Shown here piece by piece: positions 1 to 64,000 of a DNA stretch of 64,000 bases. This DNA is from Leuconostoc holzapfelii. Lineage in GTDB: Bacteria > Bacillota > Bacilli > Lactobacillales > Lactobacillaceae. The notes beneath the pieces were generated by a model, which was not told the origin of the DNA, did not search any database, and worked only from the letters and a program-made list of their open reading frames with translations. Position numbers and translations under genes: made by a program. The first letter of the stretch is position 1. Every line of letters starts with the position of its first letter. Location of the stretch: NCBI RefSeq assembly GCF_012396485.1, contig NZ_JAAXPO010000001.1:186001-250000 (forward strand), read 5' to 3'.

Positions 1-111
1 AAAATTAATCAACTTGATGATACCATACACCATGGTATAACCTAGGGCCAGTAAGGCATACACGCTGCCCAAGATCACACCGTTTAGCAACTGTTGTAAA
101 ATACTTGACAC
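1..111 (-). CDS. livH: Branched-chain amino acid ABC transporter permease LivH, N-terminal fragment
   Basis: Only the first 37 codons are inside the window; the gene continues past the left edge. The reading frame opens at a GTG at 111, preceded by an AAGGGG ribosome binding site. It encodes a hydrophobic start of the type ILQQLLNGVILGSVYALLALG, which is typical of LivH inner-membrane permeases. It lies 11 bp after the livJ stop, so the two are co-transcribed. The partner permease and ATPase genes would be expected further left. The family call is good; substrate specificity is inferred from livJ and from the leucine-rich leader upstream. Confidence 0.8.
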   Translation of the reverse strand, partial: MSSILQQLLNGVILGSVYALLALGYTMVYGIIKLINF

Positions 112-122
112 GATTTTGCCCC

Positions 123-1295
123 TTATTTGACCACTGTTGCGGTTGTATCTTTACCATCGGTCTCCCCGACCATCACAATTGACTTTTTGGGGTTATGGAA
201 CGCATCCATGGTCATCTTTCCCGTGACACCATCAAAGTTTTTGATGTGCGCCAAGCCTGTGGTAATCTTTGCCTTATCAACTGACTTTTCATCCTCGATG
301 GCTTGCTTAATCATGTAAACCGCATCGTAGGCCAATGCTGTAAATTGTGAAGGATCTTCGCCATAAGCTTTTTTGTAGGCCGTGACAAATGGTGTGGCAG
401 CATCTGTAGCTGGCGCTTGCGTTGAAAAATGGGCGGCATAATAAACATTTGACGCATTTTGATTGCCAGCAATTTCGGCCAACTTTGGATCGCCCAAACC
501 GTCTGGGCCAATGACCGGCACATTAATGCCCATGTCACGTGCTTGTTTCAAAATAGCGCCGGCCTCGGTATAGTAGCCATTAATCACGATTGCATCAAAT
601 TTCTGGTTCTTAATTTTAGTTAACATGGCTTGAAAATCAGTATCGCCAGCCTGATAAGACGCCGTGTCAACGACATGTCCTTTGTAGGCTTTTTTGAACG
701 CTGACGTAATACCGGTCCCGTAATCTGATGAGTTATCCTGGAAAATCACCACATCCTTAGCCTTCACCTGCTCATCAGCAAATTGCGCCATCTTAGTCCC
801 TAAATAAGAATTTTTAAATTGCGCGCGGAAGATATAAGGTTGCACCTTGCCGTTCTTTTGAACTGTAATGCTGTCAGCGCCTGCAGTCGGCGACATCATA
901 GGTGTTTGCCCCTTAGTAGCGGCCGGCACGGCAGCTTGCGTGGCAGCAGTCGTGACTGGGCCAACGATAGCATTGACTTTATTATTACTGATTAAGCTAG
1001 TCGTGACTGATGCTGCTTCCGTGTTGTCTGACTTACTATCTTTATTCACCATTTCTATGGTGTATGTCTTACCGTTGACTTTGATGCCACCAGCAGCGTT
1101 AATCCGCTTGACGGCAAAATTAGCCCCTTTCTGTTCCGCCTCACCATAAGCAGACGCATCACCAGATGTATCAAACACGCCCCCAATTTTAATCACTGTA
1201 CTCGTCTTTTCGGCTGATTTTTTTGACATACCAATGCCAACCACTGCCCCAATGACAACAACAAACGCTGCAACAATTGCAATTACTTTTTTCAT
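123..1295 (-). CDS. livJ: Branched-chain amino acid-type ABC transporter substrate-binding protein LivJ
   Basis: This 390-residue periplasmic-binding-protein fold (type I, Leu/Ile/Val family) would capture branched-chain amino acids outside the membrane for the LivH permease. An N-terminal basic and hydrophobic segment covers about residues 1-23, followed by the ligand-binding lobes. The usual family features IKIGGVFDTSG and AIVGPVTTAATQAA are visible. Unusually for a Gram-positive binding protein, no lipobox cysteine is present: the segment ends VVGIGMSKK. The protein may therefore be released by signal peptidase I or stay tethered by an uncleaved helix. It starts 26 bp after the EIIC-like gene with an AGGAAG ribosome binding site, so it belongs to the operon run by the leucine-rich leader. 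Confidence 0.88.
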   Translation of the reverse strand: MKKVIAIVAAFVVVIGAVVGIGMSKKSAEKTSTVIKIGGVFDTSGDASAYGEAEQKGANFAVKRINAAGGIKVNGKTYTIEMVNKDSKSDNTEAASVTTSLISNNKVNAIVGPVTTAATQAAVPAATKGQTPMMSPTAGADSITVQKNGKVQPYIFRAQFKNSYLGTKMAQFADEQVKAKDVVIFQDNSSDYGTGITSAFKKAYKGHVVDTASYQAGDTDFQAMLTKIKNQKFDAIVINGYYTEAGAILKQARDMGINVPVIGPDGLGDPKLAEIAGNQNASNVYYAAHFSTQAPATDAATPFVTAYKKAYGEDPSQFTALAYDAVYMIKQAIEDEKSVDKAKITTGLAHIKNFDGVTGKMTMDAFHNPKKSIVMVGETDGKDTTATVVK

Positions 1296-1320
1296 TATTT
1301 TTCTTCCTCAATTCTGGTGC

Positions 1321-2463
1321 TTAAATCATTTCCAAATGCAATTGATTTGGCTTTGCCCACCCCATCTTACGCATCACACGGTAACCAATAAATGACACCA
1401 CCACAGGGACAGCAACACCCACAATCATATATGCACCAAAGGCGACTGGATTAGACCCGGCTAAAGCCAATGGCACAATGAATGAATTAAAGCCAATACC
1501 AGCCATAGCAAATGGTGCCGTCACATGGAACACCATCGTGGCAATTGGTGCCGCAATGGCTGCACCAATCATTGGTGGGATAATCAACGCAGGATTTTCG
1601 GTTAAATTTGGGAATTGGATTTTTGGTGTGACAATACCTTGGGCAATCGTTGCGCCAATCTTATTTTCATGAAATGACATGGCTGGGAAGCCAACAAAGA
1701 CTGCGGTGGTACCAATCAAAATTGCCCCGGCTGCTTCAGGTGAAGTCACCCCAGTTGCGCCAATCGCCACCGCCAAAGCGGCAGCTGATGCAGGTGTCAT
1801 TGTCAAGCCTCCGAAAACCATGGCAACAACAGCTGTCCCAACAATTGGATTAACCGCAACACTTGAAGCAATAAAATGACCAATTGCTACTAAGGCCGGC
1901 GTTGTTACCATCGCTAAGTAGTAACCGCTCACCGTGCCAACAATTGTCGTGGCCGCAGGCACGATGACCATATCCAACGGTGTCTTCCCACTCAACCACT
2001 TGCCAAATACAACAGCAATCACAGCAGCAATGACTGCCGAAATAGGTTGTCCAGTCGTCATGATTGCAGATCCAGCCGCTTGTGGGCCAGCGTATCCAGT
2101 GGCCGTTACGCCTTGGACAGCTGCTTTACTAAAGAAAACAGCATTCGCGCCAACAGTTGAAGCAGCCATCGCGCTAAACATGACCATCGTGTTGGTTTTC
2201 ATTTGTGAGGCTACAGCTGCACCAAACGCCGCTGGCAACATCACTTTGGTGATGGCACCCATTTGAACCATCGGTGCCCAGTGGATAAATCCAGCAATTG
2301 TTTGTAACAACAAGCCCATCCCCAACGTCACCAAAATAGCATTGGATACCGCTGCTGAGGTGTTATAAACCAGTTCCCGCATGGAAGCTTTTGCTTCAAC
2401 AACTTTTTCTTGCATCTTTTCTGTATCAATTTCACGACCTGGTGTCATTGCGTTTTGTGCCAT
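1321..2463 (-). CDS. PfoR/EIIC_2-type membrane protein (annotated as PTS IIC-like)
   Basis: This 380-residue protein has about nine to ten hydrophobic segments after a charged cytoplasmic N-terminus of about 35 residues. The repeated small-residue segments (for example TMTPASAAALAVAIGATG) and the FPAMSFHENKIGATIAQG stretch match the PfoR / PTS_EIIC_2 family as I know it. That family is named after the sugar PTS, but its substrates are largely unknown. No IIA or IIB domain is fused or adjacent. Instead it is the first structural gene of an operon with livJ and livH, behind a leader peptide rich in Leu codons. This makes an amino-acid or 2-keto-acid related role at least as plausible as sugar uptake. 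The ribosome binding site is GGGAGAG. Confidence 0.7.
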   Translation of the reverse strand: MAQNAMTPGREIDTEKMQEKVVEAKASMRELVYNTSAAVSNAILVTLGMGLLLQTIAGFIHWAPMVQMGAITKVMLPAAFGAAVASQMKTNTMVMFSAMAASTVGANAVFFSKAAVQGVTATGYAGPQAAGSAIMTTGQPISAVIAAVIAVVFGKWLSGKTPLDMVIVPAATTIVGTVSGYYLAMVTTPALVAIGHFIASSVAVNPIVGTAVVAMVFGGLTMTPASAAALAVAIGATGVTSPEAAGAILIGTTAVFVGFPAMSFHENKIGATIAQGIVTPKIQFPNLTENPALIIPPMIGAAIAAPIATMVFHVTAPFAMAGIGFNSFIVPLALAGSNPVAFGAYMIVGVAVPVVVSFIGYRVMRKMGWAKPNQLHLEMI

Positions 2464-2503
2464 AATATTTCTCTCCCTTTTGTTTACACTTCAGTTGAGC
2501 AGT

Positions 2504-2633
2504 GCAATCGTTGGGAACAAGAAAACGCCCCAACGATTGCTCGTTAGGACGTTTTCACGTGTTTTTTCCTAACCAGCCACTACACTTTACAAAAGTCTAG
2601 TAGCTGATTTGCTCAAATAACAACCTACTAGAC
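2504..2633 (-). promoter_or_regulatory. Putative leucine attenuator: alternative hairpins and weak intrinsic terminator
   Basis: Directly after the leader-peptide stop is a perfect 9-bp stem (2633-2625 with 2603-2595). Next comes a 16-bp stem with G-U pairs (2556-2541 with 2536-2521), followed on the transcript by a U-rich stretch TTTTCTTGTT, which looks like a terminator. GTTAGGA at 2573-2567 can pair with TCCTAAC at 2549-2543 inside the 5' arm of that terminator, giving an antiterminator. A third perfect 12-bp stem (2540-2529 with 2515-2504) also excludes the terminator. The pairings are read from the sequence; the switching order is inferred. Confidence 0.65.
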
Positions 2634-2696
2634 TCAGATGAGAAGGAGGTTGAGGAGGAGTGTATGATTAACTTGCTTGCCGAATGTATGTGTCAT
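2634..2696 (-). CDS. Leucine-rich leader peptide (20 aa)
   Basis: This short reading frame begins with ATG at 2696, 8 nt after an AGGGAG ribosome binding site at 2710-2705, and ends with TGA. The C-terminal part reads TLLLNLLLI, with Leu codons CTC CTC CTC, then CTC CTT CTC, and a final Ile ATC. It lies between a consensus promoter and a terminator-like hairpin, in front of a transporter operon that includes livJ. This is the layout of a ribosome-mediated amino-acid attenuator: stalling at Leu codons under leucine shortage would change the downstream folding. Known leuL-type leaders act this way; its function here is inferred. Confidence 0.75.
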   Translation of the reverse strand: MTHTFGKQVNHTLLLNLLLI

Positions 2697-2747
2697 TTTG
2701 CGATCTCCCTTTTTGAGCAATTACTTGCTTGTTTCTTGATGAGTATT

Positions 2748-2776
2748 ACTATACACACCTAATAAAAAAATGTCAA
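2748..2776 (-). promoter_or_regulatory. Sigma-A promoter of the leader peptide / EIIC-like / liv operon
   Basis: TTGACA at 2776-2771 is separated by 17 bp from TATAGT at 2753-2748. Transcription would start near 2741, about 45 nt before the leader-peptide start codon. The near-perfect boxes indicate strong constitutive initiation, with control left to the attenuator. Confidence 0.8.
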
Positions 2777-2804
2777 CACTTTAATTTTTACTCAGTTTAT
2801 TTTT

Positions 2805-2835
2805 ATTAAAAAAGGTAGCGTTAAACGCTACCTTT
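2805..2835 (-). terminator. Intrinsic terminator after upp
   Basis: The stem AAAGGTAGCG / CGCTACCTTT (2811-2820 and 2826-2835) has a 5-nt loop and is followed on the minus strand by a T-rich run. It ends the upp transcript just before the leader promoter. Confidence 0.85.
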
Positions 2836-2837
2836 TG

Positions 2838-3467
2838 TTACATCGTCCCAAAGAGACGATCACCCGCATCGCCAAGACCTGGCACAATATACCCATTCTC
2901 ATTTAATGATTCATCTAATGAACCTGTGTATATATCCACATCGGGATGCGCATCTTGTACGGCTTTTACGCCTTCTGGCGCCGAAACCAAAGTAATCAGC
3001 TTAATGTGTTTTGCGCCCCGCTTCTTTAATGCCGAAATGGCATCCTTTGCGGAACCACCGGTCGCCAACATCGGATCAACCAGCAACACATCGCGTTGGT
3101 CAATATCTTCAGGTAACTTGATAAAGTATTCAACCGGTTCAAGGGTTTCTTCATCACGATACATGCCAATATGGCCAATTTTAGCAGCTGGAATCAATTG
3201 GACAATGCCATCGACCATCCCTAAACCAGCCCGTAAAATAGGGACAACCGCTAATTTTTTTCCAGCTAATTGCTTTTTGGTCGTTGTAGCAACCGGCGTT
3301 TCAATCACGACATCTTCCAATTGCAAATCACGACTGGCTTCATATGTCATCAGCATTGCAATTTCGTCGACAAGTGCCCGGAAATCTTTTGTTCCGACAT
3401 TTTTTTGACGAATCATTGTTAATTTATGTTGGATCAAGGGATGATCCATCTCGACAAATTTTCCCAT
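2838..3467 (-). CDS. upp: Uracil phosphoribosyltransferase
   Basis: The enzyme makes UMP from uracil and PRPP in pyrimidine salvage in the cytoplasm. The 209-residue product has the family start [20 protein letters not shown]. It carries the PRPP-binding loop [15 protein letters not shown] and the uracil-site stretch near the end ([20 protein letters not shown]). I chose the ATG at 3467 because homologues begin there; an ATG three codons earlier at 3476 is also possible. No Shine-Dalgarno lies close to either: a GGAAGGAAAGG stretch sits about 35 nt upstream. It has its own promoter and terminator. Confidence 0.95.
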
Positions 3468-3532
3468 GATAATCATTTTCAGCGGGCAACTGGTGCCTTA
3501 CCACGCCTTTCCTTCCAATTAGTTCTAAGTCT

Positions 3533-3541
3533 ATTATAACA
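3533..3541 (-). promoter_or_regulatory. Extended -10 promoter for upp
   Basis: TGTTATAAT is an extended -10 element with TATAAT at 3538-3533, placed just after the brnQ terminator. No good -35 box is visible. The transcript would carry a leader of roughly 60 nt. Confidence 0.5.
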
Positions 3542-3564
3542 AAAAAGCCCCCATTAAAGGAAGC
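3541..3564 (-). terminator. Intrinsic terminator after brnQ
   Basis: On the transcript, GCTTCC (3564-3559) pairs with GGGGGC (3552-3547) through C-G and G-U pairs. Six T residues follow. It is modest but well placed after the brnQ stop. Confidence 0.6.
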
Positions 3565-3574
3565 GATCTCAAGG

Positions 3575-4948
3575 TTAGTAAGATTCATCAACATTAACGG
3601 CAACACTTTGCTTTTGAGAGACTTGTGCCAAAGTATACAGGCCCAGACCAACAGCAGCACCGACTAATGCTGGGACAATCCAGCCAAACCCTAATGCTGA
3701 AAACGGCACCAACTGGTGATATTGGCTCACAACTTGTTGGGCAAAGTGCCCCGCCATAAATGGTGAACTTGCCAAGGCATCGAGCAAGGCAGGTAAGGTC
3801 ACAAACCCAACGACACTGCGATACACCACTTTGGAGTAGTTAAAGAACTTCGCTGTAAGTGACAATAAGATTAAGACCAATGACAAAGGATACAACAACA
3901 TCAAGACAGGCACTGACCAAGCGACAATGTTGGTCAAGCCAGCATTAGCCGTCACAAACGACCCAAAAGCAATCACACGAAGGAACCACAAATAACTGAC
4001 TTTAGGAAATGCCAAGTGCATATCTTGTGCAAACGACACAAAGAGTCCCATGGCGGTGGTAAACACTGCAAGTGTGACAACCACACCTGTCAATGCCGTC
4101 CCGAAGTTGCCGGCATAATGGGCAACAATTTGTGCAAAGGCATCACCACCGTTTGCAGCCGCTTTAAATTGCCCCAAGCTAGTCACACCGAGCAGAACCA
4201 AAGCCGTATACAGTAAAGCCTCAGCCAAAATACTTAATAAGCCAGCCTTTGCCAAGACTTTAGACACTTGAACATCGCGAAAGCCAAGCGCCTTAACAGC
4301 ATAGACGACAGAAACGGCCAAAGCTAATAAAGCAATCCCATCCATCGTGTTATACCCATCCAGGATGCCTTGGAAGCCAGCATGTGCTTGATAAGTCGTG
4401 CTCACCACCTGATGCGTGTTTCCCATCGGCATAAAGAGTGCCATAAGTAAGACTAACAAAAGTAAGACCATAAATAGTGGATTTAAGTATTTACCGACCC
4501 ATTTCATCAAACCTGATTGTTTCACAGTCAAATAATATGCTAACCCGAAGAACAAGCCAGAAAATACAAGCATCCCCAAATCTTGATACTTTGGGGCGAT
4601 GAATGGTGAAACACCCATTGAAAATGCGGTGGCTGCCGTACGCGGTGTCCCAAAGAATGGTCCAATTGTCAAATGAATCGCCACCAAGAAAGCCAAGCCG
4701 AACCAATGACCAACTGGTCTAGCAACATCATAGACACTGCGGCTACGCGTGACACTAACTGCCAGCATGGCCAAGAAAGGCACCACGGTCCCTGTCACCA
4801 AAAACCCTAAGGTTGCAAGGAGCCAGTTGCCACCTGATAATTGGCCGAGTTGAACTGGAAAAATGAGATTCCCAGCGCCGAAAAACATGCCAAAGATTAA
4901 TGAAGCAACTAACACCAGTTGTTGCCAAGTGAGTTTTTTATTTTCCAT
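3575..4948 (-). CDS. brnQ: Branched-chain amino acid:cation symporter BrnQ
   Basis: This 457-residue LIVCS-family transporter has about 12 hydrophobic segments and imports Leu, Ile or Val with Na+ or H+. The family opening is clear: KKLTWQQLVLVASLIFGMFFGAGNLIFPVQLGQ, split here as KKLTWQQLVL and FGMFFGAGNLIFP. It starts 7 bp after the hydratase gene with an AAAGGAAAG site, so the two are co-transcribed. The operon lies behind an Ile-rich leader peptide and terminator, so expression is probably attenuated when charged tRNA-Ile is plentiful. It is a second uptake route for amino acids that the neighbouring liv system also handles. Confidence 0.95.
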   Translation of the reverse strand: MENKKLTWQQLVLVASLIFGMFFGAGNLIFPVQLGQLSGGNWLLATLGFLVTGTVVPFLAMLAVSVTRSRSVYDVARPVGHWFGLAFLVAIHLTIGPFFGTPRTAATAFSMGVSPFIAPKYQDLGMLVFSGLFFGLAYYLTVKQSGLMKWVGKYLNPLFMVLLLLVLLMALFMPMGNTHQVVSTTYQAHAGFQGILDGYNTMDGIALLALAVSVVYAVKALGFRDVQVSKVLAKAGLLSILAEALLYTALVLLGVTSLGQFKAAANGGDAFAQIVAHYAGNFGTALTGVVVTLAVFTTAMGLFVSFAQDMHLAFPKVSYLWFLRVIAFGSFVTANAGLTNIVAWSVPVLMLLYPLSLVLILLSLTAKFFNYSKVVYRSVVGFVTLPALLDALASSPFMAGHFAQQVVSQYHQLVPFSALGFGWIVPALVGAAVGLGLYTLAQVSQKQSVAVNVDESY

Positions 4949-4954
4949 GGTTAC

Positions 4955-5743
4955 TTACTTTCCTTTCACATTTAACACAACATCACCAAAGCCACCCGTA
5001 AAGGCCACGCGCCATTGGCCTGCATTGAGGGTCGGTGGCAACAAGAACGTTCCTGTAGAGGCTTTGGTCCCCGCAGGGAATGTCTTCCCTTGTTCGGCTA
5101 ACTTACTAACCAACCATTGTAATGACAACAACGGGTTGCCCAAAACTTCTGAGCCCTGACCTACAGCTACTTTTTCATCATCGTATGTGAGTGTTGCTTG
5201 CACTTCGGCAAGTGCCGCCACAGTCAACGTGTCGCCGTCTTTAGCTTCACCCACAACTACCGCCCCACCAACGGCACAATCGCTCAACACCAAATATTTA
5301 TCGAGCTGGGGAAACCACGTCTTAAACCGTGCATCTGGCACTTCTAATGCGGGGGCCACGGTGGTATTTTCAAGTAGTGTCTCAACCGACATGTCCGGCG
5401 TTAACGCTGTCTTTGCAGTAAAGACCAGCTCAACTTCAACCAATGGTTCATTATAATCAGCCAATGCTAAAGTTGCTGGTGAGTTAACAAATTTGTCAGC
5501 GACCTGTGCCCCATATAACGGTGAATCTGATTGAAACATCGCCTGCGTCTCAGGGGAAGTTAGCGATACCTTATAACCCGCAACTGCTTGACCTTTATGG
5601 GCCATCACCGTATCTTGTACTTGATAAGCTGTCTCAAAATCTGTCACGGTCCCAACGAAGGCGTCCCGATCTAACGGCTTATTTTCTTGGTATGCATCAA
5701 ATAACGCTTGGGCTAATGTTGTTTGTTCTGCTGTTAATGTCAT
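4955..5743 (-). CDS. FAH-superfamily 2-keto-4-pentenoate hydratase-like protein
   Basis: This 262-residue protein resembles MhpD-type hydratases and decarboxylases of the fumarylacetoacetate hydrolase fold. Evidence is the GYKVSLTSPETQAMFQSDSP region, the metal-ligand motif EPLVEVELVF (acidic residues) and the C-terminal GTFLLPPTL / VAFTGGFGDVVLNV strands. Classic members act on 2-hydroxydienoates from aromatic breakdown, a pathway unlikely in a lactic acid bacterium. Its place as the first gene after an Ile-rich leader, directly before brnQ, points to a 2-keto acid linked to branched-chain amino acids. That link is inference. The ribosome binding site is TTAGGAG. Confidence 0.75.
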   Translation of the reverse strand: MTLTAEQTTLAQALFDAYQENKPLDRDAFVGTVTDFETAYQVQDTVMAHKGQAVAGYKVSLTSPETQAMFQSDSPLYGAQVADKFVNSPATLALADYNEPLVEVELVFTAKTALTPDMSVETLLENTTVAPALEVPDARFKTWFPQLDKYLVLSDCAVGGAVVVGEAKDGDTLTVAALAEVQATLTYDDEKVAVGQGSEVLGNPLLSLQWLVSKLAEQGKTFPAGTKASTGTFLLPPTLNAGQWRVAFTGGFGDVVLNVKGK

Positions 5744-5761
5744 CTTTCTCTCCTAACGAAA

Positions 5762-5862
5762 TAAAACAAAAAGGACACGCTGCAATAAACTGCAGCGTGT
5801 CCTAAACGATCATCAGCTGCCTATCAATCATTGATAGGCACCACAAATTGTCAGCACCTATC
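5762..5862 (-). promoter_or_regulatory. Putative isoleucine attenuator with strong terminator
   Basis: A perfect 13-bp stem, AGGACACGCTGCA at 5803-5791 with its complement at 5784-5772, is followed on the transcript by TTTTTGTTTTA, a textbook intrinsic terminator. Upstream, three copies of a 6-nt core alternate. GATAGG at 5862-5857 overlaps the leader stop and can pair with CCTATC at 5838-5833. That same segment can instead pair with GATAGG at 5825-5820, as part of an 8-bp stem. Which fold favours read-through is not settled by inspection. Confidence 0.75.
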
Positions 5863-5920
5863 ACGAAATAATGATAATGCTGATAATAATTTGTGTGTTT
5901 GTGTGAGCTGATAATGTCAT
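5861..5920 (-). CDS. Isoleucine-rich leader peptide (19 aa)
   Basis: The frame starts at ATG 5920 and stops at TGA 5863-5861. Its second half reads QIIISIIIIS, with seven Ile codons (ATT and ATC). It follows a consensus promoter and precedes three alternative stems and a strong terminator, ahead of the hydratase-brnQ operon. The ribosome binding site is weak (AAGAG, about 9 nt upstream). This is the design of a transcription attenuator sensing charged tRNA-Ile. It is far too short for routine gene finding. Confidence 0.78.
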   Translation of the reverse strand: MTLSAHTNTQIIISIIIIS

Positions 5921-5951
5921 GTGATATTTCTCTTTTACATTTAATGATTTT

Positions 5952-5980
5952 ATTAAAACACACACATTAAATCTTGTCAA
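5952..5980 (-). promoter_or_regulatory. Promoter of the Ile leader / hydratase / brnQ operon
   Basis: TTGACA at 5980-5975 and TTTAAT at 5957-5952 are separated by 17 bp. The expected start near 5945 gives a leader of about 25 nt before the leader-peptide ATG. Confidence 0.75.
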
Positions 5981-6032
5981 CCTTAATTTTAAAATGAGGC
6001 CTTTTTATGCCAAGTTGGTATATTCTCTGATT

Positions 6033-6060
6033 TTGATTTTTATTCGTCTTACGGTATAAT
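6033..6060 (+). promoter_or_regulatory. Promoter of tRNA-Arg
   Basis: TTGATT at 6033-6038, a 16-bp spacer and a perfect TATAAT at 6055-6060 place the start a few bases before the tRNA 5' end at 6071. Confidence 0.7.
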
Positions 6061-6070
6061 ATGATAGTTC

Positions 6071-6143
<73 letters not shown>

Positions 6144-6145
6144 TC

Positions 6146-6178
6146 AAAAAAGCTGTGGCAGTATCGCCACAGCTTTTT
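6146..6178. terminator. Bidirectional terminator between tRNA-Arg and the ECF S-component gene
   Basis: The stem AAAAAGCTGTGGC / GCCACAGCTTTTT (6147-6159 and 6166-6178) has a 6-nt loop and T or A runs on both sides. It ends the tRNA on the plus strand and the S-component gene on the minus strand. Confidence 0.88.
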
Positions 6179-6800
6179 AATTTTGCCCGCCTGTGAGGCC
6201 TGCCCGTGCCGCAACCGGCACAATCACATTGCCAATCACCATGACTAAAATGAAGCCCACAATGATTTCAAAAATGGCATTAAATGACACAATGCCAATC
6301 AACCAACTCAGCAAATGATGGTTTGGAATACCCGTAAAGTTCGTGTGCATAACTGAAAAACCAATCGCCGTTAATATAACGACACCTACGGTGTTAATTA
6401 AAGCAGCCAGTATCCCTAACAACCCGAGGCCAACAAAACGGATCGGCGCTGTGCGCTGGCGTAAAAAGCGATTAAACAGCCACCCGATAATGACCCCAAC
6501 CAAAATCCGAGGCAATAAGGCGGTTACAGGATTTTGGAACATCAACGAGCCAATTGTCCCAGGATGCGTTAACGCGTTAAAAAACGACATCATGCCCCAA
6601 AAAAATCCCACAATTGCCCCATATTTGGGTCCTAAAATAATACCTGCAAGTGCCACTGTAAATTGAATGATTGTCGCACTAGCACCAACTACAAACGCGC
6701 CGAGTGGCATTGTGCCTAACCATGGGACAAGTGTTTGTACAAAAACAATCGCCACAAATAGCGTTGTTGTAATATAGTATGTCGTTTTCTGATTTGTCAT
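6177..6800 (-). CDS. ECF transporter S-component (vitamin-binding membrane subunit)
   Basis: This 207-residue protein has about six hydrophobic helices. It carries S-component style features such as ALAGIILGPKYGAIVGFFWG and LLPRILVGVIIGWLFN. It would bind a vitamin-type substrate and work with a shared EcfAA'T module encoded elsewhere. Its look is closest to pantothenate- or folate-type S subunits, but no riboswitch is visible upstream to fix the substrate. The start ATG at 6800 lacks a close strong ribosome binding site; a GAAAGGGAG stretch lies about 17 nt upstream. It is monocistronic. Confidence 0.85.
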   Translation of the reverse strand: MTNQKTTYYITTTLFVAIVFVQTLVPWLGTMPLGAFVVGASATIIQFTVALAGIILGPKYGAIVGFFWGMMSFFNALTHPGTIGSLMFQNPVTALLPRILVGVIIGWLFNRFLRQRTAPIRFVGLGLLGILAALINTVGVVILTAIGFSVMHTNFTGIPNHHLLSWLIGIVSFNAIFEIIVGFILVMVIGNVIVPVAARAGLTGGQN

Positions 6801-6852
6801 AAGCTGTCAGTTAAAAGCTCCCTTTCAACCGCCCTTCTATTAAGATAAATCT

Positions 6853-6882
6853 ATTGTATCTTATGTTATAGGCCGAACACAA
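6853..6882 (-). promoter_or_regulatory. Probable promoter of the ECF S-component gene
   Basis: TTGTGT at 6882-6877 and TACAAT at 6858-6853 are separated by 18 bp. They lie about 55 bp before the start codon. Confidence 0.5.
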
Positions 6883-6944
6883 TACGCAGGCTAAAAACCA
6901 TGACTCACGTCATACGTTCACCGTTGACACTTGAAAATCTTGCC

Positions 6945-7265
6945 TTAGCGATACATGAATCGCTCGGCTAATTGTAAAATGCGCTCACCATTCATGTCAT
7001 TAAAATCATTGAGCTGAATGACGGCTAACGGCACACCGACCTGATCAGTTTGCGCCTTCACTTCGCCTTTTAAATATGCCAGTTGTGGCGCTAAGAGTAC
7101 AATACTGGGCTGCTCTGATAAAATTTTATCATCAATATGCGGCGATGTTGTGGCAAAAACCATCACATTTTTATCTTGTGCCGAAATGGCTTTTTCTATC
7201 GTCGCAACAAGCAATGGTGTTGTGGCACTCGCATCACATGCCAGCATGATTTTTTTTATGGCCAT
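6945..7265 (-). CDS. PTS lactose/cellobiose-type IIB component, orphan
   Basis: This 106-residue protein has the IIB fold of the lactose/cellobiose PTS family, with an early phosphocysteine loop LACDASATTPLLV (Cys about residue 10). In normal sugar uptake, IIB takes phosphate from IIA and passes it to the sugar at IIC. No IIA or IIC gene is adjacent, so it either serves components elsewhere or is regulatory. A cre-like box overlaps its promoter, which suggests CcpA control. It lies between ileS and the S-component gene with its own promoter. The loop differs from the common C-S-A-G-M-S-T form. Confidence 0.82.
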   Translation of the reverse strand: MAIKKIMLACDASATTPLLVATIEKAISAQDKNVMVFATTSPHIDDKILSEQPSIVLLAPQLAYLKGEVKAQTDQVGVPLAVIQLNDFNDMNGERILQLAERFMYR

Positions 7266-7283
7266 GATAGTTCTCCTACCTTA

Positions 7284-7321
7284 AGTATACTGCGGATACA
7301 GTCTAAAAGTAAGCGCTAACA
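7284..7321 (-). promoter_or_regulatory. Promoter with overlapping cre-like site for the orphan IIB gene
   Basis: TTACTT at 7312-7307 and TATACT at 7289-7284 are 17 bp apart. AGTAAGCGCTAACA at 7308-7321 matches the known cre consensus TGWAANCGNTNWCA except at its first base. It covers the -35 box, the usual place for CcpA repression. Confidence 0.65.
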
Positions 7322-7331
7322 AAACTTATCA

Positions 7332-7367
7332 ATCAAAAAGCGACGCCATCTAGCATCGCTTTTGATT
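7332..7367 (-). terminator. Intrinsic terminator after ileS
   Basis: AATCAAAAAGCGA pairs with TCGCTTTTGATT, with one bulged A, giving a T run on the minus strand. It lies immediately after the ileS stop and before the IIB promoter. Confidence 0.8.
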
Positions 7368-10159
7368 TATTCAAATCCTTCGGTTAATGCTTCAGGATAA
7401 AATTCACGAATAATTTCTGCTTCGTGCTTTGATAATTCTGGGAAATCAGGATCAGCCCCCAAATCTTCGTGATACATGCGATCACGTGGTGACACACCAC
7501 CCGCAGCATGTGCCACAACAATCCGCAAGCCGTCATAATCCTTCGCCTCTCCGGCTTGTGCAACGTCTTCAACATGCAATTGTGAAACCATCAAAAGCAA
7601 ACGAACATCGGCGTTTAAATCTGTTAACAATTGTGCTTGTTCAGGTGTCACATACAATGTCAAAGCGGCCTCAGCATTCTTACCAATTAATTCCGCCGTA
7701 CGTGCCTCTTCCAACGCCTTATTAACTGCGTCACGCATTGTCATGAATGCCGCCCAGTTCGTTAATAATTGTGTCGTATCGCCAAGATCTTGGACTTCTG
7801 GCATTTCTGACAAATAGGCAAAGCCAGCTGTCTCATTTGGCAGATATTCCCACACTTCTTCGGCTGTATGAGGCAAGATTGGCAACATCAACTTTGTCAA
7901 AGCGAGCAAAGTTTCATAGAAGACTGTTTGCATTGAGCGACGCGCATGACCTGTTGGCGCTTCAACATAAACCACATCCTTGGCAATATCCAAGTAAAAC
8001 GCTGACAAGTCAACGTTGACAAAGTTAATCATCCGCTTAAAGATATCATTGAATTGGTAGTTATCATAATAACCGCGCACATCTTTGACGAAGTCATTTA
8101 ACAAAACTGAGAAGTATTGGTCGTGACCCGCACGATCAGCAAACGCCACGGCATCAGTGGCATAGTTAAAGTCAGACGTGTTAGCCATCAAGAAACGCAA
8201 CGTATTCCGTAACTTACGATAACTCTCAGAGACTTGCTTCAAAATTTCGTTTGACACTGGCATATCTTGTGACGTGTCGACAGAAATTGTCCACAAACGG
8301 AGAATTTCAATGCCCATTTGATCAGCCACATCAAGCGGTGAAATCGTGTTGCCTAATGACTTTGACATCTTGTTCCCGTTACCGTCAAGTGTAAAGCCTT
8401 GTGACAAGACATTTTGATATGGCGCATGACCAGTTGCTGCAACAGAAGTAATTAATGATGAGTTGAACCAACCACGGTATTGATCAGACCCTTCCAAATA
8501 CAAATCCGCTGGGTAATCAAGCTGTGGGCGAGTATTCATGACACCGGCCCAAGAGGAACCAGAATCAAACCAAACATCCATAATGTCCTCTTCTTTTGTG
8601 AAGTGGCCATTTGGTGAATGTTCATTCGTATAACCTTCAGGCAGTAACTCCGTTGCGTCATGTTCGAACCAATAGTTTGACCCATGCTTTGCAAACAAGT
8701 CCGCAACATGATTAATGATTGTTTGATCCAAAATCGGTGTTTGATCTTCTGCATAGAAGATTGGCAATGGGACACCCCAGACACGCTGACGTGAAATGAC
8801 CCAATCCCCACGGTCACGAATCATGTTGTACAAACGCTTCTTGCCCCAATCTGGATAGAAATTCACGTTATCTAATTCGTTTAAGATGTTTTGACGGAAC
8901 TTTTCAACTGACGCAAACCATTGTGGCACAGCACGCCAAATGATTGGCTTCTTCGTCCGCCAGTCAAATGGGTATGAGTGAGTAATCTTTTCTTTTGCTA
9001 AGAAAACATTAGCTTCAGATAATTTGTTAATCACCAAACCAACCACGTCATCATAGAACTGACCTTCAAAGTCTGCGCCGGCATTCTTGGTCATGTAACC
9101 TTTTTCGTCAACAGTGACTGCAACTTCCAGGCCATACTCTTTTCCAACGTTGAAGTCATCTTCACCAAACCCAGGCGCGGTATGCACTAACCCAGTACCA
9201 GAATCTAACGTGACGTGATCCGCATTCATCACGAGCTCTTCAACGTCTTCATCCCAAGGATGATAGGCTGTGATACGGTCTAATTCTTGGCCCTTGTACG
9301 TCGCAAGCACTTCGTACTTGTCCCAACCGAACTTAGGCGCAATAGCTTCTAGGCGACCTGTGGCCACAACGAATTTACGTGTTTCCCCTTCAGGTTGTAC
9401 CACGGCATAATCCATGTCAGGCCCCAAAGTAATCCCACGAGAAGCTGTTACCGTAAATGGTGTGGTCGTCCAAACAACCAAGTAGGTCTCTGAATCAAGA
9501 ATCCCCTTACCATCCTTCACGCGGTTGGCATAATAAAGTGACGTCGAATCAATATCGTGATACTCAATTTCCGCTTCAGCCAGCGCTGATTCAGATGACC
9601 AAGACCAATAGACTGGCTTTGAGCCCTTAAAGATGTAGCCCTTACCCGCCATTTCACCGAAAACACGGACTTGCGCTGCTTCAAATTCAGGTTGCAAAGT
9701 AACATATGGATTTTCCCAATCAGCCATAATCCCCAAACGTTTGAAGTCATGACGTTGCTTATCCACTTGTTCTAAGGCAAAGGCCTTGGCTAAATCGCGC
9801 CAAGCTGCTTTGGGCATTGACTTACGATCATGGCCCGCCTTAGTCAATTGTTGCTCGATTGGCAAACCATGTGTGTCCCAACCAGGGACATATGGGGCAT
9901 AGAAGCCAGCCATATTTTTATAGCGTACAATAATATCTTTTGAAATTTTATTCAATGCGTGACCCAAGTGAATGTTCCCATTGGCATATGGTGGGCCATC
10001 ATGTAAATTAAAATGTGGCTTTTGTTCGTTTTGAGTTAAACGTTGTTGGTACAAGTTGGCATCGTACCATTTTTCTTGCCGAACTGGCTCTGTTTTGGGC
10101 AATGACCCACGCATTGGAAAATCAGTTTTTCCAAGATTCAGTGTTTCTTTATACTTCAT
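7367..10159 (-). CDS. ileS: Isoleucyl-tRNA synthetase
   Basis: This 930-residue class I synthetase attaches isoleucine to tRNA-Ile. The HIGH-type motif (GNIHLGH, about residues 61-67) and KMSKS ([10 protein letters not shown]) are present, with the editing domain between them. I chose the ATG at 10159, 7 nt after AGGAG. Bacterial IleS usually ends in a zinc finger with four Cys. Here the matching tail (about residues 888-916) reads SPRD and LSKHEAE, so Ser, Asp, Ser and Glu stand where the Cys pairs should be, and the zinc site appears lost. Expression is controlled by the T-box upstream. Confidence 0.97.
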
Positions 10160-10194
10160 CAACTATCTCCTCTGATGTTTTCTCAAATTATAAT

Positions 10195-10400
10195 CAATAA
10201 AAAGCGTCCCTAGGCAATTGCCTAGGGACGCTTTCGCGTGGTACCACCCAAGTTTAGGTGTATTGGACACCCCTCAAATCAGTTTTAACGACCTGCACCG
10301 TTTGAACTTACTTACTTTCGGTCCAACAAACTTAATAACTGATCTGAAAGGCTGCAGGGACGATCATCTCAAACCAACATGACTCGCTTTGCGTATGTCA
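10195..10400 (-). promoter_or_regulatory. T-box leader of ileS
   Basis: The conserved T-box sequence is seen on the minus strand as GGGTGGTACCACGCG (10249-10235). It is followed by a terminator made from a perfect 34-nt palindrome at 10234-10201 and a T-rich tail. Uncharged tRNA-Ile would pair with the leader and favour the antiterminator. Stem I lies within about 10260-10390; an ATC in GATGATCG near 10360 is a candidate specifier, but I could not place the specifier loop with certainty. TTGACA at 10401-10396 has no convincing -10 partner, so the promoter is unresolved. Confidence 0.92.
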
Positions 10401-10427
10401 ACCAATCTTTCTGTGTTACGCTTTTTA

Positions 10428-11093
10428 TTAATTATTATCCGGCCTCTCCGCCTCGGGAAACACGACAACAGGTCCTTGTTCAGCATCTGTTGTCGCCTCA
10501 ACAGCAACTACCGCTTCAGCAGCCATTTCAGGTGCTGGTGTAGCAGCAGTTTCTGCACTACCTACACGATGTGTTGTTGCTTCGCCCATTGGCAAACGAT
10601 GAACCGCCTCAGCTAATTCATCATTTTCTAATAGTGTACGCTGTTGTGTTAACAATTTCAAGAAGGAATCTTTGAAATTTTCCACTTCGGCGCGTAGCGC
10701 GTTTTGCTCTTGCACGAGATCGGCATTTTCTTGGGCTAAATGCGTTGCTTCAGCTTCCGCCTTTGTGCGTGCATCACTAATGATTTTAGTTGCGGATTCT
10801 TGTGCGTGCATCAATTGCTTCTTAACTTCCGCATCAGCATCTTGCTTCAAACGGTCAGCAGCTTCTTGGGCAACAAAAATCGACTGATTCACTTGTTCAC
10901 GTTTTGCTTCAAGTTCGTCAACTTTAGCTTGCAACGCCGCATTTTCATGTGTCAATTGATCACGGGCCGCAATTAGTGCTTCATAATCACTGTTAATTTG
11001 GTCCAAGAAAGCATCAACTTCTGAAGCAACGTAAGCACGTGACCCCTTTTTCGTGAATTCATGGTTCAAAATTTCATCTGGTGTTAATCCCAT
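10428..11093 (-). CDS. divIVA: Cell-division protein DivIVA
   Basis: DivIVA binds curved membrane at septa and poles and recruits division and wall-growth partners. The N-terminal membrane-binding domain starts GLTPDEILNHEFTKKG. A long coiled coil follows (about residues 50-165), then an acidic, alanine-rich, low-complexity tail. The ATG at 11093 lies 6 nt after AGGAG and gives the conserved start. An adjacent ATG at 11096 and a further one at 11126 are poorer choices. It is the last dcw gene before ileS, which has its own T-box. Confidence 0.93.
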   Translation of the reverse strand: MGLTPDEILNHEFTKKGSRAYVASEVDAFLDQINSDYEALIAARDQLTHENAALQAKVDELEAKREQVNQSIFVAQEAADRLKQDADAEVKKQLMHAQESATKIISDARTKAEAEATHLAQENADLVQEQNALRAEVENFKDSFLKLLTQQRTLLENDELAEAVHRLPMGEATTHRVGSAETAATPAPEMAAEAVVAVEATTDAEQGPVVVFPEAERPDNN

Positions 11094-11127
11094 CATCGTC
11101 TCCTTTTCAATTAACCGCCCCGCCATG

Positions 11128-11922
11128 TTATCGTCGAATAATATGGTAAAGCACTTTAATTTTATCTTTTTTACTCAAACCGTCAAGTACTGTAAGCTTG
11201 ACTCGGCCATATTTTCGCACAGAAATCAAATCCCCAATTGCGACGGTATGATCGGGTTTTTCTTGGGTTGCCCAATTGAGTCGCACCTGCTGTTGCGTAA
11301 TTAATGTCTTAGCCAAACTACGTGGTATTGCAAACGTTGTAGCAACCACGGCATCTAACCGCAATGACGGCAGTAAGCCAAAGGCTTCCACCCAGTCATC
11401 TTGCATCACAATACGCGCATCACGTGGGCAAATTGTCCACCGAATTTTAGTCCGACCAATGGTTGTCACGTTTTGCTGAATAAACGCCACCATGCGCGCA
11501 TCAACTAGCACTTGCCAAGCTTGACCATCAGACAAAATATCGCCCACAACCGCACGTTTAATGCCGGCATGCATTAAAGCACCCAATATCGACGCATGCT
11601 GTAAAGTTGTGTATTTTGTCGGATAATCAATCGTTAACAACGAAAGTTCAAAATCAGCTTGCGCTACTGGGAAAATATCTGGGGTGATGATGGCACGTTG
11701 ACTTTCAGCACCAGCATAACCACCGTCGTATTTCACCATTAAACCACTTGAACGATTAACTAAAGTTGTGAGCATGTATTGCTCTCTTGGATTTAAAAAT
11801 CTTGTGAGAATCGCGCGATATTCATCTTCACTCTGTCGAATCCAATCACTGGCTTGTTGAATAAATGCTGCTTCTTCTGGTCTAAAATGTTGTGTAATTG
11901 TTGATACAGTGCCTTCTGACAT
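11128..11922 (-). CDS. ylmH: YlmH family S4-domain RNA-binding protein
   Basis: This 264-residue protein has an N-terminal YlmH domain and a C-terminal S4 RNA-binding domain (about residues 180-250, LAKTLITQQQVRLNWATQ and GDLISVRKYGRVKL). Homologues of this group bind ribosomal particles. I placed the start at ATG 11922, whose codon lies one base after the yggT stop, so translation is probably coupled. An in-frame TTG at 11943 would add seven residues. No strong ribosome binding site is visible for either. Confidence 0.9.
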   Translation of the reverse strand: MSEGTVSTITQHFRPEEAAFIQQASDWIRQSEDEYRAILTRFLNPREQYMLTTLVNRSSGLMVKYDGGYAGAESQRAIITPDIFPVAQADFELSLLTIDYPTKYTTLQHASILGALMHAGIKRAVVGDILSDGQAWQVLVDARMVAFIQQNVTTIGRTKIRWTICPRDARIVMQDDWVEAFGLLPSLRLDAVVATTFAIPRSLAKTLITQQQVRLNWATQEKPDHTVAIGDLISVRKYGRVKLTVLDGLSKKDKIKVLYHIIRR

Positions 11923-11923
11923 A

Positions 11924-12187
11924 TTAGACAAATAATAACACAAGATGTGCTAAACCGCTCACCGCAAAATTCAATGCCAAAATGGCAACAATCGGTGAAA
12001 TATCGATCATGCCACCGATTGGTGGAATAACACGGAACAAATTCAAATACGGCAAGACAATTCGACCAAGCCACTGACCAAGCCGGGATTGTTGCGCCCC
12101 AGGTAACCATGACATTAAAATGTAAATGACAATGGCATACTCATAGTAATGTGCAATTCGAATGACCCAACTTAGCAATTCAAGCAT
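11924..12187 (-). CDS. yggT: YggT family membrane protein
   Basis: This 87-residue protein has two hydrophobic segments separated by a short amphipathic loop, with the YggT signature region YILMSWLPGA and LNLFRVIPPIGGMIDISPI. It sits between sepF and ylmH, as in most Firmicutes division clusters. Its exact role is unknown. It begins 3 bp after sepF. Confidence 0.93.
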   Translation of the reverse strand: MLELLSWVIRIAHYYEYAIVIYILMSWLPGAQQSRLGQWLGRIVLPYLNLFRVIPPIGGMIDISPIVAILALNFAVSGLAHLVLLFV

Positions 12188-12190
12188 CGA

Positions 12191-12667
12191 TTAATACCGC
12201 GTATTGGGTTCCAAATTATCAGTCAGTGTCCCAGAAATTTCAAATGTATCCGGTGTGACTAAAAAGATGGATTGTCCAATACGTTCAATTTCACCATTGA
12301 CAGCGTATACCGCACCACCTAAAAAGTCAAGGATACGTTTGGCTTGTGCTTCATCAATTTGTGTGAAATTAACAATCACCGCTTCGCCGCCGAGAATTTG
12401 TGAGGCAATGGCACGCGAATCAGAATAAACTTTAGGTTCAAATAATGCAATTTTGCTATTAGCATTATTTGGGTCGGTCATCATTGGTTGTGCCGCTTGG
12501 GTTGTTGGCCGGTTAAAGTAAGTGCTTTGTTGTGGGTTTTGTTGCGCAGTTTGTTGTTGGTAAGCTTGTTGGGGCTTTTCTTGATAACCCGTATTGCTAT
12601 AACCTTCTTCGTAATAATCGTCTTCTTCATTGCTGAAAAGACGTTTTAGCGTCTCGCCTAATGCCAT
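12191..12667 (-). CDS. sepF: Cell division protein SepF
   Basis: SepF bundles FtsZ and anchors it to the membrane. The product has 158 residues. The N-terminus (MALGETLKRLFSNEEDDYYEE) is the membrane-anchoring amphipathic helix. A Gln/Pro-rich linker follows, then the DUF552 core (VYSDSRAIASQILGGEAVIVNFTQ). It follows ftsZ directly; the ylmE/yggS gene that usually stands between them is absent. About 100 bp between ftsZ and sepF hold no gene. Confidence 0.96.
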   Translation of the reverse strand: MALGETLKRLFSNEEDDYYEEGYSNTGYQEKPQQAYQQQTAQQNPQQSTYFNRPTTQAAQPMMTDPNNANSKIALFEPKVYSDSRAIASQILGGEAVIVNFTQIDEAQAKRILDFLGGAVYAVNGEIERIGQSIFLVTPDTFEISGTLTDNLEPNTRY

Positions 12668-12769
12668 GATTTCTCCTTACTGCATTGGTTGATGTTTCAT
12701 CTCTTGTCCAAAGGTCTTGCGTGATTCGCCAACATAATAAGCGATTATGCCACTAGAATCATCACGTTA

Positions 12770-14074
12770 TTAACGCTTTTTAAAGAATGGTGGTTGCTCG
12801 TCTTCATCTTCAGCGTTTGAAAAATCAACTGGTGCGTGATTTGACGTTGGTGTATTGAAGACATCAAAATCCTGCTTTTGCACGCCGTCAAAACGTTCAT
12901 CTTCGGCGAAGGCATCTTTTGATGCACCCGTCATATTCCAATCTGCAAAGGGATCATTTTGTGTTGGCTTTGGCGCAGCTTGCGTCGCTTCCGTTGCTGG
13001 CTTTTCAAAAACGGAATTGTTCGCTGGTGTAGCGTTTGGCGCTTCAGTTGGTTGTGAACCAAACAAATTCGTTTTTGCCGTTTTAGGCGCTGCTTGCTTA
13101 GCACTTGTTTCGTTGGCTAACTTTTGCAAGCCCGTTGCAATGACCGTCACACGAATAGAATCCCCAAGTTCCTCATCAATTGAGGTACCAAAGATCACAT
13201 TGACTTCACGGCCAGCTTCTTGGGCAATGACTTCTGAGGCCGTTTGTGCTTCAAACAATGACATGTCCAGCCCACCGGTGATGTTCAACAAGACATCTTC
13301 GGCACCTGACATATCCACTTCAAGCAATGGTGAAGAGATGGCCTGCTTAGTCGCATCAGCGGCACGTGTTTCACCACTCGCTTGACCGACACCCATCAAG
13401 GCAGGACCGGCATCTTGCATGACAGTCTTCACATCAGCAAAATCCAAGTTGATAAAGCCGGGGTTGGTAATCAATTCTGAAATACCACGAACACCTTGGG
13501 CAACCACTTCATCGACCACCTTAAACGCTTCTGACAAAGGTGTACGTAAATCAATACGATCCTTCAAACGTTCGTTGGTAATGACAATGAGTGAATCAAC
13601 TGATTCTGACAAGGCTTGCAGCCCTTCAGCAGCAAAACGGCCACGCTTAGGCCCTTCCCACTTAAATGGCCGCGTCACCACAGCCACTGTCAAAGCGCCT
13701 TGTTCCTTGGCAATACGTGCGACAACAGGGGCAGCTCCATTACCAGTTCCACCACCCATGCCGGCCGTAATCACGACCATGTCGGCACCGGCAATCGCTG
13801 CGGCAATATCTTCAGCTGATTCTTCGGCTGCTTTTGTCCCGCGTTCTGGATTAGAACCGGCACCCAAACCACCTGTCAACTTTGGGCCGATTTGAATTTT
13901 AATATCTGCCTTTGACTTATCGAGTGCTTGCACATCCGTGTTGGCCACGATAAATTCAACACCATTGACACCTTCTTCGATCATATGGTTAACAGCGTTT
14001 GATCCACCGCCACCAACACCGATTACTTTAATGATTGCGCCAGCTTCTTGGGCGTCATCAATTGAAAAATCCAT
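12770..14074 (-). CDS. ftsZ: Cell division GTPase FtsZ
   Basis: FtsZ polymerises into the Z-ring. The 434-residue product has the tubulin signature [10 protein letters not shown], the T7 loop [11 protein letters not shown], a variable Ala/Pro/Thr-rich linker (about 320-385) and a C-terminal conserved tail ending in QPPFFKKR. The ribosome binding site GGAG precedes the ATG. It lies 20 bp after ftsA. Confidence 0.99.
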
Positions 14075-14094
14075 GAGTTGTCTCCTTAACTATG

Positions 14095-15450
14095 TTAATC
14101 TTCGCTAAATAAATTTTTGATTGATTGCATCAAACGACCAAAGAAGCCTTGACGCGGTTTTTCTGATGTGTTGCCACTGTATTGATAGTGATCAAATGGC
14201 TTCACAGACGTTTCAGCTGTGTCGACATAGGCTTGTGGTGCCATTGGCAATGCTTCAACGGGTTGTGCATAGGGTACTGTTTCTTGTTGAGACATGATGA
14301 CTTGTTTAATGACTTGTTGTGTCATACTTTCACGAGAAGCAAACATCGCATAGGCCATCGCACGTGTATACGAGGGATGACGCAAGCCAATTTGGTCGGG
14401 TACGAACAATCGAACATTTTCACCAAGAACAGATTTTGCAAAGTCAACCATTTTTGGCAAGGCAGCGTTCCCACCTGTCAGCACAAAACCACCGGGCATA
14501 TTCAGTCCATTAACAGCATTGAGTGGTTCAAATGCACGTGTGTAGATTTGCTCTAAACGTGCCGCAATAATTTCAGATAAGTATTTTTCCGAAACGACTT
14601 GTGGTTGATTTTCTCCCACAACTTCCACTGAAAAATTTTTGTCATCACTGGCATACGTTGGATCAGCAAAACCATAATCACGCTTAATGCGTTCCGCATT
14701 AGCGTATGACGTGCCTAAGACGGTTGAGATATCTTTTGTGACATTATCACCACCTTCGATATCCACCGTATTAAACTTCAGCTTACGATCATGAATAATC
14801 GACGTCGTGGTTTGCCCACCGCCAAGATCAATCAAAACTGTACCAAAATCTTGTTCACCATCATTTAAGATACTTGTCCCAATTGCCAGTGGCGCTAGGA
14901 CGAATTCACGCAACGATACGCCAGCCTTTTGAATGGCCATCCGTGTGTTATCCAAAATCTTGCTAGGCCCAATATACGCGGTACCGCGCATTTCAAGCCG
15001 GACACCGATCATTTCATGTGGGTCTTTAATGCCATCAAAGCCGTCCACACTAAATTCATCTGCGATCAAATCAATGACATCTCGATCTGCTGGTAAATGA
15101 TTAGACAATGCCTGTTGCGTCACATGTTGTACATCATCATAAGTAATCCGCTTATTTTGATTTGCGATGGAGACTAACCCATCGACATGAATCATTTCAA
15201 TTTGATTGGCTGGAATGCCAGCAACCACTTCATTAATTTGAATATTGGCTTTTTCTTGTGCTTGATTAATGGCTTCGCGAATCGCATTGGCCGTCGCATC
15301 AATATCGACAATGACACCCTTACGTAACCCACGAGATGGCGCAGTCCCCGCACCAATCACATTAAACTGGTTGCCGGTTGTTTGCGCAATCACAACTTTG
15401 ATTGATGTGGTGCCGATATCTAACCCAGCCGTCACGCCTGCGTTATTCAT
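14095..15450 (-). CDS. ftsA: Cell division protein FtsA
   Basis: This actin-like ATPase tethers FtsZ to the membrane. The 451-residue product begins with the phosphate-1 motif GLDIGTTSIKV, has LIDLGGGQTTTSI for phosphate 2, and ends in an amphipathic membrane helix (GFFGRLMQSIKNLF). It lies between divIB and ftsZ in the usual order. Confidence 0.98.
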   Translation of the reverse strand: MNNAGVTAGLDIGTTSIKVVIAQTTGNQFNVIGAGTAPSRGLRKGVIVDIDATANAIREAINQAQEKANIQINEVVAGIPANQIEMIHVDGLVSIANQNKRITYDDVQHVTQQALSNHLPADRDVIDLIADEFSVDGFDGIKDPHEMIGVRLEMRGTAYIGPSKILDNTRMAIQKAGVSLREFVLAPLAIGTSILNDGEQDFGTVLIDLGGGQTTTSIIHDRKLKFNTVDIEGGDNVTKDISTVLGTSYANAERIKRDYGFADPTYASDDKNFSVEVVGENQPQVVSEKYLSEIIAARLEQIYTRAFEPLNAVNGLNMPGGFVLTGGNAALPKMVDFAKSVLGENVRLFVPDQIGLRHPSYTRAMAYAMFASRESMTQQVIKQVIMSQQETVPYAQPVEALPMAPQAYVDTAETSVKPFDHYQYSGNTSEKPRQGFFGRLMQSIKNLFSED

Positions 15451-15534
15451 GCGTTGTGCCCCTTTACAAAATTATTTTTTATAAAATATACCTAAGAATA
15501 ATAATAGCATAAATTAGGTCTATTCTGCCATAGC

Positions 15535-16272
15535 TTATGGCGTTTGTGTTGTTTTTGAATCCTTTGTCTTTTGTGCCGAATCGCTTTGAGAACCGTACCC
15601 ATGCGAGTATGCCCCGAACTGTAAATCAACAATCCCTTTTTCTGGCATTTGTGCGACAATGCCTGGGTAAAAACTAATTTTCTTACCAAATGTTTGGCAC
15701 GATGCATACACTGTATTGCCGTCATCCATCACAATGACCAAACGATTCGCATTATCTTTGGTGGGTGAAAACGTGATCTGACTGATGTTTTGGCGCATGG
15801 TCAGCTCCAGACCCACAAATTGGCTGACCACCTGTTGCAAAATCTTTGTTGATTTAAAACCAGCATACACTGGTGCATCCCCTTTTGGCGCAGTAATTGG
15901 GCGTTGGTGACCATTGCGATCAATCACCTGCCACTGACCATTTTTTTGGACATAACCAGCAGTCACTTTTTCAACCACATCAATGATGAGTTGTTGTCCA
16001 GTTAATGTGACTTGCGCTGAATCCAATAGATGATTGCGGCGTAATAACTGTTGGGCAATGAAACCAGTCTGGCCAGTCACCCGCCAGATCGGTGTTTTAT
16101 CTGACACCTGAGCATCTGTTGCAATCACTGACGCTGGTATGGTTGCTGAATGAACCGTCACTTGTTGAACGGTTTGCCATGGTCGGATGACAACCATCAA
16201 GGCAATCAGGCCGGCGGCAAAGATCACAAGATTTAGCCAAAATTGACGTGGTACCGGCTTTTTTTCTTTCAT
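15535..16272 (-). CDS. divIB: Cell division protein DivIB/FtsQ
   Basis: This 245-residue bitopic protein has a short basic cytoplasmic end, one membrane helix (about residues 10-28, NLVIFAAGLIALMVVI), a POTRA domain beginning QQVTVHSATIP, and a C-terminal beta region. It joins FtsL in the divisome. I chose ATG 16272 because it gives the normal topology; a longer frame to 16410 would only overlap murG. The ribosome binding site is weak. Confidence 0.92.
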   Translation of the reverse strand: MKEKKPVPRQFWLNLVIFAAGLIALMVVIRPWQTVQQVTVHSATIPASVIATDAQVSDKTPIWRVTGQTGFIAQQLLRRNHLLDSAQVTLTGQQLIIDVVEKVTAGYVQKNGQWQVIDRNGHQRPITAPKGDAPVYAGFKSTKILQQVVSQFVGLELTMRQNISQITFSPTKDNANRLVIVMDDGNTVYASCQTFGKKISFYPGIVAQMPEKGIVDLQFGAYSHGYGSQSDSAQKTKDSKTTQTP

Positions 16273-16297
16273 ATTGTGCGTTACCGTCTGCAAATTT

Positions 16298-17407
16298 TTA
16301 ATCTTTCTTTTCTGCAATTGCTGACAACAAGAGCTGATATAAACGATCGCCAGCATCAGGCATCCCGACCTTCGTGGCTTGGGCAGCCATTTTATCACTA
16401 AGTGTTGCATCTAATAAAAGTTGATCCGCCGCAGCGACAAGCGTGTCACCATCTAAAGCGGGTTCGGGAACAATCAATGCTGCCCCAGCATCCACCAAAC
16501 TTTGTGCGTTTTTGGTTTGATGATCACCCGTCACATGTAGACTTGGAATTAAAATTGATGGGATACCCAGCGCTGTAATTTCAGCAATGGACGTCGCCCC
16601 AGCCCGTGAAACAATTGCCGCCGTCTGCGCTAGGACTTCTGGCATATTATCAATATAAGGTAAGATTCTGACATTATCTGCCGGTGATATCCCTTGTTCT
16701 TGTAACAAACGTCGCACATTGTCATAACGTTTTGGCCCAGTGACAATCACCACTTGATAGGCGCGTTGATTAAACGCGTTCATCGCTTCAATCACCGCCA
16801 GGTTAATTGCTGGTGCGCCCTGTGAGCCACCAAAAATCAATAATGTTGGCTTATCATCACGCAAACCAAGCGTTTGCCATGAAAAAGTTGATTTAATTTG
16901 TGCCACTTGTTGGGCACGTGGATTGCCAACAAGCACTGCCTTCCCCGCTGGAAATTGTGCCTTAGCAACCGTAAAAGCAACGCCAATTTTAGTTGCCCCA
17001 CGAGCCAAGAATTTATTGGTGACACCGGCCACTGAATTTTGTTCATGGATAACGGTCGGAATATTCATCCGTTGTGCGGCATAAACGACCGCTCCAGCAA
17101 CATAGCCACCGGTGCCGACAACAATATCTGGTTTAAAGGCTTTAATGATTTTTTTGGACTGCTTGACTGCTTTCAAAAACAAACGCACAGTTTGAATATT
17201 TTCAAGCGACAATGAACGACTGAACCCTTGCACCTTTAATTGCTTAAACGCCATCCCTGTCGGCGGGACAATATTAGCCTCAACGCCCCGTTCTGAGCCA
17301 ACATACAAAAATTCCGCCTCAGGATCATGTTGTTTAATAACTTCAGCCAACGCTAAGGCTGGATATATGTGGCCGCCTGTGCCGCCACCTGATAAAATTA
17401 CACGCAT
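16298..17407 (-). CDS. murG: UDP-GlcNAc:lipid I transferase MurG
   Basis: MurG adds GlcNAc to lipid I to make lipid II at the inner face of the membrane. The 369-residue GT-B enzyme shows the glycine-rich loop SGGGTGGHIYPALA at the N-terminus, the second loop FGGSQGAPAIN, and the donor-site region SRAGATSIAEITALG. It lies 1 bp after murD. Confidence 0.98.
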   Translation of the reverse strand: MRVILSGGGTGGHIYPALALAEVIKQHDPEAEFLYVGSERGVEANIVPPTGMAFKQLKVQGFSRSLSLENIQTVRLFLKAVKQSKKIIKAFKPDIVVGTGGYVAGAVVYAAQRMNIPTVIHEQNSVAGVTNKFLARGATKIGVAFTVAKAQFPAGKAVLVGNPRAQQVAQIKSTFSWQTLGLRDDKPTLLIFGGSQGAPAINLAVIEAMNAFNQRAYQVVIVTGPKRYDNVRRLLQEQGISPADNVRILPYIDNMPEVLAQTAAIVSRAGATSIAEITALGIPSILIPSLHVTGDHQTKNAQSLVDAGAALIVPEPALDGDTLVAAADQLLLDATLSDKMAAQATKVGMPDAGDRLYQLLLSAIAEKKD

Positions 17408-17408
17408 A

Positions 17409-18755
17409 TTATCGCCCCAAAACTTTCTTTAGTGCGGTGACAAATACATCGCCGCGGACTTCAAAATCCTGATATTGATCCCAACTGGCCGCTGCTGGTG
17501 ATAATAACACCACCTCACCAGCTTGGGCCATGGCTACCGCCACTTTTGCGCCAACGGCAACGTCATCGACAGTTTGTACCGGTAGCCCTGCTTTTTGCGC
17601 AACTGCAACAATTTTTTGCTGTGTTTCACCAAAGGCAATGACCGCTTTCACATGGGTCAAGTTTGGCAACAACCGCATCAAGTCATCCCCACGATCTAAC
17701 CCACCAGCTAGCCAAATAGTTGGTTGGTCAAAACTGTTGAGGGCTGTTTGTGTTGCTTCAATATCAGTGGCTTTGGAATCGTTATAGTAGAGTACATCTT
17801 GATCAGTAAATAAATACTCTAGTCGATGCGCCACACCGCCAAAACTTGCCAACACTTGCTGAATAGCGGCATTTTTAACCCCAGCCAAATGCGCGACTGT
17901 CGCAGCAGCCAGCACATTTTCTAAATTATGTGGGCCGACCAATTTAATCGCCGTCAGTGGCATGACCGTTTCACCTGCAATCACAAGGTTGCCAGCCGTG
18001 CTATCAACTAATTGACCGGACTGAGTGCGCGAAAACAGTACGACTTGGGCCGCTGTTTTGTCAGAAAACGCCGGCGTGTCTTGTCCGTCTGCGTTTAATA
18101 CCAGCACTTGATCTGACTTCTGGTTTTTAGTCAATTGGAACTTAGCCGCGACATAGGCTTCGCGACTACCATGGTAATCCAGATGATTGGCAAAAATATT
18201 GGTAATTAACGCAATGTCTGGTTGGATGTCTGGCAAGCCCATCAATTGAAAACTTGATAACTCAAGCAATAACGTGTCGGCCGGTGTTAACTCAGCAACA
18301 ACCTCACTCACTGGTGTCCCAATGTTGCCAGCTGTGGTTACTTTTTGCCCGTCAGCCAGTAACATTTCCCGAATAAGTGACGTGGTGGTTGTTTTACCAT
18401 TTGAACCCGTGACAGCAATTAACCGGCCTTTAAACGAACTCAACGCAACCTCGACTTCGGTCAACACAGGAATCCCTAACGCCATGGCCCTTTGAACAAT
18501 CGCTGTGTCATACGGGATACCAGGATTCTTAACGACATAAGCAAACGTATCATCCAAAGCGTTGGCATCATCATGACTAATGAAGACCACCCCGGTAGCT
18601 TGCAATTCATCTCGCAATGGTTCTGCTTCAAAATCACCACCATTAACAACTGTGACTTGCGCCCCGAGAGCCACTAAACGTTTGGCGGCCGCCTTACCAG
18701 AACGTGCCCAACCGAATACCATCACTTTTTTATTGTTAAATGCTTCTGCTTCCAT
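17409..18755 (-). CDS. murD: UDP-MurNAc-L-Ala:D-Glu ligase MurD
   Basis: MurD adds D-glutamate to UDP-MurNAc-L-alanine. The 448-residue product has an N-terminal nucleotide-binding fold (VFGWARSGKAAAKRL), the ATP loop VTGSNGKTTTTSLI and the C-terminal YNDSKATDIEAT motif. It belongs to the dcw operon between mraY and murG. Confidence 0.98.
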   Translation of the reverse strand: MEAEAFNNKKVMVFGWARSGKAAAKRLVALGAQVTVVNGGDFEAEPLRDELQATGVVFISHDDANALDDTFAYVVKNPGIPYDTAIVQRAMALGIPVLTEVEVALSSFKGRLIAVTGSNGKTTTTSLIREMLLADGQKVTTAGNIGTPVSEVVAELTPADTLLLELSSFQLMGLPDIQPDIALITNIFANHLDYHGSREAYVAAKFQLTKNQKSDQVLVLNADGQDTPAFSDKTAAQVVLFSRTQSGQLVDSTAGNLVIAGETVMPLTAIKLVGPHNLENVLAAATVAHLAGVKNAAIQQVLASFGGVAHRLEYLFTDQDVLYYNDSKATDIEATQTALNSFDQPTIWLAGGLDRGDDLMRLLPNLTHVKAVIAFGETQQKIVAVAQKAGLPVQTVDDVAVGAKVAVAMAQAGEVVLLSPAAASWDQYQDFEVRGDVFVTALKKVLGR

Positions 18756-18801
18756 TTTATCCGTCCCTTATTATTTATGTACGTGAGCCACGCTCACTTG
18801 T

Positions 18802-19764
18802 TTAATTCATGTAGAAAATGCCTGAAACGGCAAGAATTGCTGAAATGATCCAAAAGAGGGTATCAATTTGCCATTCACTCCAACCAAACTTTTCAAAGGA
18901 ATGGTGAATCGGTGCCATTGGAAAGATGCGTTTGTGCCAGTAGTGATAACCAACCGTTTGAATAATCACTGAGAGTGTTTCAATCACAAAAATCAAACCG
19001 AACCACACCAAGGAGAATGGCACCCCCAATATAATTGATTCAATGGCCAAACCAGCCCCCAATGCTAATGAACCTGTATCTCCCATAAAAATTTTAGCTT
19101 TTGGTTTGTTAAAAATCAGGAAGCCCAGTAATGCCCCAATCATCGCAAAGTTAAAAATCACAATGGTTTGGTGATGCATATGATTGGCGATAAACGCATA
19201 GGCAGCATAGACAACCACGCTCGTCCCCGCTAAAAGCCCATCTAAGCCATCAGTCAAATTCGTTGCATTAGACCAGCCCACAAGCCAGAACCACAAGAAT
19301 ATGAAGTAAAACAGACCGAGGTTAAATGTCCCAATCATTGGCACATAAACGGTAAATGGAACATGCATCGCCCACATAATCAACATCATTACAAGTGCAC
19401 TGACAGTTTGTGCAGCAAGCTTAGGCTTGAAGGCAAAACCTTCATCAGCGTGACGGACGAGTTTTAACGTATCATCAATTCCGCCGATAATGGCATAAGC
19501 CAATAAAGCAATCACAGGTAGTGACATTGCCGCTAATCCCGACAGCCCACCAGCCGTTCCAGCGCCAATCAAAGCACTTAACGCGGCGGCCACCACAAAC
19601 AAGGCCCCGCCCATACTTGGCGTTCCAGCTTTTGCTTGATGATCAGGGCCTAGTTGGCGAATCACGGCCTGTTCTTTTGACTGTTTTAAAAATTTGATGA
19701 CCATCGGCATGAAAATCACCGTAACAATAAACGCTCGGGCTAAGGCCCATAAATTATCTGACAT
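18802..19764 (-). CDS. mraY: Phospho-MurNAc-pentapeptide translocase MraY
   Basis: MraY makes lipid I from UDP-MurNAc-pentapeptide and undecaprenyl phosphate. The 320-residue, roughly ten-helix protein shows the catalytic Asp-rich motif GGIDDTLKL, NLTDGLDGL, and the HxxxH-like MAPIHHSFEKFGW. It is standard for the family. Confidence 0.98.
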   Translation of the reverse strand: MSDNLWALARAFIVTVIFMPMVIKFLKQSKEQAVIRQLGPDHQAKAGTPSMGGALFVVAAALSALIGAGTAGGLSGLAAMSLPVIALLAYAIIGGIDDTLKLVRHADEGFAFKPKLAAQTVSALVMMLIMWAMHVPFTVYVPMIGTFNLGLFYFIFLWFWLVGWSNATNLTDGLDGLLAGTSVVVYAAYAFIANHMHHQTIVIFNFAMIGALLGFLIFNKPKAKIFMGDTGSLALGAGLAIESIILGVPFSLVWFGLIFVIETLSVIIQTVGYHYWHKRIFPMAPIHHSFEKFGWSEWQIDTLFWIISAILAVSGIFYMN

Positions 19765-19782
19765 TCTCTTCTCCTCTTATCT

Positions 19783-21966
19783 CTAATTCTTCTCTTTTAA
19801 GGTGATGGCCACTTGACTTGTATCAACGACCAATTGGTCCTTTCTCAGACTTTGTCCAGCGACATATCCTGAACCAGTCCATGTTAACTTAAATCCAGCT
19901 GCATGAGCAAATGCTTGCGCATCCGTTAAACTCCAATCCGTCATATCCGGCAAATGTGTGTTGCCTTTTGCCTTTAAGATAACTAACTGATTGGTCAATG
20001 ACTTTTGGTCTGGCAGTAACGATTGACTCGTCACTTGACCATCTGATCCAACAACTGCTGTTCTAAAGCCAGCTTGTTCAAGGGTGGCTGTGGCTTCTTG
20101 AATAGACTGCCCAACGACATTTGGCACCGTTTGTTTGGTTGTTTTTGATTTTACCGCACTATCACTACTATTTAAAGCTTGTAGCATCAGTGGCTGGAAA
20201 ACTTTATTCATTGTGGTTTGAATCGTTGGATCCGGAAATACCTTGGGTTGCTTAAGTGCCAAGTAAAAAATATACTTCGGATTTTTTTCTGGTGCCAACA
20301 CCATGACGGAATGAATAGCATTATTTAACCCTTGAAGGTACTGACCACCCTGCGACACTTGCGCCGTACCTGTTTTAGCCGCAATTTGATAGCCAAATTT
20401 ACGTAAATCAAATTCTCTCGCTGTCCCAGTCTTTTGATTAACAACATCAATCATATATTTCCGCACTTGTTGAGCTGTGCTTGCTTTAATCGGGCGGGCA
20501 ACATCAGTCGTTTTACCTTGTTCAATCACCGCCCCAGTCGCGGGGTTGACAACCTTATCAACAAAATAAGGTTTGATTTCTTGGCCGTCATTTGCAATGG
20601 CTGAATACGCTTGCAGCATTTGAAGTGGTGTCACACTAATCCCTTGCCCGTAGGCCGTGTTCGCTTGGTCAATTGGGTAATCAAATGACATACTACCTGA
20701 CGCTTCATTATTTAACCCAGAATGCGTTGATTGTAAAAAGTGGAATTTCTCAAGATATTTACGCCAAGTTGTCGCCCCTAATGCCTGTTCAGTTTTGGCA
20801 AACGCAACGTTTGATGATCGCCAAAAGCCTTCACGATAGGTTAAGATGCCTTGATTTTGGCCAAACGCATCGACCACTTTTTTACCGTCAATCAATAAGG
20901 TGCCAGATTGGTAGGTGTCATTTGGTCGCCATTCACCCGTGTCGATTGCCGCAGACAACGTAATGCCTTTCATGGTTGATCCAGGTTCAAATGCCCCTTG
21001 GTCTAACAAATTCGTCCAGAGTTGCGGCGCATCATTTTGGTCGTTGGCATTAAAGTTTGGCCGTTGTGTCGCTGCTACAATTCGGCCTGTTTTGGCTTCC
21101 ATCAAAACGCCGACCGCTGAAACCGCTTTTGTGCTCGAAAACAGGTCGTCCATACGGGTTTCTAACGTATTTTGTAAATCACCATCTAACGTCAGATAGA
21201 CATCGTTCCCATTTTGTACAGTTTTGCTATCCTGTACATTTTCAGTCTGACCATCATAATTTTTGATGCCGTTTTTCCCAGAGAGCAGGCTGTTTTCTGA
21301 CGCTTCAATGCCCATCAAGCCGGATTGTATCATTTGACCAGTCTTTGGGTCTTCATTGCTTTTCGTCATCCCAATCAGATGTGACGCGGTGCTATCTTCT
21401 GGATAACTTCGTGCCGCATGTGGGGTGAAGTTAATCCCTGGAAGGTTCATTGCCTGAATTTTTTGATATTGCGCAATAGATAAGTTTTTACTGGCCTGAC
21501 CCTTGGTCGAAATAAATTCCACTTGGTAGGCTTTCTTTTCCAAACGCTTCAAAATTTCTGACTTACTCATCGCAATGACTTGACTGAGTTTTTCTGCGGT
21601 TAAATTCTTGTCTTCAACGTGGCCAGATCCGCTGACATATTTCCCTGTTTTGGGGTCTTTAACCCGCAAGACTTTCGTATCAAGCACTGCATAGAGGTCA
21701 TAAACTGTGGTATTTTCAGCTAAAACCTGCCCCGTCGCATCATAGATTTTACCGCGATTGGCCGGCACAATTTGTTTGGCCATAAAAGCTTGCCGTGTGG
21801 CATCATTGAGATTATGCCCGTCAACAGATCCTCCAGCGATAATAAAAAGACGCACCCCGAGCCCAAGTGTCACAAGTATCATTGCCCCCAACAATACACC
21901 GCCAAAAATTTTGGCGTTCTGTGTGACTCTTTTATTCGGTATACGTCTCACGTTTTTTTTCATCAT
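19783..21966 (-). CDS. pbpX: Penicillin-binding protein 2x/FtsI-type transpeptidase with PASTA domains
   Basis: This class B PBP crosslinks septal peptidoglycan. The 727-residue product has one N-terminal membrane helix, a dimerisation domain and a transpeptidase domain with SxxK (GSTMKGI, near residue 330), SSN (RSSNVAF) and KTGTAQ. Two C-terminal PASTA repeats begin VPNVVGQSIQEA and LPDMTDWSLTDA. It overlaps the ftsL stop by one base, so translation is coupled. Confidence 0.96.
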   Translation of the reverse strand: MMKKNVRRIPNKRVTQNAKIFGGVLLGAMILVTLGLGVRLFIIAGGSVDGHNLNDATRQAFMAKQIVPANRGKIYDATGQVLAENTTVYDLYAVLDTKVLRVKDPKTGKYVSGSGHVEDKNLTAEKLSQVIAMSKSEILKRLEKKAYQVEFISTKGQASKNLSIAQYQKIQAMNLPGINFTPHAARSYPEDSTASHLIGMTKSNEDPKTGQMIQSGLMGIEASENSLLSGKNGIKNYDGQTENVQDSKTVQNGNDVYLTLDGDLQNTLETRMDDLFSSTKAVSAVGVLMEAKTGRIVAATQRPNFNANDQNDAPQLWTNLLDQGAFEPGSTMKGITLSAAIDTGEWRPNDTYQSGTLLIDGKKVVDAFGQNQGILTYREGFWRSSNVAFAKTEQALGATTWRKYLEKFHFLQSTHSGLNNEASGSMSFDYPIDQANTAYGQGISVTPLQMLQAYSAIANDGQEIKPYFVDKVVNPATGAVIEQGKTTDVARPIKASTAQQVRKYMIDVVNQKTGTAREFDLRKFGYQIAAKTGTAQVSQGGQYLQGLNNAIHSVMVLAPEKNPKYIFYLALKQPKVFPDPTIQTTMNKVFQPLMLQALNSSDSAVKSKTTKQTVPNVVGQSIQEATATLEQAGFRTAVVGSDGQVTSQSLLPDQKSLTNQLVILKAKGNTHLPDMTDWSLTDAQAFAHAAGFKLTWTGSGYVAGQSLRKDQLVVDTSQVAITLKEKN

Positions 21967-22322
21967 TATTGGTTAACATTTCTAACATTGCTATCTGATA
22001 ATGACATATCATACTTTTTAGCAACTTCGTCCAGGTTCTTTTTGCTTGTCTTGTTTTGAATGTCCGTCCGCAAGGCATCATTGGCTTGCTTCGTGTCATC
22101 AATCTTTGACTGCATGGTTTGCGTTGTCGTCCGCGCAGCGTTGGCTTGCATACTTGAAAAAACAACACCAACCATCAAAACCATGACAACAGCCGAAACA
22201 AAAGCCACCATCATACGTTCTTTTCTCGTCCAACGCGCGGCTTTGTATTTAATGCGTGTTTTAGGTTGTGATAACGGCAAGGCTTCTGCTGTTGATGTGT
22301 ATTGATATGCATTTTGTGCCAT
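21966..22322 (-). CDS. ftsL: Cell division protein FtsL
   Basis: This 118-residue bitopic protein has a basic N-terminal cytoplasmic part, a membrane helix (VAFVSAVVMVLMVGVVF) and a coiled-coil leucine-zipper-like extracellular part. It partners DivIB and DivIC. ATG 22322 lies 6 nt after AGGAG; a TTG two codons earlier is too close to that site. Confidence 0.92.
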   Translation of the reverse strand: MAQNAYQYTSTAEALPLSQPKTRIKYKAARWTRKERMMVAFVSAVVMVLMVGVVFSSMQANAARTTTQTMQSKIDDTKQANDALRTDIQNKTSKKNLDEVAKKYDMSLSDSNVRNVNQ

Positions 22323-22331
22323 GTGCAACTC

Positions 22332-23279
22332 CTAAATCTTTTGTCGTGCGATACCGCGTAATTTCGCTGATTCTGATCGATGGTTTTCCGTCATCTCGTC
22401 TTGACTTGGCAAAATCGGCTTGCGGGTTAACAACGTGTAGTCAGCTTCAAATTGGCCTGGTAAAACGGGTAGCCCCGCCGGCAATTCTGGCGCGGTCGTC
22501 TTTTCTCGGAACATTTGTTTGACAAGTCGATCTTCTAATGACTGGAACGTAATGACACTAATGCGACCATTGCGCGCAAGTAAATCAATGGCTTGCGTCA
22601 GTGAATCTTCCAATGCGCCTAATTCATCATTCACCGCAATCCGTAATGCTTGGAACGTGCGCTTTGCTGGATGGCCACCCTTACGTCGTGCTGGCGCTGG
22701 AATGGCTTCTTTAATAATATCGACTAACTCAAAGGTTGTATTGATTGGACCATTTGCCCGGTGTTGCTCAATCTTGCGCGCAATTTGCTTTGGAAAACGA
22801 TCCTCACCATAACGGCTTAAAATACGCAATAGATCGTTAAACGGCCAATCGTTCACAATTGTCTTTGCTGTCAAGGTTTGGCGTTGGTCCATGCGCATAT
22901 CAAGTTCAGCATCGAAATTGTAACTAAAGCCGCGTTGGCCATCGTCGAATTGCACCGAACTGACACCCAAATCATAAACAATCCCATCAACTGCATGAAC
23001 ACCACGCTCAGCCAAAGCTGAAGTTAAGGTGCGAAAATTTTGATGGATTAAGACAAGCTTGCCCGCCGCGATGTCGTCGGCGTACTGTTCGGCATTGTAT
23101 TGGATCGCCGTATCATCTTGATCAAAACTAAATAATGTGCCGGTCGTGAGTTGCTTTAGGATTTCACCCGTATGACCACCACCACCAAGGGTGGCATCCA
23201 CATAAAGGCCGTCTGGTTTAATATCAAGCAAGGCAACTGCCTCATGTAAAAGTACTGTGACATGTTCAAATTCTGACAT
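22332..23279 (-). CDS. rsmH: 16S rRNA m4C1402 methyltransferase RsmH
   Basis: RsmH methylates C1402 of 16S rRNA using S-adenosylmethionine. The 315-residue enzyme shows the opening [13 protein letters not shown], the SAM loop [11 protein letters not shown] and the [24 protein letters not shown] stretch ([18 protein letters not shown]). It sits between mraZ and ftsL. Confidence 0.98.
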
Positions 23280-23297
23280 TAAACCCTTCCTTTATCA

Positions 23298-23729
23298 CTA
23301 GAAGTCGAAATCAACTAGTCCTTCTGCAATCTCATCAAAATTATCCGCCGTAGCTGACGTATAATCTTGCCACTTGCCAGTTTGCCAGATTTCAAACGAG
23401 TCGCCTGACCCAGTAACCGTGACATCCTTTTCCAAACCAGCATACTCACGTAAATTTGCTGGTAAAATAATTCGCCCTTGCTTATCAATTTCTGCTTCCA
23501 TGGCGCCAGCCAAAACGAAACGCTTAAACTGTCGAGCTTCTTTTTTCCCTAAAGGGAGTGCGTTTAATTGTTCTTCTAACTTTTCCCAGATAGGCATGGG
23601 CATCGCGCGTAACGCATGCTCCATCCAGCGTGTGACAACGAACTTGTCGCCTAACTGGTGACGAAATTTTGCCGGAATAATGAGTCGCCCTTTTGTATCA
23701 AGCGTATGTGAATATTCACCCATGAACAT
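23298..23729 (-). CDS. mraZ: Transcriptional regulator MraZ
   Basis: This 143-residue protein has two AbrB-like SpoVT domains, beginning MFMGEYSHTLDTKGRLIIP and, in the second half, AEIDKQGRIILPANLREY. MraZ forms a ring-shaped oligomer that binds TGGGN-type repeats in front of its own operon and typically represses it. Such repeats are visible just upstream. The ribosome binding site is AAAGGAGG. Confidence 0.98.
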   Translation of the reverse strand: MFMGEYSHTLDTKGRLIIPAKFRHQLGDKFVVTRWMEHALRAMPMPIWEKLEEQLNALPLGKKEARQFKRFVLAGAMEAEIDKQGRIILPANLREYAGLEKDVTVTGSGDSFEIWQTGKWQDYTSATADNFDEIAEGLVDFDF

Positions 23730-23751
23730 CAGGACAACCTCCTTTAAAAAA

Positions 23752-23802
23752 TCTATACTATTAATTTACCACATTTCCCCACTTCCCTCCACCATATTCC
23801 CA
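23752..23802 (-). promoter_or_regulatory. MraZ-binding repeats and mraZ promoter region
   Basis: On the minus strand, TGGGA starts at 23802, TGGAG at 23791, TGGGG at 23781 and TGGTA at 23771. The last three are spaced exactly 10 bp and the first 11 bp. Known MraZ boxes are TGGGN repeats with 5-bp spacers, the same period. A TATAGA -10-like box lies at 23757-23752; its -35 region would fall inside the repeats. Confidence 0.75.
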
Positions 23803-23833
23803 TTTTGTCATAATTTAGTAAATTTTAATCAAC

Positions 23834-23871
23834 AAAAAAGTACGACTATCCCTTGATAGTCGTACTTTTTT
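23834..23871 (-). terminator. Terminator between the DUF3397 gene and mraZ
   Basis: A perfect 17-bp stem (23834-23850 with 23855-23871) with loop CCTT carries A and T runs at its ends. It separates the DUF3397 transcript from the mraZ promoter and could work on both strands. Confidence 0.9.
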
Positions 23872-23884
23872 ATTGCTGTGGGGG

Positions 23885-24226
23885 TTAGTGGTAGATAAAC
23901 CCAATAATTGTCACAATAATGACCAATACTGCGGCAAAAAGGCCACTCCAAGACCAATATTTATGCCAAAATACCCAAAAAGGCCAGTGTTTTTGCGTTA
24001 ATCGCCAAGATAAGCCAATGCCAATGATGAACCACCCCATGAGAAACCATGCCCACCAGCTCACACCAAACCGCATCCCCATAGCCATATGAAGACATAA
24101 CCATAGCGGAATGACCGCAACGTCGAGTAAATTGATTGGCAACCGACCAAGATGAATTGTGCGAGTTATTCCCAAAGCGCCAATCAATAGGATTACCGCA
24201 CCAACTGACCAAAACCACCACTGCAT
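23885..24226 (-). CDS. DUF3397 family membrane protein
   Basis: This 113-residue protein has four predicted membrane helices and is rich in Trp. Small proteins of the DUF3397 family commonly lie just before mraZ in lactobacilli, which is the position here. The function is unknown. A terminator separates it from the dcw operon. The family call rests on position, length and topology. Confidence 0.7.
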   Translation of the reverse strand: MQWWFWSVGAVILLIGALGITRTIHLGRLPINLLDVAVIPLWLCLHMAMGMRFGVSWWAWFLMGWFIIGIGLSWRLTQKHWPFWVFWHKYWSWSGLFAAVLVIIVTIIGFIYH

Positions 24227-24357
24227 ATCATTACCTCATATTTCTTATCTTAAACCAGAATACCGAACCCCCGTTCAAAAGGCAAGTAGGCTGTGGTAAT
24301 TGCGCCTATGAGATGAACTGTGTTACACTGTTTTTGAATGAAATTACGAGGTGAATG

Positions 24358-24564
24358 ATGACTGACGAACAAACGCCGCGACCAGTTAATGCAAAATTAC
24401 AAGCAGAGATTGACGCCAAACTCGACCAACACCGTGTGCCAAAAATTGAACGCAAATCTCGCACCCGCATCGAAAAGATGACCTTAGTGATGTCTTGGGT
24501 CATGGTCATTTTGATGGTCGGTAGTGTCTTCTACGCTGCCGTGAACGCCTTAGGCTGGTTATAA
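24358..24564 (+). CDS. Small DUF4044-type membrane protein
   Basis: This 68-residue protein has a charged, coiled N-terminal half (about residues 1-40) and one C-terminal membrane helix (MTLVMSWVMVILMVGSVFY). The size and layout match DUF4044 proteins of Firmicutes, whose role is unknown. The ATG at 24358 is 6 nt after GAGG; the one directly before it at 24355 is too close. A terminator follows the stop. Confidence 0.7.
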   Translation: MTDEQTPRPVNAKLQAEIDAKLDQHRVPKIERKSRTRIEKMTLVMSWVMVILMVGSVFYAAVNALGWL

Positions 24565-24568
24565 TTGC

Positions 24569-24598
24569 AAAAAAAGACAGCTTTTGCTGTCTTTTTTT
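24569..24598. terminator. Bidirectional terminator between the DUF4044 gene and fakA
   Basis: The stem AAAAAAGACAGC / GCTGTCTTTTTT (24570-24581 and 24586-24597) has loop TTTT. It serves both converging genes. Confidence 0.9.
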
Positions 24599-26297
24599 AT
24601 TCCACAGAGATGAGGAATGGGTACAAAGGTTGCTTGCCTTCGTGAATCTCAACTTCCAAGTCGTCATCGATGGCTTCAATTGCCGCAGCTAACTTGTCAG
24701 CATCCTTTTCTTTTAGGTCTTCGCCAAAAATAATCGTCACAATTTCAGATTCATCATCTAACATTTGACCAACAGCTTCTAACGCGGCATCATGAACTTT
24801 CTTTGCGACGACAGAGATCTCGCCATCAAGAATGCCCAGCCAGTCACCATCATGAATTTCAACACCGTCAAGCACCGTGTCACGGACCGCTTGTGTGATT
24901 TGAGCGGACTTTACTTCGGCCATGGCAGCAGCCATGTCATCTGCGTTCGTAGCCAAATCAGCTTCGGGGTTGTAGCCCATCATAGCCGTCAACCCTTGTT
25001 GGATGGTCCGTGTCTTCACCACTTGTGCAGGTATGTCAACGAGATCAACAGCTTGTTGCGCGGCCATAAAAATATTAGAGTTATTCGGTAAAATGATGGC
25101 ATGCTTCGCACCACTGGCTTCAATTGCAGACACAATATCGGCCGTTGATGGATTCATTGTTTGACCACCAGAAATGACGGTGTGTACACCCAAACTCTTG
25201 AAAAGTTCAGCAACACCCTCGCCAGCAGCAATCGTAATCACTGCTGTGTCAGATACCGGCACGTTAGCCGCCGCCATTTTAGCTGCTTGGCTTTCTTCAG
25301 CACGTTGAGCATCAATCACTGCTTGCTGTTGGTCACGCATGTTATCCACTTTGACTTTCACCAAAGAACCATAGTGCGTTCCCCAGCTAATCACTTCGCC
25401 TGGATCTTCGGTATGCACATGCACCTTCACAATTTCATCATCGTTAATGACTAACAATGAGTCACCTAACTCAGCCAAATGGTGATAGAAAGGCTCATAA
25501 TCAAATTCATGATCAAAAGTTGTGCCTTTACCGATTTGCACCATGACTTCAGTACAATAGCCGTATTCAATATCATTAGGGTCCAAATTACTATTGGCTT
25601 GTGCGCCCGCATGTAATTCCTTCACCATTTGATCCAAGGCGGCATTGTCAGGCGCCTGCAAATCTTCTTCGTTAAAATTACCACTCAACACTTGATAAAA
25701 GGCACGTAAAACAAAGACCAAACCTTGACCACCAGAGTCAACAACGCCGACTTCTTTCAAAACCGGCAATAATTCTGGCGTGCTGTCAAGCGCTGCTTGG
25801 GCTGCTTCGTCCACCGCCTGCATGAGCACGACAACATCATCCGTCTCATCAGCCACTTGATTGGCTTTGGCAGCTGCTTCGCGAATCACCGTCAAAATTG
25901 TGCCTTCAGTTGGCTTCATCACGGACTTATAGGCAATTTTAGCCCCAGCCATCAAGGCATCAGCCAAGTCCCGGGCTGACAACGTGGCTTTATCTGCCAC
26001 CGAATTAGCAAAACCGCGGAAAATTTGTGACAAAATGACCCCAGAGTTACCACGCGCACCCATTAATAACCCTTTTGAGGTCGCCTTTGCCAACGCCCCA
26101 ATATGAGTATCCAGTGCGTCGCGTTCATATTGTGCGCCGCTAGCCATTGAAAGGCTCATGTTGGTCCCTGTATCGCCATCAGGTACTGGAAATACGTTTA
26201 ATTTATTAATTTTATCCGCATTCGCGGCCAAAGCAGCCGCCGCAGCGTTAATCATCTTACCAAATTCAACATTGGTAATCGTTGTTATCTTAGTCAT
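24597..26297 (-). CDS. fakA: DAK2-domain fatty acid kinase subunit FakA-like (YloV)
   Basis: The 566-residue product has an N-terminal DhaL/DAK2 ATP-binding domain with the conserved NVFPVPDGDTGTNMSLSM stretch, then the FakA middle and C-terminal domains. FakA works with a FakB fatty-acid-binding partner to phosphorylate exogenous fatty acids. The start at ATG 26297 follows AGGAG after the asp23 stop. It is always paired with the Asp23 gene, as here. Confidence 0.93.
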   Translation of the reverse strand: MTKITTITNVEFGKMINAAAAALAANADKINKLNVFPVPDGDTGTNMSLSMASGAQYERDALDTHIGALAKATSKGLLMGARGNSGVILSQIFRGFANSVADKATLSARDLADALMAGAKIAYKSVMKPTEGTILTVIREAAAKANQVADETDDVVVLMQAVDEAAQAALDSTPELLPVLKEVGVVDSGGQGLVFVLRAFYQVLSGNFNEEDLQAPDNAALDQMVKELHAGAQANSNLDPNDIEYGYCTEVMVQIGKGTTFDHEFDYEPFYHHLAELGDSLLVINDDEIVKVHVHTEDPGEVISWGTHYGSLVKVKVDNMRDQQQAVIDAQRAEESQAAKMAAANVPVSDTAVITIAAGEGVAELFKSLGVHTVISGGQTMNPSTADIVSAIEASGAKHAIILPNNSNIFMAAQQAVDLVDIPAQVVKTRTIQQGLTAMMGYNPEADLATNADDMAAAMAEVKSAQITQAVRDTVLDGVEIHDGDWLGILDGEISVVAKKVHDAALEAVGQMLDDESEIVTIIFGEDLKEKDADKLAAAIEAIDDDLEVEIHEGKQPLYPFLISVE

Positions 26298-26304
26298 GAC
26301 ACTC

Positions 26305-26664
26305 CTAGTCTGTGACGCGTACACCTTGAACAATCACATTAACTTCTGTTGCGTGAATGCCGAGCAATGCGTCAAGATTATATCTCACTTTTCCTTGAAC
26401 TGATTTTGAAATTTCTGATAATTTTGTGCCGTATTGCGCCACCAAATAAACATCAACACTGACACCATTAGCTTCTTGGTAGACCACTACGCCTTTGGCG
26501 TAATTTTCACGATTCAAGATTTGATTCATCCCGTCGCGAAAGGCAGCTTTTGAGGCCATCCCCACAACCCCTGGATTCTCAATTGCTGAGCCACCCACGA
26601 TTGTTGCAATCACATCATTTTCAATCGTGATGTCGCCATTTTTAGCTTTGATTTTAATCGCCAT
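26305..26664 (-). CDS. yloU: Asp23/Gls24 family protein (YloU)
   Basis: This 119-residue protein has the Asp23 signature region IATIVGGSAIENPGVVGMAS and VDVYLVAQYGTKL. Members are associated with envelope stress; the molecular function is uncertain. It is followed closely by fakA. A strong AAGGAGG at about 26722-26728 lies too far (over 50 nt) upstream of the ATG to be its site, and no close one is visible. Confidence 0.93.
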   Translation of the reverse strand: MAIKIKAKNGDITIENDVIATIVGGSAIENPGVVGMASKAAFRDGMNQILNRENYAKGVVVYQEANGVSVDVYLVAQYGTKLSEISKSVQGKVRYNLDALLGIHATEVNVIVQGVRVTD

Positions 26665-26793
26665 AATTCATCGCACACAGTCATCCAGTTACCCATTGGG
26701 CCCCACAAATGGCTGCGTTTTCCTCCTTGAAAGGTTTACTGCTACCATTTTAACATATCTCATATTGAAACGTCTTTTAGCAGTTCTAACACA

Positions 26794-26817
26794 TAAAAAA
26801 ACCACCTTAATGGTGGT
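26794..26817 (-). terminator. Terminator after rpmB
   Basis: The stem ACCACC / GGTGGT (26801-26806 and 26812-26817) is followed on the minus strand by seven Ts. It separates rpmB from asp23-fakA. Confidence 0.8.
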
Positions 26818-26875
26818 CGTTTGATGTTAGCCGTGTTGTTTAATCAAACAAATGCGACACGCATCGTTTTGTCGA

Positions 26876-27076
26876 TTAGACGCGTTCGATTGAACCGTTC
26901 TTTAATCCGGCCTTCAAAGTACGCGCTGTTAAATAAACTTTCTTTGCAGACGCACCGTTAATCTTAACAGTCACTTTTTGCAAGTTTGGCTTCCAACTAC
27001 GACGACTTGAGTTCAACGCGTGTGAACGTTGGTTACCAAAGCGTGTGCGTGCGCCAGTAATAGCATCTTTTGCCAT
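26876..27076 (-). CDS. rpmB: 50S ribosomal protein L28
   Basis: The 66-residue L28 begins [22 protein letters not shown] and ends in basic residues. It lacks Cys, as in the zinc-free form. ATG 27076 is preceded by AAGGAGGG; the longer open frame upstream is noise. Confidence 0.97.
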
Positions 27077-27164
27077 GTTCGACCCTCCTTTTCGAGCTAA
27101 TGATTTTAAAAAGCTCTTTCTACAACAATAGTAAATTTTACCAGATTTTAAACACCATGGCAAG

Positions 27165-27479
27165 TTATTTTGTATATTTCGCTAAAACATTTGCCAATTG
27201 GTCTTTTGTGTGGAATCCTGTCAATCGTTCAACGACTTCGCCGTCCTTTTGAACAAGTAAGGTTGGGATCGCACGAATGCCAAATTCCGCGGGCGTTTCA
27301 GGATTTGCATCAACATCCATCTTCACAAAATCAACATTATCGACTTCATCTGATAGTGCTTCTAAGACAGGTGATTGCATCCGGCAAGGCCCACACCAAG
27401 TCGCCCAAAAATCCGTAATTGTTACACCGTTGGCTGTTTCAGCCTTAAATTCTGCATCAGTAATTGCTTGTACAGTCAT
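27165..27479 (-). CDS. trxA: Thioredoxin
   Basis: This 104-residue thioredoxin has the active site WCGPC in the stretch [14 protein letters not shown]. It reduces protein disulfides. ATG 27479 follows AGGAGG. It takes the place that spoVM has in Bacillus, between thiN and rpmB. Confidence 0.97.
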
Positions 27480-27520
27480 ATTTTCCTCCTGACATGCCAC
27501 ATTCAGTGAAAAATGTGCCA

Positions 27521-28159
27521 TTAATCCCTTGATTGTGTCACCATAACAATACCAGTTTTTAAGCTGATATGCACAACATCTGTTTTAAACTCGTTTGACG
27601 ACCACATTTTAGCAACATTTTCGGTTAGGGCTAACGGATATTTGGCATCAATGATATGAAAATCAGCCACATCGTTAATCGGCATAAACCCAAGATACTT
27701 CGTGTGCGGCACTTTGCGCACTGTCTTTTCGCCTGGTTGTACATAACTCACGGTGTTTAACCGGTCAATAAACGTGGTTTTTTCCACAATATCATGAAAA
27801 ACAGGATCAGCCATTAACCACAGGTTGCTTAATAAATGATCCACGCGACCGCCAGTTGCCCCAAACACCTTGATTTGATCAGGCTTTTGCTCTTGGGCAT
27901 AACGCAAGGCAAGCTCCGTATCCGTTTCATCCTTTTCTGCTTGAACGTGGATAATTTCGTTTGCTTGAAGGTGTGCTTGCAACGTTGCTAATTCAGAAGC
28001 GGCCAGGGAATCAAAATCCCCCACCGCCATCATCATGGCCATACCATGTTGATATAATCGCCATGCGCCGCGATCAGCGCCAATCCATAACCCTGGCTCT
28101 TCAAATAAATTATCCGGCCAAAGCTCGGTTGGCCCACCAGCTAAAATGTTGATTTGCAT
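27521..28159 (-). CDS. thiN: Thiamine pyrophosphokinase
   Basis: ThiN converts thiamine to thiamine diphosphate with ATP. The 212-residue product shows IGADRGAWRLYQHGM, AVGDFDSL and the EKDETDTELAL and GATGGRVDHLLSN motifs. It overlaps the rpe stop by one base. Confidence 0.95.
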   Translation of the reverse strand: MQINILAGGPTELWPDNLFEEPGLWIGADRGAWRLYQHGMAMMMAVGDFDSLAASELATLQAHLQANEIIHVQAEKDETDTELALRYAQEQKPDQIKVFGATGGRVDHLLSNLWLMADPVFHDIVEKTTFIDRLNTVSYVQPGEKTVRKVPHTKYLGFMPINDVADFHIIDAKYPLALTENVAKMWSSNEFKTDVVHISLKTGIVMVTQSRD

Positions 28160-28815
28160 TATTTTGTCAATTCTTTCAAGGTTGCGATCTTAGCGGCTGG
28201 ATCGACTTTATCATAAACATATGATCCAGCAACAAAGACATTAGCACCAGCTTCATATGCTGCTGAAATGGTCTCGTTATTGACACCACCATCAATTTGA
28301 ATATCAAAATCATAACCTAATTCATCGCGAATAGCCTTGAGCTGTGCAATTTTTTCAATCGTTGATGGCAAGAACTTTTGACCACCAAAGCCAGGGTTAA
28401 CCGTCATGACCAACACTTGGTCAACCATATCAAGCACTGATTCAATAGCTAATACTGGTGTTCCTGGGTTAATGACCACTTCCGCCTTCACCCCTTTGTT
28501 TTTAATCATTTGGAGTGCCCGATGAATGTGTGGTGTCGCTTCAACATGCACGCCAATGATATCTGCGCCCGCATCAGCAAATTCGTCAACAATTTTTTCG
28601 GGGTTCATCACCATCAAATGGACATCTAATACCATGTTTGTTTCCGGGCGGAGTTGCTTCACCCAGTTTGGCCCATAAGAGATAGATGGGACAAAGTTGC
28701 CATCCATCACGTCGATGTGCAAATACTCCGCACCCGCAGCTTCCACCAGCTTGACATCACGTTCCAAATTGGTGTAGTCGGCACTTAAAATTGATGGTGC
28801 AATAATTCCTGACAT
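28159..28815 (-). CDS. rpe: Ribulose-phosphate 3-epimerase
   Basis: This 218-residue TIM-barrel enzyme interconverts ribulose 5-phosphate and xylulose 5-phosphate, the substrate of phosphoketolase in heterofermentative lactic acid bacteria. Motifs include APSILSADY, HIDVMDGNFVPSISYGP and VNPGFGGQKF, with catalytic Asp in IQIDGGVN. Confidence 0.98.
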   Translation of the reverse strand: MSGIIAPSILSADYTNLERDVKLVEAAGAEYLHIDVMDGNFVPSISYGPNWVKQLRPETNMVLDVHLMVMNPEKIVDEFADAGADIIGVHVEATPHIHRALQMIKNKGVKAEVVINPGTPVLAIESVLDMVDQVLVMTVNPGFGGQKFLPSTIEKIAQLKAIRDELGYDFDIQIDGGVNNETISAAYEAGANVFVAGSYVYDKVDPAAKIATLKELTK

Positions 28816-28833
28816 GCTTAAAATTCCTTCTTC

Positions 28834-29739
28834 CTAAAAGTTTCGGTTATCTGTGTTATATCTTGGCTTTTGCGCTTTAATTAAGTCGTAGAACGCCTTA
28901 TAGCTATTATACCGTGATTCGGCAATCGCGCCAAGGGAGACGGCTGCTTTAACAGCACAGCCAGGTTCATTTAAATGCAAACACCCGCGAAACCGGCACG
29001 CTTGACGATGACTGACAAATTCTGGAAAATAATCAGCCAAAGTTTCTGCGGGAAAATCAAATACTTCATACGATGAAAATCCTGGCGTGTCAGCAATCAA
29101 GGCTTCAGCCACTTGAATCAAAGTTACCTGTCGTGTCGTATGTTTACCACGACTCAGCGCCTTTGAAACAGCTCCTGTTTCTAAGCCTAACTCAGGCGAT
29201 AAGTGATTCAGCAACGTTGATTTGCCAGCACCCGTTTGTCCCATAAACACCGAAACTTGACCCGCCAACGCTTTTTGCAATTCAGCAAACGCTGAATCCG
29301 CCTGATCGATTTGCGGCAGAATCACTTGGTATCCAATGGCGCGATACTGTTTTGCAACCGTTGTGGCTTGGCTGTATTCGGCGTCTGATAACAAATCTGC
29401 TTTAGAGAAATAAATCATTGGTGTGACGTTGGCAGCCGCTAAGGCAATCAGCTGACGATCTAGTAAATTGGGGGCAAAATTAGGCTCTTTGAGCGCTGTG
29501 ACAATGACCGCCACATCGATATTGGCAACGGGTGGTCTGACCAACACATTTTCACGGTCATGAATCCGCCAAATCAAGCCTTCATCATTTTCACTTTCAA
29601 AATCCACAAAGTCCCCAACCAAAGGTTTTTGTCCTGATTTTCGAAATTCACCACGGGCACGCGTGCGTTCAATCGTTCCCTCAGCTGTTTGTATATCATA
29701 ATAACCGCTTAATGAGCGGATAATTCGTCCTGTTTTCAT
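28834..29739 (-). CDS. rsgA: Ribosome small subunit GTPase RsgA
   Basis: RsgA is a circularly permuted GTPase that helps mature the 30S subunit. The 301-residue product has an OB-fold N-terminus, GTPase motifs ([24 protein letters not shown]) and a zinc motif with Cys and His ([16 protein letters not shown]). It lies in the common prkC-rsgA-rpe-thiN order. Confidence 0.97.
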
Positions 29740-29753
29740 AATGTTATTGTAAC

Positions 29754-29776
29754 AAAAAAGCCGACCTTAATCGACT
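29754..29776 (-). terminator. Probable terminator after prkC
   Basis: AGTCGA and TCGGCT pair with one G-U pair, and six Ts follow on the minus strand. It is moderate and could partly separate prkC from rsgA. Confidence 0.55.
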
Positions 29777-29802
29777 TGTATTTGCAGGCTAAACCCGCTT
29801 AA

Positions 29803-31677
29803 TTATTTAGATAAGGCATTGGCACTACCATTGGCAGCGCTTGAGGCACTACTACTTGATGAACTTGAACTACTTGAGCTACTACTATCTTCTTGCGGAC
29901 CTTGTGAAATCGTCACAAGCAAGACCATGTCTTTCGTAATGCTGGAGCCGCCACGAATTGATTGGCTAATCACATAGTTTTTCTGCGTGTTCCCATCAAA
30001 TTGTGTATTGAAGTTCACGACAATATTATGTTGGTTCGCCCAATCTTGCACTTGCTGTTGCGTTGCCTTGTTCGTGAAGTCTGGTACAACAATTTTGACT
30101 GCCCCAGTGGAAACAGTAAACACCACAGACGTCTGCGTTGGGTCAACCTTACCATTTGCATCAATAGATTGCGCAATAATTTTCCCTGATGGCACACTAT
30201 CTGATGCAACCCCTTGCTTACTTATCGCATAGCCTTGCGCGCGCAATTGGGCTGCTGTGAGGCCGTAATCCGATCCAACATAATCCCCAAAGCGGACTTT
30301 GGCACGACCAGAAGACACAATTAGATTAACCGTGTCACCCTTTTCAGCTTCCGACCCGCCGGTTGGCGTCGTTCGCACAACATTGCCTTGAGCAACTGTC
30401 TTTGAAGTAGTTGAACTCACACTACCAACCGTTAAGCCAGCCTTTTTCAACTGACTTGTAGCCATATCTTGGCTGAGATTGGTCACATCTGGCACAGTGA
30501 CTTTACTGGACTGGTAGTTTAAGAAGAACACACCGGCCACAAGGAGCAACAAGAAGACCAGCAGCACCCAAGGCCATTTACGCGCCTTGCGGAATTTGAT
30601 CCCATTTTCTTTTAACACACGGCGTACATAAGATGGGGTGCGGTCGACAATTTTAGCAATCCTTTTGACCGTGTATCCTTTCTTACCATATTCAATAATG
30701 GTCTCGGTCACCGAAGGCTCTTCGGGCACTTCGTCAGGGAAAATTTTGTCAGATGACACACCAGTTTTGAGCTGATCTTGAATCTGCGCCATTGGAATAA
30801 TGCGTGTATCATCCGAAGTTTCAGACATAGGGGCAAAACGTTCTTCGTCTGATCGCCGCGCAGAGAGCGCAGTACTTAAATCATCTGCCATTGCTGCCGC
30901 GCTCATGTAGCGATCTTGGGGGCGTTTTGCAGTGGCCTTCAAAATAACGTTTTCTAATGCTTGGGGAATACGTGGATCAAAATCTCTAACCGAAGGCATT
31001 TCCTCAGTTGCATGCTTCATCGCAACGGCAACTGGCGTATCACCCTCATAGGGGACTTGCTTGGTCAACATTTCATAAAGCATCACCCCAAGTGCGTAAA
31101 TATCTGATTTTGCCGAGGCAAAACCACCGCGGGTTTGTTCGGGTGACAAATAGTGCACAGAACCAATCACCGTGTTGGTCTGTGTTAATTCATGGGCCGA
31201 CTTGGCAACGGCAATACCAAAATCAGTGATTTTCACTTGCCCTTGCGTATCAATTAAAATATTTTGCGGCTTCAAATCGCGATGAATGATATCAGCATCA
31301 TGGGCTGCCTGAACAGCACTTAAAATTTGCATCATGATATCAACGACTTGTTGATAAGGAATAGGAAAATTCTCGGCGATGAATGTTTTAAGGTCCATGC
31401 CTTCGACATATTCCATCACCAAATATTGGGTGCTTTCATATTCACCGGTATCATATACCTGCACGATATTTTGATGGACTAATTCCGTTGCAGCAATGGC
31501 TTCGCGCTTAAAACGCTGCGCTAAATCGGCATCGTTTTTCATATCAAGTCGCATCATTTTAAAAGTCACATCACGATCTAAGAATTGATCGTGTGCCAAA
31601 TAGACGTTGGCCATCCCGCCACCGCCGAGCGATTTAATAATCCTATACCGATTGTCTATCACTGTATCTGGTAACAT
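29803..31677 (-). CDS. prkC: PASTA Ser/Thr protein kinase PrkC/StkP with a juxtamembrane HTH-like segment
   Basis: This 624-residue kinase senses wall fragments and phosphorylates division and metabolic proteins. The kinase domain covers about residues 10-270, with GGGGMANV, the HRDLKPQN catalytic loop (132-139) and DFG (152-154). One membrane helix lies at about 368-387. The outer part has two clear PASTA repeats (VPDVTNLSQ, VPDFTNKAT) and a weaker one between them. Residues about 330-362 (GYTVKRIAKIVDRTPSYVRR and LKENGIK) look like a helix-turn-helix, which is unusual for this family. The C-terminus carries a run of at least 12 Ser. It lies 2 bp after the phosphatase gene. Confidence 0.95.
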   Translation of the reverse strand: MLPDTVIDNRYRIIKSLGGGGMANVYLAHDQFLDRDVTFKMMRLDMKNDADLAQRFKREAIAATELVHQNIVQVYDTGEYESTQYLVMEYVEGMDLKTFIAENFPIPYQQVVDIMMQILSAVQAAHDADIIHRDLKPQNILIDTQGQVKITDFGIAVAKSAHELTQTNTVIGSVHYLSPEQTRGGFASAKSDIYALGVMLYEMLTKQVPYEGDTPVAVAMKHATEEMPSVRDFDPRIPQALENVILKATAKRPQDRYMSAAAMADDLSTALSARRSDEERFAPMSETSDDTRIIPMAQIQDQLKTGVSSDKIFPDEVPEEPSVTETIIEYGKKGYTVKRIAKIVDRTPSYVRRVLKENGIKFRKARKWPWVLLVFLLLLVAGVFFLNYQSSKVTVPDVTNLSQDMATSQLKKAGLTVGSVSSTTSKTVAQGNVVRTTPTGGSEAEKGDTVNLIVSSGRAKVRFGDYVGSDYGLTAAQLRAQGYAISKQGVASDSVPSGKIIAQSIDANGKVDPTQTSVVFTVSTGAVKIVVPDFTNKATQQQVQDWANQHNIVVNFNTQFDGNTQKNYVISQSIRGGSSITKDMVLLVTISQGPQEDSSSSSSSSSSSSSASSAANGSANALSK

Positions 31678-31679
31678 AA

Positions 31680-32426
31680 CTACTTTGTATCCTCTTCACT
31701 GTTACGACTAACCAACAAGGCCGTCACATTATCTGGTGCGCCATGACGATTTGCGGCAGCAATTAATTCATAGGCACGCATATCTAACGTCGTTGCTTCT
31801 TGCATAATTTGCTGAATGGTCGACTGATCTAAAACTTTCGTGATGCCATCTGACGTTAAAAATAACATGTCATCAGCAGTAAATGGGTACTGGCTAATTT
31901 CAATTTCAGCATGATCATCCACCCCAAGATAACGCGTCACACTGTTGGCTTGCGGGAGATTTTCTGCATCTGATTGGCTTAACGTGCCGGTTTTGAGTAA
32001 TTCATTTTTAAGATTGTGATCACAAGAAACTTGCGTGAGCTGATTGTCTTGCAATAAAAAGGCCTTAGAATCACCCAAATTGCCAATCACAATTTGATCA
32101 TCAAAAATGATGGCAATAACCAAAGTCGTCGCCATATGCTTCAAGTCATCAAAACGATGACCCGCAGCCAAAATCGCTTGGTTTTCTGCCAGTGTCGTGT
32201 GCTTTAACCAATCAATTGTTGGCTTAATGGCTTCAATTGTTGTTGATTCCCAGGCATGTCCAAAATGTTCCACTGCCATCGCACTGGCGACTTCACCGCC
32301 ATGCGTTGAAGTCACACCATCAGCGACCAGCACCATTAAACGGCCCGCTTGGTTCGTAAAGCCACCGACATAATCCTGGTTTTCCTGACGTTGTACGCCA
32401 GAATCTGTATGAAATGCTACTTGCAT
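31680..32426 (-). CDS. prpC: PP2C-type Ser/Thr phosphatase
   Basis: This 248-residue phosphatase reverses PrkC phosphorylation. The metal-binding motifs QENQDYVGG, VADGVTSTHGGEVAS, FLTSDGITK and GAPDNVTALLV are in the standard order. It is co-transcribed with prkC. Confidence 0.97.
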   Translation of the reverse strand: MQVAFHTDSGVQRQENQDYVGGFTNQAGRLMVLVADGVTSTHGGEVASAMAVEHFGHAWESTTIEAIKPTIDWLKHTTLAENQAILAAGHRFDDLKHMATTLVIAIIFDDQIVIGNLGDSKAFLLQDNQLTQVSCDHNLKNELLKTGTLSQSDAENLPQANSVTRYLGVDDHAEIEISQYPFTADDMLFLTSDGITKVLDQSTIQQIMQEATTLDMRAYELIAAANRHGAPDNVTALLVSRNSEEDTK

Positions 32427-32458
32427 AAGTTTATTCTTCTATCACATACTTTCGCGCA

Positions 32459-33817
32459 TTAGGCGGGTGTGCCTGACTTTTTCTTCATTGTTGCCACAAA
32501 GAAACCATCAGTATGATAATCATTTGGATAAATATGGAGCACTGCCTCGTGTCGATCTGGCTTGAGTTGATGTGACGTTACCGTTTTTACCAACTCAAAC
32601 TCTGGATGATTCGCCAAGAATTGCGCCACAACGTCATCATTTTCTTGACGCAAAATCGTGCAAGTGCTGTACACTATCATACCATTTTCGGCGACTTTTT
32701 GGCTAACTGAATCCAGAATTTCGCCTTGCAAGCGTGCCAAGTTTTGCACATCAGCCAACGTTTTATCATACCGAATTTCCGGTTTGCGCCGTAACAAACC
32801 AAAGCCTGAACATGGCGCATCCACAAGAATCCGATCAAATGTCGTTTCCATTTCTGAAGCAACTTTTCGGGCATCTAAGACTTGTGTTTGAATGCGATCA
32901 GACACTTGCATGCGTGCGGCGTTTTGTTCAATTAACTTAATTTTATGTGGATGAACGTCTAGCGCGGTTATTTTAGCATCAGCAGCAATAGCCTGCGCTA
33001 TTTGGGTTGTCTTACCTCCGGGCGCAGCTGCTGCATCCAAAATGGTTTTAACCGCTGGTGTTAATACCATGCTCTCAACTGGTAACATGGCACTTTCATC
33101 TTGTAACGTCAACCAACCTTTTTGGTATACTGTTGAACTCGCCACATGGCCCCCTGATACAATATAGGCGTGGTCTGCCACTTGCGATTTCACAGCTGTC
33201 AGGTTTTCAGCCGCTAATGCAGCGACCACCTCATCATCAGAGGCTAGCAGGGTGTTCACATGAATGGATTGCATCGGCGCGTCATTAATCATTGCTACCA
33301 AAGCACGCGTTGCCGCTTCACCATTTTGTGTGACAAGTTCTTCAATTAACCAGACCGGCAAACTGGCTTCAATTGATAAGCGCAAAATTGGGTCGGTAAT
33401 CGCACTGATTTCTGGCAACCCTTGGCGACTGATATTATGCAGAATTGCGGTCACAAACTTTGCAGTCCCGACATGTCCCAAGATTTTGGCCACTTCAATG
33501 GATTCATTAAAAATGGCATGTTGGGGAATTTTATTCAAATATTGCATTTGAAACAGGGCTGTGTAGAGTAATTCTCTTACCCATGGGTTAATTTTTTTAT
33601 CCCCAATAAAAGGGGCTAACCAATATTCAAAGGTGAGACGATGCTGAATCACACCATAAACAAGGGTGGTTAACAAGCGCTTATCTGCCTCACTCAGTTG
33701 ATGTTGCTTAATGACTTGATTTAATTGTAAATTGGAATATGCTCCGTTTTTAATTTTAGCCAGTGTTTGGACGGCTAAAACGCGCGGGTTATCACTGTAA
33801 ACTCGTTTATCACTCAT
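32459..33817 (-). CDS. rsmB: 16S rRNA m5C967 methyltransferase RsmB
   Basis: This 452-residue enzyme has a NusB-like N-terminal domain and a SAM-dependent methyltransferase domain. AAPGGKTTQIAQ is the SAM loop. Catalytic Cys are in DAPCSGFG and YSTCTI. It overlaps fmt by 8 bp. Confidence 0.96.
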   Translation of the reverse strand: MSDKRVYSDNPRVLAVQTLAKIKNGAYSNLQLNQVIKQHQLSEADKRLLTTLVYGVIQHRLTFEYWLAPFIGDKKINPWVRELLYTALFQMQYLNKIPQHAIFNESIEVAKILGHVGTAKFVTAILHNISRQGLPEISAITDPILRLSIEASLPVWLIEELVTQNGEAATRALVAMINDAPMQSIHVNTLLASDDEVVAALAAENLTAVKSQVADHAYIVSGGHVASSTVYQKGWLTLQDESAMLPVESMVLTPAVKTILDAAAAPGGKTTQIAQAIAADAKITALDVHPHKIKLIEQNAARMQVSDRIQTQVLDARKVASEMETTFDRILVDAPCSGFGLLRRKPEIRYDKTLADVQNLARLQGEILDSVSQKVAENGMIVYSTCTILRQENDDVVAQFLANHPEFELVKTVTSHQLKPDRHEAVLHIYPNDYHTDGFFVATMKKKSGTPA

Positions 33818-34778
33818 GGCTTGGTTCCTCTGCCCATTGTTGTCCAGCGGCTAAGTGGCTCCCAGCCCCATTGAGATAGGCTTGAATTGGCATCACTGAT
33901 TTACCAGCTGGTTGGAGTTGATCAATTTGCACAACTGACTGATTAGCCGCCGCAATTGTCAACAGCTTTTTTGTGCGGGCCACGATATGCCCTGGTGCCA
34001 AAGTCGTTGTCTCAGGCAATGGCGTCACCTGTGTCAACTTCATTCGTTGACCGCCCACTTGTACATAAGCCGGATGCGTTGGATATAACCCGCGAATATG
34101 CCAATCAATTTCTTGGGCGGTCTCTTGGGCAAAATTGAGATTTTGCTGGGCATGGGAAATATTTGGTGAAAAGCTCACTTCAGACTCGGCTTGTGGGACT
34201 GGTGTCGTGTCACCGTTAGCAATTCGAGGGAGTGTGGCCAATAATAAATCTCGGCCCGCCAAGCTTAACTTGTCAAACATCGTGCCCACATTATCTTGCG
34301 CGGTAATCGGTACTTTGACCACATCAATGACATCACCTGCATCCATTTGCTTGACCATATACATGATTGACACACCGGTCTCAGCATCCCCGTTCATGAT
34401 GGCATAATGCACCGGCGCCCCACCACGGTACTTCGGCAAGAGCGATGCATGCGTGTTGACCGCGGCGATTTTAGCTGCCTCAAGCAATCCTGTCGGTAAA
34501 AACTGTCCGAAAGCTGCAGTGACAATAAAGTCTGGCACCATCGCCATCACTTGTGCCATCGCATCTGAACCAGCCAATTTCTCAGGTTGTAACACTAATA
34601 AGTCATGAGCTACCGCCGCAACTTTGACTGGGGTTGGTGTCAACACGTGTTTGCGACCTTGTGGTCGATCGGGTTGCGTCACCACCGCTTTAACTTGATA
34701 GTTTGGGTCAGCAATTAACGCTTCTAAGATCGGCACAGCAAATTTTGGCGTGCCCATAAATACCACAGTATAGGTCAT
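33810..34778 (-). CDS. fmt: Methionyl-tRNA formyltransferase
   Basis: Fmt formylates initiator Met-tRNA. The 322-residue product starts MTYTVVFMGTPKFAVPILEAL and shows NTHASLLPKYRGGAPVHYAI, with the catalytic Asn, His and later Asp. ATG 34778 gives the family start; the open frame extends upstream without reason. The ribosome binding site (AAAGAG) is weak. Confidence 0.97.
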   Translation of the reverse strand: MTYTVVFMGTPKFAVPILEALIADPNYQVKAVVTQPDRPQGRKHVLTPTPVKVAAVAHDLLVLQPEKLAGSDAMAQVMAMVPDFIVTAAFGQFLPTGLLEAAKIAAVNTHASLLPKYRGGAPVHYAIMNGDAETGVSIMYMVKQMDAGDVIDVVKVPITAQDNVGTMFDKLSLAGRDLLLATLPRIANGDTTPVPQAESEVSFSPNISHAQQNLNFAQETAQEIDWHIRGLYPTHPAYVQVGGQRMKLTQVTPLPETTTLAPGHIVARTKKLLTIAAANQSVVQIDQLQPAGKSVMPIQAYLNGAGSHLAAGQQWAEEPSHE

Positions 34779-34875
34779 CTTTGTTCTCTTTTCTGATTTT
34801 ACTCCGCCGCTTGTTACACCACAGCAAACGGCCATCATCGCATTTGTTTGCATGTTGTTAAAAACGACACACACG

Positions 34876-34902
34876 AAAAAATACTCGTCATCACGAGTAT
34901 TT
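34876..34902 (-). terminator. Terminator after priA
   Basis: A 10-bp stem AAATACTCGT / ACGAGTATTT (34879-34888 and 34893-34902) is followed by a T run on the minus strand. The 168 bp between priA and fmt otherwise hold no gene. Confidence 0.8.
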
Positions 34903-34946
34903 TATTTCCAATCCTTATTATAACATAGAAATCTGTCATCCCTTTG

Positions 34947-37364
34947 TCACATAAACGACACTGGGTCGCGATCAATACTTAATTGTAAACCATGTTTGGC
35001 TTTTTGGGCGCGGTTTTGCAACTCTGTTAATAGCGCATCTAAACCCGTCCGCTGCTTAAACTTTAAAATAATTTGGAAGTAATACCGATTGCGTAACTTG
35101 GCAATCGGTTTCGGCGATGGCCCTAAAATAATAACATCAGCTTGCACGCGATGTCGCAACCAGCGAGCAATTTGAAACATTTGCTTAGCAGCTTCATTTT
35201 CTTCTGTATGACTCGCTTGAATTTGCACCGTGTAAAAATACGGCGCATAATTGCCAGCGTGACGCACCGCCATTTCTTGACGGTAAAAGCCTTCGTAGTC
35301 ATGCTGTTGTGCGTAGGTGATTGCGTAATGCGTTGGATTAAAAGTTTGCACAATGACTTCTCCTGCCTTTTGCGCGCGCCCTGCCCGACCACTCACTTGC
35401 GTCAGCAATTGAAACGTGCGTTCACTGGCGTGAAAGTCCGGTAACCCTAACGCTGTATCTGCATTTAGCACACCCACGAGGGTCACATCAGGGAAGTCCA
35501 ACCCCTTCGCAATCATTTGCGTGCCAAGTAATATGTCTGCTTGATGATCACCAAACGCTTGTAGCATCTTATCCATACTGCCTTTTTTGCGCGTGGTGTC
35601 TTGATCCATCCGCAAAACGCGGGCGTCAGGGAGTAATTCTGCCAGCTCAGCCGCCACCTTTTCAGTCCCCGTGCCATAATAGCGAATGCGGGACGAACCA
35701 CAGTTGACGCATCGCGTTGGGATTGGTTCTTCATGGCCACAATAGTGGCATTTTAACGTGTGCGAATCCATGTGCAGTGTCATAGCGAGATTGCAGTTGG
35801 GATCACGTGGGACAAACCCACAATCACGGCACATCACAAAGCTTGAAAAACCACGTTTATTCAACATCAGCACCGCTTGTTCACCACGAACCAAGCGCGA
35901 CTTTAATTTTTCTAGTAATGGTGCTGAAAAGTTGGTTTCCGGGCCATCCGATAACATTGTCTTCATGTCAATGACTGTCACTGGCGGTAAACTTGCCCCG
36001 CCAGCGCGTTGAGTGAGGACCAGACGTTGATAAACACCCCGTTGAGCGCGAGCGCGACTTTCAAGTGAAGGTGTCGCCGAGCCAAGAATGACAGGAATTT
36101 GGTGGTATCGACCGCGCCAAAGTGCCACATCGCGCGCATGATAACGCGGATTATCCGTCTGTTTATAAGTGGCTTCATGTTCTTCATCAACAATAATTAA
36201 ACCCAGATTATTTAGCGGTGCAAAAACCGCTGACCGTGCGCCAACGACAATTTTAACATCACCACGCTCAATTCGCCGCCATTCATCATAGCGTTCGCCA
36301 TCAGATAAGCCTGAGTGCAATACCGCTGTTTGCGCACCAAAACGTGCTTTCACGCGCCTGACCATTTGTGGGGTCAATGCAATTTCTGGTACTAAAAAGA
36401 GCACCGTCTTGCCTTGGTCAAACACATGCTGGGCGGCTTGCAGATAAACTTCTGTCTTACCTGAACCTGTGATACCAGCCAATAAAAACGGCTGGTATTG
36501 CCCACTATCGGCACTCAGTTTAATTTGGTCAAAGGCATGCTGCTGTTCGGTATTTAGCGTCAGTGGTTTTGAAGGCGCAATGGTTGTCGTGGCAAAAGGA
36601 TCACGTAATTGCTCCACCTGTACTTTTGCCAACCAATTGGCTTGTACCGCTTGGTTTAAAGTCGCATCACTCACGCTCACCTGCTGTTGCAATACTTTTT
36701 TGCGCCAAGTTTCGCCGAGATGCCCCAAGATGAACCCTAATAACGCCGCCTTTTTTTTGGCGGTTTTTGGTAAGGCTTGGTAGGCCGATTCAAGCAATTC
36801 AATGTCTGTACTGAGCTGATAGGCCAATTGCGTTTTAGGTTTTGCACGGTCACTCACCACAATCGTTTGCTCAATCTGATGCGTGCGTCGTAATTGCGCA
36901 AATTTTGCGATATCTTCTTCTGACCAGTCGCTCACACGGAAAGTGATTTGATCCAAACCACGAAATAGACGGGCCTGCACTTCCTCGGATACCTCGTCAA
37001 CAATCGTCATGACCCGTTCATAAGTCGCCTTCAACGCATTTGGCAACATGGTTTGCAAGACTGAAATACGAAAAGCAAAGGTTTCCCGCGCAACAGCTTG
37101 AGACAACGCTAAAAGTTCCTCATTTAATACAGGTGACAAGTCCATCAGCTGTGAAATTGGTCGCATTTTATCGACTGACTCAGGTGGTGTCTCGGCCATC
37201 CCCACGACAAATCCCATCACTTGTCGTGCGCCAAAAGGCACTTCAACACGCATACCTGGTTGTAACGTGCCATGCATTGCGGCCGGGACCAAATAAGTAT
37301 AAGGCTGATCAGTTTGCATTGTGGGGACATCCACAATGATTTGTGCGTAGAGTTGGGTTGTCAT
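34947..37364 (-). CDS. priA: Primosomal helicase PriA
   Basis: PriA restarts stalled replication forks. The 805-residue product has an N-terminal DNA-binding domain, helicase motifs (AGITGSGKTEVYL Walker A, IIVDEEHE motif II, VSGRAGRAQKAG motif VI) and a zinc region inserted in the helicase. In that region the pairs CRDC, CHYC and CVNC are intact, but one pair reads DPNC, so a usual ligand Cys is Asp. No strong ribosome binding site is visible. Confidence 0.97.
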   Translation of the reverse strand: MTTQLYAQIIVDVPTMQTDQPYTYLVPAAMHGTLQPGMRVEVPFGARQVMGFVVGMAETPPESVDKMRPISQLMDLSPVLNEELLALSQAVARETFAFRISVLQTMLPNALKATYERVMTIVDEVSEEVQARLFRGLDQITFRVSDWSEEDIAKFAQLRRTHQIEQTIVVSDRAKPKTQLAYQLSTDIELLESAYQALPKTAKKKAALLGFILGHLGETWRKKVLQQQVSVSDATLNQAVQANWLAKVQVEQLRDPFATTTIAPSKPLTLNTEQQHAFDQIKLSADSGQYQPFLLAGITGSGKTEVYLQAAQHVFDQGKTVLFLVPEIALTPQMVRRVKARFGAQTAVLHSGLSDGERYDEWRRIERGDVKIVVGARSAVFAPLNNLGLIIVDEEHEATYKQTDNPRYHARDVALWRGRYHQIPVILGSATPSLESRARAQRGVYQRLVLTQRAGGASLPPVTVIDMKTMLSDGPETNFSAPLLEKLKSRLVRGEQAVLMLNKRGFSSFVMCRDCGFVPRDPNCNLAMTLHMDSHTLKCHYCGHEEPIPTRCVNCGSSRIRYYGTGTEKVAAELAELLPDARVLRMDQDTTRKKGSMDKMLQAFGDHQADILLGTQMIAKGLDFPDVTLVGVLNADTALGLPDFHASERTFQLLTQVSGRAGRAQKAGEVIVQTFNPTHYAITYAQQHDYEGFYRQEMAVRHAGNYAPYFYTVQIQASHTEENEAAKQMFQIARWLRHRVQADVIILGPSPKPIAKLRNRYYFQIILKFKQRTGLDALLTELQNRAQKAKHGLQLSIDRDPVSFM

Positions 37365-37403
37365 ACTCTTATTGTATCAAACGTGCCACGTTTTCTGTTG
37401 ACA

Positions 37404-37431
37404 TAAAAAAACCAACAACACTGTTGGTTTT
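37404..37431 (-). terminator. Terminator after engB
   Basis: The stem AAAACCAACA / TGTTGGTTTT (37408-37417 and 37422-37431) overlaps the engB stop codon and is followed by T residues on the minus strand. Confidence 0.82.
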
Positions 37432-38021
37432 CACATTGCCATATGTGCTTCAATCCATGCCCAAACTTGGTCTTTGCCGTACTTTGTTTCCGATGAGAAA
37501 AATTGAAAGCTACTTTCAGCGGCATCAAATCCCAAAGTCCGTTTAATATTGGCCTCGAACTTATTGAATTTACTCTTCGAAATTTTATCTGATTTGGTGG
37601 CAACCACCAAAATCGGAATATTATAATAGTGCAACCATTCATACATGGCGATATCGTCGGCACTCGGATCATGCCGGGCATCCACCAAACTAATCACACC
37701 ACGTAATTGCTTCCGTGAGGTAATATACTCTTCAATCATGTGGCCAAAGGCTTCTCGTTGTTTTTTTGACACTTTGGCATAGCCATAACCAGGCACATCG
37801 ACGAAGTACAACTGGTCTTCCACATTATAAAAATTGAGCGTTTGAGTCTTGCCGGGCTGTGAAGAAGTGCGGGCAAAATTTTTACGCTGAATTAGCGTAT
37901 TAGTCAACGACGATTTTCCAACGTTTGACCGACCAACCAGTGCAATTTCAGGCTTACCATCCGTTGGGTATTGTGCAGCTGAGACTGCACTCATCACCAT
38001 TTCAACATTGTGTACATCCAT
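37431..38021 (-). CDS. engB: Ribosome biogenesis GTPase EngB (YsxC)
   Basis: This 196-residue GTPase works in 50S assembly. It has G1 [11 protein letters not shown]3 DVPGYGYA and G4 TKSDKI. It lies 1 bp after clpX, the usual pair. Confidence 0.97.
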
Positions 38022-38022
38022 A

Positions 38023-39270
38023 TTAGTCCACCTTTTTCAAATGCAGCTCTGGTTGTGCACCATCTAGTACACTAGCTTTGGTAATAATCACTTTAGCGAC
38101 GTCGTCCCGACTGGGAATGTCATACATGACATCCTTCATGACATTTTCAATAATTGAGCGCAAGCCACGTGCCCCTGTGTGGCGTTGAATAGCTAATTCC
38201 GCCATCGCTTCTAAAGCGTCCGGTTGGAATTCAAGCGCCACATCATCTAATCCAAGGAGCGCGGTATATTGTTTGATCAACGCATTTTTTGGTTCCGTCA
38301 GAATTCGTGCTAGGTCAGCGACTTTCAATTCATCAAGCACCGTCACAATCGGCAGACGACCGATAAATTCTGGAATCAAACCAAATTTGGTCATATCTTC
38401 TGGTTGCACATGGGTCAAAATATTTTCGGCGTCCAAGGCAGCCGCGTTGTCATTGGCATGTGAACCAAAGCCAATCACACGTTCTCCCAAACGTTCTTTA
38501 ATAATTGTATCAATCCCAGCAAATGCACCACCGACGATGAACAAAATATTGGTCGTATCGACTTGTATCAATTCTTGTTGCGGGTGTTTACGACCACCTT
38601 GTGGCGGCACACTAGCAATCGTCCCTTCAAGCATTTTAAGCAACGCTTGTTGGACCCCTTCACCAGAGACGTCTCGGGTGATTGAGACATTTTCTGACTT
38701 CTTGGCGATTTTATCAATTTCGTCAACATAGATAATGCCACGTTGTGCAGCTTCAATATCAAAGTTAGCCGATTGCAGTAACTTTAAAATTATATTTTCA
38801 ACATCTTCTCCGACATACCCAGCTTCAGTTAACGTCGTTGCATCAGCAATCGCAAATGGCACGTTCAAAATACGCGCCAAGCTTTGCGCTAAGTATGTCT
38901 TACCTGAACCCGTGGGGCCAATGAGGGCAATATTTGACTTTTGCAATTCAACATCGGTGGTTGGTGCAAAATGTTCATTAATCCGCTTATAGTGATTATA
39001 CACTGCCACGGCTAATGTCTTTTTGGCATCCTCTTGTCCAATCACATAATCATTTAATTGGGCGACAATTTCATGCGGTGTTGGCAATGATAAGGCCGTA
39101 ATCGCTTCATCTACCGTCAATTCTTCATCGATGATATTTTGGGCTAAAGCCACACATTCATTACAAATATAAATGCCGTTTGGTCCGGCCACAATATTTT
39201 TTACTTCATTCGCAGATTTGCCACAAAAACTACAATAAATTTCTTCTTCAAAACCTGGTGTCTGCGCCAT
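38023..39270 (-). CDS. clpX: ATP-dependent Clp protease ATPase subunit ClpX
   Basis: ClpX unfolds substrates for ClpP. The 415-residue product has an N-terminal zinc finger (CSFCGKS and CNECV), Walker [16 protein letters not shown] and Walker [15 protein letters not shown] 39270 lies 8 nt after AAGGA. A 14-bp palindrome sits at the probable transcription start. Confidence 0.98.
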
Positions 39271-39289
39271 ATTTTTTTCCTTTATTTGC

Positions 39290-39318
39290 ATCGTTAAAAC
39301 GATTTTTTACGCATTATA
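39290..39318 (-). promoter_or_regulatory. clpX -10 box and palindromic operator candidate
   Basis: TATAAT at 39318-39313 would start transcription near 39306. ATCGTTAAAACGAT at 39290-39303 is a perfect 14-bp inverted repeat on that start, 20 bp before the clpX codon. No good -35 is visible. The spacing allows a repressor to block the start; no regulator can be named. Confidence 0.45.
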
Positions 39319-39403
39319 AATACTATTCCATTTTAACAGATTCCCGCCTGTGATAGCGACTAATTATTCACAGCCCAACGGTTTGCCATTTTGTCACAAA
39401 CCA

Positions 39404-39428
39404 ATAAAAAAAGCCCTATTGGGCTTTT
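39404..39428 (-). terminator. Terminator after tig
   Basis: The stem AAAAGCCC / GGGCTTTT (39409-39416 and 39421-39428) has loop TATT and a T tail on the minus strand. It separates tig from clpX. Confidence 0.85.
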
Positions 39429-39433
39429 AATCA

Positions 39434-40729
39434 TTACTTTGTCTTTGCAGCGTCTGTGATTGTCTTGATCACTTCGCGCATGGCGATGTCATGCTTTAAC
39501 AATGAATCTGACAAAGTAGCACGGATTTGTGCAGCATCCATGTTATATTGCGCAGCCAAGTTGTTAATTTCTTCTGTCACTTGTTCTTCTGATGGTTCGA
39601 TGCCTTCAGCCTTAACAATGGCTTCAAGAACCAAGTTAGTCTTCACACGAGTATCAGCACCTTCTTCGAATTGCTTATGCAAATCATCTTCAGTTTGACC
39701 TGAAATTTGGAAGAACATTTCACGTGAGATACCTTGTTGTTGCAATTGACCCAAGTATTGGTCGATTTGACGGTGAACGTCTTCTTCGATCATAGCTTCA
39801 GGGATCACATCACCGTCAACTGATGCATTGTCAACAGCCTTTGTAATCACAGCATCTTCGAAAGCAGCTTGTGCAGCTTCGGCCTTTTGTTCTGACAACT
39901 TCTTAAGTGTCTTTTCCTTCAATTCTGCCAATGTTTCAACTTCTTCGTCAACATCCTTGGCGAATTCATCGTCTAATTCAGGCAATTCCTTACGCTTCAA
40001 TTCGTGAATCTTCACTTCAAACAACGCATCCTTGCCTGCCAAGTCAGCAGCTTGGTAGTCTTCTGGGAATGTCACGTTAACAGCGACTTCTTCACCAGCT
40101 TCGTGGCCAACCAATTGGTCTTCAAAACCAGGAATGAATTGACCTGAACCCAATGCAAGTGAGAAGTCATTTGCTTGCCCACCAGCAAAGTGATCGCCAT
40201 CAACTGAGCCATCAAAATCAATAATGACAGTGTCGCCGTTTTCAGCCTTAACCCCAGCTTCTTGCAAAACAAGTTCAGCTTGACCGTCTTGCAAACGCTT
40301 GATTTCAGCATCAACATCGGCATCTGATACTTCTGTATCAGCCGCTTCAACTTCAAGGTTCATATATTCGCCCAACTTGATTTCAGGCGCAGTCGTAACT
40401 TCAGCCTTCAATGTCCAGGCTTCACCCTTGTTCATTGCGACTGGTTCGATGTTTGGACGACCAACTGGTGTGATGCCAGCTTCATCAATAGCTGCTTCAT
40501 AAGCGGCTGGCAAAATGATATCCATCGCTTCTTGATACAAAGCTTCTTCACCAAACTTTGAGAAGAACAAGGCCTTAGTCACCTTACCCTTACGGAAACC
40601 AGGGACAGAAACTTGGTTCTTGTTGCGTTGGAAGGCTTGTTCCAAGCCTTCTTCAACTTGTGCGCGTGAAATTTCAAATGTTAATGTGCCTTGGTTCTTT
40701 TGATCCGCAGCGGGTGTCCAGTTAGACAT
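39434..40729 (-). CDS. tig: Trigger factor
   Basis: This ribosome-associated chaperone and prolyl isomerase has 431 residues. The N-terminal ribosome-binding domain has the signature PGFRKGKVTKALF. The FKBP-like PPIase domain is at about 160-245 (DTVIIDFDGSVDGDHFAGG). A helical C-terminal cradle follows. The ribosome binding site is GGAGG. Confidence 0.98.
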   Translation of the reverse strand: MSNWTPAADQKNQGTLTFEISRAQVEEGLEQAFQRNKNQVSVPGFRKGKVTKALFFSKFGEEALYQEAMDIILPAAYEAAIDEAGITPVGRPNIEPVAMNKGEAWTLKAEVTTAPEIKLGEYMNLEVEAADTEVSDADVDAEIKRLQDGQAELVLQEAGVKAENGDTVIIDFDGSVDGDHFAGGQANDFSLALGSGQFIPGFEDQLVGHEAGEEVAVNVTFPEDYQAADLAGKDALFEVKIHELKRKELPELDDEFAKDVDEEVETLAELKEKTLKKLSEQKAEAAQAAFEDAVITKAVDNASVDGDVIPEAMIEEDVHRQIDQYLGQLQQQGISREMFFQISGQTEDDLHKQFEEGADTRVKTNLVLEAIVKAEGIEPSEEQVTEEINNLAAQYNMDAAQIRATLSDSLLKHDIAMREVIKTITDAAKTK

Positions 40730-40785
40730 GATACGTCCTCCAAATGTTTTAAATACTTATTAATTTTATCTTAAAAACCAGTAAA

Positions 40786-42135
40786 TCACAACATTTTTGT
40801 CTGATTTCTAGAAACTAAGACATACACAACGGCCGCAAAAATCATCGTCAGCCAATTGGACCCGACTGTGGCAACAATAATTGGGACTTGTTGCAACACA
40901 AAGTAGCACCCCATACTTAATCCCCAAACGAGATAGGCACGCAGATTGAAGCCGCTTGTATACCAATACGTCCGCCCCTGATTAAAAGCCGTGCGATCAT
41001 AGTTTTGCTTTTGCACAATGAAGAAATCTGCCAATAGAATGGCGATTTCTGGCCCTAAAACCATCCCGATTAAATCTAAAAACCAGATAAAGGTCTCAAT
41101 GAAACCACCGACAATAAACGGAATAAAACTCATGAGCGTGGCCAGAATTGTCACTAACCATAAACTTGGCGTGAGCTTTAATTTGGGAACAATATTATTT
41201 AATGCTGAGCCTGCTGCCATCAAGTTGACGGCATTGGCTGTGGTAGATGTTAACATAATCACCACTAACGCCAATATCCCTAAACCAAGCTTAGCGGCAA
41301 CAGTTGACGGATCCGAACTGTTGGGATCAAAGACATGCGTCCAGACAGCTGCGGCAATGGTAGTCAACGCACCCACAATGGCAAACCAATACAAGCCAAG
41401 GGTTGCCCCGATAAAAGGCGCCGTTGTGGCCGCCGATTTTTTACTTGCAAACCGTGTAAAGTCCGCCCCCGCTGTTACCCAAGCCAAATTAAAAGCTGCA
41501 AAAACATCAATTGCTTTTCCAAAAGGTAAGCGCGCTGCCTGAGGCGCCTGCCAAGCCATAATTTTTGAAAGTGGCACTTCTTGTAAAACAACAATGGTTT
41601 CCCACACAACCAGTAAGATCACCAAAATCATCCCGATGCGTTCAATGAGCCGAATTGAACGTTGACCCAATGAAATTGAAATCAAATGCAAGACACCCAT
41701 CACACCTACACCAATTAGCATACCCGCTAAGCCACCCGGCTTAAAATGCGCCGGTCCAAATAACTGGCTGAGCAAATAGCTCACCGAAATCGCTGCAATG
41801 TATGTATTCACTGCTGCCCAGCCCATGAACTGGATTACATTAATTAGCGATGGGCCAATTGAACCGCGCAGCCCAAAAGCTGGTCGCATGAGATTCATGG
41901 TTGAGGCCCGCACTCGATACCCCATATAGCCCACCAAAGCTAAAAAAACATACGCCAACGGGCCAGAAATCAAAATCACCCCAAGGGCGCCTGCAAACCC
42001 TAAGGCAGCCAATACACCGCCCATATACCAGGTGCCATTATTTGCGTTAGCGCCAATCCAAGTGGCCAACTGATCCCAAAATCCCATTGCCGCGACGTGT
42101 CGCTTTGACGCGTCCATTGTGCGTTGCACTGCCAT
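40786..42135 (-). CDS. NCS1-family cytosine/purine permease (CodB-like)
   Basis: This 449-residue protein has about 12 membrane helices. Family features include FWDQLATWIGANANNGTWYMGG and NLAWVTAGADFTRFASKK. It likely imports cytosine or a related base, but the exact substrate cannot be read. ATG 42135 is 5 nt after GGAGG. It is monocistronic, with a terminator from nadR ahead of it. No riboswitch is seen in the roughly 100 bp upstream. Confidence 0.88.
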   Translation of the reverse strand: MAVQRTMDASKRHVAAMGFWDQLATWIGANANNGTWYMGGVLAALGFAGALGVILISGPLAYVFLALVGYMGYRVRASTMNLMRPAFGLRGSIGPSLINVIQFMGWAAVNTYIAAISVSYLLSQLFGPAHFKPGGLAGMLIGVGVMGVLHLISISLGQRSIRLIERIGMILVILLVVWETIVVLQEVPLSKIMAWQAPQAARLPFGKAIDVFAAFNLAWVTAGADFTRFASKKSAATTAPFIGATLGLYWFAIVGALTTIAAAVWTHVFDPNSSDPSTVAAKLGLGILALVVIMLTSTTANAVNLMAAGSALNNIVPKLKLTPSLWLVTILATLMSFIPFIVGGFIETFIWFLDLIGMVLGPEIAILLADFFIVQKQNYDRTAFNQGRTYWYTSGFNLRAYLVWGLSMGCYFVLQQVPIIVATVGSNWLTMIFAAVVYVLVSRNQTKML

Positions 42136-42210
42136 ACTCGCCTCCAAATCCACTACATATTACCTTTAATCATATCAAAATCTTAACGTGCGTTGTGGCC
42201 TTTATGGCAT

Positions 42211-42238
42211 AAAAAATAAAACCAACGTAGTTGGTTTT
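42211..42238 (-). terminator. Terminator after the nadR-like gene
   Basis: The stem AAAACCAAC / GTTGGTTTT (42218-42226 and 42230-42238) has a 3-nt loop and T-rich downstream sequence on the minus strand. Confidence 0.8.
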
Positions 42239-43382
42239 ACTCGATGTGTTTAATATTAAAGCCGGTACGCTCTTGAATGGCATCTAAAGCTTGCAAATAA
42301 CGCGCATAATAGCCATAAGGATCATCGCTGCCTCCTTTGGCATCTAATATCACAACTTTGTCCATAAAGCCATAATCGGCAATAACCCGCATTAATTCAC
42401 GGTGGAATGTCCAACGTGATGCCTCATCAGCCGTGGTCATGTTACGAAAACCATCATCAACATACGGTGTCACCGGTGGAATGACTAAAATTAAATCAAT
42501 TAATTCTTCACTAATGGTGTTATCAAATAGTGGCTGTAATTGGGCACGGTCTGCTGCGTTTAGCCACATATCCGCATAGACTTTGGTCACCATGGCATCC
42601 GTATCAAAAATCGTCAAGCCGTTGTTGGCAGGTGAATTAATTTCCCGTGAATTGGCGTCGTATTGACCTTGTATCAGGCGGATATAGTCTTTCACGATCA
42701 ATTCATCATCACTCACGTTTGATCGTTCTTGGTACTCACGCGCATATTCTTCAGAAAATGGCGAATTACTGGTACGCGCCAAACGCCTGACCAAAGTGGA
42801 TTTACCCGTTGATGCAGACCCCATCACAGTCACTTTTTTGGTGAAGTGGCGACGGAAAACACGATTGATATAATCCCAATTGGCAATTGGATTCTCGCGA
42901 ATTGCCGTCGCTGAGATACTTAATACCGTGCGATCCATCAAACTTACTTTAAACTGCCCCGTTTGCGGTAACCTTTTTTCAAGTTCTGCTTTATACTCGG
43001 GTTCACCAGTATAAAAAGTGATTTTTGCCGCTGGATTAACAATATTTCGCATCACCGTTTCAACCAAGATACGCGTCCACTCAGACCAACCATCTGGCAT
43101 TTGCGGGATATGGTCTTCATTAATGTAGTCAATTTTAATATCTGATTCATCACTAAAAGCTTCCCGCAAGTAGCGAAAACGCTTTTCAACAGATAACCCC
43201 ATTTGGTCCCCACGGTCGCCTGTATAGCCCGAAGCAATCACCACGACACCATCATTTAAAGCCGCTGCTTTATAGATTTCTGCTTGGTGCCCAACGTGCA
43301 TCGGCGCAAGGGTTCCAAAAAACACCCCGATTTTATCTCCTTCTAAATCATCTTTATAGAGATTCCCTGCAAAAGTCCTCAT
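42237..43382 (-). CDS. nadR: NadR-like NMN adenylyltransferase / ribosylnicotinamide kinase
   Basis: This bifunctional protein of 381 residues has an N-terminal nucleotidyltransferase domain (FFGTLAPMHVGHQAE and SISATAIREN) and a C-terminal P-loop kinase domain (GSASTGKSTLVRRL, EYAREY). Together they phosphorylate nicotinamide riboside and adenylate NMN to NAD. The open frame begins at 43448, but the promoter puts the transcript start at about 43444, inside that codon. I therefore place the start at ATG 43382, though no good ribosome binding site precedes it. No N-terminal DNA-binding domain of the enterobacterial type is seen. Confidence 0.88.
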   Translation of the reverse strand: MRTFAGNLYKDDLEGDKIGVFFGTLAPMHVGHQAEIYKAAALNDGVVVIASGYTGDRGDQMGLSVEKRFRYLREAFSDESDIKIDYINEDHIPQMPDGWSEWTRILVETVMRNIVNPAAKITFYTGEPEYKAELEKRLPQTGQFKVSLMDRTVLSISATAIRENPIANWDYINRVFRRHFTKKVTVMGSASTGKSTLVRRLARTSNSPFSEEYAREYQERSNVSDDELIVKDYIRLIQGQYDANSREINSPANNGLTIFDTDAMVTKVYADMWLNAADRAQLQPLFDNTISEELIDLILVIPPVTPYVDDGFRNMTTADEASRWTFHRELMRVIADYGFMDKVVILDAKGGSDDPYGYYARYLQALDAIQERTGFNIKHIE

Positions 43383-43450
43383 GTGATTTAATGTGACGCG
43401 TACTTGATCGCCGCCACACCCTCGCTTTCTTTTTTCATTACTTGCCATTC

Positions 43451-43479
43451 ATTATAACAATTTCAACGCATCAGGCCAA
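43451..43479 (-). promoter_or_regulatory. Promoter of the nadR-like gene
   Basis: TTGGCC at 43479-43474, a 17-bp spacer and TATAAT at 43456-43451. The predicted start lies inside the longest open frame and so helps decide the start codon. Confidence 0.6.
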
Positions 43480-43502
43480 ATCATTGCCCAGCACATGTTG
43501 AC

Positions 43503-43542
43503 AATCAAAAAGCATGCATCACGCGATGCATGCTTTTTTGAT
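43503..43542. terminator. Strong terminator after pepV
   Basis: A long stem pairs 43503-43520 with 43525-43542 with loop ACGC. The core GCATGCATC/GATGCATGC is flanked by A and T runs. It ends the pepV transcript. Confidence 0.9.
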
Positions 43543-44957
43543 TAATCTAAATTCGTAATTTCAGCAATACCCTGGGCATAAATGGCAATGGAACGATACA
43601 AATCGTTTAATAAGGCAAATTCATTCACTTGGTGCATCGTATCTGGTGAATCTGGGAACAAAGCCCCAAAGGCGACACCGCGTGCCATCAAACGACCATA
43701 CGTGCCGCCACCAATGACTTGGTCATGTGCTGGCAAGCCCGTTTGTTCATGGTATACACGGAGCAACGTTGAGACAATCGGATCAGTTGGTGCCACATAA
43801 TGTGGCACTTGGGCATGCCCGCCAATCGTTGGTGTCACATCCCAACCATCTAAGTGTGCCGTAAGTCCCGCCACGATTTCGTCAGGCGTGATGCCCTTTG
43901 GATAACGGAAGTTAAAGTTGATAAAGGCTTCTTGACCAGCCACAAACTTTTGAATGCCGACGTTCATTGACAAAGGTCCCATCACGTCATCCGTGTAATT
44001 CACGCCAAACTTTTCACCGATTGTATCTTGATGTGCAGGTGTGCCTAAGTAGGTCAAGAATGACTTGGCTGTGCCGCCAAAATCATAGTCTTGCAAGAAG
44101 TTCGCCAAATAAGTGCCAGCATTTTCACCGGTTTCAGGCATGGCCCCGTGGACTTGCTTACCATTGACGACTAATTTAACATCATCCCCATCCGCTTCAA
44201 CATTACCTGAAATTTGTGCGTTCGCTGCTAAAAATTCTTGGAACGCAGCGACCAAGGCTTCCGATTGTGTCGTCACAACTGTGGCACGGGCGATGCCTGG
44301 CACCATGTTCGTGCGCAAACCGGATTCAAAGGCCACCAACTTCACTGACCCACCGTTAGTCGCCTCACCGTTCAAGACAACTTGCACGTTACCCTTTTCG
44401 CCGTTGATAATTGGATATTCAGCATCAGGTGAGAAACCAAATACTGGTGCCGGCTCAACTTCAAAGTAACGCGTCATGCCAGTCCAGTCATTTTCTTCAT
44501 CCGTGCCAAAAATCAAACGCACACGGCGCTTCAAAGGCACTTTCAAATCAGACAAAATCTTGAACGCATAGTAAGCGGCCATCCCTGGACCTTTATCATC
44601 TGATGCACCACGCGCAATAATCTTATCTGCTGTGACAACAGGCGTAAATGGGTCTGTTTCCCAACCTTCACCGGCTGGCATCACATCCACGTGAGACAAA
44701 ATGGCAACATATTCTTCCGCATCTTTGGGGCCAATTTCAATGTAGCCGACCAAGTTGTCAATGTTTTTCGTGGTAAAACCGTCGCGTTCAGCGATGGCTA
44801 ACATCTTCAATAACGCATCCTTTGGTCCTGGGCCAAGCGGTGCGTCTGGGGTCGCCTTTGAATCGTCACGAACCGATGCAACTTCTAATAAATCTTTCAA
44901 ATCTGTTATAAAATCAGCTTGTCGTAAAGCCGTTTCTTGTTGCCAATCAATAGTCAT
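43542..44957 (-). CDS. pepV: Dipeptidase PepV (M20 family)
   Basis: PepV releases amino acids from dipeptides after peptide uptake. The 471-residue metallo-enzyme shows AILSHVDVMPAGEGWETDPF and ARGASDDKGPGMAAY (metal ligands), GTDEENDW with the catalytic Glu, and GGGTYGRLMA. I chose ATG 44957 by family start; GAAAGG lies about 13 nt upstream, which is far. Confidence 0.96.
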   Translation of the reverse strand: MTIDWQQETALRQADFITDLKDLLEVASVRDDSKATPDAPLGPGPKDALLKMLAIAERDGFTTKNIDNLVGYIEIGPKDAEEYVAILSHVDVMPAGEGWETDPFTPVVTADKIIARGASDDKGPGMAAYYAFKILSDLKVPLKRRVRLIFGTDEENDWTGMTRYFEVEPAPVFGFSPDAEYPIINGEKGNVQVVLNGEATNGGSVKLVAFESGLRTNMVPGIARATVVTTQSEALVAAFQEFLAANAQISGNVEADGDDVKLVVNGKQVHGAMPETGENAGTYLANFLQDYDFGGTAKSFLTYLGTPAHQDTIGEKFGVNYTDDVMGPLSMNVGIQKFVAGQEAFINFNFRYPKGITPDEIVAGLTAHLDGWDVTPTIGGHAQVPHYVAPTDPIVSTLLRVYHEQTGLPAHDQVIGGGTYGRLMARGVAFGALFPDSPDTMHQVNEFALLNDLYRSIAIYAQGIAEITNLD

Positions 44958-45103
44958 AAGTTTTAAAAAACCTTTCAGTAGGATATACCTTATTATACTA
45001 TTGTCAAGGATTATAGCAAATTCTTGATAGTTTATGCATTGAAGCATCATCTTTTTTTAATAAAATATTACGTAACCAATGGGCCACATGCGATGTCATC
45101 TGT

Positions 45104-45132
45104 TTGTAAAACAACTGCAAATCATTTAAAAT
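45104..45132 (+). promoter_or_regulatory. Promoter of the small membrane protein / nnrD / exoA group
   Basis: TTGTAA at 45104-45109, a 17-bp spacer and TAAAAT at 45127-45132. The start near 45139 gives a roughly 80-nt untranslated leader with a weak GCAAG/CTTGC pairing. The gap between pepV and the small gene holds nothing else I can name. Confidence 0.6.
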
Positions 45133-45221
45133 GAAAGCAAGTATGAATTAACGCCAGGATTTGTTTTGGGCCAATGCTTGCGTCAAAACGAAAATACAAC
45201 TGGGTTAAATGCGGGGGAATT

Positions 45222-45392
45222 ATGAAGAAATCAACACTTTATGCGACGATCTTTGCTGTTATTTTAATGTTTGTGTCATTGGTCAGCTGGGTTCTCAAAC
45301 AAGATACTTTGGCTATTTTGGCTGCTAACTTTGGGTTAATGGTTTTAGCCGTGGTCACTTTGTGGGAGAATCGTCAGAATTTAACCCTTTAA
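45222..45392 (+). CDS. Small membrane protein, function unknown
   Basis: This 56-residue protein has two hydrophobic stretches (TIFAVILMFVSLVSWVL and LAILAANFGLMVLAVVTLW) joined by KQDT. ATG 45222 is preceded by GGGGG. It is followed 48 bp later by the NAD(P)HX dehydratase gene and probably shares its transcript. I do not recognise the family. Confidence 0.7.
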   Translation: MKKSTLYATIFAVILMFVSLVSWVLKQDTLAILAANFGLMVLAVVTLWENRQNLTL

Positions 45393-45440
45393 ATCCTGAT
45401 TATTGCTGGTGACCAATTCAGACACATCGAGGGAAGCATC

Positions 45441-46265
45441 GTGAAGCCATTAACTGAAAACATTTTAACCAAAGTCATCAAAAAACGCCCCACCCATGCC
45501 TATAAAGGTACTTTTGGTCGGGTCTTAATCATTGGCGGGACACTGCAATACGGTGGCGCTGTCATTATGAATGCTTTAGCTGCTGTCAACGCCGGTGCCG
45601 GTCTTGTCACGGTTGCTACTGACCCAGCAAACTTCACCGCGATTCATAGTCAGTTACCTGAAGCGATGGTCGTCGACTTTAATTCGGATCTCGTTGAACT
45701 GGTACAACATCACGATGTGATTCTCATCGGTTCTGGCCTAGGCGATCGCTTGGATATTTTAAAAGCGACCTTTTCAGCAGTTTACCCAAAGCAAGTGGTG
45801 ATCGTTGACGGTTCAGCATTGACACTCGTGGCTGAGCATCATTTAGATTGGCCAAAATCGCAATTGGTCATTACACCACACCAAATGGAATGGCAGCGTG
45901 TTAGTGGTGTCTCAATTGCCCAGCAAGCGTTTGAAGCTTTCAATGTTTTAGCTTGTGCTAATTTCAATGTGCGGCCAATCTTAGTTTTAAAACAATTTCA
46001 TACCCAAATTTATACCCCAAATGACATTTATGAGTTAAATATTGGTGGCCCACATCAAGCCATGGGTGGCATGGGAGATACATTAGCCGGCATTATTGCT
46101 GGCTTTGCCGCCCAGTTTTTTCTCGCCTCGCTTTCCGATGCGGTATTAGCCGCGGTCTATACGCACTCTGCCATCGCAGACGAACTCGCGCAAACCCAAT
46201 ATATTACACGCCCCACGGAAATCAGCCAACAATTGCCGCGTTTTATGAAAAAATACGCAAATTAA
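45441..46265 (+). CDS. nnrD: ADP-dependent NAD(P)H-hydrate dehydratase
   Basis: This 274-residue enzyme of the ribokinase-like YjeF C-terminal type repairs hydrated NAD(P)H. Motifs are GGTLQYGGAVIMNALAA, IGSGLG, and the ADP/catalytic HQAMGGMGDTLAGIIAG near the end. The partner epimerase domain is not fused. With NadR, PncB and NadE nearby it forms an NAD maintenance set. Confidence 0.93.
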   Translation: MKPLTENILTKVIKKRPTHAYKGTFGRVLIIGGTLQYGGAVIMNALAAVNAGAGLVTVATDPANFTAIHSQLPEAMVVDFNSDLVELVQHHDVILIGSGLGDRLDILKATFSAVYPKQVVIVDGSALTLVAEHHLDWPKSQLVITPHQMEWQRVSGVSIAQQAFEAFNVLACANFNVRPILVLKQFHTQIYTPNDIYELNIGGPHQAMGGMGDTLAGIIAGFAAQFFLASLSDAVLAAVYTHSAIADELAQTQYITRPTEISQQLPRFMKKYAN

Positions 46266-46280
46266 ACCATAAAGGAAATC

Positions 46281-47102
46281 ATGATGCATTTTATCTCTTG
46301 GAATATCGATTCAATTAACGCTGCCATTGAACACAAGTCCGCACGTGGCGAAATGACCTGGGCGGTCTTGCAAGACATCGCTGCACAAAAACCAGCCGTG
46401 TTCGCCATTCAAGAAACCAAATTAAAAGCGACCGGCCTCACAAAAAAACAGGCCACGGTTTTGACTGAACTTTTCCCAGACTATCAAATTTTTGTCAATC
46501 CCAGTACGGCCCGTTCCGGCTATTCTGGCACGATGGTCTTAACCCGTTTGAATCCACTTGCGGTAACTTATCCAGCGATTGGTGCGCCAGGTGACATGGA
46601 TCTTGAAGGCCGCATTATAACCCTTGAATTTGATGATTTTTTTGTTTCAACAGTTTATACGCCCAATTCTGGTGCTGCGCTAGCCCGTTTAACTGATCGC
46701 GGCGACTGGGATGATGCCTATCGCGCCTATATCCAATCTCTGGATGCGCAAAAGCCAGTAATCTTTAGTGGTGACATGAACGTGGCGCATCACGAAATTG
46801 ATTTGAAAAATCCAAAAACGAACCATCAATCAGCGGGCTTTACGGATCAAGAACGGGATAAGTTTTCTGCCCTATTGGCTGCTGGATTTACTGATACGAT
46901 GCGCGCACAAAACCCTGATGTACCTGGCATTTATACGTGGTGGGCACAAATTAGCAAGACCAGCAAAATCAACAACTCTGGTTGGCGAATTGACTATTAT
47001 CTCGTCAGTGACCGTCTTGCTGATCGCGTTGTTGAAGCAGCCGTGATTGATACTGGTTTACGCCAAGATCACGCCCCCATCTCACTTAAATTAAACAGCT
47101 AA
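46281..47102 (+). CDS. exoA: Exodeoxyribonuclease III / AP endonuclease
   Basis: This 273-residue enzyme acts at abasic sites. The motifs WNIDSINA, QETKLK, SGDMNVAHHEIDLKNP and DHAPISLKL match the EEP family catalytic residues. ATG 46281 and 46284 are both possible after AAAGGA. Confidence 0.96.
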   Translation: MMHFISWNIDSINAAIEHKSARGEMTWAVLQDIAAQKPAVFAIQETKLKATGLTKKQATVLTELFPDYQIFVNPSTARSGYSGTMVLTRLNPLAVTYPAIGAPGDMDLEGRIITLEFDDFFVSTVYTPNSGAALARLTDRGDWDDAYRAYIQSLDAQKPVIFSGDMNVAHHEIDLKNPKTNHQSAGFTDQERDKFSALLAAGFTDTMRAQNPDVPGIYTWWAQISKTSKINNSGWRIDYYLVSDRLADRVVEAAVIDTGLRQDHAPISLKLNS

Positions 47103-47105
47103 TCA

Positions 47106-47136
47106 AAATGACCTCGCCGCTTGGTGAGGTCATTTA
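47106..47136. terminator. Bidirectional terminator between exoA and the DnaQ-like gene
   Basis: The stem AAATGACCTC / GAGGTCATTT (47106-47115 and 47126-47135) has a 10-nt loop. T-rich sequence follows on the plus strand. Confidence 0.75.
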
Positions 47137-47663
47137 TTTTTAACAAATGGTTTGATATTTTCTGTGCCAAAATGCTGGGCTTGATAAATCAAAATATTAG
47201 CCGCAGCCACGGCATCATCCAAGGCATTGTGATGATGCGCCAACGTAATCCCTAGATTTTCCGCCACTGTATTGAGTTTGTGATTCGCAAAATCTGGGAA
47301 AAACTTTCGACTACTGCGCACGGTATCAAGCAACATATAGTGCGGCTGCTCAATACCATAATAGGCTAAGGTGCCGGTTAACACACCATGATCAAAAGGT
47401 GCATTATGTGCCACCACGAGTTTTTCCTCAGTAAAAAGTGGCGCGACCTTAGCCCAGATTTCTGGAAACTTTGGCGCATTTGCGACGTCTTGTTCGTGAA
47501 TGCCGTGAATCGCTGTATTGCGCGCACTAAAATAAGTTTCGGGTTGAATCAAACTATAGAATTCGTCGACGACCTGATCATCTCGCACAACGGCTAAAGC
47601 TACCGAGACGGCCGAGTGTTTTTCATGGTTTGCGGTTTCAAAATCCATTGCAACAAAATTCAT
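47130..47663 (-). CDS. DnaQ-like 3'-5' exonuclease
   Basis: This 177-residue DEDDh exonuclease has Exo I MDFETAN, Exo II AHNAPFDHGVL and Exo III HHNALDDAVAAA. It resembles the epsilon proofreading domain, but a free-standing role in repair or RNA turnover is also possible. ATG 47663 follows AGGAGG. Confidence 0.9.
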   Translation of the reverse strand: MNFVAMDFETANHEKHSAVSVALAVVRDDQVVDEFYSLIQPETYFSARNTAIHGIHEQDVANAPKFPEIWAKVAPLFTEEKLVVAHNAPFDHGVLTGTLAYYGIEQPHYMLLDTVRSSRKFFPDFANHKLNTVAENLGITLAHHHNALDDAVAAANILIYQAQHFGTENIKPFVKNK

Positions 47664-47676
47664 GTTTCGCCTCCTG

Positions 47677-48168
47677 TTAAGCGATTGTTTTGCGCATGCG
47701 CTGTAGCTTGGTTTCACGCCCATTGGGCAAGATCAGCGGTGTAAGCTGCCCTGTTGTTTGGAAGCCAAACTTCTGATAGATGTGTTGTGCAGGCCGATTA
47801 TCATGCTGAACATCCAGCCAAACTTCAGTTAGGCCAACCTGTGCTGCCCAATCCAATAAGGCGGACAACAAGCTTTGTCCCAAGCCGGCACCCTGAAATT
47901 GTTGTAAAATAGCCATCCCCACTTCACCGTTTTCAATCGACCCAATACCAACTGGCAACGCCAATTCACCTTGTTCAGCGATTAATAACAGCGTAATTGC
48001 TGGGCCTTGGCTAACTTCAGGTATCACTTCACCGTCGCGCACACTGGTGATTAAAAAAGTATCCGTTTCTGTCATTAACTGTTCAATCAGCGCTTGCCAT
48101 TTGGCTGCTTGGTCGAGCTGTGCTTCAGTTAATGAAAAAACAATCGGCTGTGTCATATCAAAAGTCAT
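47677..48168 (-). CDS. GNAT family N-acetyltransferase
   Basis: This 163-residue acetyltransferase has the acetyl-CoA loop LQQFQGAGLGQSLLSALLDWA and the C-terminal NRPAQHIYQKFGFQTTG. The substrate is unknown. It overlaps the tsaE stop by 4 bp (ATGA), so it is translationally coupled; this could link it to tRNA or ribosomal-protein modification, which is inference. Confidence 0.88.
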   Translation of the reverse strand: MTFDMTQPIVFSLTEAQLDQAAKWQALIEQLMTETDTFLITSVRDGEVIPEVSQGPAITLLLIAEQGELALPVGIGSIENGEVGMAILQQFQGAGLGQSLLSALLDWAAQVGLTEVWLDVQHDNRPAQHIYQKFGFQTTGQLTPLILPNGRETKLQRMRKTIA

Positions 48169-48614
48169 AGCTGTGCCTCAACTTGAGCAGCTGCCCCGAT
48201 GCCTTGAATGCGTATCGTGCGGACGTGGTCGTCATCACCACGTAAAAATGTCAATGCTAAACGATCATTGGGTAATAAATCAGCCATGAATTGTGGCCAT
48301 TCAATCAAAGTCACCCCATCCGTCCCAACATAATCTTCAAACCCTTGATCCTGCGCACCTGTTTCTTCCAAACGATAGGCATCAAAATGATAAATTGGGA
48401 ACTCACGGGCCGTGTACGTATTCATAATATTAAACGTTGGGCTTTTCACACGTGACTGCACCCCAAGTTCACGGGCAAATCCTTGCGTGAAAGTGGTCTT
48501 ACCGGCACCCAAATCACCTTGTAAGGTGATCACGAGACCCGGATGGACCAATGCTGCAATTTGGGCAGCAAGCTGTTGTGTTTCTGCTGAATTGTTCGTT
48601 AAAATTTCTTTCAT
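48165..48614 (-). CDS. tsaE: tRNA t6A biosynthesis ATPase TsaE
   Basis: TsaE supports t6A37 synthesis on tRNAs with TsaB, TsaC/TsaD. The 149-residue protein has Walker A QGDLGAGKTTFTQGFAREL and the family HFDAYRL and LIEWPQ motifs. TATAAT ends six bases before the ATG and no ribosome binding site is visible, so the mRNA may be leaderless. It is divergent from pncB. Confidence 0.95.
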   Translation of the reverse strand: MKEILTNNSAETQQLAAQIAALVHPGLVITLQGDLGAGKTTFTQGFARELGVQSRVKSPTFNIMNTYTAREFPIYHFDAYRLEETGAQDQGFEDYVGTDGVTLIEWPQFMADLLPNDRLALTFLRGDDDHVRTIRIQGIGAAAQVEAQL

Positions 48615-48618
48615 GTTT

Positions 48619-48658
48619 TCATTATATCACGGCTTTTACTGGATATTTTTGCTATAAT
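48619..48658. promoter_or_regulatory. Back-to-back extended -10 promoters for tsaE and pncB
   Basis: On the minus strand TGATATAAT (TATAAT at 48626-48621) precedes tsaE. On the plus strand TGCTATAAT (TATAAT at 48653-48658) precedes pncB. Both have the TGN extension and no clear -35. Confidence 0.6.
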
Positions 48659-48686
48659 GAGTTTAATAATTTTAAAGGAAATCACC

Positions 48687-50036
48687 ATGATTTATCCAGA
48701 CGATTCACTGACGTTACACACTGATCTTTATCAGATTAACATGATTTATACTTACTGGCAGGCAGGTATTGATCAACAACCCGTTGTTTTTGAAGCTTAC
48801 TTTAGACATGAACCTTTTAATAATGGCTATGTCCTCTTTGCCGGTTTGGCCCATGCCAGTGCCTTTCTTGACAAGCTTAAATTTTCAACTAGCGATATTG
48901 ACTATCTGCGTAGTCTTGCGCTATACCCAGAAGCTTTTTTACAATATTTAGCGCAGTGGCGCCTAACAGCAACGATTCGCGCACCCCATGAAGGGGAAGT
49001 GATGTTTGCCCAAGAACCTTTACTCCAAGTTGAAGGCCCACTCGTTGATGCGCAACTCCTCGAAACGGCGTTACTCAATATGATTAATTTCCAAACGCTG
49101 ATCGCCACGAAGGCAGCACGCGTCCGCACGGCTGCAGGGCATGACCCTTTGATGGAATTTGGGACGCGTCGTGCACAAGAATTAGACGCTGCCCTTTGGG
49201 GCACACGGGCGGCCTTTATTGGCGGTTTCAACGCCACGTCCAACGTGCGGGCGGGTAAATTATTTGGCTTACCGGTCGCCGGAACGCATGCCCATGCACT
49301 CGTCCAAGCTTATCAGGACGACTACGCGGCATTTAAAGCATATGCCATGACACATCACGACGTTGTCTTTCTTGTCGATACTTTTGATACGTTACAATCT
49401 GGTCTACCCAATGCCATTCGCGTGGCGAAAGAATTTGGCGATCAGATTAACTTCCAAGGTGTCCGCATTGATTCTGGTGATATGGTGGTCTTGTCACAAA
49501 AGATCCGCCAGGCACTCGATGACGCCGGCTTCACCCAAGCTAAAATCTATGCATCAAATGATTTAGATGAGTATACAATTACTGACCTTAAAGCACGCGG
49601 GGCAAAAATCGATGTCTGGGGTGTTGGTACCAAGTTAATTACCGCCTTTGATCAGCCTGCTTTGGGTGCCGTCTATAAAATGGTGCAAATTGGTGAAAAA
49701 AAGACGATTAAACTCTCCGACGATGCCGATAAGATTTCTACCCCTGGTAAAAAACAAATCTGGCGAACACCTTCTGGCGATGTCTTAGCATTGGCCACGG
49801 AAACACCCATCGGTACACCCTTATTACAAGACATCTTTGTTGCTGGGCAACGCGTTTATCAAACGCCAACTATGACAGACATTCAAGCGTATGCCACCCA
49901 ACGCTTAGCAAGCATGCCGGAAACAGTCACACGCTTACAGCAACCAGACACCTATCCAGTCACCTTATCACCAGCTTTGGCGGCGGCTAAAGCTGAAGTG
50001 ATTCAAGCCATGCAACACCAACATTTGGAGAACTAA
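48687..50036 (+). CDS. pncB: Nicotinate phosphoribosyltransferase
   Basis: PncB converts nicotinate to nicotinate mononucleotide. The 449-residue enzyme shows LTLHTDLYQINMIYTYW, MEFGTRRAQELDAALWGTRA, GTHAHALVQAY with the His, and RIDSGDM. ATG 48687 follows AAAGGA. It is directly followed by nadE, making a nicotinate-to-NAD operon. Confidence 0.96.
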   Translation: MIYPDDSLTLHTDLYQINMIYTYWQAGIDQQPVVFEAYFRHEPFNNGYVLFAGLAHASAFLDKLKFSTSDIDYLRSLALYPEAFLQYLAQWRLTATIRAPHEGEVMFAQEPLLQVEGPLVDAQLLETALLNMINFQTLIATKAARVRTAAGHDPLMEFGTRRAQELDAALWGTRAAFIGGFNATSNVRAGKLFGLPVAGTHAHALVQAYQDDYAAFKAYAMTHHDVVFLVDTFDTLQSGLPNAIRVAKEFGDQINFQGVRIDSGDMVVLSQKIRQALDDAGFTQAKIYASNDLDEYTITDLKARGAKIDVWGVGTKLITAFDQPALGAVYKMVQIGEKKTIKLSDDADKISTPGKKQIWRTPSGDVLALATETPIGTPLLQDIFVAGQRVYQTPTMTDIQAYATQRLASMPETVTRLQQPDTYPVTLSPALAAAKAEVIQAMQHQHLEN

Positions 50037-50037
50037 C

Positions 50038-50862
50038 ATGCGACCTTTACAAGCCAAAATTATCGCGGATTTACACGTCCAACCAAGCATTGACCCGCAT
50101 CTTGAAGTACGCCGCTCGGTTGAATTCCTGAAAAACTATCTCTTGCAAAATCCACAATACACCAGTTATGTGATCGCTGTTTCTGGGGGCCAAGACTCCA
50201 CTTTGGCTGGTAAACTTGCTCGCCTAGCAACTCAAGAATTAACGACAGAGACGGGACAAGCCTATCAACTGATTGCTGTACGGCAACCCTATGGTCAACA
50301 GCAAGATGAATCAGATGCCCAAGCCGCACTTGACTTTATCCAAGCCGACCAAGTGATCACCACAAACATCCAAACTGCAACCGATGCGATGACACAAGCT
50401 TTGCGTGCTGGTGGCCTGAGTGTTGATGATATGAGTCGTGGCTCAATCAAACCAAAAATGCGTATGATCGCCCAATATGCTGTGGCGCGTGAACACGCTG
50501 GTGTTGTAATTGGCACCGACCATGCCGCAGAAGCTTTTGCTGGGTTCTTTACTAAATATGGTGATGGTGGCACTGACATCAACCCACTTTGGCGGTTGAA
50601 CAAACGCCAAGGGCGTGCGATGCTTCAGGCCTTAGCTGCGCCTACGGCACTTTATGAAAAAGTACCAACCGCTGATTTAGAAGATGACCGACCACAATTA
50701 CCTGATGAAGTTGCACTTGGTGTGCCTTATGACGTGATTGATGATTATCTTGAAGGTCAAACAGTTGCAACACCACTAGCAGAAAAAATCGAAGCCTTGT
50801 ATCGCGCAAGTGCGCACAAACGACACGAACCAGTTACGATTTATGACACTTGGTTTTACTAA
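50038..50862 (+). CDS. nadE: Ammonia-dependent NAD synthetase
   Basis: NadE amidates deamido-NAD. The 274-residue protein has the PP-loop SGGQDSTLAGKLA, TDHAAEAFAGFFTKYGDGG and the LEDDRPQLPDE region. No glutaminase domain is present. It starts 1 bp after pncB. Confidence 0.97.
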   Translation: MRPLQAKIIADLHVQPSIDPHLEVRRSVEFLKNYLLQNPQYTSYVIAVSGGQDSTLAGKLARLATQELTTETGQAYQLIAVRQPYGQQQDESDAQAALDFIQADQVITTNIQTATDAMTQALRAGGLSVDDMSRGSIKPKMRMIAQYAVAREHAGVVIGTDHAAEAFAGFFTKYGDGGTDINPLWRLNKRQGRAMLQALAAPTALYEKVPTADLEDDRPQLPDEVALGVPYDVIDDYLEGQTVATPLAEKIEALYRASAHKRHEPVTIYDTWFY

Positions 50863-50889
50863 TCACTGGATTAACAAGGAGGTTAACTG

Positions 50890-51579
50890 ATGACAAATGA
50901 ATCACCCGTCTGGGTTTACTATGAAGATATTGCCACCCAAGAAACCATCCAAGCACCACTGCGTCTCGATGGCGCAATTGGTAGTGCATATCAGATTACT
51001 TTACCAGAAATTGCCAATTACACTTACGTTGATGCGTCTGGCGACTTAACCAGTATTTTTGGGACGTTACCACAATCAGTCCATCTCTATTTTCGTCCGA
51101 GCCATTGGCGCGAAGTTCACCGAGTCACCATGTACATTGGCATCCAAGCAGAAATTTTAGCCTATGATGCACCCAGTGACCAAGCGCAGCCCAGTGCCAA
51201 TATTGCCAGTGGCAGCTTTTGGGCAACCCCGTTGCGCGTTATAGCTGCTAGCGGCCAATTCTGGTATCAAATTGGTGATCACGCTTGGTTACGCTACGAT
51301 CCAACCGTGATGTCACTTTCTGACACCGCCCCCACTGCTGAAAATATTAACTACATTCAAGCCCGTACCGTGGCTAATGACCAACCCAATGCGGTGGTCA
51401 ATTTCTTACCGAACCAAGCCACAGAAGTTTTCTCAGAGCCATATGGCCTCCCAATTGGTAGTGTCGCTGATGGCGACTTTGTGGCCATCGCTGATGAACA
51501 ACAACACGACAACGGCATTGTGTGGTATCAATTAGCCCATCGCGGTTGGATTAATAGTTTATATATCACAAAATTATAA
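50890..51579 (+). CDS. MucBP-like plus SH3/GW-like module protein without signal peptide
   Basis: The 229-residue protein starts VWVYYEDIATQETIQAPLRL and continues to about residue 75 in a MucBP-like pattern. Two SH3 or GW-like modules follow, with FWYQIGDHAWLRYD and IVWYQLAHRGWINSLYI at their ends. Such modules usually belong to surface proteins that bind wall or mucin, yet no signal peptide, membrane helix or LPXTG is visible. It follows nadE by 27 bp with GGAGG. The function is unknown. Confidence 0.72.
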   Translation: MTNESPVWVYYEDIATQETIQAPLRLDGAIGSAYQITLPEIANYTYVDASGDLTSIFGTLPQSVHLYFRPSHWREVHRVTMYIGIQAEILAYDAPSDQAQPSANIASGSFWATPLRVIAASGQFWYQIGDHAWLRYDPTVMSLSDTAPTAENINYIQARTVANDQPNAVVNFLPNQATEVFSEPYGLPIGSVADGDFVAIADEQQHDNGIVWYQLAHRGWINSLYITKL

Positions 51580-51608
51580 AAAGCATCGCCGTTTGGCGAT
51601 GCTTTTTT
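51577..51608. terminator. Bidirectional terminator between the MucBP/SH3-like gene and ylbL
   Basis: The stem AAAAAGCATCGCC / GGCGATGCTTTTT (51578-51590 and 51595-51607) has loop GTTT. Confidence 0.9.
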
Positions 51609-52692
51609 AACGTTCTTTTGTTTGAATGATTTGCCCAGTAGCCAGATAATTTACCGCATCGTCAAAAGTCCGCACGGGAATAACCTTAAGATTGGGCGCA
51701 TACTTTTTAGCTGTATCACGTGCCAGTTGATAATTGGTTTTGTGTTGTTCTTCATATTTCAACAACGTCTTTGTCGGTTCAACATATGGCGCGAAGAACA
51801 CCGTTGACCCAGCTGCCTTGGCCGCCATGACCTTCTTGTCGATGCCGCCAATTTCACCAACATAACCATTCACATTCATCGTCCCAGTACCTGAAATATT
51901 CCGGTCCTTTGACAAATGATTACCTGTGAGTTGATCATAAATCTGTAATGTGAACATCAAGCCGCCTGATGGCCCGCCGATCTGCCCCGGATCCACATCG
52001 ACCTTTGGTACCGTGTCTACTGCCACGTTGTCGGTCAAAACAATGCCAAGACCAGAACGGCCATGAGGGTATTCTGATGACTGGCTGCTAGGTAGTTTAA
52101 TTGTCTTACCTGATGTCTGACCGTGCTGACCGTTACGTATATAATCAACGGTGACGGTGACCCCTTTTTTCTTATCGGCCAGATATTTGATAAACCCATC
52201 TGAGTTTTCATAGTGATGTCCATCGACGGCCGTGATGGTATCGCCAACATGGATGCTGTTTTTAAAATGTGACCCCGCACTGACACTTAAGACATAAATG
52301 CCCCGATAGGTTGTTGTGATCGGCCGTTGCGCTTTTTTGAAAGCCACTTGTTCTGCATTGGCGATGGCACTTTGCATGTAAAAATCTTGTACCTGGGCAA
52401 AGACCGCTGAACTTTCACCACCTGTAATGTCTTGAGCTGATGAATAAGACAGGTGCGGGTTGATTTTAGTTTGCAAGTAACCAAACACATTGGCTTTGGA
52501 CAAATAGACTGAGGTAATATTATATCGGCCTTTTGATGTATCATTTTGGCCGTCAATTTTAACAAATTTGGCTAAATCATCGGCTTCGCCTGGACTCTCA
52601 ATATAACCATCTAAGGGCCAAAACATGGCACCAATGCCCAATAACATGAAAATTGCCGCAACAGCGGCAATGATTTGACTTCTTTTTCGCAT
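51607..52692 (-). CDS. ylbL: PDZ-Lon type membrane protease (YlbL/SepM family)
   Basis: This 361-residue protein has an N-terminal membrane helix, a PDZ domain (about 125-190, YVLSVSAGSHFKNSIHVGD) and a C-terminal Lon-type protease domain with GGPSGGLMFTLQIYD (catalytic Ser) and a later Lys (GGIDKKVMAAKAAG). SepM of streptococci processes a competence peptide; the target here is unknown. It starts 1 bp after coaD, the usual pair. Confidence 0.93.
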   Translation of the reverse strand: MRKRSQIIAAVAAIFMLLGIGAMFWPLDGYIESPGEADDLAKFVKIDGQNDTSKGRYNITSVYLSKANVFGYLQTKINPHLSYSSAQDITGGESSAVFAQVQDFYMQSAIANAEQVAFKKAQRPITTTYRGIYVLSVSAGSHFKNSIHVGDTITAVDGHHYENSDGFIKYLADKKKGVTVTVDYIRNGQHGQTSGKTIKLPSSQSSEYPHGRSGLGIVLTDNVAVDTVPKVDVDPGQIGGPSGGLMFTLQIYDQLTGNHLSKDRNISGTGTMNVNGYVGEIGGIDKKVMAAKAAGSTVFFAPYVEPTKTLLKYEEQHKTNYQLARDTAKKYAPNLKVIPVRTFDDAVNYLATGQIIQTKER

Positions 52693-53169
52693 CTAATTTA
52701 ACCGCTCTTTCAACGCATCAACAACCACTTTCGGGACAAATTTCGCCATATTTTCAGCGCCCATGCTGCCAATTTCTTTCACCATCGAACTTGAAATATT
52801 TTGATTTTCCGGCTGAGCTAACAACAAAATCGTCTCCACATCCGCCAACGCACTGTTGACCCCGGCAATATCCCGTTCATATTCAAAATCCTTCGAATTG
52901 CGCAGGCCGCGTACGATAAACTTTGCGCCCACTTCTGCCATAAATTGAACCGTCAAGCCATGCATTACCGCTACTTTGACGTTTGGCAAGTCTGCAACGA
53001 CCTGGGAAATCAAATGAATTTTTTCTTCTGGCGTAAACAAAGCTTGTTTACTCGTGTTATGACCAACGCCCACAATCACCTCATCAAAAAGATGACTGGC
53101 ACGCCGAATAATGTCTAAATGCCCATTTGTCAATGGGTCAAAGCTTCCTGGAAATAGTGCAATACGCAT
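52693..53169 (-). CDS. coaD: Phosphopantetheine adenylyltransferase
   Basis: CoaD makes dephospho-CoA. The 158-residue enzyme has FPGSFDPLTNGHLDII and ISSSMVKEIGS. Three consecutive ATG codons occur; the third at 53169 is best spaced from AGGGGG. Confidence 0.97.
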   Translation of the reverse strand: MRIALFPGSFDPLTNGHLDIIRRASHLFDEVIVGVGHNTSKQALFTPEEKIHLISQVVADLPNVKVAVMHGLTVQFMAEVGAKFIVRGLRNSKDFEYERDIAGVNSALADVETILLLAQPENQNISSSMVKEIGSMGAENMAKFVPKVVVDALKERLN

Positions 53170-53189
53170 CATCATCCCCCTATTACTCC

Positions 53190-53744
53190 CTAGTTATCAA
53201 ATTGATAAATCGTCACAACAGTAATGCCGTATTGTTTTTGCTGCACAATATCAAATGGCGCACTCGCCGCTGGTAAATTAGCCGCATCATTACTTTCAGC
53301 TAAGATGACAGCCCCTGGTGCTAATAGACCATTTTCGGCCAAGAACTGCATATCCGCTGCAATGGTTTCTTTGGCATATGGCGGGTCCAAAAAAACTAAA
53401 TCAAAAGTTTTTTGCGCCCCTTTTAACTGTTGCAATGCTTGTTGCGATGGCATTTTTAATACAGTAAACGCTGTTGTATCATGCGTTTTTTCAATATTGG
53501 CTTGGATCACTTTAATGGCTTGAAACTGCCGGTCAACCAAAGTGGCATGCGTCATGCCCCGAGAAACGGCTTCAATACTTAAACCGCCGGTTCCAGCATA
53601 AAGGTCTAACACCTCGCCACCACCCAAATAAGGCATCAGCATGCTAAACATCGCCTCTTTCACTTTGTCTGTGGTTGGTCTTGTCTTATCTCCGGACACG
53701 GCTTCAAGCCGTGTCCCGCGAAAACGTCCTGCTACTACGCGCAT
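53190..53744 (-). CDS. rsmD: 16S rRNA m2G966 methyltransferase RsmD
   Basis: This 184-residue methyltransferase starts MRVVAGRFRGTRLEAV and has the SAM loop VLDLYAGTGGLSIEAVSRG and the catalytic motif FLDPPYAKE. It is adjacent to coaD, as usual. Confidence 0.96.
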   Translation of the reverse strand: MRVVAGRFRGTRLEAVSGDKTRPTTDKVKEAMFSMLMPYLGGGEVLDLYAGTGGLSIEAVSRGMTHATLVDRQFQAIKVIQANIEKTHDTTAFTVLKMPSQQALQQLKGAQKTFDLVFLDPPYAKETIAADMQFLAENGLLAPGAVILAESNDAANLPAASAPFDIVQQKQYGITVVTIYQFDN

Positions 53745-53768
53745 CAATTCTAATCATGGCGCATATCA

Positions 53769-54068
53769 TCACACATCGTGCGTCACGCCATTCTCCTCAT
53801 CATAATTTTCAAAGAATATGTCATCGTGCATGTCCCCTAAATCAGGATCAATATCTGGTCTTGGTGAACTTAAAACTTCCCGCACGAATTTGTATTGTTT
53901 AATTTTATCAATCTGCTGCTCAATCGCTTCATCATTGACATAAAGCATCACAAAACTCATACGCCGTGAGACATAAGTAATCTTACCAAATTTTTTTAAT
54001 TGTGGCACATGACGCTTATTCTTCAAATAAACATATAAGGCACGCCGTGCTTGTATTTCAAATGTCAT
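53769..54068 (-). CDS. ylbG: YlbG family protein (UPF0298)
   Basis: This 99-residue protein has the family features YVYLKNKRHVPQLKKFGKI and VSRRMSFVMLYVND and an acidic tail. The function is unknown. It overlaps the ftsW stop by 4 bp. Confidence 0.92.
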   Translation of the reverse strand: MTFEIQARRALYVYLKNKRHVPQLKKFGKITYVSRRMSFVMLYVNDEAIEQQIDKIKQYKFVREVLSSPRPDIDPDLGDMHDDIFFENYDEENGVTHDV

Positions 54069-55249
54069 TTGTAATCCTTTCTGGCTAACGTATCTGCCGG
54101 ATGAATGCTGACTTCACGCTTTTGCGTGGCCGCAATATTTAACGTGATCCCAATGGCGGCACTAAAGACAATGTAGGATGACCCACCACCCGAAATAAAG
54201 GGAAAGACCACCCCAGTAATTGGCAATACACCAATAACCCCACCTAAATTAACCAACATCTGGATAAAAAGCAACGTCGCAATCCCAAATAACAAGAGAC
54301 GATAGTATTGGTTACGCTGACGAATCCCTAAAATGACCATGCGGCAAACCAAGATGAGCAGCAAAATGAGCACAGCGGCTGTGGTGACTGCACCAAGTTC
54401 TTCTGTCATGACGGCCATGATAAAATCTGTATTGGATTCTGGCAAGTAAGGTTTGATCAAAGAATTGCCTAAACCAACCCCGAAAAAACCTCCATGAGCA
54501 ATGGCATAGTAGCCATACAGTAATTGCCGACTCGCATCAGCTGCATTTGGGTCCCAAGGGTTCACAAAACTGGTTAAGCGTGCCAAAGCATAATGTTTCC
54601 CACTATTAAAATTAAAATAGTGGTTTAATAGCCGAATGATTGTCTGTAAAAAGCCAAAGCCTAAACCACCAATGGCGGCAATCAACGCAATCGTTTTGCG
54701 CGAGACACCAGACGCTAGAAAAATGGCTAATAATATCAAAAGTAAAATTAAGCCATTACCATTATCTGGCATAATAAAAACTAAGAACAAAGCTAATGCT
54801 GGCCAACGCCAGGCTTTCACCCGCGCGATGGGTTGAAACCGGAGCGGGACATGTGCTTGCCATGGTTCATGGGCAAAAAAAGCAGCAAAATACAAGATAA
54901 GCGCAAGCTTTAAAAATTCGGCTGGCTGAAGTGTCACAATGCCCAAGTTAATCCACCCTTGCGCGCCATTGACTGCTGGCATCATAAATTTAGCAATGAC
55001 TAACGCCCCAATCACAACCCCTAAAATTTGCCTCAAAAGCTTCATTTGCTGCAAAGTTTTCAAATTAAAATGATATAGCGAAAATGCGCCAAACAACCCA
55101 ATCACAACAAAGAGCGCTTGTTTGATAAAATTCGTTAAGGCGGTGGTTGTCCCTTGCGTGGCCGAAAAAACCATCACAACACCTAACATACTCAGTGTGG
55201 CAAATGGTACGGCAATCCAATAATCGAGTTTCTGTAACTTTTTAAACAT
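54065..55249 (-). CDS. ftsW: SEDS-family peptidoglycan polymerase FtsW
   Basis: This 394-residue protein has about ten membrane helices. It shows GAQGWINLGIVTLQPAEFLKLALI and the FPFISGGGSSY motif. FtsW polymerises septal glycan with its class B PBP partner. FtsW rather than RodA is preferred from the ylbG-rsmD-coaD context. Confidence 0.9.
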   Translation of the reverse strand: MFKKLQKLDYWIAVPFATLSMLGVVMVFSATQGTTTALTNFIKQALFVVIGLFGAFSLYHFNLKTLQQMKLLRQILGVVIGALVIAKFMMPAVNGAQGWINLGIVTLQPAEFLKLALILYFAAFFAHEPWQAHVPLRFQPIARVKAWRWPALALFLVFIMPDNGNGLILLLILLAIFLASGVSRKTIALIAAIGGLGFGFLQTIIRLLNHYFNFNSGKHYALARLTSFVNPWDPNAADASRQLLYGYYAIAHGGFFGVGLGNSLIKPYLPESNTDFIMAVMTEELGAVTTAAVLILLLILVCRMVILGIRQRNQYYRLLLFGIATLLFIQMLVNLGGVIGVLPITGVVFPFISGGGSSYIVFSAAIGITLNIAATQKREVSIHPADTLARKDYK

Positions 55250-55255
55250 GCAACT

Positions 55256-56332
55256 TTAATCACCCATAATAGTTTTGAGATTGGTTTGGTCAAGCGCCTT
55301 GGCAATCGCAACGACAAAAGCAGTGGTGGCCTCAAAATCAGCAATTGACCAAAGCGTCTGATGTGTATGAATATAGCGCGACGCCACCCCCAACGCAACG
55401 GCTGGGATGCCATTTAATTCAGTTTGTGCCGCCGCCGCATCTGTCCCACCTTTGGGTACAAAGTATTGATATGGGATATGGTTATCTTCAGCAATTGACA
55501 ACAAAAATTCCTTTAATCGCAATGGCATGACAACGGTTGGATCAAAAACACGTAATAGTGTGCCTTGGTCTAACCGGCCTTGATGCCCAACTGCCCCAGC
55601 CGTGTCATCGGCAGCACTTGAATCAACCGCAAAAAAGATATCAGGTTGCATCAAGTTCACCGCACCGTGCGCACCACGCAAACCGACTTCTTCTTGGACA
55701 TTGGCGCCCATGATCAGTGTGTTAGGGGTCGATTCACCTTGTAGTTGGTCTAAAGCCTCTAAGATTGTCACCAAACCAAAACGATTATCCCACGCTTTTG
55801 ACATCACCCGTTTCTGATTCGCCGTGAGGACTGTGGCTACCTCGGGTACGATGAAATCCCCTGGTCGGACACCAAAGGCATGCGCCTCTGACGCATCCAT
55901 AAAGCCGGCATCAAACAAAATATCAGCTACGGTTGGCAACTGCGGCGTTTGCCCAGTGCCACGCAATAAGTGAGGTGCCACTGAACTGGATACGACCGGA
56001 TAGACTTGGTCTTTGGTAAACAAGCTAAAGCGTTGTGATGAAATTACTGCGGGATTCCAACCGCCAACTGCTGCTACTTTTAACGCACCGCTAGGTAAAA
56101 TGTCTGTCACAATAAACCCAACTTCATCCATATGCGCGGCAAACATGACACGTGGTGCCGACGTATCAAGATGTTCTTTGACCCCAAAAATACCGCCCAA
56201 GCCATCTTGTTGCACGTGATCCACACGTGGCGTCAAGTCACTTCTAAAGGCTTGCCGAATGCGATGCTCTTGGCCAGACGTCCCCTGCAATTCCGTATAT
56301 TTTTTAATGCATGTCCAAGTGTTTGTCTCCAA
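55256..56332 (-). CDS. M42-family glutamyl aminopeptidase / cellulase-like peptidase
   Basis: The 358-residue metallopeptidase has [35 protein letters not shown] with the catalytic Glu, AVDSS and [10 protein letters not shown] place the start at TTG 56332, 7 nt after AAAGGAG, which overlaps gpmA by 29 bp; the open frame upstream is only the shadow of gpmA. It is probably PepA-like in peptide use. Confidence 0.9.
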
Positions 56333-57041
56333 GATGCGACTCCTTTTCATGATGTGATTGCTGGGTTGTGATGGCGTGAATATCCTGCCGCTGACTGTAA
56401 TTGAGTTGTGCATCCACTTGATAAAAAATGGGATCGCCATTGGCAATCTCAAGGCCATCAATGTCTTCATCACTGATATTTTCAATATATTTAATCAAAG
56501 CGCGTAAGGTACTGCCATGCGCCACGATGAGTTGATTACGTCCGGCTCTTAAGGCTGGGGCCACGACCGCCTGCCAATAAGGCAACAGGCGCTCGCTCGC
56601 CATAGCCAGGCTTTCGCCTTGTGGCTCAATACCGGCGGGATAACGCCGGTCAGGTGTCGTTTCAGTCAACAAAGGCGGCACGGCCGTATAGCTTCGTCGC
56701 CACAACGCCACAGCTTCTACACCATATTTTTTCCGAGCCGCATCCTTGTTCAACCCCCGCAATGCGCCATAATGTCGTTCATTTAAACGCCATGTTTTGT
56801 GCAGCGGCAACCACGATTGATCCATCTCAGATAAAATAATGTTGGCCGTCATAATCGCCCGTTGCAGATACGACGTATGCACGTCATCAAAAATGAAATG
56901 GTGTTGTGCCAAATTCTGTCCAACCAGATGCGCTTGTTGCTGCCCTTTTGGCGTCAAAGGGACATCCGTCCAACCTGTAAATTCATTATCTCGATTTGCA
57001 GTTGATTCACCGTGGCGAACCAACACCAACTGCGCTGCCAT
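56304..57041 (-). CDS. gpmA: 2,3-bisphosphoglycerate-dependent phosphoglycerate mutase
   Basis: This 245-residue glycolytic enzyme has [20 protein letters not shown] with the phosphohistidine, [14 protein letters not shown] and [17 protein letters not shown] 57041 follows AAGGAAG; an adjacent GTG at 57044 is less likely. The C-terminal tail (about 20 residues) is His-rich and extends beyond the usual end. Confidence 0.96.
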
Positions 57042-57072
57042 CACACGACTTCCTTAAATTAATGTTGCTTCT

Positions 57073-57081
57073 ATTATAGCA
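57073..57081 (-). promoter_or_regulatory. Extended -10 promoter for gpmA
   Basis: TGCTATAAT has TATAAT at 57078-57073, 32 bp before the start codon. A clear -35 is not seen. Confidence 0.55.
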
Positions 57082-57164
57082 TTAAAAATTCGACAAGTTA
57101 CGCCTCTCAACACGCCTTTTTTCTTACAATCATGCCAAACCAAATCGAGCAATCACATGGTGTA

Positions 57165-57210
57165 CTTTTCGAACAAAAAGCGAACATTAATAAATACTCA
57201 TTCGGTTATA
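57165..57210 (+). promoter_or_regulatory. PurBox-like operators upstream of the purine permease
   Basis: AAAAGCGAACATTA at 57176-57189 matches the PurBox core CGAAC with A/T flanks. ATTCGGTTAT at 57200-57209 is a near match in inverted orientation, and another CGAAC lies at 57170-57174. PurR boxes known from Bacillus and lactococci are paired in this way. A TATAAT at 57234-57239 follows. The rest of the 306 bp between gpmA and the permease shows no gene. Confidence 0.55.
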
Positions 57211-57347
57211 AACCGCTTACATGTTTTCGTTTTTATAATCGATCGGATTTGCGGCTTTTTTTTACACGTTTTTGGTTTAATTTCGCAAGTCATGCTGCTA
57301 AACTTAAAGAGAACGTTTAACGTTACAATATTTTTTGGGAGGCAATC

Positions 57348-58655
57348 ATGTCTACGATTGCAAAGTATTTTAAGCTTGACGAACTCAACACGTCAATTCG
57401 TACTGAATTCATTGCGGGTCTGACGACCTTCGCATCAATGGCCTACATCCTCTTCGTCAACCCATCAGTCCTTGGGGCTGCTGGCATGGATAAAGGTGCC
57501 GTATTTACTGCAACAGCCGTATCAGCTGCTGTTGCGACCTTGTTTATGGGTATTGTTGCGCTTTATCCGATTGCTATTGCGCCTGGCCTGGGTGTGAATG
57601 CTTTCTTCGCTTATTCCGTGGTAATTGGCATGGGTGTAAAATGGCAAACGGCGATGGCTGGTGTTTTGGTTGCCGCTTTGATTTTCTTGGTGCTGACATT
57701 TTTCAAAGTGCGCGAAAAAATCATTAACCTGATTCCACAAAACCTGAAATTAGCCATTGCTTCAGGTATCGGTTTGTTCATTGCTTTCATCGGTTTACAT
57801 GATGCCGGCTTGATTGTGGCCAGCAAAGATACGATGGTCTCACTTGGGCACTTAACATCACCTACTTCATTATTAGCCATTTTTGGTATCATCGTGTCAT
57901 TTATCCTCTTGTCACGACAAATTCCAGCGGCGATCTTTATTGGTATGGTGTTGACATCAATTGTGGGCATCTTGTTTGGCCTCATCAAGTTGCCAGCAAC
58001 TTTGGTTTCACCAGCCCCTTCATTAGCGCCAACATTTGGGGCAAGTATCGCACACTTGGGCGATATTAACTCAATACAATTAGTGACGGTTGTCATCACT
58101 TTCTTGTTAGTGACTTTCTTTGATACAGCAGGGACGATGATTGGCTTGGCCACACAAGCTGGTTTCATGAAGAACAATGAAATGCCACGTGCTGGTCGCG
58201 CCTTGATGGCTGATGCGGTCGGCATGACAGTTGGTGCGGTCATTGGGACATCACCAACATCTGCTTACGTTGAATCTTCTTCAGGTATCGCAGTTGGTGG
58301 CCGTTCAGGTTTGACAAGTGTCTTTACTGGCTTGTTCTTCTTATTGGCTTTGTTCTTCTCACCACTGCTCACAGTTGTCACATCACAAGTCACTGCCCCT
58401 GCCTTGGTCGTGGTTGGTGTATTGATGGCAAACAGTTTGCGTCAAATTGATTGGGATGATTTCGCAATTGCTGCCCCAGCATTCTTAATCGTGATTGGTA
58501 TGCCATTGACTTACTCAATCTCTGACGGTATTGCACTAGGATTCATCTTGTATCCCATTACTATGATTGCCACAGGTCGTGCAAAGCAAGTTCACGCTTT
58601 GATGTATGGCCTAGCCATCTTGTTTATCTTCTTCCTAGCAATTGTCGCACCTTAA
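57348..58655 (+). CDS. pbuG: NCS2/AzgA-type adenine-guanine-hypoxanthine permease
   Basis: This 435-residue protein has about 12-14 hydrophobic segments. It shows RTEFIAGLTTFASMAYILFVNP, GLGVNAFFAYSVV and FDTAGTMIGLATQAG, the AzgA-type markers of purine-base importers. The ribosome binding site is GGGAGG. It is monocistronic, with PurBox-like sites upstream. Confidence 0.9.
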   Translation: MSTIAKYFKLDELNTSIRTEFIAGLTTFASMAYILFVNPSVLGAAGMDKGAVFTATAVSAAVATLFMGIVALYPIAIAPGLGVNAFFAYSVVIGMGVKWQTAMAGVLVAALIFLVLTFFKVREKIINLIPQNLKLAIASGIGLFIAFIGLHDAGLIVASKDTMVSLGHLTSPTSLLAIFGIIVSFILLSRQIPAAIFIGMVLTSIVGILFGLIKLPATLVSPAPSLAPTFGASIAHLGDINSIQLVTVVITFLLVTFFDTAGTMIGLATQAGFMKNNEMPRAGRALMADAVGMTVGAVIGTSPTSAYVESSSGIAVGGRSGLTSVFTGLFFLLALFFSPLLTVVTSQVTAPALVVVGVLMANSLRQIDWDDFAIAAPAFLIVIGMPLTYSISDGIALGFILYPITMIATGRAKQVHALMYGLAILFIFFLAIVAP

Positions 58656-58665
58656 TGTTGCCAAT

Positions 58666-58700
58666 AAAAAACAACTGACTTGACTGTCAGTTGTTTTTTT
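58666..58700. terminator. Bidirectional terminator between pbuG and recN
   Basis: The stem AAAAAACAACTGAC / GTCAGTTGTTTTTT (58666-58679 and 58686-58699) has a 6-nt loop. Confidence 0.9.
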
Positions 58701-60384
58701 ATTTGGCATGTGTTTTCAATGCTTGTTGGCGTAAGTCTTGCGCATTTGCTAACGCCGTTGTGGTAATATCATCACCAGATAACATCATCGCAATCGCCCG
58801 TTCACGTCCTGCCTCATCCAACGCAGTGACTTGCGTCACAGTGCGCGCATTTTCCGTTGTCTTGGCAATGAGAAAATGGTGCGTTGCGGCTGCGGCCACT
58901 TGTGGCAGGTGCGTAATGGCTAAGACTTGCGAATCCGTTGCAATCGTGAGCATTTTTTTTGCAATGGCTTGCGCAACCCGCCCAGAAACACCGGTATCTG
59001 CTTCATCAAACACAATAGAAATGATATGTTGTTGCTTGGCAAATGTTGTTTTTAAAGCTAACATCAGGCGTGCAGCTTCGCCACCAGACGCAATTTTAGC
59101 AAGCGGTGCCAAGCCTTCGCCTACGTTCGTTTGGACATAAAACTCCACTTTGTCCGAACCAGAGGAAATGAAGCCGTTAATCGGTTCAAAATGCACGGCA
59201 AATTCAGCCCCAGTCATTAACAACTCACTCAATTGTCGGTTAACATCCTGTTCCAAACGCCGCGCAACCTGTTGCCTTGCTTCGCGTAATTTGACTGCTT
59301 GCTTCCGAATGACTTGCCGAAGTTCATTTTGTTTGACCTGCAGTTGTTCAATATCCAACTCATCATGATCTAATGCCGCAAGTTCTTGGTCAACTTTTGC
59401 TTGAAATTGTAACACATCTGCTACTGTTGGCCCATATTTGCGCTCCAACGTATGGATCAATTGTAAGCGCTCTTCAATGCGTAATAACTCAGCTTCATCA
59501 TAGGTCAACGCCCCAATTTGTTCATCAACATCTCGCCCAACTTCTTGTGCGGTATAATAACTATCCGCAATTGTCGTCGCGAGCTCACCATACGCGGGGT
59601 CAAATTCTGCAATTTCTTGTAATTCATGCATTGCCTGCGCTAACAAATCGACTGCGCCACTCTGCTCCCCATTTAAAGCGATCTGTGCATTTTGCAAACG
59701 ATCGGCGATTTTCTTATGATTAAGTAATTTACCCCGCGCATCAACTAAATCTTCTTCCTCATGGGGCTGTATGGCTGCTTCAGCCAGTTCTTGCTGCTGA
59801 AATTGCAACAAGTCCAAGCGTTGTGTCATATCTTGTTGGGATGTTTGAATTTTCCGAACCCGCTGGGTAATTGCCCGAAATTCTTGAAAGACTTGTTGGT
59901 AAGCTGCCTTAGTCGACTGTAATGCTTCACCGCCAAAGCCATCTAACAAAATTAGATGCTCATCCACATTTAACAGTTGCTGCGTATCATTTTGTCCTTG
60001 AATATCGACTAGATATTGGCCAACGCCGGCCAAAGTTTTCAGATTTACAACCACGCCGTTGAGCCGAATTAAACTGCGTCCGTTCACATTCAACTCACGA
60101 TAAATGATCAGCTCGCCGTCGTCACACGGCACGCCAATGGCTTCAAGTTGCGCTAACAACTGATCGTTTTGTGGCAGGCGGAAAACCGCTTGTAAGACTG
60201 CCTTTTGACACCCATGACGAATCATTTCAGAACTTGCACGTCCCCCCGTCAGCATCAATAACGCATCAATGATAATCGATTTTCCCGCGCCAGTTTCTCC
60301 GGTCAGCACACTCATGCCTGCTTCAAACTGCAAATCAACTTTTTCAATAATGGCAAAGTTTTCAATGATCAAATTTTCTAGCAT
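58699..60384 (-). CDS. recN: DNA repair ATPase RecN
   Basis: This 561-residue SMC-like protein of double-strand break repair has Walker A TGETGAGKSIIIDALLML, long coiled coils (about 160-370), the signature LAKIASGGEAARLMLALK and Walker B ISIVFDEADTGVSG. ATG 60384 gives the family start MLENLIIENFAII. Confidence 0.97.
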   Translation of the reverse strand: MLENLIIENFAIIEKVDLQFEAGMSVLTGETGAGKSIIIDALLMLTGGRASSEMIRHGCQKAVLQAVFRLPQNDQLLAQLEAIGVPCDDGELIIYRELNVNGRSLIRLNGVVVNLKTLAGVGQYLVDIQGQNDTQQLLNVDEHLILLDGFGGEALQSTKAAYQQVFQEFRAITQRVRKIQTSQQDMTQRLDLLQFQQQELAEAAIQPHEEEDLVDARGKLLNHKKIADRLQNAQIALNGEQSGAVDLLAQAMHELQEIAEFDPAYGELATTIADSYYTAQEVGRDVDEQIGALTYDEAELLRIEERLQLIHTLERKYGPTVADVLQFQAKVDQELAALDHDELDIEQLQVKQNELRQVIRKQAVKLREARQQVARRLEQDVNRQLSELLMTGAEFAVHFEPINGFISSGSDKVEFYVQTNVGEGLAPLAKIASGGEAARLMLALKTTFAKQQHIISIVFDEADTGVSGRVAQAIAKKMLTIATDSQVLAITHLPQVAAAATHHFLIAKTTENARTVTQVTALDEAGRERAIAMMLSGDDITTTALANAQDLRQQALKTHAK

Positions 60385-60418
60385 TGCTATCACCGTGCTA
60401 AAGCACCTATCTTTCTGA

Positions 60419-60874
60419 TTATTTTTCAAGTAATTTTTGGATAATATTTGTCATTTGCGTGGCCGTGACACCTTCTTTCAATAATACGAGCACTGAACCG
60501 TCGTCACTTAGCGTCCCAAAAACTTCCGGAAAATTGACTTGTTCAAACAAATTGGCGACCATTTGGCCACTCCCTGGTTGAACTTTCAAAAATACTTGTC
60601 CGCGCTGCGCACGTTGACTCAAAAAAGCTTGTTGCAAAACACGGCGTAAACGTTGCAAGTGCGGGCGATCATCTTGTTTAGGCAAATGATAATGGAACCC
60701 CCCATGCGCATTTGGCACTTTGATCAACCCAAGTTCGTTAATGTCACGTGAAATTGTCGCTTGTGTGACCGTTTCTCCGAGTGTTTCAAAATGTGCCACA
60801 ATATCTTCTTGTCGTCCGACTTGTTGGGTTTGAATCAAAGCTAAGAGGGTTTTTTGTCGCGTTTTCTTATTCAT
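60419..60874 (-). CDS. argR: Arginine repressor ArgR/AhrC
   Basis: This 151-residue regulator has a winged-helix N-terminus (about 1-65, TQATISRDINELGLIK) and a C-terminal oligomerisation and arginine-binding domain. It sits in the conserved tlyA-argR-recN order; no arginine genes are adjacent. ATG 60874 lies 8 nt after AGGAAG and overlaps tlyA by 8 bp. Confidence 0.95.
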   Translation of the reverse strand: MNKKTRQKTLLALIQTQQVGRQEDIVAHFETLGETVTQATISRDINELGLIKVPNAHGGFHYHLPKQDDRPHLQRLRRVLQQAFLSQRAQRGQVFLKVQPGSGQMVANLFEQVNFPEVFGTLSDDGSVLVLLKEGVTATQMTNIIQKLLEK

Positions 60875-61709
60875 TCTCATTGCTTCCTGTATGATTTAAT
60901 TGCGCATAGGTTTGCGTCAGTAATGCATCAATATCAATCTTATCAGCAATTTTCGGCGTTGCATCACGGGTTAAGACGGCCAAAAATTCAATGTTGCCTT
61001 GGCCACCTTTAATCGGTGAATACGTTAATTCAGTCACGGAGAACCCATCATTAACCATCATTTGCGTCACTTTTTGCAAAACTTGTTGATGAACTTTGGG
61101 GTCTTTAATGATCCCGTTTTTGCCAACATTTTCACGGCCGGCTTCAAATTGTGGCTTAATTAAGGCTACAACATGCCCACCGATGGCTAAGATATCCGCT
61201 AAAGGCGGCAAAATCAACCCTAACGAAATAAAGGAAACATCAATTGTGGCAAATTCAGGTTGGCCAAACTTAAAATCCTTCAATTGTGAATAACGGAAAT
61301 TCGTATTTTCCATAACCTTCACGCGCGCATCTGAGCGTAACTTCCAGGCTAATTGATTCGTGCCGACATCTAAAGCATAGACCAATTTGGCGCCGTTTTG
61401 TAGCGCAACGTCAGTAAAACCACCCGTTGATGAACCAATATCTAACACCACTTGATCTTGCACGGTGATGTCAAAATCATTTAAGGCCTTTTCCAACTTT
61501 AAACCACCGCGTGAGACATACTTCAAACGGTCACCCTTAAAGTGTAACGCCGTGGTCACAGGAATTTTTTCACCAGCTTTGTCGAGTCGTTCCTCATTTT
61601 CTCCCAAAATTTCACCAGCCATCACGGCACGTTTGGCCTGTTCACGTGAACTAAAAAGACCTTGTTGCACGAGTAAAATATCCACCCGTTCTTTATCTAC
61701 TGCACCCAT
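60867..61709 (-). CDS. tlyA: TlyA family rRNA 2'-O-methyltransferase
   Basis: The 280-residue protein has an N-terminal S4 domain (RVDILLVQQGLFSSREQAKR) and an FtsJ-like methyltransferase domain (VVLDIGSSTGGFTDVALQNGA). It would methylate ribosomal RNA ribose groups. ATG 61709 lies 7 nt after GGAG. Confidence 0.95.
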   Translation of the reverse strand: MGAVDKERVDILLVQQGLFSSREQAKRAVMAGEILGENEERLDKAGEKIPVTTALHFKGDRLKYVSRGGLKLEKALNDFDITVQDQVVLDIGSSTGGFTDVALQNGAKLVYALDVGTNQLAWKLRSDARVKVMENTNFRYSQLKDFKFGQPEFATIDVSFISLGLILPPLADILAIGGHVVALIKPQFEAGRENVGKNGIIKDPKVHQQVLQKVTQMMVNDGFSVTELTYSPIKGGQGNIEFLAVLTRDATPKIADKIDIDALLTQTYAQLNHTGSNENE

Positions 61710-61711
61710 TC

Positions 61712-62620
61712 TCAATCTCCAATTAAATTCAAAAAATCATCTAGCAATGTCCGGTCAAACGTCTGTGATAATGCCGTTATGCTTGTCAGACGCTGACGCG
61801 CATCTTGGATGTAACGATCACGCATGGCACCGGCTGCCGCAACGCCAATGAGATGTGGCAAAGCACTGACGTCTTCCAAATCATCTTGATCAAAGTCATC
61901 TAAATCATCTTGAATTTGGAAAGCCAAACCAAAAGCCAAACCAAATTGTGTCATTTCTTGCACCATGCGGGCTTTGTTTGGTTGGTTCGTTTCATTGTCC
62001 AAGGCCAACTGACTACCAAGCTTGGCCGCAAACATCAATAGTGCGGCAGTTTTTGGTGTATAGACTGCTTCTAGCAACCATGCCGTCTCCGGTTGCGTGC
62101 TTTGGCCATGATTTTGCATATCGTGTACTTGCCCAATGACCATACCTGACGCGCCTGAAAAGTGCGCCAAATCTTGCACAATCGTCAACAAGGTCTCATT
62201 TGAAATGGCAGCTGCTTGAGAAGTTTTGAAGTTGGCGGTTGTCACAACTGAAAACGCCCCAGTCAACAAGGCATCCCCAACCAAAATAGCATTGGCTTCA
62301 CCATACTTTGCGTGCACACTGGGTTGACCGCGGCGAAACATGTCATTGTCCATGGCGGGCAAGTCATCATGAACTAAGGAATAAGAATGTACCCATTCCA
62401 CTGCCGTTGCGAGTTGCAATGCTTGGGATGTCATTGGTTGCTGGTAGCTCGCCATCACAGCCAAAGAAAGCAACGGGCGCAGACGCTTTCCCCCATTTAA
62501 TACGGCATAAGCCATCATGTCAGCAAACGCCGTATCAGTGCTTGCTTGCCGTAAATCCATCGCGAGTTGAGCATCAATTTTGGGGCCAAATGTTGCTTGA
62601 AAATCTGCAAAGTTAGTCAT
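61712..62620 (-). CDS. ispA: Polyprenyl (farnesyl/geranyl) diphosphate synthase
   Basis: The 302-residue prenyltransferase has the first Asp-rich motif [10 protein letters not shown] and the second, [10 protein letters not shown]. It makes short-chain prenyl diphosphates that feed undecaprenyl phosphate synthesis. It overlaps xseB by 8 bp. Confidence 0.95.
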
Positions 62621-62837
62621 TTGTTAATTCCAAATCCTTTAATTCGCCTTCATCAGACATGACTTTGGCCAAAGTATCTTCTGCGTTTTTCAATGTGTCT
62701 TGCAAATCTTTGACTAAACCAACACCCGTTTGAAAATCGGCTAATGCCCCTTCTAAGGGGCGATCCCCCTGTTCGAGCTGACTGACAATGGCTTCAAGTT
62801 GTTCTAACTTCTCTTCAAATGTCATCTTTTGACTCAT
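62613..62837 (-). CDS. xseB: Exodeoxyribonuclease VII small subunit
   Basis: This 74-residue, fully helical protein begins with [21 protein letters not shown], the family core. It partners XseA. It overlaps xseA by 4 bp (ATGA). Confidence 0.96.
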
Positions 62838-64000
62838 TTTAATTTACTCGTTTCTATAATTTTTGCTGTCGCTTCCCCATCAGTTAACCGTAAGGTAACG
62901 GCTTGACCTGGCGCTAACTCGTCAATATGTCTGACTACTTGATCGGCTGATGATAACACCACATAACCCCGCGTCAAAATTTTTAAGGGACTCATTAACT
63001 CTAATTTAGCAGTCAAGAGTTGGACTTTTTCCTTTGGTCCTTGTAACAAATTTTGTCGCACTTGTTTTTGGCGCAGCACAAGATTATGCAACGTTTGGTC
63101 TGCCGTGATCACGCGCTGTTGTATTTGCTGGGTAAGGCGCTGTGATAAATGATCCACCCGTTGGTTATAACCCACGTATAAGCGGTCTGGCTGTTGAAAA
63201 ATTGCGCGTTGCGCAATGCGCGATAAACGTTGCTCGCGCGTGGCAATCAAGGCCTGAATCCGCTGATTTAACCGCACTTGTAACTCATTGAGTCGGGCAA
63301 CAAGTTGGGCCAACGTCACGGGTGTCGCTAACTCGGCTGCCGCAGTCGGCGTGGCTGCACGATGATCGGCCACCAGATCGGCTAGCGTATTATCCGTCTC
63401 ATGCCCCACTGAACTAATGATTGGCACCTGTGCTGCAGCAATTGTCCGGGCTAACTGTTCGTCATTAAAAGCCCACAAGTCTTCAATCGCACCACCACCG
63501 CGGCCAACAATCAATGTATCATACTCGCCACTGGCATCAATGCGTTGAATTTGTTTTGCCACTGAAGCTGCTGCTTTATCGCCTTGCACAAGCGCTGGAA
63601 ATAAGACCACTTGCGCTGTTGGAAAGCGGCGTTGGACCGTTCGCGCAATGTCTTCAATAACCGCCCCTGTTGGCGATGTCACCACCGCAATTTGCTTTGG
63701 AAAAAGTGGTAGCGGCCGCTTGGGTTGTTGGAATAAGCCTTCAGCAGATAACTTTTTTTTGAGTTGTTCATAGGCTAAAAATAATTCCCCAACCCCATCA
63801 GGTGTCATCTGTTCCAAAATAATCGAATAGGTGCCGCTTGGTTCATAGATTTGTACACGACCCACCGCATTAATTTTCATCCCTTCTTCTGGGATAAACT
63901 TCAATCGGTTGGCATAAGAAAACATGGCCGCCGAGATGACAGCTTGCCCTTCGGGATCCTTAATCGAGAAGTACAGGTGTCGCCCGCGCCGTCGACCAAC
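62834..64000 (-). CDS. xseA: Exodeoxyribonuclease VII large subunit, 5' end missing
   Basis: 389 codons lie in the window; the frame stays open to position 64000, so the start lies outside. The OB-fold end [16 protein letters not shown] is visible beyond the internal ATG at 63925. The catalytic region then shows [31 protein letters not shown] and [21 protein letters not shown] coiled-coil C-terminal part follows. With XseB it degrades single-stranded DNA. Confidence 0.96.

Follow-up and report, generated by a model that had tools for sequence, protein, structure and literature searches.

Does the short, isoleucine-rich open reading frame that precedes a hydratase gene and brnQ in Leuconostoc holzapfelii control these genes, and which signal would it sense? 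An earlier note on the 64,000-nt stretch of DNA analyzed here (the window) had proposed an Ile-sensing attenuator for the BrnQ carrier, independent of T-box control.

Architecture of the Leader and Its Operon

All the elements listed in the earlier note are present at window positions 5762-5980 (Table 1), on the minus strand, a point the note left unstated. Direct reading of the sequence recovers the TTGACA-17-TTTAAT promoter, which recurs in relatives; hexamers and spacing are identical ahead of all 17 Leuconostoc leaders of the window type that we compared. The promoter is missing from the list produced by our scan of the window because the filter accepts only -10 hexamers with A as their second base. 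By eye, most relatives have a purine stretch similar to the weak Shine-Dalgarno-like motif 5' of their ATG. The 19-codon frame with its seven Ile codons was found as described, and in the ORF listing it sits within a longer, TTG-started frame. The alternating GATAGG, CCTATC and GATAGG cores can be read at about 5862-5857, 5838-5833 and 5825-5820, respectively, and the GCTGC of segment 5 is found at 5796-5792. The intrinsic terminator between leader and first gene, noted earlier as a 13-bp stem with a U tail, has 13 pairs in our fold and 14 in a terminator scan. The leader folds with -72.4 kcal/mol, compared with -37.5 +/- 3.7 kcal/mol for shuffled sequences (z is -9.35; 0 of 200 shuffles are as good).

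The product of the first gene scores below the equivalog cut-offs and matches PDB entry 1sv6 (E 2.5e-18). A tRNA-Arg(CCT) gene (window 6071-6143, plus strand) lies just upstream of the leader and is divergent from it, and ileS is located at 7367-10162 on the minus strand. Near brnQ, window positions 1321-2463 encode a PF13303-type membrane protein. Members of this family elsewhere (L190, L218) are preceded by an Ile leader of the same kind, hinting at a role of the protein in isoleucine transport.

Table 1. Elements of the leader and the genes it precedes (window coordinates)
Feature	Position	Strand	Remarks
Promoter TTGACA-17 nt-TTTAAT	5952..5980	-	TTGACA 5980-5975, TTTAAT 5957-5952
Weak Shine-Dalgarno-like AAAAGAGA	5929..5936	-	ahead of the small frame; putative function
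Leader ORF MTLSAHTNTQIIISIIIIS*	5861..5920	-	19 codons, 7 Ile; ATG 5920 to TGA 5861; Ile run 5890-5867
Segment 0 (ATTATCAGCT)	5906..5915	-	codons 2-5; partner of segment 4b
Segment 1	5871..5895	-	over the Ile codons; pairs with segment 2
Segment 2	5841..5863	-	starts at the stop codon; TGATAGG core 5863-5857
Segment 3 (TGCCTATCA)	5832..5840	-	pairs with segment 2 or 4
Segment 4 (TGATAGGCAGC)	5816..5826	-	3:4 hairpin and 4:5 antiterminator
Segment 4b (AGCTGATGAT)	5809..5818	-	partner of segment 0
Intrinsic terminator and U tail	5762..5803	-	segments 5 and 6, 5803-5772
2-Keto-4-pentenoate-hydratase-superfamily gene	4955..5743	-	first gene 3' of the leader
brnQ, branched-chain amino acid carrier	3575..4948	-	Pfam PF05525 E 1.7e-110; TIGR00796 above cut-off

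Search for Known Riboswitches

The claim that the leader is independent of T-box control agrees with our searches. No T-box reaches the gathering score anywhere in the 64,000-nt window, ileS included, and none is matched up to E 10 at positions 5600-6300. Over the leader no Rfam 15 family attains its gathering score, either in the window or at eight other leader loci, and we rejected a known riboswitch or T-box at this locus. Sub-threshold matches over the leader look like chance, the best being a microRNA family (28.3 bits, cut-off 47).

T-boxes over the cut-off are present in 59 of 60 Lactobacillaceae genomes, and in other genera of the family hydratase and brnQ tend to carry them (motifs identified by eye). 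Twelve such loci were submitted to the T-box search: L019, L021 and L023 (before hydratase) and L059 and L060 (before brnQ) reach the gathering score, and L018, L020, L022, L057, L058, L061 and L062 fall below it. All five gathering-score T-boxes have AUC in the specifier loop (by eye), which independently ties both genes to isoleucine. One genome (G036) has a T-box ahead of hydratase and a leader ahead of brnQ. A small frame with a ribosome-site-like stretch (e.g. MEVQISNSNDSSQIIISI.. in L023) is seen by eye between the T-box terminator and hydratase or brnQ in L019, L021, L022, L023, L057, L059 and L060.

The AUC T-boxes before the same genes in relatives would fit a T-box, or another tRNA- or ligand-binding riboswitch, in which the small frame is incidental. 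We give this explanation almost no credence, in view of the negative Rfam searches, of an Ile run that is present in frame 0 only, and of paralogous brnQ loci that carry Val codons instead.

Isoleucine Codons in the Small Frame

From 70 covariance-model matches at E <= 1e-3, we retained 61 leaders at E <= 4.6e-6, a cut chosen just above the first antisense match; the leader of G018, L054 of G025, and six hydratase leaders of a second type (described below) lie outside this set. The frame, its length (17-23 codons) and its Ile/Val run are kept among the leaders of relatives. Over the final 10 codons, frame 0 of the 61 leaders has 52% Ile, 10% Val and 3% Leu, compared with 2% Ile in each of the other frames; upstream codons contain 4% Ile. 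The RNAs share a short frame with a run of putatively sensed codons that is conserved in frame. The distance from the stop codon to the segment 2 core is 0 to 3 nt in 51 of the 61 leaders (range -6 to +7).

Ile dominates in 50 leaders, Val in 10, and neither in one. Seven genomes of one genus (g2) have two tandem leaders (L129-L134, L162), an Ile leader ahead of one brnQ and a Val leader ahead of a brnQ paralogue.

The peptide could instead report the overall rate of translation, or more than one branched-chain amino acid. Some leaders do mix Ile, Val and Leu, a pair of leaders before a GshA-like gene reads TVSVSSVTH, and characterized BrnQ orthologues import all three branched-chain amino acids (PMC2494555). 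Such a broader input appears very unlikely to us given the window leader (seven Ile, no Val, and one Leu near the start), the prevalence of Ile-dominated leaders, and the AUC specifiers in the T-boxes of relatives. Charged tRNA-Ile remains our preferred input.

Covariation of Alternative Helices

The earlier note had suggested a comparative alignment of the leader. We built two: A3 contains 18 close leaders (17 distinct), and A5 contains all 61. The alternative helices are conserved in both, with 4:5 barely varying. One set of folds comprises 0:4b, 1:2, 3:4 and the terminator 5:6; the other comprises 2:3 and 4:5. The antiterminator, which the earlier note did not name, is the pairing of segment 4 with the terminator arm (GCAGC/GCTGC). 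Segment 2 repeats segment 4, and both track segment 3 through sequence changes.

For the terminator state, 95.1% of the cells in A3 are paired and 11 of 40 pairs have changed on both sides (0 of 500 shuffles). The antiterminator state is 96.6% paired but hardly varies (two-sided changes in 1 of 12 pairs); the 2:3 helix of these closest leaders shows no two-sided change, and one of its pairs is broken in 6 of the 17 distinct rows. In A5, which was fitted to the structure model and whose counts lean towards that structure, the terminator state has 91.2% of its cells paired, and both partners have changed in 35 of 40 pairs (0 of 500 shuffles), including 12 of 12 modelled pairs of the terminator stem.

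We also compared the complementarity of segments within their own leader and across the 61 leaders, using 2000 permutations that leave the relatedness among leaders in place. The own score exceeds the cross score for 2:3 (18.6 versus 13.7), for 0:4b (17.06 versus 11.89) and for 4:5 (15.76 versus 14.85). None of the 2000 permutations reaches the observed mean for any of the three helices, narrowly so for 4:5 (best permutation 15.74). Stems of at least 7 bp are formed by 2:3 in 49 of 61 leaders (5 or shorter in 5), and 4:5 is 6 or longer in 52. The two mutually exclusive folds are kept by covariation, which is weak for the 4:5 arm because its core hardly varies.

The 0:4b helix, absent from the earlier note, joins early codons of the frame to bases just 5' of the terminator. 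It has at least 7 bp in 46 of 61 leaders, was not found (under 5 bp) in 3, and takes different sequences in different leaders (GAAAAACAC/GTGTTTTTC in L004, ATTTGACTTCA/TGAAGTCAAAT in L132 and CAACCAATACT/AGTGTTGGTTG in L158). In the window leader and others it overlaps the AGC used by 4:5, and the two helices therefore compete. We infer that 0:4b acts as an anti-antiterminator; this covarying helix is part of the switch design.

Predicted Effect of Ribosome Position

To model translation, we cut each transcript before the terminator 3' arm and let a ribosome mask about -15 to +16 nt. Averaged over the 61 leaders, the probability of the antiterminator, P(4:5), reaches 0.36-0.43 while the P site holds one of the codons -10 to -5, counted back from the stop. 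It is at most 0.10 from codon -4 onwards, 0.03 once the ribosome sits at the stop codon, and 0.01 without a ribosome. With the P site within -10 to -5, P(4:5) is above 0.5 in 39 of the 61 leaders and at or below 0.25 in 15; with the ribosome at the stop it is above 0.5 in 2. At the best position of each leader 42 exceed 0.5, some of these positions being outside the Ile run. In a first masking test, stalled ribosomes gave higher values than ribosomes at the stop in 35 of 61 leaders (37 with a queued ribosome) and the reverse in 4. Relative to the stop position, P(4:5) gains a mean of 0.343, compared with 0.067 when spacers are shuffled; the gain is above 0.2 for 46 of 61 leaders versus 109 of 732 shuffles, and 34 leaders beat all 12 of their own shuffles (4.7 expected). 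Ribosome position selects the fold in silico, though not in every leader.

In the window leader P(4:5) is 0.98 with Gln10 in the P site and the first Ile codon in the A site, and 0.00 at the stop. For a lone ribosome the values from -10 to -5 are 0.98, 0.27, 0.31, 0.16, 0.04 and 0.00, and the effect is thus strong only at the first Ile. When nucleotides 1-17 of the frame are also covered, mimicking a second ribosome behind the first (for which there is physical room only at the later positions), P(4:5) is 0.90-0.99 at all six positions, and across the set the leaders above 0.5 rise from 39 to 51 of 61. Position -5 is an edge: with a mask one base longer the two-ribosome state drops to 0.09 from 0.90. 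The rise on covering the frame start hints that, in the folding model, full antitermination requires segment 0 to be occupied.

A Model for Attenuation

Taken together, the best explanation, and in our view a highly probable one on sequence comparison and modelling, is a ribosome-mediated transcription attenuator that would sense charged tRNA-Ile; we infer regulation by Ile itself. An Ile-sensing attenuator independent of a T-box, as first proposed, is the best-supported reading, with no T-box found and the alternative helices conserved. With ample Ile, the ribosome would reach the stop codon and cover segment 2; segment 3 would pair with segment 4, segment 0 would hold 4b, and the terminator would end transcription. 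With little Ile, the ribosome would wait on the Ile codons and cover segment 1. Segment 2 could then take segment 3, leaving segment 4 free for the terminator 5' arm; with this arm occupied, the polymerase would read through into hydratase and brnQ. Without a ribosome, 1:2, 3:4 and 0:4b would form and transcription would stop. The complete terminator is predicted to be very stable, and the model would need a co-transcriptional order of events.

Occurrence in Lactobacillaceae

The hydratase gene is present in 18 of 19 Leuconostoc genomes searched, in pieces in the fragmentary assembly of G018; G010 is without it, and its sole brnQ match is weak. In each of the 18 genomes with the gene, an Ile-rich leader frame and a terminator lie ahead of hydratase. 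The leader is of the window type (QIIISIIII or a near form) in twelve of them and of a second type (NTIINAIIII or near forms), of unrelated sequence and the same helix logic, in six. In the latter six, brnQ is located elsewhere, under its own QIIISIIII-type leader (L046-L051). In L011 and L013-L017, which precede hydratase, about 7 nt separate the end of the -10 box from the ATG of the leader (by eye). The frame therefore looks leaderless, with its ATG at or beside the transcription start.

A covariance model built from A3 (R1) matches 62 of 397 Lactobacillaceae genomes in 19 of 40 genera at E <= 1e-3, some of these matches by chance. Nine of the R1 loci fetched, all with weak scores (L153, L155, L159-L161, L163-L166), have no plausible leader frame and were set aside, as were opposite-strand echoes of the terminator. 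L163 may nevertheless be a real leader, because its next gene resembles an HTH gene found later. A second covariance model (R2) matches 80 of the 397 genomes in 16 of 40 genera at E <= 1e-5. In a draw of 395 genomes across Lactobacillales, family members among them, 8 have R2 matches at 1e-5, all Lactobacillaceae and none outside the family. We rejected a wider spread in the order: at E 1e-3 R1 does match 13 non-Lactobacillaceae genomes, with scores of 28.4-31.5 bits, and we take these weak matches as chance terminators. A search for plasmid copies found none.

Genes Downstream of the Leader

In addition to the leaders described above, 41 R2 places were inspected, and those left out include G354 (contig end) and G163. 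The next gene was classified at 102 places by BLAST of the next frames, with family names taken from one representative each. BrnQ (37), an MHS-type MFS transporter (28; the label is our own, for a TIGR00883 match below cut-off), hydratase (12) and IlvD (8) account for 85 places. Rarer are an HTH regulator (3), a GshA-like protein, a PF13303 membrane protein and ApbE (2 each), and a PTS and an SSF-like protein (1 each). No next gene was found at 6 places, one of which (L193) is a false match.

The earlier description as an attenuator for BrnQ holds in that the leader precedes hydratase-brnQ, but it is hydratase, and not only BrnQ, that is common to the Leuconostoc loci. G009 has no brnQ match, and G011 and G018 have a brnQ remnant with stops; leader and hydratase are kept in all three. 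BrnQ as the sole target is ruled out, since loss or decay of brnQ leaves the leader in place ahead of hydratase.

In G002, G004 and G011 an HTH regulator gene follows an Ile/Leu leader belonging to this family (L186, L192 and L194, respectively). L127 (3487-3617) and L128 (3444-3578), ahead of the GshA-like gene, have the same architecture with the leader MIKSASI(K/N)LTVSVSSVTH. A related leader with a terminator and no same-strand gene after it is found in G015, G016, G008, G014 and G002 (L185, L187, L188, L189 and L191, respectively). These gene-less leaders read ..LILSVIVIIT or near forms; the ATG frame identified in L188 lacks the Ile run. L185 and L187-L189 lie between the end of an ABC-ATPase-like gene and a convergent phosphoketolase-like gene (names assigned by eye), and in L191 another convergent frame comes first. 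Possibly, the gene-less copies act as a free RNA or peptide.

Could the leader as a whole be such a free-standing small RNA or peptide gene, with a terminator that insulates the operon and no switch? The most stable fold does contain the terminator, and five Leuconostoc genomes have the gene-less arrangement. We consider this highly improbable, because segments 2 and 4 change in step with segment 3, ribosome position affects the fold more strongly than it does in shuffles, and 96 of the 102 places precede a recognized gene, 45 of them BrnQ or IlvD.

Comparison with Known Attenuators

The his operon attenuator of enteric bacteria is a six-segment cascade (A-F). It shares with the present RNA a leader peptide with a run of sensed codons and alternating helices ending in an antiterminator or a terminator. 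Our leaders differ in their Ile or Val codons and in an extra covarying helix between the frame start and the bases before the terminator. The cascade (1:2, 3:4 and 5:6 versus 2:3 and 4:5) is of the his type, in the sense of a likeness in working.

Leader-peptide attenuation of branched-chain amino acid genes has precedents in Firmicutes. In Rli60, the ilv-leu leader of Listeria monocytogenes, a 13-residue peptide rich in branched-chain amino acid codons directs ribosome-mediated transcription attenuation, shown with mutants (PMC5864092); there, the terminator forms from segments 3 and 4, and the leader precedes the ilv-leu operon. For Staphylococcus aureus ilvD, leader-peptide attenuation is likewise supported (PMC5794164), with a Leu-rich peptide and a biosynthesis operon. 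T-box(Ile) leaders (RF00230) precede hydratase or brnQ in other genera; they differ in reading the tRNA directly, without translation, and are not matched at our locus. Exchange of T-box and leader peptide on related genes has been reported for his genes in Firmicutes, in other lineages (PMC2965389, PMC9413887).

Among the literature matches listed, as far as their accessible text goes and with subscription journals outside the search, no such leader before brnQ, ilvD or hydratase is described for Leuconostoc or other Lactobacillaceae, and a family of leader switches in Lactobacillaceae seems not to have been named before. We tentatively propose, as a possibility we would not yet call probable, that such a family stands in place of T-boxes on Ile/Val genes, that through the covarying 0:4b helix both ribosome loading at the frame start and stalling on the Ile codons set the outcome, and that the gene-less copies may act in trans as RNA or peptide.

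T-boxes are common in this family. The leaders would give a set of related genes a second type of sensor, based on translation, which at times coexists in one genome with an Ile T-box on a different gene of the set; the exchange of one sensor for the other is now directly testable. If our reading holds, the hydratase-superfamily enzyme and the MHS-type transporters should concern isoleucine or its keto acids; for hydratase this signal is suggested by the Ile T-boxes in some genera, by two leader types in Leuconostoc, and by the leader being kept where brnQ is lost. For fermentation strains, the leaders are candidate sensors of Ile and Val.
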